DNA from: Acidobacteriota bacterium
Lineage (GTDB): Bacteria > Acidobacteriota > Vicinamibacteria > Vicinamibacterales > UBA2999
Assembly (NCBI GenBank): GCA_021731095.1
Contig: JAKFYA010000030.1
Coordinates: forward strand, 1 to 32,347
Reading direction: 5' to 3'
Length of the DNA: 32,347 bases
This document shows positions 1 to 32,347 of the stretch, in pieces. The position numbers were made by a program, and so were the translations under genes. A model generated the notes under the pieces. The model was not told the origin of the DNA, ran no database searches, and saw nothing but the letters and a program-made list of their open reading frames with translations. The number at the start of each line of letters is the position of its first letter. The first letter of the stretch is position 1.

Positions 1-875
1 GGCTGGTGGGCGAGTCTGGCTCCGGCAAGAGCGTCACCGCGCTCAGCATCCTAAGGCTGATTCCCGATCCGCCGGGGCGCATCGTCGGCGGTTCCATCAC
101 GTTCCGTGGACAGGACCTGCTGGCGCTGCCGCTTGACGAGGTTCGGAGCATTCGCGGCCGGGAGATCAGCATGGTCTTCCAGGAGCCGATGACCTCGCTC
201 AATCCCGTGTTCACGATCGGGATGCAGTTGACCGAGGTCATCCTGGCCCACGAGGCCGTCAGCCGGGACGAGGCAGAGCAGCGGGCCGTGGCGATGTTGA
301 CGGAGGTCGGTATTCCGGACGCAGCCTCGCGCATGACGCAGTATCCCCATCATTTGTCTGGCGGCATGCGGCAGCGGGTCGTGATTGCCATGGCTCTCCT
401 CCTGAATCCGTCGCTGGTCATTGCGGACGAGCCGACCACGGCCCTCGACGTGACGATTCAGGCCCAGATTCTGGATCTGATGCTGGCGCTCAAGTCGCGA
501 CGCGTCGGCGCTGCCATCCTGCTCATCACGCACAACATGGCGGTCGTAGCCGAGACCTGCGACCGGGTGGCCGTCATGTATGGTGGCAAGATTCAGGAGG
601 TCGCTCCGGTCGACGCGCTGTTCGCCAACCCCCTCCATCCATACACGCGTGGCCTCCTGGCCTCCATTCCGCGCATCAGCGGCCCGAAGGCCAGGCGACT
701 GACAGTCATCCCCGGGTCCATCCCCGACATTCACAGCCTGCCGGCCGGGTGCAAATTCGAGACGCGGTGCATCGACCGCTTCGGGCCGTGCGCGGCCACC
801 GAGCCGCCGCTGGTGGAAGTGCAGCCGGATCACTTCGTCCGATGCCATCTGCATGCGGAGGTGGCTCGTGGCTGA
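1..875 (+). CDS. Dipeptide/oligopeptide ABC transporter ATP-binding protein (DppD/OppD-like), 5' end outside window
   Basis: Reading frame is open at the left edge ([10 protein letters not shown] Walker A); Q-loop [12 protein letters not shown]; signature LSGGMRQRV; Walker [14 protein letters not shown]-terminal GCKFETRC oligopeptide-transporter motif. Confidence 0.93.
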
Positions 876-1887
876 GGCCCTGGCCGCGCAGGCACCCATC
901 CTGCTCGAGGTAAACCACCTCACGGTGCGCTTTCCCGTGTTCGGGGGCGTGTTCCTGCGCCGGACGGGTGAGGTGCGTGCCGTCGAAGACGTGTCCTTCT
1001 CCTTGCGTCAGGGAGAGACGCTGGGCCTGGTGGGCGAGAGTGGCTGCGGCAAGAGCACGGTCGGCCGCGCCATCATCAACCTGCTGCGAGCGATGAGTTA
1101 CAAGGTCGAGGTCACGGGCGAGGTCCGGTATCACCATCCCTCGGGCGTTGTCGACCTGGCGCATCTCAGCCAGGACGAGATGCGGCCCTACCGGTCCGAC
1201 ATCCAGATGGTGTTCCAGGACCCCTATTCGTCTCTCAATCCCCGGAAGACGGTCGAACAGATCGTGGGCGAGCCGCTCCGGATTCACGGAACGGGCGACA
1301 GGCGTGAGCGCGAAGACCGGGTTCGCTGGCTGCTGGAGAAGGTGGGGTTGTCCCCGGACCACGCGCAACGGTATCCCCACGAGTTCTCAGGAGGGCAACG
1401 GCAGCGCATCGGCATTGCCCGGGCGCTGGCCACCAATCCGAAGATCGTGATTGCCGACGAGCCGGTGAGCGCGCTGGATGTCTCGATCCAGGCGCAGGTG
1501 GTGAACCTCATGCAGGACCTGCAGGAGGAGTTCGGCCTGTCCTACATCTTCATCGCCCACGATCTGTCAGTGGTGCGTCACATCTCCGACCGCATTGGCG
1601 TGATGTATCTGGGCAGTCTGGTGGAACTGGGTGACGGTGACGACATCTACAGCCGCCCTGTCCATCCCTATTCCAAGGCGCTGCTGGCGGCGGCGCCACG
1701 CCCGGATCCGTCACGCGAGGGGCGAGCACCCCACCGCCTGCCCGGCGATGTCCCCTCTCCCATGAACCGGCCATCCGGGTGCGCCTTCCGTACCCGATGC
1801 CCGATTGCCAGGCCCGCGTGCGCGACAGCGGTGCCTCCGCTCGAGATGCGGGCGGGACGCCTGGTCGCGTGCCCCTACGGGGACTGA
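853..1887 (+). CDS. Dipeptide/oligopeptide ABC transporter ATP-binding protein (DppF/OppF-like)
   Basis: [12 protein letters not shown] Walker [42 protein letters not shown]-terminal [15 protein letters not shown]. Overlaps upstream ATPase; an alternative GTG start lies at 868. Confidence 0.93.
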
Positions 1888-2063
1888 CGACTTTCTCGCC
1901 GCGACTGGTGATTTCAGGCCCTCACAGTGGGCGGGGAGCGGCCGGAGCCCTAATCTGACCAGATACGCGGCAGTGTCCTCTGGCCTGGATGCTGCAGCAG
2001 TATCCAGCGGCGACCCATCCAGACCGAGTCCCGGTTCGTGCGCGGCCGCCCGTCGAGGACGTC

Positions 2064-2438
2064 ATGAAACCCCAAGTTGGCATCTGGATCGATCACACAC
2101 GTGCGGTGGTGGTGAACCTGGCGAATGGTCACCCGACGACGGAGACCATCGAGTCCGGCGTGCCTGGACACCCTCATTTCGGAGGGCAGCAGGACGGTGG
2201 AGGCGAGCAGAAGTACGAAGCCCGCCACCGGCAGGGCCTGGCCCGGTTCTACGATGCGGTGCTGGCGCAGGTCCCGACCCCTGCGCACCTCTTCATCATG
2301 GGCCCCGGCGAAGCCCGTACCGAACTCCGGGCGAGAGTTCCGGAGGCCGACGGTGTCGTGGCGCTGGAAGCGGCGGACGCGCTGACCGAGCCGGCACTGG
2401 TGGCCCGGGTCAAGGCGCACTTCGCGCACATACACTGA
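2064..2438 (+). CDS. Small eRF1-like (baeRF-type) conserved hypothetical protein
   Basis: Start MKPQVGIWIDHTRAVVVNL; 'RFYDAVLAQVPTPAHLFIMGPGEARTELRARV' resembles the bacterial eRF1-like family; ATG at 2064 preferred over the ORF start at 1989. Confidence 0.6.
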   Translation: MKPQVGIWIDHTRAVVVNLANGHPTTETIESGVPGHPHFGGQQDGGGEQKYEARHRQGLARFYDAVLAQVPTPAHLFIMGPGEARTELRARVPEADGVVALEAADALTEPALVARVKAHFAHIH

Positions 2439-2640
2439 GAGCCTGTCGCGGTGCCGCATGCGGCATGCCCCCATAGGGAGATGGCGGCATGCCGTGTGCT
2501 GTACTAGCGGCCAGGCACCTGAAATTGGCCAGTGTTCAGGTCCCTGTCGACACTTCTGTCGGATACTGGCCAGGCCTGATACCAGGTTGTTACTCGCCCA
2601 CATCACAATCAGGACGAGAACCGAGGAAGCAGAGGGCGCC

Positions 2641-2883
2641 ATGGCGAAGAAAGCAGCAACGACATCCACCACCCCAGCCAGGTCCGTGAAGACCTCGAAG
2701 CCTGCCGGCACGCCACGACCGAGGACCAGGAAGGCCGCCGTGGCAGCTCCGGTGTACGAACCTGATGTGGTTGACCAGATCCGGGTGCGTGCGTATTACC
2801 GCTCCCTGGCCCGTCCAGGCCACGAAGCCGACCCGATGGCCGACTGGCTCGAGGCCGAGTCGGAGGTGAAGCAGCGCCAGTGA
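2641..2883 (+). CDS. DUF2934 domain-containing protein
   Basis: Basic Ala/Lys/Thr-rich N-terminus followed by IRVRAYYRSLARPGHEADPMADWLEAESEV, the DUF2934-type pattern; ATG at 2641 in frame of ORF 2458..2883. Confidence 0.75.
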   Translation: MAKKAATTSTTPARSVKTSKPAGTPRPRTRKAAVAAPVYEPDVVDQIRVRAYYRSLARPGHEADPMADWLEAESEVKQRQ

Positions 2884-2896
2884 GCTGAAGCGGAGG

Positions 2897-3481
2897 TCAT
2901 GGCTTCGGCGGTAGCTGGTGGGCGGAGTGGGCTTCTTCCATGCCGCGCCGGAGAAAGCCATTCACCACCTCCGCGTGCGCGTGGAGCAGTCGCACCGTGT
3001 AGGGATCCTTCGAGGTTTCCACGACCCGGATGCCGTCCTTGAGCTGCGTCACTCGGACCACGATCCTGTCAGCGTTCCGGAAGAGTTCGGCGAACAGCGG
3101 GTCCCAGTCATGAATCGGTCGGACCTCTTCCACGCGTCTGACCATGGCCGCGACATGGGTCTTGATGGCTCGGGCCACAGCCTTGTCATCTGAACGGGTC
3201 GTGGTATCGATGCCGTCGGGACGATTCCGGACCACCCTGACGACCTTGGCGCGGTCCGCCATGAGGGCATGAATCGTGGCCATATCCGAGCGGTGGTCAT
3301 CCTGGTGGGCTGGCCGGGCTACACCGTCGCCGCCACCCTGTGAGTCTGGCGCGGCGGGGGCGGAGTGGTCATGGCGTGGACAGCCAGTGCATTCCTGGGC
3401 CCAGCCGGGGATGGCTGACATCGCCAGCGTGGCAAGTCCGAAGAGCGTGAGCGGAAGGATGCGGTGCGAGGTGCGCGTCAT
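2897..3481 (-). CDS. Secreted conserved hypothetical protein
   Basis: ATG at 3481 preceded by GGAG; signal peptide MTRTSHRILPLTLFGLATLAMSAIPGWAQ; 'DWDPLFAELFRNADRIVVRVTQLKDGIRVVETSKDPYTVRLLHAHAEVVNGFLRRG'. Confidence 0.65.
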   Translation of the reverse strand: MTRTSHRILPLTLFGLATLAMSAIPGWAQECTGCPRHDHSAPAAPDSQGGGDGVARPAHQDDHRSDMATIHALMADRAKVVRVVRNRPDGIDTTTRSDDKAVARAIKTHVAAMVRRVEEVRPIHDWDPLFAELFRNADRIVVRVTQLKDGIRVVETSKDPYTVRLLHAHAEVVNGFLRRGMEEAHSAHQLPPKP

Positions 3482-3583
3482 GGTGACTCCACTGGGGGTG
3501 GCGGCCGGATTGGCCCCCTGCCCGTGAGGATGCAGGGAGTCCGGAAAGGGTGACAGCAGGATAGGCGACGAAAAGTGGTGTGA

Positions 3584-3612
3584 TTGCGGGGTCGTGACGA
3601 CTCCGATAGAGT
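3584..3612 (+). promoter_or_regulatory. Candidate sigma70-like promoter for eboA arm
   Basis: TTGCGG (3584-3589), 17-bp spacer, TAGAGT (3607-3612), 20 nt before the eboA ATG. Confidence 0.35.
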
Positions 3613-3632
3613 GAGCTGACGCTTTCTGGACC

Positions 3633-4313
3633 ATGGTCGCCGTGCCCACGCCTCTTCCCACGCTGCTGAAGACCTTGCTCCTGTCGCGCACGGGTGATGC
3701 CCTGACGCGGTGGCTGGATGGCGGCCTGATGGCCACGCCACAGGATCTGCAGCCCCTCCAATCGGCCTATACCTCGGCACCGCGGGTGCTCGGCCGTGGT
3801 GTCCTGACTCTGACGTCAGACGAAGGGCGCGCGCTGGCGGCCAGTGCACCAGACCTGGAGGTGCGGGGGTGGAGCCTGTTCGATGCCGCGCGGGTGATGC
3901 TGCTGTTGCACCTGGCCGAACTCTGGCTGGCTGAAGACTTCATCCGTGCCGCGACATCCTGTTACGCGTTGGGCGATGCCCGCGAGCAGCAGAGCTGGCT
4001 CAGGGGCCTGCCCCTGCTGCCATATCCCGATCAGTTCCTGGCGACGGCTCTGGATGCCTGCCGGACGAACATCACCCCGGTGTTCGAGGCCATTGCCTGC
4101 GAGAACGCCTATCCCGTGCGCCATTTTCCGGCGCTCCACTTCAACCAGCTGGTGCTCCGGTCCCTGTTTCTCGGTGTCGCCCTTGAGCGCATCGTGGGAC
4201 GGGACTCACGCCTGAATCCGACGCTGACCCAGATGGTGCAGGACTTCGCGGCCGAGCGCCGTGCTGCCGGACGGCCTGTGCCGGCCGACCTGCCCCTCGC
4301 GCTTCACGCCTGA
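3633..4313 (+). CDS. eboA: EboA family metabolite traffic protein
   Basis: EboA-like text: 'EQQSWLRGLPLLPYPDQFLATALDACRTNITPVFEAIACENAYPVRHFPALHFNQLVLRSLFLGVALERIVGRDSRLNPTLTQMVQDFAAERRAAGRPVP'; ebo neighbours. Confidence 0.9.
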   Translation: MVAVPTPLPTLLKTLLLSRTGDALTRWLDGGLMATPQDLQPLQSAYTSAPRVLGRGVLTLTSDEGRALAASAPDLEVRGWSLFDAARVMLLLHLAELWLAEDFIRAATSCYALGDAREQQSWLRGLPLLPYPDQFLATALDACRTNITPVFEAIACENAYPVRHFPALHFNQLVLRSLFLGVALERIVGRDSRLNPTLTQMVQDFAAERRAAGRPVPADLPLALHA

Positions 4314-4334
4314 ACGCCTACGCAAGGTTCCGCC

Positions 4335-5216
4335 ATGAAGATCTTCGACCCGCATATCCACATGACGTCCCGCACGACGGACGACTATCAGGCGATGGCC
4401 GCAGCGGGCATCGCTGCCATCATTGAACCGGCCTTCTGGCTGGGACAGCCACGCACCAACGTGGGCAGCTTCATCGACTACTTCAACAGCCTGATCGGAT
4501 TCGAACGCTTCCGGGCCTCGCAGTTCGGCATCCAGCACTTCTGCACCATCGGGCTGAATCCGCGCGAGGCGAACAACCCGGCGCTGGCCGACGACGTTCT
4601 GGCTCTGATGCCGCGGTATCTCGAGAAGGATGGTGTGGTCGCCATCGGCGAGATCGGATTTGACGACCAGACCGATGCCGAAGAGTCGGTGCTGCTGCGA
4701 CAGCTGGAGATGGCCAGGCAGTTCGATCTGCCGGTGCTGATTCACACGCCCCATCGCGACAAGAAGCAGGGAACCGCGCGGACCATCGAGCTGGTGCGGC
4801 GTTCGGGTCTCCCGGAGGGACGGGTCCTCATCGACCACAACAACGAAGAAACCCTGCCGGTGGTGCTGGCATCGGGGTGCTGGGCCGGTCACTCGATCTA
4901 TCCGCACACGAAGATGGACGAAGGCCGGATGGCGGACCTGGTGAAGAAGTACGGCGCCGACCGCATCGTGATCAACAGTGCCGCCGACTGGGGGATCAGC
5001 GATCCGCTCAAGGTTCCGAAAACCGTCGTCGCCATGCGTGACGCCGGCATCGATGAAGCGACCATCTCGCGCATCGTGTGGGATAACCCGGTCGCCTTCT
5101 TTGGTCAGACAGGCCGGCTTGAGTTGGCAGCGCCAGCAACCGAGCCGATCGACCTGTCGCGCAAGCACGAGGGCAACACGCTGCTGCGTGGCGAGACGAC
5201 GCTCGGCACGCGCTGA
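4335..5216 (+). CDS. eboB: TatD-like amidohydrolase, EboB
   Basis: FDPHIHMTSRTTDDYQAMAAAGI, GEIGFDDQ, VLIHTPHRDKKQG, IDHNNEET, NSAADWG: TatD-like metal-dependent hydrolase; position next to eboA. Confidence 0.9.
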   Translation: MKIFDPHIHMTSRTTDDYQAMAAAGIAAIIEPAFWLGQPRTNVGSFIDYFNSLIGFERFRASQFGIQHFCTIGLNPREANNPALADDVLALMPRYLEKDGVVAIGEIGFDDQTDAEESVLLRQLEMARQFDLPVLIHTPHRDKKQGTARTIELVRRSGLPEGRVLIDHNNEETLPVVLASGCWAGHSIYPHTKMDEGRMADLVKKYGADRIVINSAADWGISDPLKVPKTVVAMRDAGIDEATISRIVWDNPVAFFGQTGRLELAAPATEPIDLSRKHEGNTLLRGETTLGTR

Positions 5217-5227
5217 CCGCACGCGCC

Positions 5228-6622
5228 ATGCACCCGACAGCTGTCCTCGATGTGGTGGGCCTGACGCCCGCCCTCATGGGCGAAGACACCCCGCACCTGA
5301 ACGCGCTGCTCGCAACAGGCTCCAGCGCGACCATCGACACCATCACCCCGGCAGTCACCTGCTCGGTCCAGGCGACCTTTCTCACGGGGACGCTGCCCTC
5401 CGAACACGGCATCGTCGGCAACGGCTGGTACTTCCGCGACGAAGCCAAGGTGATGTTGTGGCAACAGCCGAACAGTCTGGTGCAGGCCGAAAAGGTCTGG
5501 GAGACGGCGCGGCGACGCGACCCGTCGATCACCTGCGCCAAGATGTGCTGGTGGTACAACATGTACAGCTCGGTCGACTGGTCGGTGACGCCACGTCCGG
5601 TCTACCGCGCAGACGGCGGGAAGATTTTCGACATCTACACGGCACCGCCTGAGCTGCGGTCCCGTCTGACCAGTGCGCTGGGCCGTCCGTTCCCGTTCTT
5701 CAACTTCTGGGGACCGCAGTCGAACATCGAATCCAGCCGCTGGATCGCCGAGGCCTCCGCGCTGGTCGACGAGTGGCACCATCCATCGCTGCTGCTCGTG
5801 TACCTCCCGCACCTCGACTACAACCTCCAGCGACTCGGCCCGGACGACCCGGCCATCCGTGCGGATGTGCGTGCGATCGATGCGGTCTGCGGCACGCTGA
5901 TCGCCACGCTGCGCGCGCGTGGGCGGCGCATCATCGTGCTGTCTGAGTACGGCATCGTGCCGGTCCATCGCCCGGTGCACCTCAACCGGCGGCTCCGGGA
6001 ACTGGGGCTGCTGGCCGTGCGTGACGAACTGGGCACGGATGCTTTTGATGCAGGCGCGAGTGACGCCTTCGCGGTGGCGGACCATCAGGTGGCGCATGTG
6101 CACGTCCGGAATCCTGCGCGGATCCCCGAGGTCAAGGCTCTCGTCGAGGCGATGCCGGGTGTCGAGCGCGTGTATGCGGGAGAGGACCGGGCCGCGCTGG
6201 GCCTGGACCACGCTCGCGCGGGCGAACTGGTCGCGGTCTCGATGCCTGACAGCTGGTTCACGTATTACTACTGGCTCGATGACCGTCGAGCGCCAGACTA
6301 TGCCCGAACCGTGGACATTCACCGCAAGCCGGGGTACGACCCGGTCGAGCTGTTCATCGACCCGGCCATTCCGTTCCCGACCCTGAAGGCGGGGCTGACG
6401 CTGGCGAAGAAGCTCCTCGGATTCAGGTATCTGATGGACGTGATTTCGCTGGACGCCACCCTGGTCAAGGGCTCGCACGGTCGCATCACGGACCGGCCTG
6501 AGGATGGACCGGTCTTCATCTCGTCAGAGCCTGGCGCCGTGCAGGGCTCGATTCCTGCGACGGCAGTGCGGGATCAGATGCTGGCGCACCTGTTTGACGA
6601 GGCGCCTGGCGTCGAACGCTGA
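5228..6622 (+). CDS. eboF: Alkaline phosphatase/nucleotide pyrophosphatase superfamily protein, EboF-type
   Basis: DVVGLTPALMGEDTPHLNALLATGSSATIDTITPAVTCSVQATFLTGTLPSEHGIVGNGW; VYLPHLDYNLQRLG; SEYGIV; type I phosphodiesterase fold in ebo context. Confidence 0.88.
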   Translation: MHPTAVLDVVGLTPALMGEDTPHLNALLATGSSATIDTITPAVTCSVQATFLTGTLPSEHGIVGNGWYFRDEAKVMLWQQPNSLVQAEKVWETARRRDPSITCAKMCWWYNMYSSVDWSVTPRPVYRADGGKIFDIYTAPPELRSRLTSALGRPFPFFNFWGPQSNIESSRWIAEASALVDEWHHPSLLLVYLPHLDYNLQRLGPDDPAIRADVRAIDAVCGTLIATLRARGRRIIVLSEYGIVPVHRPVHLNRRLRELGLLAVRDELGTDAFDAGASDAFAVADHQVAHVHVRNPARIPEVKALVEAMPGVERVYAGEDRAALGLDHARAGELVAVSMPDSWFTYYYWLDDRRAPDYARTVDIHRKPGYDPVELFIDPAIPFPTLKAGLTLAKKLLGFRYLMDVISLDATLVKGSHGRITDRPEDGPVFISSEPGAVQGSIPATAVRDQMLAHLFDEAPGVER

Positions 6623-6640
6623 CGCCGGTTGTGGGCTCGG

Positions 6641-7381
6641 CTAGGTGCCGGACACGAGACGCTGGAGCACGAGCGTCAGCGGAAAGCCGGCGGCCGCCAC
6701 CAGCGCCAGACCGGGGCCGCCCCCGCAACTCAGGATCACCGCGGCATCGACCAGGGAGATGCCGGCGAGCAGGACAGGCACCGCCGCGCCTCCGGCGGGT
6801 CCGAGCCGCTTGGCCACGACCGTCAGCCCGGCGACGTACCCCATCAGGACCAGACCGGCCACCAGCACGGCCGCAGGCACGTGTCCACGCGCGACAGCGG
6901 CGGCCACGGCGTACACCAGTCCCCGGCACAGCCCCATCACAAGAGGTCCATAGGGATTGCCCTTGTGGTGCAGATCGTAGAACACGATGGCCGCCGCGAG
7001 GGCGCCCAGGCAGCTCAGGGCCAGGGAGCCGGGCTGTCGCGAGGCTGCTGTGGCCATGCCAGCCACCATCAGTCCAGCGCCGATGGCAAGGACCTCGGCC
7101 CGGCGGACGTCTCCGCGTGGCAGGGGACGGTCCGTGCGATGGGCCCGGTCGAAGCCCTCATCTGCCAGGTCATTCAGAAACATGCCGGCGACGTACATGA
7201 GAGACACGCCCACGGCCAGGCGGGCGAACGTCTGCGATCCCAGCACGTGGGCAAACTCTGCCGCCCTCGGCGCGACGCCCGCTGCTGCCAGACCGGCGAG
7301 CACGTTGGTCCAGACCGTCGGCAGGTTCGAGAGGCGCGAGAGTGTGAGGTAGGCGCGCCAGCGGGAGCGTCTGTCTGTCAT
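6641..7381 (-). CDS. eboC: UbiA-family prenyltransferase, EboC
   Basis: UbiA Asp motif MFLNDLADEGFDRAHRTDRPLPRG; hydrophobic multi-TM profile; overlaps eboE stop. Confidence 0.9.
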   Translation of the reverse strand: MTDRRSRWRAYLTLSRLSNLPTVWTNVLAGLAAAGVAPRAAEFAHVLGSQTFARLAVGVSLMYVAGMFLNDLADEGFDRAHRTDRPLPRGDVRRAEVLAIGAGLMVAGMATAASRQPGSLALSCLGALAAAIVFYDLHHKGNPYGPLVMGLCRGLVYAVAAAVARGHVPAAVLVAGLVLMGYVAGLTVVAKRLGPAGGAAVPVLLAGISLVDAAVILSCGGGPGLALVAAAGFPLTLVLQRLVSGT

Positions 7382-8580
7382 GCCTCCAGGCGTTCCCTGG
7401 CCCAGTTCAGCTCACGGGCAATGGCGCTGCAGACGTCCATCGACCGGTACTCCTCAGGCAGCACGTCCCACGTATAGGTCTCCACCTCGAAGCACTCACA
7501 GGCGCCAGACTGGCGAACCAGGGAGAGCAGGGTGGAGAGATAGGCCTGGGTCGTGTCGAAGTGGCGCATCCGGTCGAGGAAAATCGGGACGTGGAAATGC
7601 ACCCGCCAGTCGCGCCGGTCCGTTGAAAGGTCTTCGATGGCCTGGCCAAGGGCCTCAGGGAGATCCACGTAGTGGGTGAGGGCGCCGTTGCGCCGCTCGA
7701 CGACCTGGTGGAGGTAGGTGTCCTCGGCAAACGGGGCCAGGGCGTCCACTAGTTGTGCCGGCGTCCGCTGGTCCAGTTGCAGCGCCGAGCTGATCTGCAC
7801 TTTCCGGATGGGGATGCCCGCTGTGGCAGCCACCAGCAGGGCGTCGGCTGGGTCCTCGAACTCGACGGCCATGTGGCAGGCATCCAGGCACAGGCCGAGA
7901 TGCCGCCGCACCACGTCGATATCCATGGGGACGCGGGCCTCGGCGGCGATATAGGTGATGAGGCTCCGGTCGAGGAGGTACTTCGACATGAACGCCACCG
8001 CTTCCGCCACCGTTTCGAGGAAACAGGCTGGCTCCGGTTCGATGGCCAGGGACACGGTGACGCCGGTGCGATCACGCAGCGGGACCAGGTGGGCAATGTG
8101 GCGCAGCATGCCCTTGGCAATGTCGAGCCGGTCCTCGTCCGAGGTCACGTCCGATCGGAAGGCGCCTGGAACGGTGCTGATGCACCCGGACAGGCAGCGT
8201 GTGCCAGCGAGAATGCCAGCCAGGATGTTGCCGAGCTGATTCGAGTAGGTCACACGGGCCGGATCGCGCCAGTCCGGGCGGTAGACCTGTTCCTTGACGC
8301 GCTGACCGTGAAACGCGCCGTAGGGAAAGCCGTTGAGCGTGGGGATGTAGTAATCCCCCATGGCGAGGAAGCCGCGAAGGGCGGCCATGTTGCCTGGCCT
8401 GTCGAGTTCGGCTGCGGCCTCGGCCGACAGGCGTAGCCCGATGGCCATCGGACCCGTACACCCGACCTTCGCCCGAACGATCGGCAGCGCGTGGGCCAGC
8501 GCGGACTGCACCTCGGGCCAGGTCTCACCTGGATGAATGTTGGAGCAGTAGGTGAGGTGACGGATGCTCCCGACGCGCAT
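7378..8580 (-). CDS. eboE: TIM-barrel sugar isomerase/epimerase-like protein, EboE
   Basis: ATG at 8580 (MRVGSIRHLTYCSNIHPGETWPEV) instead of the longer ORF start; NGFPYGAFHGQRVKEQVYRPDW, LAIEPEPACFLE, CLDACHMAVEFEDP; 1 bp downstream of eboD. Confidence 0.88.
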   Translation of the reverse strand: MRVGSIRHLTYCSNIHPGETWPEVQSALAHALPIVRAKVGCTGPMAIGLRLSAEAAAELDRPGNMAALRGFLAMGDYYIPTLNGFPYGAFHGQRVKEQVYRPDWRDPARVTYSNQLGNILAGILAGTRCLSGCISTVPGAFRSDVTSDEDRLDIAKGMLRHIAHLVPLRDRTGVTVSLAIEPEPACFLETVAEAVAFMSKYLLDRSLITYIAAEARVPMDIDVVRRHLGLCLDACHMAVEFEDPADALLVAATAGIPIRKVQISSALQLDQRTPAQLVDALAPFAEDTYLHQVVERRNGALTHYVDLPEALGQAIEDLSTDRRDWRVHFHVPIFLDRMRHFDTTQAYLSTLLSLVRQSGACECFEVETYTWDVLPEEYRSMDVCSAIARELNWARERLEA

Positions 8581-8581
8581 G

Positions 8582-9781
8582 TCAGCCGTGAAGCACGGGA
8601 GCGCCCGTGGCGCGAGCCGCCGCGCGCGTGGACAGGTCCTGGAGCGCGGCAAGCACGATGTGGTCGTCCATCTCGGTCACTTCGAAGCTGTGACCGATAC
8701 CCCGCAGCATGGTGACGTGCAGTTGCCCACCCAGGTGCTCCCGGAACTCCTGCAACCCGGCCAGCACGGCATGTCCGCCATGTCCGTCGCCGGCCTCCAG
8801 CACGTCGTCCCAGAGGGTCAGGCCGAGCCGTTCAAGGAGCGTCAGGATGCGCTCGGCGGTCGGTGGATCCAGGAACCCCTGCCGCACGGCATAACACACG
8901 TCCAGTGCCATGCCGATGGCGACGGCCTCGCCGTGGCGGAGGCGGTACCCCGACAGGGCCTCCATCTTGTGCGCCGCCCAATGACCGAAATCGAGCGGGC
9001 GGGCACTGCCCAATTCAAAGGGGTCGCCATTCCCGCAGATGTGCGCCAGGTGCAACTCGGCGGACTGGCGGATGATGGCGGGCAGCAGGACGGGGTCGTT
9101 CGCCGCAATCCGCTCGGGCGTGGCTTCGAGCGACACGAAGAAGGCCGGGTCGCGCAGCAGGGACACCTTCACGGCCTCCACCACGCCGCACACCACGTCA
9201 CGCCGGTCGAGCGATTCGATGAACCGGCTGTCGTTGAGGACGGCAAACGGGGGGACGAAGGTACCGATGAAGTTCTTCTTGTCGAACAGGTTGATCCCGT
9301 TCTTGACGGCCACACCCGAGTCGGCCTGCGCCAGGACCGTGGTGGGCATCCGCACGATCCGGATACTGCGATGGCAGAGCGCCGCGGCGAACGAGACCAT
9401 GTCGAGGACGGCCCCCCCGCCAATGACCAGCACGAACGACTGGCGATCCATGCCGGCATCATGCAGGTGCTGCAGCAGGTCGAGCGTCGGCCGCAGGTCG
9501 TTCTTGGAGGCTTCACCACCCGGGACGACGAGCGGTGGGGCGGCCAGCGTCAGGCCGCCCTCGTGGGCCGCGGCGTATGTGGCGATGTCCGCCAGGAGAG
9601 TCGGGCGGGCCGCGGCGACGCTGGCATCGACGGCGACGAACATGCGGTGGCAACGCCCTGCCTCGTCCACGCGCTGGTTCAACGCATCAAGCAGCGAGGG
9701 GTTGTCAGGCGCAAACACATCCCGCGTGTAGAAGACCGGGAAGTCGAAGCGGATGGAGAAGCCGTGGCGGACAACAGTCAT
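8582..9781 (-). CDS. eboD: 3-dehydroquinate synthase-like sugar phosphate cyclase, EboD
   Basis: VPGGEASKND, VIGGGAVLDMVSFAA, RMPTTVLAQADSGVAVKNGINLFDKKNFIGTF, LDFGHWAAHKME, HGEAVAIGM. Confidence 0.9.
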   Translation of the reverse strand: MTVVRHGFSIRFDFPVFYTRDVFAPDNPSLLDALNQRVDEAGRCHRMFVAVDASVAAARPTLLADIATYAAAHEGGLTLAAPPLVVPGGEASKNDLRPTLDLLQHLHDAGMDRQSFVLVIGGGAVLDMVSFAAALCHRSIRIVRMPTTVLAQADSGVAVKNGINLFDKKNFIGTFVPPFAVLNDSRFIESLDRRDVVCGVVEAVKVSLLRDPAFFVSLEATPERIAANDPVLLPAIIRQSAELHLAHICGNGDPFELGSARPLDFGHWAAHKMEALSGYRLRHGEAVAIGMALDVCYAVRQGFLDPPTAERILTLLERLGLTLWDDVLEAGDGHGGHAVLAGLQEFREHLGGQLHVTMLRGIGHSFEVTEMDDHIVLAALQDLSTRAAARATGAPVLHG

Positions 9782-9806
9782 GTGGGGCGGTGTACCACCG
9801 ACAATT

Positions 9807-10685
9807 CTATCGCGCCGCCGACACCATCCGGTACATGCCTTCGATATTCAGGAGTCGCATGTCGGCAAAGCCGCTCCAGTCCCGGTATTTGTCCAGGTTG
9901 ACGAGCGCCTGCGTCTCGGAGAGGGACTTGCCGGCTTTCACCTGCCGAGTCACCTGGTCCCGCAGGTCTTCCAGATACTCCCGGTGCATTTTGACGTCGG
10001 CCTTCCCGCCAACAGGGCCGTGGCCCGGCACCAGGATGTCGAAGTCCAGGGCCTCGGCCCTCGAAAGGGAGTCCAGCCACTCCGGGAAGACCGCCCCCGG
10101 GAAGTCCCTGTAGGCCAGGGACCGGACCGGGATGAAGTCGACGGCGAACAGGATGCGTTCCTTCGGGAACCGCAGAGCAATCATGCCGTCGCCATGGTTC
10201 GGACCCAGGTAGATCAGCTCCACGACCGTGCCCCCCAGCGACACCGTGCGTGTGGTGGCAAAGGCCTCGGACACGGGTGGGATGGGGGTCTGGACACGGT
10301 CGCGGACCAGGAGCACCCGCGTGGTCTCGTGACTGACAAAGGTCGCGGTATCGGAGAAGACCTGCCCTCCGGACGCGTGGTCGGCGTGACTGTGACTGTA
10401 GATGACGTACTTCACCGGCTTGCCGAACCGGGTCCGGATCTCCGCTTTCAGCCAGGCGGCGGCCTCGGCGTCAATCGGATCAGTCGCGATGACGCCGTCC
10501 GGCGTGACCGCGAAGACGGAGTAGTGACCGTTGTTGCGGAAGCGGTACACCTCACCCGCAACGCGGGTGATCTCCCGCTCGGCCGGTTGAGCTGACACAG
10601 GGGCCGCTGCCAGCAGGCCGAGCAGGAGCAGGCCTCCTGTCAGGCGCTGGCGACGGGTCGACACGGGGTGAGGTGTTCCGGTCAT
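9807..10685 (-). CDS. Secreted MBL-fold metallohydrolase
   Basis: Signal peptide ending APVSAQ; HSHADHASGG metal motif; LGPNHGDGMIAL; VPGHGPVGGK; upstream SD GGAG. Confidence 0.88.
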   Translation of the reverse strand: MTGTPHPVSTRRQRLTGGLLLLGLLAAAPVSAQPAEREITRVAGEVYRFRNNGHYSVFAVTPDGVIATDPIDAEAAAWLKAEIRTRFGKPVKYVIYSHSHADHASGGQVFSDTATFVSHETTRVLLVRDRVQTPIPPVSEAFATTRTVSLGGTVVELIYLGPNHGDGMIALRFPKERILFAVDFIPVRSLAYRDFPGAVFPEWLDSLSRAEALDFDILVPGHGPVGGKADVKMHREYLEDLRDQVTRQVKAGKSLSETQALVNLDKYRDWSGFADMRLLNIEGMYRMVSAAR

Positions 10686-10697
10686 GTCTGGTGTCTC

Positions 10698-12470
10698 CTA
10701 CGGAAGGCCCACGGCCACGACCGTGTTGCCCTGGGCAATGGCCACGAACTGCTTGCCGCTGGCCTCATACGTGAGCGGCGTGGTGACCATGGGCGCCTTC
10801 AGCGCCACTTTGGTCAGCGTGGCACCCGTGCGGGCGTCCAGCACGAGGAAATCCCGCAGAATGGCCTGGAACAGGACGTCCCCGGCTGTCACCAGGTTGC
10901 CGCCGTTGGTCGTCCCCGGGAATTCCTTCACCCACACCAGTTCGCCGGTGGCCGGATTGAAGGCCCCGATGTTCTGGGACGGTGTGACGCCCATCTTGCC
11001 CTGTTCGCCAATGCTCTGGAAGTGGCCCGGACTGCCTGGCCCCGGCTTGATCGAATTGCCAACAGGCTTGGTCTTGATCGACCACGCATCGTTCTTGCCC
11101 GTGACATACAGGAATCCGGTGCGTGGACTGAAGGATGACGAGCCACGATTCGGACCACCCAGCAGGCCCGGCGAGGTGATGACGAACTCGTTCACCTGCC
11201 AGGGGTGGAAACTGGGCCGGCGCAGTTTGGCCAGCTCCGGGTCGCTGATCTTCGGATACGTGGCGCAGAAGGGCTGCTGGGGGACGTAACGGGCCGAGTA
11301 GGGGATCGGCTGCGTCGGCCACGGCTGCTCGCCAGGCAGGTCGGTCTTGGTGGGGACCGGCGTTTCCACGATGGGGAAGATCGGTTCGCCGGTCTGGCGG
11401 TTCAGCGCGTAGACATAACAGGTCTTGGCCTGGGAGGCGAGGCCCTTGACCGGCTTGCCATCAACGGTGATGTCGAACAGTGTCGGGCCCGTCATCAGGT
11501 CCCAGTCCCAGATGTCGTGGTGAATGGCCTGGAAGTGCCACTTCAGCTTGCCGGTGTTCAGGTCCAGCGCGACGACCGAGTTCGTGAACAGGTTGACGCC
11601 CTTGCGCGACGAGCCGTCGTAGTTGGGTGAAGGATTCGACACGTTCGCATACAGCAGGCCAAGTTCGGGATCAATCGAGGGCTGCGTCCAGATGCCGCCG
11701 CCCTGGCGGAGTGGCCCGCTCCAGGTGTCCTTGGCCAGCTCCCAGCCATCATCGGTGGGGTTCTGCGGCACCGTGCGGAACACCCACTTGGTGCGGCCCG
11801 TCCTGGCATCGACGGCGACAATGAGGCCACCACTGATCAGGCTGTCGGCCACAGCACTGCCGACGTAGATCGTCCCGTTGTAATAGGTGGGCGCCGACTG
11901 GATGAGGTAGCCCACCGCCTCGGGGTCGAAGTCCTTCGTGTACTTGTCCGGGTCCTTGAAGTCGAGCGCGTCCTTGATGACTGTCGCCACGCCACCCTTG
12001 CCGAAGGTCTCGACCGGCTTGCCGGTCTTCGCATCGACGGCAATCAGGGAGTCCTGCCCGACCGCGAAGATCTTGCCGTCACCGTAGGCCGGACCACGGC
12101 CGTTGCTCTTCAGCGTGGGCTCCACGTCGTTCTGCCACTTGAGCTGCCCGGTGGCCGCGTCGAGCGCCATGAGCCTGGACCCGGAGTTCAGGAACATCAC
12201 ACCGTCCACGACGAGCGGCGTCGCGGTGCCGATGTTGGCGCCCTTGGGCAGTTCGTAGGTCCACTTGATGGTGACCTTGCCAGCCGTGGTCGTGTTGATC
12301 TGGGTCAACTGCGAAAAGCGGCTGTTCCGCAGATCCAGATTGTGCAGCGGCCAGTCGCCGGGCCTGGCATCAGTGGAACCCGCGCCCTGTGCCAGAGCCG
12401 GTGCGCCGCCGGCCATCAGCATGGCCGCAGCGCACAACGAGGTAAGGGTGGTCTTTGCGAATAGGTGCAT
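10698..12470 (-). CDS. PQQ-dependent dehydrogenase (methanol/ethanol-type quinoprotein), secreted
   Basis: Signal peptide ending APALAQ; repeated VVDGVMFLNSGSRLMALDAATGQLKWQ and DARTGRTKWVFR propeller blades; IHHDIWDWDLMTGPTLFDITVDG; SD AGGAG before ATG. Confidence 0.9.
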   Translation of the reverse strand: MHLFAKTTLTSLCAAAMLMAGGAPALAQGAGSTDARPGDWPLHNLDLRNSRFSQLTQINTTTAGKVTIKWTYELPKGANIGTATPLVVDGVMFLNSGSRLMALDAATGQLKWQNDVEPTLKSNGRGPAYGDGKIFAVGQDSLIAVDAKTGKPVETFGKGGVATVIKDALDFKDPDKYTKDFDPEAVGYLIQSAPTYYNGTIYVGSAVADSLISGGLIVAVDARTGRTKWVFRTVPQNPTDDGWELAKDTWSGPLRQGGGIWTQPSIDPELGLLYANVSNPSPNYDGSSRKGVNLFTNSVVALDLNTGKLKWHFQAIHHDIWDWDLMTGPTLFDITVDGKPVKGLASQAKTCYVYALNRQTGEPIFPIVETPVPTKTDLPGEQPWPTQPIPYSARYVPQQPFCATYPKISDPELAKLRRPSFHPWQVNEFVITSPGLLGGPNRGSSSFSPRTGFLYVTGKNDAWSIKTKPVGNSIKPGPGSPGHFQSIGEQGKMGVTPSQNIGAFNPATGELVWVKEFPGTTNGGNLVTAGDVLFQAILRDFLVLDARTGATLTKVALKAPMVTTPLTYEASGKQFVAIAQGNTVVAVGLP

Positions 12471-12493
12471 CAGTTCACTCCTGAGTCGGTGCT

Positions 12494-13363
12494 CTATCTC
12501 GTAGGATTGTCGGAAACGTGCGTGCGCTTGCGTGCCAGCAGATCGGCCGTCTGAGCTGCGGCCTCCCGCACCAGATAGCCCATCTTCGGGTGCGAGGGTT
12601 CGAGGTCCGGCTCGAGACCGTGGCGACGGAGGGCCTCCGTCGTGCTCGGGCCAATGGAGGCGATGACGGTGGTGGCCAGCGCGGCGCGAAGCGCTGGCTC
12701 AAGGCCGAGGTCGCGCGCGACCTGCCACAGGTGGTCCACCTGCACGCCGGTGGTGAGCAGCATCACATCGACCGTGCCAGCGATCAGGCTGCGTACGGCC
12801 TGCCGGAGCGGCTCCAGATCGACCGGAAGCGCCCAGCGATAGACCGGCACCGTCGTGACCACCGCCCCGCGTGCTTCGAGCGCCTCGACGAGGGCGTCAC
12901 TCGGGGCGCCGTATTCCTGAACACAGACCCGCAACCCGGTCAGGGGCGTGCCGTGCAGTGCGCCATCCAGCGCCGTCAGCACCTCGCGCCAGGTATTCGG
13001 CTCGGCCGCCACGGTCCATGCGGGGACGGCCACCTCACGCAGGACGGCCAGTGGCTTGGGCCCGCGGGCGACAACCCGTGTGGCTGCCAGTGCCGTCCTG
13101 ACGCGCTCGGGGCCGTGGATGACGCCGACTGCGTCGAGCAGGGCACGGGCGCCCACACCCGTGAGCAGGATCACGATGTCCAGCTCACCCGCAATCAGCG
13201 CCTCGCCAAAGGCCCGGACGGCCGGGGCCGCGTCGACCGGGACCTCGCGAAGCGCCGGTGCGACGGTGGCTTCGCCACCAAACGTCCGGATCAGCGTGCC
13301 GACTTCTACCGCGCGGCGACTCTCGAGGGCCAGGACCCGCGCCTGTCCGAAACTGGGTGTCAT
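12494..13363 (-). CDS. hemD: Uroporphyrinogen-III synthase (HemD-like)
   Basis: VLALESRRAVEVGTLIRTFGGEATVAPALREVP; LLTGVGARALLDAVG; VARGPKPLAVLRE; VCVQEYGAPSDALVEALEARGAVVTTVPVYRW; VIASIGPSTTEALRRHGLEPD. Confidence 0.88.
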   Translation of the reverse strand: MTPSFGQARVLALESRRAVEVGTLIRTFGGEATVAPALREVPVDAAPAVRAFGEALIAGELDIVILLTGVGARALLDAVGVIHGPERVRTALAATRVVARGPKPLAVLREVAVPAWTVAAEPNTWREVLTALDGALHGTPLTGLRVCVQEYGAPSDALVEALEARGAVVTTVPVYRWALPVDLEPLRQAVRSLIAGTVDVMLLTTGVQVDHLWQVARDLGLEPALRAALATTVIASIGPSTTEALRRHGLEPDLEPSHPKMGYLVREAAAQTADLLARKRTHVSDNPTR

Positions 13364-14469
13364 AGGAGATAGCCCGACAAGGTTGCCAGCGTAAGCGCCA
13401 CGCCGGCAAAGGCGATGGCCAGTTCGGTGCGACGGAGCGCCAGCAGGCCGGCCAGTGCCACGACTGCCGCGGCGCTCAGGACCTGCCAGGAGAACTCTTC
13501 CATTCGTGGTTCCGGCGGCAGGCTGGTGACGCGTCGTCGCGCCGCGTCGATGATGACATTCGACAGGTTGACGTCGGTGTCGCGGTCCAGTTCCAGATAG
13601 GTGCCGCCCGTGGCCGTGGCAATCTGGCGAAGCGACCCGCGATCAAGCGTGGAGTGCACCGGTGACGGCGGTGGCGGGGCCTCGCGGGCCCCGGACGGAA
13701 TCACCGGTGGCGGCTCTGGAATGATGCCGCCGGCCATGGTCCCCACGCCGACGACCATCACGGGAATACTCCGGTCGCGGCACCGCTTCAGCGACTGCTC
13801 GACGACCCCGCTCCAGGACTGTCCGTCGCTGATCAGGACGAACAGTGGCGCGTTCTTCGACTTGCCGCGAATCTCCGCGTCCTTGTCGATGACACGCATG
13901 CCCCAGTCGATGCCCAGCTCGATGTTGGTGTCCCAGGTCGTCTCGTCTTCGATCGGGAACGGCGACTTCTCGCTCAGGTTGTCGAGAAAGAAGAAGTAGG
14001 TGTTCGGGTCCCGAGTCAGACGGACCTGCGGCGCGGCAATGCGGGCGAACAGCGTCAGCGCGATCCGGTCATCGTCCCATCGCAGGGCATCCCCCATCAC
14101 CCGCAGGAAACGGACCGACCGTTGCCAGCGGTCTCCGGGGACGTCTTTCACGTGCATCGAGGCAGACCCGTCCAGCAGAATCACCAGATCGATGCCGCCC
14201 TTCCGGACCAGCGATGCCACGACGCCAGGACGGGCCAGCGCCACGACAATCAGGGCCGTGGCCAGAATCAGGCAGAGAGGGAACAGGGCAGGGCCCAGGA
14301 CTGGAAAGTGTTCCAGGACCGGCACCTGCCGCGCCCTCGACAGGCGTCGCGCGTCGCGCTGTCGCACCTGGACGCGACGCAACCAGAGGATGAGCAGCAG
14401 GCCTGGGGCGAGCAGCAGCCACAGCCACAGCGGCTCGGCAAACTGAATCGTCTCAAGGTTGAACGTCAA
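13360..14469 (-). CDS. VWA domain protein (BatA/BatB-like), membrane anchored
   Basis: VILLDGSASMHV MIDAS (DxSxS), VLISDGQSWSG, N- and C-terminal TM segments; ATGA overlap with hemD. Confidence 0.85.
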   Translation of the reverse strand: MTFNLETIQFAEPLWLWLLLAPGLLLILWLRRVQVRQRDARRLSRARQVPVLEHFPVLGPALFPLCLILATALIVVALARPGVVASLVRKGGIDLVILLDGSASMHVKDVPGDRWQRSVRFLRVMGDALRWDDDRIALTLFARIAAPQVRLTRDPNTYFFFLDNLSEKSPFPIEDETTWDTNIELGIDWGMRVIDKDAEIRGKSKNAPLFVLISDGQSWSGVVEQSLKRCRDRSIPVMVVGVGTMAGGIIPEPPPVIPSGAREAPPPPSPVHSTLDRGSLRQIATATGGTYLELDRDTDVNLSNVIIDAARRRVTSLPPEPRMEEFSWQVLSAAAVVALAGLLALRRTELAIAFAGVALTLATLSGYLL

Positions 14470-14476
14470 CGACCAG

Positions 14477-15178
14477 CTACCCCTTTCGCTGACGTGCGGC
14501 GCCGGAACCGGCCTTCATGAGCTCGCCACGCTCTTCCGGACGCAGCGGGACAATGACATTGAACTGGTCGGACTTCTCATCCGAGGGGGGAGACCCCTTC
14601 TCTCCGTGGACCGAGGGCGGTGCCGGGTCCTTGCCCGGTCCTGCAGCCTTGGAATCGCCGCTCCCAGCTTTGGTCTTGGCCACGACATTTCGCAGTCGGA
14701 CCACATACTCGTAGTTGAAGGCCCCGTCCTGGTGGGACGGGGCGCGCTTGAGCAGCATGGCGTAGATGCGGAGCACGCCATCGAGGTCCTGGGCGCCCTC
14801 CTGCCCGACACGCTTGCCAACCACGCTCCGGAACTTTGCATTGCCGGACAGGAACACCAGGTCTGGGCTGGCGACGGCTTCGCCGAGGTCGGCCTCCTTC
14901 GACGGGACGCTGGCGTAGTCGCCTCGCCAGTAAGCCAGCTTCGCGCGCTGTTCCCGGATGTCGGTCACCAGCGCTGTGCCGAGTACCGGCAGGCGAGACG
15001 CCTGACCCAGGCTCTCCATGACGTGCGCGTACTCCGCATCGGCCACATCGGGCTGAAGTGTGGCCAGGCGCGTCTCGGCGCCGGCGAGTTGGCGCTCGAC
15101 TGTCGCGGCGCTGCGGACCAGCGCGCCAGCGCCCAGCAGGACGACTGCGAGAATGACGTGTCCGAGGGTGGTCTTCAC
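14477..15178 (-). CDS. Hypothetical protein of the MoxR/VWA locus
   Basis: N-terminal TM (HVILAVVLLGAGALV), alpha-helical middle, Pro/Lys/Ser-rich linker; conserved operon position between two VWA genes. Confidence 0.6.
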   Translation of the reverse strand: MKTTLGHVILAVVLLGAGALVRSAATVERQLAGAETRLATLQPDVADAEYAHVMESLGQASRLPVLGTALVTDIREQRAKLAYWRGDYASVPSKEADLGEAVASPDLVFLSGNAKFRSVVGKRVGQEGAQDLDGVLRIYAMLLKRAPSHQDGAFNYEYVVRLRNVVAKTKAGSGDSKAAGPGKDPAPPSVHGEKGSPPSDEKSDQFNVIVPLRPEERGELMKAGSGAARQRKG

Positions 15179-15200
15179 AGGTGTCTCCTTCGGGGACGCA

Positions 15201-16319
15201 CTACGGGAATGTCCTGAAGAACGGGACGGACAGCATCAGGGTGAGCCCAAGCGTCCAGAACGTGGCGGCGGCCAGCGCGAACGGTCCGAACCAGGGGCGC
15301 TGCGTGACGTACTGTTTCACGTCGATCCGTCCGGTCGAGGCGCGGTCGACGTCGCGGATGGCCTGAAGGATGGTGCTTTCGCTCGCGGCCGCGTAGAAAC
15401 GTCCGCCTGTCTGTTCAACGGCCGTCTTCCAGACCGTATCCGGAATGATTTGCCCCATCGACTTGTCGTGATTGATCCGGACGAAATACACGGGAATCTT
15501 CGCTTTGATGGCGCCGTCCACCACCTGCTTGACCGAGGTGCCCTGGCTGATGACGCCGGCGTCTTCGCCGTCGCTGAACAGCAGGAGAATGTTGCCGGAC
15601 GCGTCGAGGTAGTTGAAGTTCTTGAAGAGGCGGGTGCCCTCCTCGATGGCCCTGGAAATGATGGTGCCCTGATCGGGGAAGCGGAGGAACTCGCCGAAGT
15701 CACCGATGAGCGACAGGCTGAGCAGGATGTTGTCGTAGTCGTTGGTGAACGGTGTCACCACATACGCCTGGTCACCAAATTCCACCAGGGCCATCAGGTC
15801 GCGATACTTGCCCTCCATGCGCAGTCGGATGAAGCGCTCCGCCGCTGCGACGGTGGTGAAGAACGCCGCGTCTGACGTGCCGCTCGGGCGCCCGGTCGTC
15901 TGTCGCAAGGTCGGCGCGTCGAACCAGCGCACCATGCTGGTCGATGCGTCGATCATCAGACAGATGCGCCGGCCCGGAAAGGCCATGCGCTTCTGGGACA
16001 GCGACGTATAGGGATCGGCCAGTGCGAGGATGAAGCAGGGAATGCCGGCCAGGATCAGCAGGAGCGGCGTGTGGCGCAGCCAGGCCATCCGGGACGAGTC
16101 CAGCCCCGTCAGCAACGCAGGCAGGGCCACGCGCGTCTGGCGCTGGCGGTTCCGGAACAGCGTACGAGCCAGCCACAGCAGGGCCACCATGGCCAGTGCC
16201 GTCACCAGCGCGAGCCAGGCCACGTCACGATGCCAGAAGTGCAGGTCCGCCAGGCGCGTGTCCCGCCATTCGACGAGGCGCTCCGAGACGAAGGCGGCGA
16301 CGGTGACTACTGAACCCAC
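15201..16319 (-). CDS. VWA domain protein (BatA/BatB-like)
   Basis: ICLMIDASTSMVRWF MIDAS, LLLFSDGEDAGVISQG, TM segments (WLALVTALAMVALLWLA; LLILAGIPCFILAL). Confidence 0.85.
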   Translation of the reverse strand: MGSVVTVAAFVSERLVEWRDTRLADLHFWHRDVAWLALVTALAMVALLWLARTLFRNRQRQTRVALPALLTGLDSSRMAWLRHTPLLLILAGIPCFILALADPYTSLSQKRMAFPGRRICLMIDASTSMVRWFDAPTLRQTTGRPSGTSDAAFFTTVAAAERFIRLRMEGKYRDLMALVEFGDQAYVVTPFTNDYDNILLSLSLIGDFGEFLRFPDQGTIISRAIEEGTRLFKNFNYLDASGNILLLFSDGEDAGVISQGTSVKQVVDGAIKAKIPVYFVRINHDKSMGQIIPDTVWKTAVEQTGGRFYAAASESTILQAIRDVDRASTGRIDVKQYVTQRPWFGPFALAAATFWTLGLTLMLSVPFFRTFP

Positions 16320-17518
16320 GCGCGGCGTCCAGCTCCGGGCAGTGACTGGGTCAGATTGCGGAGGGCCTGCGCCAGCAGGCTGTAGTGCCGGCGCACGACG
16401 GCGGCCGCGCGCTGGGCTCCGGCCAGCGCCTCGTCCAGGTCGGCGCTGCCGAGGTCGCGGCTGTACGCCGCGCTGTCAAAGGTCGCCAGTGCGCGTTCGA
16501 GTTCCGCGAGCGTCGCGCTGTCGCCCTCGCCGTCTTCGAGGCGTCGGGCTCTCGCCAGGGCCACGGTCCGTGCCGTCGCCGCGCCTGACACGGCCGCGGC
16601 TCGACCCGGTCGCAAGGGGCTGGTCACCACGAGCCGGCCTTCACCGGCGACCGTCGTGCGGGTGCGTGGCGTCTGGGAGGCATGGCCCTGCACCGCATAG
16701 GCCGCAGCGATGCGCAGGGGCGCCAGCGCCTGTTGGGCCAGGTCGGCGGTCCAGCCGTCGCTCTGGCGGGCGCGCGCCACCTCGTTGAGTGCGCGCACAA
16801 CGGCGGCCATCACCGCGTAGTCGGGCGCGAGGGCCACGGCGCGCTGGGTCTTCCTCTCACGACGCGAGACGGCCCGCACGGCGCCCCACACGAGCAGCAG
16901 TCCGCCGACGGCCAGCAGGGCGAGGCCGGTGACGTCGAGCATGCTGGCGCGGAACTGCCGGGCCTCGATGGCCTTGAAGGTGTCGGGCGCCCGGTCGCGA
17001 ATGTCCGACGCGCCGAAGGGCACCAGTGACAGGATGCGTACCTGGTGCGGTGGCAGCGTGTAGTTCCTGTCGCGCGTCTCGATGGCGGCCGACTCGGCAC
17101 TCACACGACTCTGGACACGGTAGGGCACCACGAGCGAGGGGAGGGGCACATCCCGGCCGAAGTCCTCGCCGATGTACCGCAACGTGTATTCGTACTGGAA
17201 GAAGCGCTGCGCCGCGGTCTTCAGGTCCGCGGCGTGACTGCCTCCGGTCACCTCGAATGGCACCAGCTGCACCACCGAAGGGTCCAGGCGTGACTGATCC
17301 GGCACGACCGTTGTGCCGACGGTCTCGATGACCGCGCAGGTCAGGACCAGCGAGAACGTATCGCCCACGCGCACGGCGCTGGCGCTGGTTCGCCACCAGC
17401 ACTGGATGGGCTCGACCGAGACGGCCTGCGTGGCGGGGCTCGGACCCGACTGTGCAAAGGCCAGGGACGTGGTCAGCAGCAGGCCGGCGGCCACGAGGAA
17501 CGAGGGCGTTGTGGGCAT
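16307..17518 (-). CDS. BatD-like/hypothetical membrane protein with N-terminal signal peptide
   Basis: ATG at 17518 (MPTTPSFLVAAGLLLTTSLAFAQ) replaces the ORF start at 17785; VRVGDTFSLVLTCAVIET, extracytoplasmic region then TM LDVTGLALLAVGGLLLVWGAV; located between DUF58 and VWA genes. Confidence 0.7.
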   Translation of the reverse strand: MPTTPSFLVAAGLLLTTSLAFAQSGPSPATQAVSVEPIQCWWRTSASAVRVGDTFSLVLTCAVIETVGTTVVPDQSRLDPSVVQLVPFEVTGGSHAADLKTAAQRFFQYEYTLRYIGEDFGRDVPLPSLVVPYRVQSRVSAESAAIETRDRNYTLPPHQVRILSLVPFGASDIRDRAPDTFKAIEARQFRASMLDVTGLALLAVGGLLLVWGAVRAVSRRERKTQRAVALAPDYAVMAAVVRALNEVARARQSDGWTADLAQQALAPLRIAAAYAVQGHASQTPRTRTTVAGEGRLVVTSPLRPGRAAAVSGAATARTVALARARRLEDGEGDSATLAELERALATFDSAAYSRDLGSADLDEALAGAQRAAAVVRRHYSLLAQALRNLTQSLPGAGRRAWVQ

Positions 17519-17522
17519 GGTG

Positions 17523-18497
17523 TTACGACACTTTCCGGAGGCGCCGCTCGGCGACGAACTCCGCGAGGGCGAGGTCGGTCTGCACCTGGTCGATTCCGAT
17601 GCGGACAATATCGAGGTCTCTGTTCCGGGCCGCCTTCTCGACGTCGCCTTGCCAGTCGCGCACGCGGTCGGCCATGCGGGCAAGCGCGGCCCGCGACAAC
17701 ACGCGTGTGCGGCCGGTCTCCACGTCGACGGTGTCGATCCAGCCGGCAGAGGTGGACGGAAACTCGAAGGCAAAGGCCGCATCAATGAGGAGCACCATCA
17801 CATCGTGCGAGGTGTTGAGCTGTGCCAGCTCGTTCAGCACGGCGTCTGGATCGGGCACCAGGAAGTCGGAGACAAAGGGCACCAGCGCTGTGCGCCGCAT
17901 GAACGAGGCGATCGTCGTGCTGAGGTTGTCGGTGTGTCGCAGGTCCTGCATGCCGCGCTGGCGCTCATAGGCGTCCAGGCACAGCATCACCTGGTTGCGA
18001 CCGATGCGTGGCTGGATGGCCGACAGCCGGTCCAGGCTGTCCTCGAAGGTAATCAGCCCGAACATGTCCTGGAAGAAGACGGCCGACATGCCGATGATCG
18101 CGATGGCGCGGGCGATGGCCGCGGCAATGGGCTGGCCGTGCACGCCGCACCGCGTGGAGCGCGAGCCGTCCGCCACGACCACGACGCTGGCGGTGCTCGG
18201 TTGTTCGAACTCGCGGACCACCAGGCGGGTAAAGTTGCTGAGGGTGGACTGCGGCCAGTCAATCTGGGACGGCCGATCACCGGCCTGCCAGTCGCGCAGA
18301 CCGACAAAGTCGAAACCTGAGCCGTGGGTCAGGCTGCGGTGGTCGCCCATCGTGAGCTCGCGCATCCGGCGCAGGATCGTCAGCTCGATCTCGGTGATGT
18401 CCGAGAGGCTGACGAGCGACGTGCCGGCCTCGTGGCGCGGCCCTCCGCCCCTGGCCGAGAGTGCCGCCCCGAAGAGCTCCGGGACGTGCCCGCTCAT
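17523..18497 (-). CDS. DUF58 domain-containing protein
   Basis: DFVGLRDWQAGDRPSQIDWPQSTLSNFTRLVVREFEQPSTASVVVVADGSRST; ATG at 18497 in an ATGA overlap with moxR stop. Confidence 0.88.
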   Translation of the reverse strand: MSGHVPELFGAALSARGGGPRHEAGTSLVSLSDITEIELTILRRMRELTMGDHRSLTHGSGFDFVGLRDWQAGDRPSQIDWPQSTLSNFTRLVVREFEQPSTASVVVVADGSRSTRCGVHGQPIAAAIARAIAIIGMSAVFFQDMFGLITFEDSLDRLSAIQPRIGRNQVMLCLDAYERQRGMQDLRHTDNLSTTIASFMRRTALVPFVSDFLVPDPDAVLNELAQLNTSHDVMVLLIDAAFAFEFPSTSAGWIDTVDVETGRTRVLSRAALARMADRVRDWQGDVEKAARNRDLDIVRIGIDQVQTDLALAEFVAERRLRKVS

Positions 18498-19534
18498 GGC
18501 ACCGGCACCTTCTCGATGATGTCCTTCACCACCGACTCCACCGTCAGGCCGTGGCTGGCCGCATGCGGTCCCAGCCAGATGCGGTGCCCAAGGATGTACG
18601 GGGCCAGATGCTGGATATCTTCCGGCAGCACCTCGGTCCGGTTGCCCTCGAGCAGGGCCCACACCTTTGCCAGCCGTCCCCAGGCAATGATGGCGCGCGG
18701 AGACGCGCCCAGGTCGACACCGCGCTCCACCAGCTCGGACGGTGAGTGGTGGTGCCAGTCGGCGTCGGGATTGAACGGGCGCGTGGCGGCCACCAGGCGC
18801 TGGATGTAGCGCCCCATGCGCTCATGGAGAAACACATCGCGGTTGATCGCGCCACGCAACTGGATGATCCGCTCCTTCGAGAGGATGTGGTTCAGCCGGA
18901 CGCGTTTGAAGTCGAAGTTGACGAGCTTCTCCTCCTCGGCTGCCGGCAGGTACCCGATGTTCACCATGATGGCGAAGCGATCGGTTGCCGCCTCCGAGAG
19001 GGGAAACGTGCCCTGGCCCAGTTCCACCGGGTTCATGGTGGCAATGGCGAAGCTGAAGGCGGGCAGTTCGTAGGTGGTCTTGCCGACAGTGACCGTACGG
19101 TCCTGGAGGCCTTCAAGGAACGCGCTCTGCGACTTGAGCGGGATACGGTTGATCTCGTCGAGGAGGATGATTTCCGCCGACGCCATCGGCCCGAACTCGG
19201 TGACCAGGGCGCCGGTGGCCGGATTGACCATCTGGAACCCGACCACTTCGGTGGGCTGCAGGTCGGCGCGGCCCTGGATGCGGGCGAACTTGGCGTCGCT
19301 GACGGCGGCCAGAATCACGCCGAAGAAGGTCTTGCCCACGCCGGGCACGCCGCGCAGCAGCAGGTTGCCGGCGTTGACCTGGCGTTGTTCGTTCTTGTCG
19401 TAGGTCGTCGGGATTTCCGAGAGGAGCACGACGTTGGCCAGCGTCTTGGCGGTGTCGTACCCGACGAGCGCCTTGCCACCTTCGGCGACGACAGCGCGGT
19501 GAAAAGCGATGGCTTCCTGGAGGTCTGCGTTCAC
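18494..19534 (-). CDS. MoxR-family AAA+ ATPase
   Basis: LLRGVPGVGKTFFGVILA Walker A; EIILLDEINRIPLKSQSAFLEGLQDRTVTVG; FAIATMNPVELGQGTFPLSEAATDRF; GTG start. Confidence 0.93.
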   Translation of the reverse strand: MNADLQEAIAFHRAVVAEGGKALVGYDTAKTLANVVLLSEIPTTYDKNEQRQVNAGNLLLRGVPGVGKTFFGVILAAVSDAKFARIQGRADLQPTEVVGFQMVNPATGALVTEFGPMASAEIILLDEINRIPLKSQSAFLEGLQDRTVTVGKTTYELPAFSFAIATMNPVELGQGTFPLSEAATDRFAIMVNIGYLPAAEEEKLVNFDFKRVRLNHILSKERIIQLRGAINRDVFLHERMGRYIQRLVAATRPFNPDADWHHHSPSELVERGVDLGASPRAIIAWGRLAKVWALLEGNRTEVLPEDIQHLAPYILGHRIWLGPHAASHGLTVESVVKDIIEKVPVP

Positions 19535-19614
19535 GGCCCGCTCATCGTATACACGTCGGGTCGTCCTGCCAATGCCTGAAATGGTCGGGTTGACCCGATG
19601 CGGGAAGGGTGGAG

Positions 19615-19848
19615 CTAGACTTCTGGTTCCTCTTCCTCTTCGGCGGCGGCGAGTTCGTCGTCGTCAAGGAAGGGATGGGGCTGGGGGCCCGGCACGATGT
19701 CGGCGATGTCGGGGTCGACACCGTCAAGGCGCGACGCCTTCGGCTGTCCCTTGATATCGACGCGACGTGCCGCCTTAATCTGCCGTTTTTCCAGCAGCGC
19801 CTTTTCACGGGCGCGCTTGGCCTGAGTGGGCCTCGAGCGACTGACCAT
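19615..19848 (-). CDS. Small charged hypothetical protein
   Basis: 77 aa, basic N-terminus ([33 protein letters not shown]) and acidic tail ([16 protein letters not shown]); promoter-like TACACT 9 nt upstream of ATG. Confidence 0.55.
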
Positions 19849-19857
19849 AGATTCGTT

Positions 19858-19863
19858 AGTGTA
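19858..19863 (-). promoter_or_regulatory. Candidate -10 element (TACACT) for the small charged protein gene
   Basis: Minus strand GCTACACTAACGAATCTATG: TACACT 9 nt before ATG. Confidence 0.45.
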
Positions 19864-19896
19864 GCACCACGAGCGACGCCTGTCTCAGGAAACCTG

Positions 19897-19902
19897 TATA
19901 CA
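19897..19902 (+). promoter_or_regulatory. Candidate -10 element (TATACA) for coaA
   Basis: TGTATACAatgcgcggtgagATGAGC: TATACA 12 nt before the ATG at 19915. Confidence 0.45.
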
Positions 19903-19914
19903 ATGCGCGGTGAG

Positions 19915-20871
19915 ATGAGCAGTGCTCCGGCTGTGGTAGACGCCACGTCGCCCTATGAGGAATTTGCCCGGGCGAACTGGGCCGCGTTGCGCGCGACCAC
20001 GCCACTGCCGTTGTCTGAACCCCAGTTGCGGCCGCTGGTCGGTCTCAACGAAAAGATGTCGCTCGACGAAGTGGCGGACATCTACCTGCCGCTGTCGCGT
20101 CTGCTGAACCTGCACGTGGCGGCCACGCGGACCCTGCACGATGCCACGGACACGTTCCTGGGATCCGTCAGCCGCCGGACGCCCTATGTCATCGGCATCG
20201 CCGGCAGCGTAGCGGTCGGCAAGAGCACGACGGCACGCGTGCTCCAGGCCCTGTTGTCCCGCTGGCCCAGTCATCCAACGGTCGCTCTGGTGACCACCGA
20301 CGGCTTCCTGTGGCCCCGCGCCGTGCTCGAGGAGCGCGGTCTGGGCGCTCGCAAGGGATTCCCGGAGAGCTATGACCTCCGGCGCCTGGTGACCTTTCTC
20401 TCGGAGGTCAAGGCCGGCGTGCCGGATGTGGCCGCGCCGGTCTACTCCCATCTGGCCTACGACATCGTGCCAGGCGAGGAACAGACGGTGGGCGAGCCGG
20501 ACATCGTGATTGTGGAGGGGTTGAACGTACTGCAGGGCGGGGCGGCCCGCGGTGCCGGCCGGTCGCTCTTTGTGTCGGACTTCTTCGATTTTTCCATCTA
20601 TGTCGACGCCGCCGAGGCCGACATCGAGCAGTGGTACGTGGAACGGTTCCTGGCGCTGCGCGACACCGTGTTCCGCAGCCCATCGTCGTACTTCCACCGG
20701 TATGCCGCACTGACGCAGGACGAGGCGATGGCCACGGCGCGGCGCCTGTGGGAGACGATCAATCTGGTGAACCTGCGCGACAACGTCGAACCGACGCGAG
20801 ATCGCGCCCGACTCATCCTGGAGAAAGGACGCGATCACGCCGTGCGGCGCGTCCGGCTGCGCCGGCTTTAG
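19915..20871 (+). CDS. coaA: Type I pantothenate kinase
   Basis: [23 protein letters not shown]-loop, [79 protein letters not shown]. Confidence 0.95.
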
Positions 20872-21476
20872 GCGGAGGCAGACTGCTGGCGCAACCAGAC
20901 GGCCAGCGCACGGAAGGCCTGACCACGATGCGCCACGGCCAGCTTCTCGGCTTGTGACACCTCGGCCAGCGTCCGGCCATACGGCGGATAGACGAAGATC
21001 GGGTCATAGCCGAAGCCTCCGCCACCGGCCGGGGACTGGGCAATGAGCCCCTCCACCACACCCGCTGTCTCGAAGCGCACCAGCCCCTGGTCGACAACGG
21101 CGACCGCGCACACGAACCGCGCAGACCTCGCCGCCTCAGGCCTGGCCGCCAGGCGGTGTGTGATTGCTGCGCAGCGTTCGGGATAGCTGGCGTGAACGCC
21201 GAGAAAGCGGGCCGAGTGCACGCCAGGGGCGCCGTCCATGGCGTCCACCTCCAGCCCCGAGTCTTCGGCGATGGTGGGCAGGCCGGTCGCAGCGGCATAG
21301 GCGAGGGCCTTCAGCCGGGCGTTCTCCGCAAAGGTGTGACCGGACTCTTCCGGTTCCGGTACTGGCGGGCAGTCGGCGAGGGACAGGAGCGTGATGGCTT
21401 CGCCGGCCAGCAGCGCCCGGATCTCCTCGAGCTTGCCGGCGTTGGTGGTCGCCATGAGCCAGCGAGGCTGGCTCAT
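20868..21476 (-). CDS. rdgB: XTP/dITP diphosphatase (RdgB/HAM1)
   Basis: [104 protein letters not shown]. Confidence 0.95.
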
Positions 21477-22201
21477 TTGTTCAGGAGGGGCCCAACCAGA
21501 TTCTTCTGGATGGCAATCAGCTGGCGGATGCCGTTGTCACCCAGGTCGAGCATGCGGTTCAGACCTTCGCGACCAAACGGGAGCGCTTCGGCGGTGCCCT
21601 GCACCTCGATGAACAGGCCGGCACCCGTCTTCACCAGATTCATGTCGACCTCAGCGGTCGAATCTTCCGTGTAGGCCAGGTCGAGCATCGGCTCGCCATT
21701 CACGATGCCCACACTGGTTGCGGCGACGAAGTCCGTGATGGGCATCGTGCGGATCGCGTCGCGTTCGCGCAACTTCTGCAGGGCCAGCACCAGGGCGACA
21801 AACGCGCCGGTAATGGATGCGGTCCGCGTGCCGCCATCGGCCTGGATGACGTCGCAATCCAGGGTAATGGTGCGCTCGCCGAGTTCTTCGCTCCGGGTGA
21901 CGGCGCGAAGTGAGCGGCCGATGAGGCGCTGGATCTCCTGCGTCCGGCCCCCAACCCTGCCAGCGGTCGACTCGCGCTGGACGCGTGTGGTGGTGGCGCG
22001 CGGCAGCATCCCGTACTCGGCGGTCACCCAGCCTTTGCCACTGTTCCGGCGGAAGGGCGGCACGCGGTCTTCGATGCTCGCCGTGCAGATCACCTTTGTC
22101 TTGCCGGCCTCGATGAGCACCGAGCCTTCGGCATGCACGAGATAGTTCGGCGTAATCCGGGTGGGGCGCAGTTGTTCGGGGAGACGTCCATCAGCACGCA
22201 T
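21473..22201 (-). CDS. rph: Ribonuclease PH
   Basis: [109 protein letters not shown]. Confidence 0.97.
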
Positions 22202-22207
22202 AAGGCC

Positions 22208-22825
22208 TCAGTGTAGTCCAGTCAGCGGAGTCGCCGCGTCGGGAGACGTCGTGGGTGCGAGCACCGACGGGTCTGGCGCAAGCGGCTCCCGCAAATCGAG
22301 ATGTCCGCCGAGAGTGTCGACTTCGGCCCCGTTCACGAGCACCTGGACACGGTGCGCGGTGGGCAGGCTCGCGGTGACCGCGTGCACAAGGGCGTAGATG
22401 AACAGGCGCTCGGCCGTCACGCCGCCGCGATAGGTGGCGAGCCCGTCGCCTCCGAGATCCACGAACGCGTCTCCACCGGCGGTGAGGTAGAAGCCACGCA
22501 GGGTGATGCCGTACGGCACGGGTGACAGGTTCGGGGGCGCGGTGGCCTCAAGGGCGGACTTTACAATCTCGCGGCCCTGCGCCGACGCATCGGCGGCCAG
22601 CGGCACATCGCGATGGATGGGCACCAGGTAGTCGCCATCCGGAGCCACGGCATACAGGGTGGCGCTGATGCGTGCCGCCGGAACGACCCGCGGGAGCTGA
22701 GTCGGAGCTGGTGTGGGCACGGCAGGGGCTGCCCTGTGGTTCGACCGCGACCACCAGAACCCGCCGCCCATGGCGCCAGCGACCGCCAGGACGCCCAGCC
22801 CGATGACTACAAGGCGACGCGTCAC
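22208..22825 (-). CDS. GerMN domain-containing protein
   Basis: N-terminal TM; ATLYAVAPDGDYLVPIHRDVPL, GITLRGFYLTAGGDAFVDLGGDGLATYRGGVTAERLFIYALVHAVTASLPTAHRVQVLVNGAEVDTLGGHLDLREPL. Confidence 0.85.
   Translation of the reverse strand: MTRRLVVIGLGVLAVAGAMGGGFWWSRSNHRAAPAVPTPAPTQLPRVVPAARISATLYAVAPDGDYLVPIHRDVPLAADASAQGREIVKSALEATAPPNLSPVPYGITLRGFYLTAGGDAFVDLGGDGLATYRGGVTAERLFIYALVHAVTASLPTAHRVQVLVNGAEVDTLGGHLDLREPLAPDPSVLAPTTSPDAATPLTGLH
22210..22215 (-). promoter_or_regulatory. Candidate -10 element (TACACT) for rph
   Basis: Minus strand GGACTACACTGAGGCCTTATG: TACACT 8 nt before rph ATG, overlapping the GerMN stop codon. Confidence 0.45.
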
Positions 22826-23604
22826 TGGGCGGCCTCGGCGTCACCGCGGAACTGGGTGAGGGCGTCAACGAGTCCGTCAGCCATCTGGGTCTGGAAGAGT
22901 TCGGACGCGAGGCGAACCGCCTCGTCCGGATTGGTGAGGTACCCCAGCTCCAGATGGACCGCTGGCGCGTTGACCCCCGCCAGCATGCGCAGCGGGACCG
23001 CACGGACCCGGAGCGGGGTGCCACCGAACCGGGTCCCTACGGCGAGCGCAAGGTGCTCGCCCAGCGCCCGTGACGTGAACAGATGCTGACTCTGCACCGC
23101 CGACCAGGGCGTGAAGGTCAGCGGCCGGGGTTGCCCCCCTGGTACGGGCAGGTGGTCTGCCGCCCCTTCCACGCTGGGTGGGGACAGCGGCGTGGCACCT
23201 GACTGGTGGAGGAAGATCTCGGGCCCTGACGCGGACGGGCGCACGCTGCTGTTGACGTGAACCGTGATGACGGCATCCGCGTGCGCGCTGTTGGCTGCTC
23301 CGGCTCGCTGGTCCGGCGTCAGGGTCCGGTCATCCATCCGCGTCAGCACCACCCGGATGCCGAGACGGGATTCGAGCAGCGGTTGCAGGCGGCGGACCAG
23401 GTCCAGGGTGACCTGTTTCTCGACCAGTCCGCCGTCGACCTGTGCGCCGGTGTCATCGCCGCCGTGGCCAGGGTCGAGGACGAGCACCCGCAAGGCGTGA
23501 GAGGACGGACTGGGGACGGCAGGCGGGTCAGGCGCACTTGCCTGGGCCGACAGCAGCGTGACCGTCAGCGCGAGGGCGGACAGGATCGGGAGGGCGCGAG
23601 GCAC
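22822..23604 (-). CDS. N-acetylmuramoyl-L-alanine amidase (Amidase_3)
   Basis: VLVLDPGHGGDDTGAQVDGGLVEKQVTLDLVRRLQPLLESRLGIRVVLTRMDDRTLTPDQRAGAANSAHADAVITVHVNSS; VHLELGYLTNPDEAVRLAS; GTG start. Confidence 0.93.
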   Translation of the reverse strand: MPRALPILSALALTVTLLSAQASAPDPPAVPSPSSHALRVLVLDPGHGGDDTGAQVDGGLVEKQVTLDLVRRLQPLLESRLGIRVVLTRMDDRTLTPDQRAGAANSAHADAVITVHVNSSVRPSASGPEIFLHQSGATPLSPPSVEGAADHLPVPGGQPRPLTFTPWSAVQSQHLFTSRALGEHLALAVGTRFGGTPLRVRAVPLRMLAGVNAPAVHLELGYLTNPDEAVRLASELFQTQMADGLVDALTQFRGDAEAAQ

Positions 23605-23610
23605 AGGGCA

Positions 23611-23616
23611 AGTGTA
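23611..23616 (-). promoter_or_regulatory. Candidate -10 element (TACACT) for amidase gene
   Basis: Minus strand GGCTACACTTGCCCTGTG: TACACT 6 nt before GTG start. Confidence 0.5.
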
Positions 23617-23645
23617 GCCACTCCCGGCCCTTTCGCGCCGTTGGC

Positions 23646-23651
23646 TATACT
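23646..23651 (+). promoter_or_regulatory. Candidate -10 element (TATACT) for the EhpF-like gene
   Basis: TTGGCTATACTACCGGCCCATG: TATACT 8 nt before ATG at 23660. Confidence 0.5.
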
Positions 23652-23659
23652 ACCGGCCC

Positions 23660-24775
23660 ATGGCCCCACTGGAGACGTCGCAGAACCGCCCGCTCGATGC
23701 GCGCGCCCGCGCGGCGATCGATGCGTTGGATTCCCACGTCCGGGACATGGTGTCGTGGCACTTCAGCCCCGAGACTGGCGCGCCCTTCTGGCTCGATTTC
23801 GCGTCCCGCCTCGACTGGGATCCACGAGAGGCGATCCGGAGCTTTGCCGACCTCAGACGGTTCGGCCCGTTTCAGGACGAGTGGTTGCGGGGCGGTCCGG
23901 TGCAGCGGTGGGTGCCGCGAGGGCTGGCGGGCAAGCCTGTCTTCGTGTTCGAGACGGGGGGGACGACGGGCATCCCGAAGACGCGCGTGGCCTGCGACGA
24001 CTTTCGCACGGACTACGAACGGTTCAGCGCGACGCTGCCGGAGCCGTACTTTCCCCACGGTGCCAACTGGCTGATGCTCGGCCCCTCGGGACCGCGTCGT
24101 CTCCGGCTCTCGGTCGAGCATCTGGCACAGTTTCGTGGCGGTATCTGTTTCTGTGTCGACCTGGATCCCCGGTGGGTGGTGAAGCTGATCCGGAATGGCT
24201 GGACGGAGCACCTCGAGGCCTACAAGGCGCATGTCATCGACCAGGCGGTGGCCATTCTGACGGCCGGTCACGACATCCGCTGCATGTTCACCACACCCAA
24301 GCTGCTCGAGGCGCTGGCGCTGCGTCTGGAATCGATGGGCACGTCGATCGGCCAGATGGGCATCACGGGCATTTTCGGCGGCGGCACCGAGTTCACCCCG
24401 CAGTGGAACCGGTTTGCCCGCGAAGAGCTCCTGGACGGGGCCTATCTGACGCCGACCTATGGCAATACGCTGATGGGCCTGGCCCCGAGCGCCCCGAGTG
24501 GCCCCGACAACGGCTACACGATCACCTACTACGCCCCGCAGCCCAGAGCCGTCATTGAGGTCGTGTCGTTCGACGACCCGGACCAGGTGGTGGCCTACGG
24601 TGCCACCGGCCGAGTGCGGTTGACGACACTGACGCGCGAGTGCTTCATTCCGGGATTCCTGGAACGGGACGAGGGTGAGCGCGAGCCGCCGCACGACACC
24701 TATCCCTGGGATGGCGTCAGCGGCGTGCGGCCCTTCCACAAGCTTGCCTCGAGCACGACCGTCGGCGTCTACTGA
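23660..24775 (+). CDS. AMP-forming adenylation protein, EhpF-like (short, PaaK-related)
   Basis: VFVFETGGTTGIPKTRVACDDF P-loop-like motif; GITGIFGGGTEFTPQWNRF, LTPTYGNTLMGLAPS; 371 aa, short compared with full ANL enzymes; followed at once by an ALDH as in the EhpF/EhpG pair. Confidence 0.75.
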   Translation: MAPLETSQNRPLDARARAAIDALDSHVRDMVSWHFSPETGAPFWLDFASRLDWDPREAIRSFADLRRFGPFQDEWLRGGPVQRWVPRGLAGKPVFVFETGGTTGIPKTRVACDDFRTDYERFSATLPEPYFPHGANWLMLGPSGPRRLRLSVEHLAQFRGGICFCVDLDPRWVVKLIRNGWTEHLEAYKAHVIDQAVAILTAGHDIRCMFTTPKLLEALALRLESMGTSIGQMGITGIFGGGTEFTPQWNRFAREELLDGAYLTPTYGNTLMGLAPSAPSGPDNGYTITYYAPQPRAVIEVVSFDDPDQVVAYGATGRVRLTTLTRECFIPGFLERDEGEREPPHDTYPWDGVSGVRPFHKLASSTTVGVY

Positions 24776-24782
24776 GGGCACG

Positions 24783-26207
24783 ATGCTGCAGATTCCGGTG
24801 CTGCGCTGGGGCCAGCCCTACACCAGCATGGATGTCTCCGAGGTCACGCACTTTGCCACGGGAGAGCCGGTGGCCCGTGTCAGCCGGGCCAACGGGGGAC
24901 TGGTGCAGCGCGACATCCGTCATGCCCAGCGGGCGCGTGATCTGTTGCGAGGCCTGTCCATTCCAGACCTGGTGTCCATCGCCAACCGTGCAGGTGAGCT
25001 GTACATGACGGCGACGCTGCCCCTGGGGGATGGGGACCAGTCGCCCGACGACTTCGTGCGTGCCCAGTCGGCCACGACCGGCATTCCCGAAGTGGTATGC
25101 CGCGCCACCATGCAGAAGAATGCCTCGGTGCTGGCACAGATGGGGGGGATCCTGACGGCCCTCACACGGGGGCTGGACTTCGGTGTCCTGACAGCCGGGC
25201 ACGGCGAGGAACATGGCGTGCCGATCAGCTACCAGGCGCAGGCGCCGGTGCTGGGCCTGGTCCTCCCGTCCAACACCGCCGGGGTGCATACGCTCTGGTT
25301 ACCCGCGCTTCCGCTCCAGGTGGGGCTGCTGATGAAGCCGGGCTCGCAGGAAATCTGGACACCGTATCGCCTGGCCGAGGCGTTCTTCCAGGCAGGCCTG
25401 CCACGCGAGACCATCGGTCTCTATCCTGGTGGCGCCGATGTCGGTGGGGCTGTGGTGGGCGCCTGTCACCGCAGCCTCGTCTTCGGTGGGGCCTCCACCG
25501 TGGCGCAGTACCGCAGCAATCCCGGCGTGCAGGTACACGGACCCGGCTTCTCGAAGATTCTGCTCGGCGACGATGTCGTCGACCAGTGGGAGCAGTATCT
25601 CGACGTCATGGTGGACAGCGTGCTGTCCGGTGGCGGACGCGGGTGCATCAACGCGTCCGGCATCTGGGCCAGCCGGCATACGCACGAGATTGCCGAGGCC
25701 CTGGCCAGGCGGTTGTCCGGCGTCCAGCCGCTGGCGCACGATGATCCCGCGGCGCTGCTGGCCGCATTCACGACGGAGGGTGCCGCTGCGCGTGTGTCAG
25801 CGCTGATCGATGCCGCACTCGGCAGCCCGGAGGTCACCGACGTGTCGGCGGTGTTCCGGGATGGTCCACGCCTCGTGCGGCGTGGCGCCGCCGACTATCT
25901 CGTGCCCACGGTGCTGCGCTGCGCCTCTCCCGCGTCGCCGATGGCCAATGCGGAGTTCCTCTTCCCGTTCGTGTCCGTCGTGGAGTGTCCGCAAGCGCAG
26001 ATGGTGTCCACCATGGGCCCCACGCTGGTATGCACCGCGATCACCGCGCAGCCGGTGTTCCGACGCCAGTTGACCGATGCCGTGCAGATCGATCGGCTCA
26101 ACCTCGGGCCGGTCCGCACGACCCAGCTCAACTGGTTGCAGCCGCACGAAGGGAATCTCATCGACTTCCTCTTCCGCTCCCGCGCCTACCAGGAGGCGCC
26201 CCTCTGA
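24783..26207 (+). CDS. Aldehyde dehydrogenase-superfamily protein (EhpG-like)
   Basis: LGLVLPSNTAGVHTLWLPALPLQVGLLMKPGSQEIWTPYRLAEAFFQAGLP; LVFGGASTVAQY; GGGRGCINASGIWASRH candidate catalytic Cys; ATG at 24783 in frame of ORF 24675..26207. Confidence 0.82.
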   Translation: MLQIPVLRWGQPYTSMDVSEVTHFATGEPVARVSRANGGLVQRDIRHAQRARDLLRGLSIPDLVSIANRAGELYMTATLPLGDGDQSPDDFVRAQSATTGIPEVVCRATMQKNASVLAQMGGILTALTRGLDFGVLTAGHGEEHGVPISYQAQAPVLGLVLPSNTAGVHTLWLPALPLQVGLLMKPGSQEIWTPYRLAEAFFQAGLPRETIGLYPGGADVGGAVVGACHRSLVFGGASTVAQYRSNPGVQVHGPGFSKILLGDDVVDQWEQYLDVMVDSVLSGGGRGCINASGIWASRHTHEIAEALARRLSGVQPLAHDDPAALLAAFTTEGAAARVSALIDAALGSPEVTDVSAVFRDGPRLVRRGAADYLVPTVLRCASPASPMANAEFLFPFVSVVECPQAQMVSTMGPTLVCTAITAQPVFRRQLTDAVQIDRLNLGPVRTTQLNWLQPHEGNLIDFLFRSRAYQEAPL

Positions 26208-26225
26208 GGGGCACGCCAGCACCAA

Positions 26226-26253
26226 CCCGCCCGGGCCTGTGAGGCAGGGCGGG
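26226..26253. terminator. Hairpin between convergent ALDH and halogenase-like genes
   Basis: CCCGCCC gg GCCT gtg AGGC a GGGCGGG: 7-bp outer and 4-bp inner stems with a small internal loop; no clear U-tract. Confidence 0.55.
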
Positions 26254-26262
26254 GGTCGTGTG

Positions 26263-27588
26263 CTAGATGACCCGGCGTGCCAGATCCTCCGGCAGGATGA
26301 GCTCGTTGGCCTTCTCAGGCGCGTCGGCAACCGGCGTGCCTGCATTCCAGGCCGGAATTGCGGGCTTGTCAGGCGGATAGAGCGACTCGAGTGGCCCCCA
26401 GACCTGGTCCACGCGGTCCGTGAACAGATCGCCAATCAGCAGGTCGGTGACGGTGCCAATCAGCGCCGGATAGTGCTTGACGAAGCGACCGAAGCTGAAG
26501 CCGTCGTAGTACTCGCAGACCAGACGACGCATCCGGTCGACTCCGCGATTGAAGTCGGGCCCCCACGAGCCGAGCTGCGCGGCGGACGTATCGCCCTTGC
26601 CGAGTCCGGCCACAATGGCGTCGGCCGCGAGTTCGCCGGACTTCAGGGCCAACAGGACGCCAGACGAATAGAGTGGGTCGAGGAAGCCCCAGGCGTCCCC
26701 CACCAATACCCAGCCGTTGCCCGCCACCTGTGAAGCCCGGTACGAGTAGTCCTTGGTGGCGAAGTGCCCTGTGGCGCGCGTGGCTCCGGCGACGCGTTCC
26801 TTCACGGCCGTGCACCGCTCGACTTCTTCCGCATAGGTCTGCTCGTAGCTGCCGCGTCCCTTGAACAGGTAGTCGAACGGCCCCACGACGCCCACGCTGA
26901 CGATGTTGTCGTGCTGCGGGATGTACCAGAACCAGCCCTTCTTGTCGGGCGTCTGCAGCACGATGGTCGCACCCTCGTCCTTGCCCGTGTCGCGGTAGGC
27001 GCCTTCCCAGTAGGTCCAGATGGCGCCTTTGTTGAGCACCGGGTCCCACACGCGGAGCCCCAGCGTGTGGGACAGCAGGCCGTTCTGCCCACTGGCATCC
27101 ACAACCACCCGGGCCCTGACCTCGCGGAAGACGCCGTCTTCGCCACGGACACGGACCCCGACGGCACGGTCTCCCTCGAAGAGCACCTCGTGGACGCGCG
27201 TGCCCTCATGAGCGGTGACGCCATGGGCGCGCGCATTCTCCAGCATCATCTGGTCGAACTCGCTTCGCACGACCTGCCACGTCTGCGAGCATTCATGCGG
27301 CTTGTTGTCCCAGAAGTAGAACGGCGCCGATTCCTGCCCGCGCGCATTGACGAACTGGACGCTGTATTTCTTGACGAAGCGGCTGGCCTGCAGCTTCGGC
27401 AGCATGCCCAGACGCTCAAGGGTCCAGTAGGTCTCGGGGATGAGGGATTCGCCAATGTGGAAGCGGGGAAAGCGTTCGCGCTCGAACAGTTCGACGGCCA
27501 GTCCCTGCTGGGCGAGGAGTGTCGAGGCCGTCGCCCCGGCCGGGCCGCCTCCGATGACCACAACGTCTGCATGATGGGCGCTGTTCAT
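26263..27588 (-). CDS. Flavin-dependent halogenase-like FAD oxidoreductase
   Basis: VVVIGGGPAGATASTLLAQQG FAD motif; FPRFHIGESLIPETYWTLERLG; KGWFWYIPQH matches WxWxIP; VGDAWGFLDPLYSSGVLLALKSGELAADAI. Confidence 0.82.
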   Translation of the reverse strand: MNSAHHADVVVIGGGPAGATASTLLAQQGLAVELFERERFPRFHIGESLIPETYWTLERLGMLPKLQASRFVKKYSVQFVNARGQESAPFYFWDNKPHECSQTWQVVRSEFDQMMLENARAHGVTAHEGTRVHEVLFEGDRAVGVRVRGEDGVFREVRARVVVDASGQNGLLSHTLGLRVWDPVLNKGAIWTYWEGAYRDTGKDEGATIVLQTPDKKGWFWYIPQHDNIVSVGVVGPFDYLFKGRGSYEQTYAEEVERCTAVKERVAGATRATGHFATKDYSYRASQVAGNGWVLVGDAWGFLDPLYSSGVLLALKSGELAADAIVAGLGKGDTSAAQLGSWGPDFNRGVDRMRRLVCEYYDGFSFGRFVKHYPALIGTVTDLLIGDLFTDRVDQVWGPLESLYPPDKPAIPAWNAGTPVADAPEKANELILPEDLARRVI

Positions 27589-27607
27589 ACCAGTGACTCC
27601 GTTTTGC

Positions 27608-28897
27608 CTAGGGTTCCACGACGAAGCGTCGTGCCTTCATTTCGAATCGGGGAAGCGTGCCAGGTGACACCACCTCCACCGGAACAACGAGGCCGAGAGC
27701 GGCGCTGAGGGCACCTGCGACCTGGCGGCCGATCACACCACCGTCGGGCGAGGCCTCGATGTCGACGCGGAGGGTGCGGAGCGACCCGCTGCGCGACACC
27801 GTGCTCCGGAACTCGCGCACAGCGGCAAACTGCCGCACGACCGCCTCGATGGCCGCCGGGTACACATTCACCCCACGCACGGTGACCATGTCGTCGGCGC
27901 GTCCGAGTATGCCGCCGTCGAGCCATGCGAACGCGCGGCCGCACGCGCAGGTCCCGGTGCGCCGTGTCACCAGGTCACCCGTGCGATAGCGGAGGACCGG
28001 ACTGGCTGCGCGTCCGAGGTTGGTGAGCACCAGTTCTCCGGCGACACCGTCGTCGACCGGACGGCCACTGTCCGGATCGATGACCTCCGCGATGAACGCC
28101 GCCTCGTTCACATGCAGGCCACCCGGTCGTTCCCAGCACTCGAAGCTCACGGGGCCCACCTCCGTCAGTCCGTGGTGGTCGATGACTCGGGCACCGAGGG
28201 CGGCTTCAATCCGGGATCGCGTGGCGGGAATGCTGCCACCCGGTTCGCCCGCCACGATCACGACGCGGATGCCGGCCTCCCGGAGTGCCAGCGCCTGTCC
28301 GGTGTCGGTGGCGACCTCGGCCAGACGCAGGGCGTAGGTGGGGGTGCAGCAGAGCACGGTGGGCCGTGTGGCGAGCAGCAGCGCCAGCCGCTGTTCACTC
28401 GACATGCCTCCGGCCGGTATGCAGAGGGCGCCTGCGGCGACGGCGGCATCGAAGGCGGTCCAGAAGCCGTAGAACGGTCCGAAGGAGAACGCGAAGAACA
28501 CCCGGTCGCCGGTCCCCACGCGGGCGGCGGCGTAGACCTCCCGCCAACACGTCACGGCCCAGTCCCAGCTTTCGGCGGTGTCAACCCATCTGAGGGGGTG
28601 GCCGGTGGTCCCCGAGGTGTGGGTGTACCGGGAGTAGTGCGCGAGAGGCTCCGAAAGGACCGTGCCCCACGGCGGACAGGCGGTCTGGTCGGCGACCAGG
28701 TCGGCCTTCGTCGTGAAAGGCAGACGGGACAGGTCGTCAGGGAGGCGGAGCTCCGTGTCGACACCGATGCCGGCTGCCGCCAGCCTGTGGGTATGGAACG
28801 GGCTTCGGCCAATGATGCGCCGCAACAGGTCTGACAGGCGGGCCTGCTGCCAGACGGCCAGGGCCGCGCGATCGGACACGTCCGGCGTCTGGCTCAT
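27608..28897 (-). CDS. Phenylacetate-CoA ligase-like (PaaK-type) adenylate-forming enzyme
   Basis: HYSRYTHTSGTTGHPLRWVDT; ARVIDHHGLTEVGPVSFECWERPGGLHVNEAAFIAEVID; GELVLTNLGRAASPVLRYRTGDLV; VRGVNVYPAAIEAVVRQF; LPRFEMKARRFV C-terminal domain. Confidence 0.9.
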   Translation of the reverse strand: MSQTPDVSDRAALAVWQQARLSDLLRRIIGRSPFHTHRLAAAGIGVDTELRLPDDLSRLPFTTKADLVADQTACPPWGTVLSEPLAHYSRYTHTSGTTGHPLRWVDTAESWDWAVTCWREVYAAARVGTGDRVFFAFSFGPFYGFWTAFDAAVAAGALCIPAGGMSSEQRLALLLATRPTVLCCTPTYALRLAEVATDTGQALALREAGIRVVIVAGEPGGSIPATRSRIEAALGARVIDHHGLTEVGPVSFECWERPGGLHVNEAAFIAEVIDPDSGRPVDDGVAGELVLTNLGRAASPVLRYRTGDLVTRRTGTCACGRAFAWLDGGILGRADDMVTVRGVNVYPAAIEAVVRQFAAVREFRSTVSRSGSLRTLRVDIEASPDGGVIGRQVAGALSAALGLVVPVEVVSPGTLPRFEMKARRFVVEP

Positions 28898-29319
28898 GCC
28901 TGGGGCGTGTCAGGCGCGACTGCGAAGCAGGCCGCAACCTCTGGAGGGAGGGGCACGGCGCGGGGTGCCTGTCCGGGCCGATACTCGACGCTGACGATGG
29001 TCATCGACCCGGTCGCCACGGGCTCGCCGTCACGGGACAACAGGCATCGGTACCGGAGCGAGCGCGCGGACATGGCCACGACTTCGATGCTGATCTCGAA
29101 CTCGTCCTCGAATCGCAGGGGCGTGTGGTAGTCGAACGTCATGGCCACACGTGGCCACCCGACGAGTGAGCCAGGTACATGGATGCTCAGACCGTGCGCC
29201 CGCCACATGGCGTGTTCGGCTTCCTCCATGTACCGCGGGTACCAGCTGAAGTGAACGATGCCCGCCGCATCGGTTTCGTAGAACTGCACGCGACGGGTCA
29301 GGCGGAAGGGAGCACCCAC
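28894..29319 (-). CDS. Hotdog-fold acyl-CoA thioesterase (4-hydroxybenzoyl-CoA thioesterase/YbgC-like)
   Basis: RRVQFYETDAAGIVHFSWYPRYMEEAEHAMWRAHGL; FDYHTPLRFEDEFEISIEVVAMSARSLRYRCLL; overlaps ligase start. Confidence 0.9.
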   Translation of the reverse strand: MGAPFRLTRRVQFYETDAAGIVHFSWYPRYMEEAEHAMWRAHGLSIHVPGSLVGWPRVAMTFDYHTPLRFEDEFEISIEVVAMSARSLRYRCLLSRDGEPVATGSMTIVSVEYRPGQAPRAVPLPPEVAACFAVAPDTPQA

Positions 29320-29328
29320 GATGGCATT

Positions 29329-29877
29329 CTAGGCGAGAGGGAGGACTTCGACGATGTCGCCCAGCTTGGCGCCCCCCTGAAAGACCTCTGTCTGGCGACC
29401 ATAGAGCAGGCGGGGTTCCCGCATCCAGAAGACCCCCATCAGGTCCTGGTTGGGCGTAATGGCCAGGTAGTGTCGCGGGCGGCTGAGAAAGTCGAGGCCG
29501 GCATCCCGCAGGACGCGACCCAGGGGGACCTCGTGCCTGAGCACCTGTGCCCGCGTTCTCGGCGTGAGGGCGTCGAGGCGTATCCGGATGGCACCCATCT
29601 CGACGGGGCGGCCTGAATACGCGTGCACCAGGAGCACGCGCCGCAGATACCAGCGTCCCTTCAGGCTCGTGGAGAGCGTGCGCAGTTGCACCGCCCCTCC
29701 ACAGTGACGCTCCAGCGTGAGCGTCATGTCGCGCTCGTGGACCAGGAGGTCCTGGTACGGCGCTGGAATGTCGCCCGGCGCAATGACCCGGTGCGCGGGA
29801 ATGTCCACGCCAGCCTGACGGTAGGCGAGGTCCAGGGGATGGAGCGGGCTCTGGCGCAGGCGCGGCGATGGGGCCAT
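29329..29877 (-). CDS. Chorismate lyase-like (DUF98/UbiC-superfamily) protein
   Basis: ATG at 29877; YQDLLVHERDMTLTLERHCGGAVQLRTLSTSLKGRWYLRRVLLVHAYSGRPVEMGAIRIRLDALTPRTRAQVLRHEVPLGRVLRDAGLDFLSRPRHYLAIT. Confidence 0.75.
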   Translation of the reverse strand: MAPSPRLRQSPLHPLDLAYRQAGVDIPAHRVIAPGDIPAPYQDLLVHERDMTLTLERHCGGAVQLRTLSTSLKGRWYLRRVLLVHAYSGRPVEMGAIRIRLDALTPRTRAQVLRHEVPLGRVLRDAGLDFLSRPRHYLAITPNQDLMGVFWMREPRLLYGRQTEVFQGGAKLGDIVEVLPLA

Positions 29878-29884
29878 GACGGGT

Positions 29885-31255
29885 TCAGGTGTACCGGATG
29901 CCCGTGTGCCCGGGCAGGAAGAAGCGGGGAAGCAGGATATCCACGCGGAGGAGCCCTTCACGCGTCAGGGCGACGGCGTCAGGTCCGCAACTGGCCAGAT
30001 AGCCGTCGTGGCCGAGCGACGCGAAGGCGTCGGCAAAGCGGACGAGGATGTCGGTCTGGTACTTGTCGGCGAAGTACGCCGGCCGGATGTGGCCCAGCTT
30101 GAGCTGCAGCACCAGCTCACGGATGAGGCGCTCTTCGGACGTCGGTTCATAGGCCCGGCCCAGCGGAAGCCGGCCCTCGGCGATGGCAGTGCCCCAGGTG
30201 TCCCAGCTGTCGAGATTCTGCAAGTGGACACCATTCAGATGGCCAAACGAGGCCACCCCGAGGGCCACCATGTCCGCGCCCTGCCATAGCCGATCGCGAT
30301 AGGTGAACCGCGTGCGCTCTGGACGCTTCACGGCCGTATAGGCGCTGCCCACCGAGTAGCCTGCAGCCTCGAGTGCGGCGAAGGCGTCGGCGACCCAGCG
30401 CCGCTTGGTCGACCAGTTCGCAACCGGGTCGGCAAACTGACCGGTGCCCTGCACCAGGTCCCGGCTGATGGTGGTGTTGTGGGGCAGTTCCATCTGGTAG
30501 ATGGTGACGCTGTCGGGGTCCAGGTCAATGGTGCGCTGGACGCAGGCGCGCCAGTTGTCCTCGGTCTCGCCGAGCATGCCCGCAATCAGGTCGATATTGA
30601 TCTGCGGAAAGCCGAGGCTGCGGGCGAAGCTATACGCGCGTGCAATCTCGCCGGACCGGTGCGCGCGGCCGTTCAGTTCCAGCACCCGATCGTCAAAATT
30701 CTCGACTCCCAGGCTGAGCCGGGTCACTCCGAGCCGGCGGATCACGCCCAGTTTGGTCTCGGTGAGGGTGCCCGGCTCACACTCGAACGTGATCTCCGAC
30801 GCCTGCGCCCACGACGTGCGCGCTGTCAGTCTCCGGACCAGGCCTTCAAGCTGCTGGCTCGACAGGAACGACGGGGTGCCGCCACCGAAGTAGATGAAGT
30901 CGAGCGGGCGGTGTGCCACAGCCGGCAGTGTTTCGTAGAGCTCCCACTCTCTGGCCAGCAGATCCAGGTACCCCGCGACATCTTGCGCGTTCTTGTCGGT
31001 GTAGACGCGGAAGTAGCAGAAGTGGCAGCGCTTCCGGCAGAACGGGATGTGGAGATACAGCCCCAGGGGCACGTCCGGCCGTGGGGCACGCTGCAACGCC
31101 GGCAGCGCCTGAGCCTGGATCGCCTCACGGGTCCAGACGGAGAACGGGGGATAGTTCGCCACGAAATAGCTGCCGACATCAGTCTGGTCGGCGGGCTGCC
31201 CGGGCGTGTCGGGCAGAAGTGGAAGCACGCGGCGCGTGTCGGTCATCGAGGTCAA
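29885..31255 (-). CDS. HemN/HemW-like radical SAM protein (coproporphyrinogen III oxidase family)
   Basis: YLHIPFCRKRCHFCYFRVY (CX3CX2C cluster); DFIYFGGGTPSFLS; TFECEPGTLTETKLGVIRRLGVTRLSLGVENFDDRVLELNGRAH; INIDLIAGMLGETEDNWRACV. Confidence 0.9.
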   Translation of the reverse strand: MTSMTDTRRVLPLLPDTPGQPADQTDVGSYFVANYPPFSVWTREAIQAQALPALQRAPRPDVPLGLYLHIPFCRKRCHFCYFRVYTDKNAQDVAGYLDLLAREWELYETLPAVAHRPLDFIYFGGGTPSFLSSQQLEGLVRRLTARTSWAQASEITFECEPGTLTETKLGVIRRLGVTRLSLGVENFDDRVLELNGRAHRSGEIARAYSFARSLGFPQINIDLIAGMLGETEDNWRACVQRTIDLDPDSVTIYQMELPHNTTISRDLVQGTGQFADPVANWSTKRRWVADAFAALEAAGYSVGSAYTAVKRPERTRFTYRDRLWQGADMVALGVASFGHLNGVHLQNLDSWDTWGTAIAEGRLPLGRAYEPTSEERLIRELVLQLKLGHIRPAYFADKYQTDILVRFADAFASLGHDGYLASCGPDAVALTREGLLRVDILLPRFFLPGHTGIRYT

Positions 31256-32347
31256 CGAGGGCCCGCACCTGTCTGCAGGGCAAACAGCGTGTTCCGGTTG
31301 TTGAGAAAGAGGGTGCCGTGAGCCGGTACCGGCGTGCCATAGACCGAGCTGCCCATATTGATCTCGGCCAGCACCAGCGGCTTGCCATCCTTCAGCTCCC
31401 GGCTGGCCTTGATGATGACGACATCGCCGTCTTCGTCTCCGAGGTACACCTTGCCGTCAATCACCATGGGTGAGCCCCACACGGCGGCCAGCGTGTCGTA
31501 GGACCAGTACTCCTGGCCGGTGTTGGCATCGAGGCAGTGGAGGTAGCCGCTGAAGTCAGCGATGAAGACCAGGTCGTCCACGATGGCGGCAGTCGAGACG
31601 CTCCGACGAATCTTGCTGACATGGAACACCAGTCCAGCGGTCGTGATGTCACCGCGACGGGTCGCGTCGATGGCATAGAAGTGTCCGACGCCTTCGCCAT
31701 GTTCCGGGTCCTGGCCGTTGGCAATGTAGACCCGGTCCTTGTAGATGACTGGCGTCGCGATGACTTCATTCCGCGTGCGAGGCCACACCGCGTCCTTGGG
31801 GTTGGTATCGAACTCCCACAGCTTGGCGCCGGTCTCCGCCGCATACCCGCGCACCCAGCCATCGCCCTGGGCACTGACCACCATGCTCACCCCGCCAATG
31901 GTCCCGACTGCGGGTGTTGACCACTGGCCGTGCAGAATGCGGTCCTGCACCGAATTGTCTTCCCAGACGAGCGAGCCGGTCTTCTTGTTCACGGCAATGA
32001 CCGCCGGTGCCTTGGGCGAGGGGATGTTGACGTGGCTTTCGTCCTGCCCGTTCGAGGTGCTGACGTAGATCAGGTCACCCAGGATGACCGGCGATGAGTT
32101 GGAGAGGTTGTGCGGATACGCCCCGACCTCTTCCATCATGTCGAAGGCCCAGACCACATCGGCGTCCTTCGGGCCGGCGAACTTCTCGTCGGTCACCGGT
32201 CCGTCGTTGCCGTTGGCGAACCCTTTGACGTCCAGGCAGAAGAGGACCCCGCGGTTGCTGACGTAATAGACCCGTCCGCCCTCGACGAGGGGTGAGGAGG
32301 CGACCCCCTGGAACGGCCAGTCATTGGCCCGACCGGCCGGCAGCTTT
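31252..32347 (-). CDS. PQQ-binding-like beta-propeller repeat protein, 5' end outside window
   Basis: Frame stays open to the right edge (KLPAGRANDWPFQGVASSPLVEGGRVYYVSNRGVLFCLDVKGFANGNDGPVTDEKF...), upstream of the listed GTG start; repeated PVIYKDRVYIANGQ and HCLDANTGQEYWSYD blades. Confidence 0.85.
   Translation of the reverse strand, partial: KLPAGRANDWPFQGVASSPLVEGGRVYYVSNRGVLFCLDVKGFANGNDGPVTDEKFAGPKDADVVWAFDMMEEVGAYPHNLSNSSPVILGDLIYVSTSNGQDESHVNIPSPKAPAVIAVNKKTGSLVWEDNSVQDRILHGQWSTPAVGTIGGVSMVVSAQGDGWVRGYAAETGAKLWEFDTNPKDAVWPRTRNEVIATPVIYKDRVYIANGQDPEHGEGVGHFYAIDATRRGDITTAGLVFHVSKIRRSVSTAAIVDDLVFIADFSGYLHCLDANTGQEYWSYDTLAAVWGSPMVIDGKVYLGDEDGDVVIIKASRELKDGKPLVLAEINMGSSVYGTPVPAHGTLFLNNRNTLFALQTGAGPR

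Follow-up and report, generated by a model that had tools for sequence, protein, structure and literature searches.

EhpF and EhpG of Pantoea agglomerans act in the biosynthesis of D-alanylgriseoluteic acid, and we know of no assay of EhpG itself. The LuxC/LuxE fatty acid reductase combines an adenylating enzyme with a reductase of the aldehyde dehydrogenase (ALDH) fold, and the CAR enzymes of Nocardia and Mycobacterium carry out ATP- and NADPH-dependent acid reduction with adenylation, carrier and reductase parts in one chain. The reduction of 3-amino-4-hydroxybenzoate by GriC and GriD was reportedly described by Suzuki et al. in 2007. GriC (AMP-binding) and GriD (a dehydrogenase) of the grixazone pathway of Streptomyces griseus are reported to reduce this acid to the aldehyde (PMC10179220). 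GriC/GriD is the closest functional precedent for the genes described here, likened to them by its reported function, while its gene context differs.

The window, that is the whole stretch of 32,347 nucleotides analysed, contains an EhpF-like short ANL adenylase gene on the plus strand (23660-24775, ATG start, 371 amino acids), followed by an EhpG-like ALDH gene. The listed ALDH reading frame opens at GTG 24675; the ATG at 24783 was taken as the start, as it agrees with the homology and with the conserved N-terminus LQIPVLRWGQPY, which gives a plus-strand gene of 474 amino acids (24783-26207). The adenylase stop codon ends at 24775 and, in the reading frame of the ALDH, an ATG next occurs at 24783; the 7 bp gap given in the original prediction was thus reproduced. 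The two families, their order and their adjacency are the same as in Pantoea, whereas the window neighbours are chorismate-lyase-like, PaaK, halogenase-like and radical SAM genes. No phz core genes were found among the window genes scanned with profiles, as had been noted before; the window differs in this from the griseoluteic acid pathway, although the enzyme pair as such is not defined by these genes. CAR is one polypeptide with a carrier, whereas the window pair has no carrier domain and its reductase is an ALDH. Judged from their sequences, the two proteins very probably form an aryl-acid reductase. The scan for promoters and terminators gave nothing above chance. Elsewhere in the window, an Ebo-type metabolite-traffic cluster was observed (3633-9781), with EboA (3633-4313), a TatD-like hydrolase (4335-5216) and a nucleotide pyrophosphatase (5228-6622) on the plus strand, and EboE (7378-8589, above the NCBIfam cut-off) and a dehydroquinate-synthase-like protein (8582-9781) on the minus strand.

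The pair faces an operon on the minus strand. The best PDB matches of its FAD-dependent halogenase-like enzyme (26263-27588) were 8zop, 3e1t, PltA, ChlB4 and CmlS, halogenases of which several act on carrier-bound substrates. The predicted halogenase showed the features of FAD halogenases (WxWxIP, active-site Lys, halogenases as best PDB matches), and its WFWxIP and the Lys of the FVKK motif were present in all 28 aligned rows, repeat gene copies included. The PaaK-like aryl-CoA ligase (27608-28897) matched PF00501 and PF14535, with NCBIfam PaaK-family matches below the cut-off, and the 4HBT-type acyl-CoA thioesterase (28894-29319) matched PF13279/PF03061 above the cut-off. The chorismate-lyase-like protein (29329-29877) matched no Pfam family and is assigned to the UbiC type on weak evidence, the similarity of its profile to E. 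coli UbiC being weak and at motif level only (pairwise E=0.008, probability 5); its AlphaFold2 model, built from 3 sequences, had a pLDDT of 36. The residues R79/R80, G120 and E177 were invariant and correspond to the Arg, Gly and Glu positions that we take to be catalytic in UbiC. The HemN-like radical SAM enzyme (29885-31255), with a CX3CX2C motif, matched PF04055 and the PDB entries 1olt (HemN) and 9p2u (NocN, a class C methyltransferase). The last gene, cut by the window end, encodes a PQQ-type beta-propeller protein (31252-32346; PF13360, E=1e-18), homologues of which adjoin EhpF in four loci. A second halogenase-like FAD enzyme, 38% identical, was seen on another contig of the same genome (G000:C54, 1-10000); its gene neighbours resemble a ketosynthase, an acyl carrier protein, an ANL enzyme, a polysaccharide deacetylase, a radical SAM protein and a methyltransferase, and by eye this cluster looks aryl-polyene or resorcinol-like.

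The linkage of the pair to the operon was analysed across genomes. At least 80 loci in Acidobacteria and Planctomycetes carry EhpF of the window type, with identities of 68-80%, and at this level of identity the pair is widely distributed in both Vicinamibacterales and Planctomycetes. EhpF was present in 23 of the 43 genomes of the window's family and in 72 of the 130 genomes of its order, a set at least 85% complete in which the window's own genome, at 81%, was counted. All 29 order genomes with the lyase-like gene carry EhpF, as do 47 of the 50 with the radical SAM orthologue, and one of the three exceptions (G035) carries an EhpF fragment. Counted by genus, the shares were 18/18 and 31/31. 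The hypergeometric values, which overstate independence because the genomes are related, were 1.5e-9 by genome and 2.5e-5 by genus for the lyase-like gene, 1.6e-13 and 2e-10 for the radical SAM gene, and 0.035 and 0.002, respectively, in the window's family alone.

The arrangement of the genes varied between the groups. In Vicinamibacterales the setting is EhpF, ALDH, glycosyltransferase, ABC ATPase, FtsX permease and propeller, with an MFS or SSS symporter gene in front in some cases, and in Planctomycetes it is EhpF, ALDH, Fe-alcohol dehydrogenase (Fe-ADH) and propeller, followed twice by a radical SAM gene. Joint clusters of pair and operon genes were found in G044, G049, G050, G052, G072 and G091, and in several genomes both gene sets lie within 2-19 kb, together with Fe-ADH, glycosyltransferase and ABC exporter genes. 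The cluster of G091 holds lyase-like, radical SAM, propeller, FtsX-ABC-glycosyltransferase-ALDH-EhpF, SSS, MFS, propeller and Fe-ADH genes in 18 kb; that of G072 holds EhpF, MFS, Fe-ADH, lyase-like, radical SAM and halogenase-like genes in 9 kb; and in G044, G049 and G050 a radical SAM-thioesterase-halogenase block and the EhpF block lie within about 20 kb. In G016 and G037 the full operon does not lie near the pair. The Fe-ADH gene adjoins propeller and radical SAM genes in G126 and G128, adjoins the pair in Planctomycetes and G021, and in the window's own genome is located with MFS and SSS genes on a separate contig (G000:C321). The Planctomycete and Acidobacterial Fe-ADHs are 49-57% identical; the glycosyltransferases of Planctomycetes were not counted as support, being only 34-37% identical to those of Acidobacteria.

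The original prediction had named the acid made by the facing operon as the plausible substrate. This part of it is backed by the order-wide co-occurrence and the repeated physical linkage, and is limited by the 25 of 72 EhpF-positive genomes (about one third) that lack the radical-SAM operon, so that the operon product cannot be the only substrate of the pair, which would also work on an acid from elsewhere. For the window's genome itself, the facing operon is rather likely to be the source of the acid. The same 25 genomes favour the explanation that the pair is a true aryl-acid reductase in a separate general role, reducing or detoxifying aromatic acids imported by MFS/SSS transporters, with the operon as a mere neighbour. 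In many relatives the pair goes with an MFS gene (aromatic-acid symporter type) or an SSS gene and with glycosyltransferase-ABC-FtsX genes, with no lyase or halogenase genes nearby, and in Halalkalicoccus a sodium symporter lies just upstream of it. However, a mere neighbour would not account well for the one-way co-occurrence or for joint clusters that recur across several families of the order, and the radical SAM gene adjoins the pair in two Planctomycetes too; the general role is considered unlikely.

The chemistry expected of the ALDH bears on the direction of the reaction. The protein matched PF00171 at E=3e-12 and its AlphaFold2 model (mean pLDDT 88) had the ALDH fold, while a fold search with this model identified the ALDH superfamily without separating subfamilies, the best solved ALDHs being 12-18% identical. 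The candidate catalytic Cys in GGRGCINASG, pointed out in the original prediction, is residue 288 (codon 25644-25646, plus strand); it was present in 96 of 96 aligned homologues, as were Asn164 and Glu391, and Lys185 was present in 95. By sequence, Asn164 would serve the oxyanion hole and Lys185 and Glu391 the NAD site. Where oxidative ALDHs have the general base Glu268, the window protein has His252 (codon 25536-25538, plus strand), and His is found there in 95 of the 96 homologues. Pantoea EhpG, which likewise keeps the Cys and has lost the Glu, has Gln at this place, and related ALDHs have other residues. The Glu is present in the oxidative feaB and aldA and absent in the CoA-acylating AdhE/EutE and in ProA. 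From the known chemistry of ALDHs, hydrolysis of the thioester is disfavoured without the general base and a reductase role is suited; the missing base therefore makes this ALDH suited to reduction and not to oxidation.

The phylogenetic tree, which sampled oxidative and CoA-acylating ALDHs and proA and from which LuxC was absent, placed the window ALDH, Pantoea EhpG, the phenazine-cluster ALDHs of Burkholderia and E. coli, and relatives from Streptomyces and Halalkalicoccus (haloarchaeal) in one clade with support of 100/100. Outside it fell feaB, aldA, betB, gabD, paaZ, adhE, eutE, proA and two further, ordinary ALDHs encoded in the same genome as the window. The ALDH is thus EhpG-like, as had been proposed, and its assignment as an ordinary oxidative ALDH was rejected on the replacement of the Glu by His252 and on the separate clade. 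A catabolic explanation, in which aryl alcohol oxidation by the Fe-ADH and the ALDH supplies the acid that the adenylases then activate, draws on the neighbourhood which these two share with uptake-type transporters. It is contradicted by the loss of the hydrolytic base in essentially all ALDH homologues, by the grouping with biosynthetic EhpG-type enzymes and by the lyase-like gene of the operon, which would make the acid and not consume it, and is therefore regarded as improbable. The branch leading to the window ALDH was 0.43 long, against 0.13-0.14 for its family relatives, although conservation of the adenylase is 75-80%; this would fit a change in the substrate of the reductase or in the constraint on it.

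The adenylase was compared with the known structures of its family. Its residues 12-360 matched the Pantoea EhpF structures (PDB 3hgu, 3hgv and 3l2k) at E=5e-43 with 31% sequence identity; with E values of this order, neither this similarity nor that of the ALDH to PF00171 is due to chance. In Pfam only a sub-threshold AMP-binding match was obtained, as is expected for so divergent an ANL member. Like EhpF, the protein has no C-terminal ANL domain. When 113 members of the family were aligned with 9 EhpF-type references that are more distant, 49 positions were common to both sets, and G100, G101, G104, P106, Y267, G268, T270, E335, R336 and D337 were invariant in 9/9 references and kept in more than 97% of the family. 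The ATP-site motifs GGTTGxPK, YGNT (YGxT) and ERDxxxR, the same as in EhpF, are conserved, and R341 is a further shared position; the stretch E335-R336-D337...R341 may on sequence be read as the A7 region. The phosphate-binding loop, quoted correctly in the original prediction, is ETGGTTGIPKTR at residues 98-109 (23951-23986, plus strand). A C-terminal G(V/L)Y tail is also common to the adenylase and the references. The protein is accordingly EhpF-like over its full length and, its ATP-site motifs being conserved, is not short of ATP-binding residues.

A LuxE/LuxC-like route, in which a Cys of the adenylase is first acylated as a thioester and the acyl group then passes to the reductase, resembles the proposed one in general chemistry, both using an adenylating enzyme and an ALDH-fold reductase. 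However, no Cys occurs among the 49 positions shared across EhpF-type proteins, which argues against a LuxE-type acyl-enzyme. The LuxC profile PF05893 had no match in the window's genome and works in controls, 9 of 14 control genomes giving a match. Membership of the pair in LuxC/LuxE was rejected on these two results, and the route itself is very improbable.

The pairing of the two genes was counted in those homologous EhpF loci, 64 in number, whose downstream sequence spans 2 kb or more. The ALDH gene was located downstream on the same strand in 61 of them, within 400 bp in 46, and this conservation spans two phyla. Distant adjacent pairs were present in the Pantoea ehp cluster, in the phenazine clusters of Burkholderia and of an E. 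coli plasmid, and in a Streptomyces aminodeoxychorismate-synthase cluster. That the EhpF-like protein is a lone ligase and the ALDH an unrelated neighbour, a reading suggested by single-gene EhpF homologues beside type I PKS genes in Streptomyces plasmids, is hardly credible against a pair so kept, also in three phenazine clusters. In one locus (L042, 3371-5455), thioesterase and radical SAM genes on the opposite strand are inserted between EhpF and ALDH. Three Streptomyces plasmid EhpF homologues (L104, L205, L206) are annotated as 'arylcarboxylate reductase', and those of L104 and L205 have a type I PKS immediately downstream and lack an adjacent ALDH.

The pair is thus probably an ATP-dependent, carrier-protein-free, two-component aryl-carboxylate reductase of the EhpF/EhpG type which, in this genome, would act on a modified hydroxybenzoate made by the operon. 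The EhpF-like protein would convert an aromatic acid and ATP to an enzyme-bound aryl-AMP and PPi. Through Cys288 the ALDH, the proposed acyl-AMP reductase, would take over the acyl moiety of the AMP ester in thioester linkage, and reduction with NAD(P)H would release the aldehyde. This activity and its direction we infer from homology and residues. For the acid, the most likely route would start with chorismate, which the chorismate-lyase-like protein would convert to hydroxybenzoate. The PaaK-like ligase would then form the aryl-CoA, and the halogenase-like and radical SAM enzymes may tailor it, in whichever order. The thioesterase would release the tailored acid in free form, the form that an EhpF-type enzyme requires. 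Taken together, these steps would make a coherent route. The substrate would thus be a modified hydroxybenzoate, and 4-hydroxybenzoate itself is a plausible guess. The Fe-alcohol dehydrogenase on the separate contig would probably convert the aldehyde to the alcohol.

A wider reading is put forward tentatively and may well be wrong. The pair would form the reducing last stage of a pathway not described before, which is conserved throughout Vicinamibacterales and, in part, in Planctomycetes. This pathway would lead from chorismate to a hydroxybenzaldehyde or hydroxybenzyl alcohol that is halogenated and/or C-methylated; the product may be glycosylated and exported through the linked glycosyltransferase-ABC-FtsX genes and may be connected with secreted PQQ-type propellers. 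The bolder form, in which the product would be a redox cofactor for the propellers in genomes without pqqC, is given almost no credence. The PqqC profile had no match in the window's genome and none in 20 of the 24 order genomes tested, and PQQ uptake accounts for such genomes (PMC12124388). As this import is simpler, a cofactor replacing PQQ was dropped as the main reading. A PQQ-alcohol-dehydrogenase-like protein close to the 'acido-empty-quinoprotein' family was also observed in the window (10698-12470).

The enzyme pair is already known from antibiotic pathways, and the form in the window is a new deep clade of it. The conserved cluster around the pair in Acidobacteria and Planctomycetes appears to be undescribed; searches of the open literature yielded nothing directly on this pathway or on such an Acidobacteria cluster, which is weak evidence. 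A reductase type described in a few antibiotic clusters is now placed widely, and conserved in sequence, in two phyla with few cultured members. Aryl-acid reductases that work without a carrier protein and without phosphopantetheinylation are useful in the production of vanillin and other aldehydes. The linked cluster allows a concrete prediction of the substrate and hints that abundant soil and marine bacteria make an unknown aromatic metabolite.
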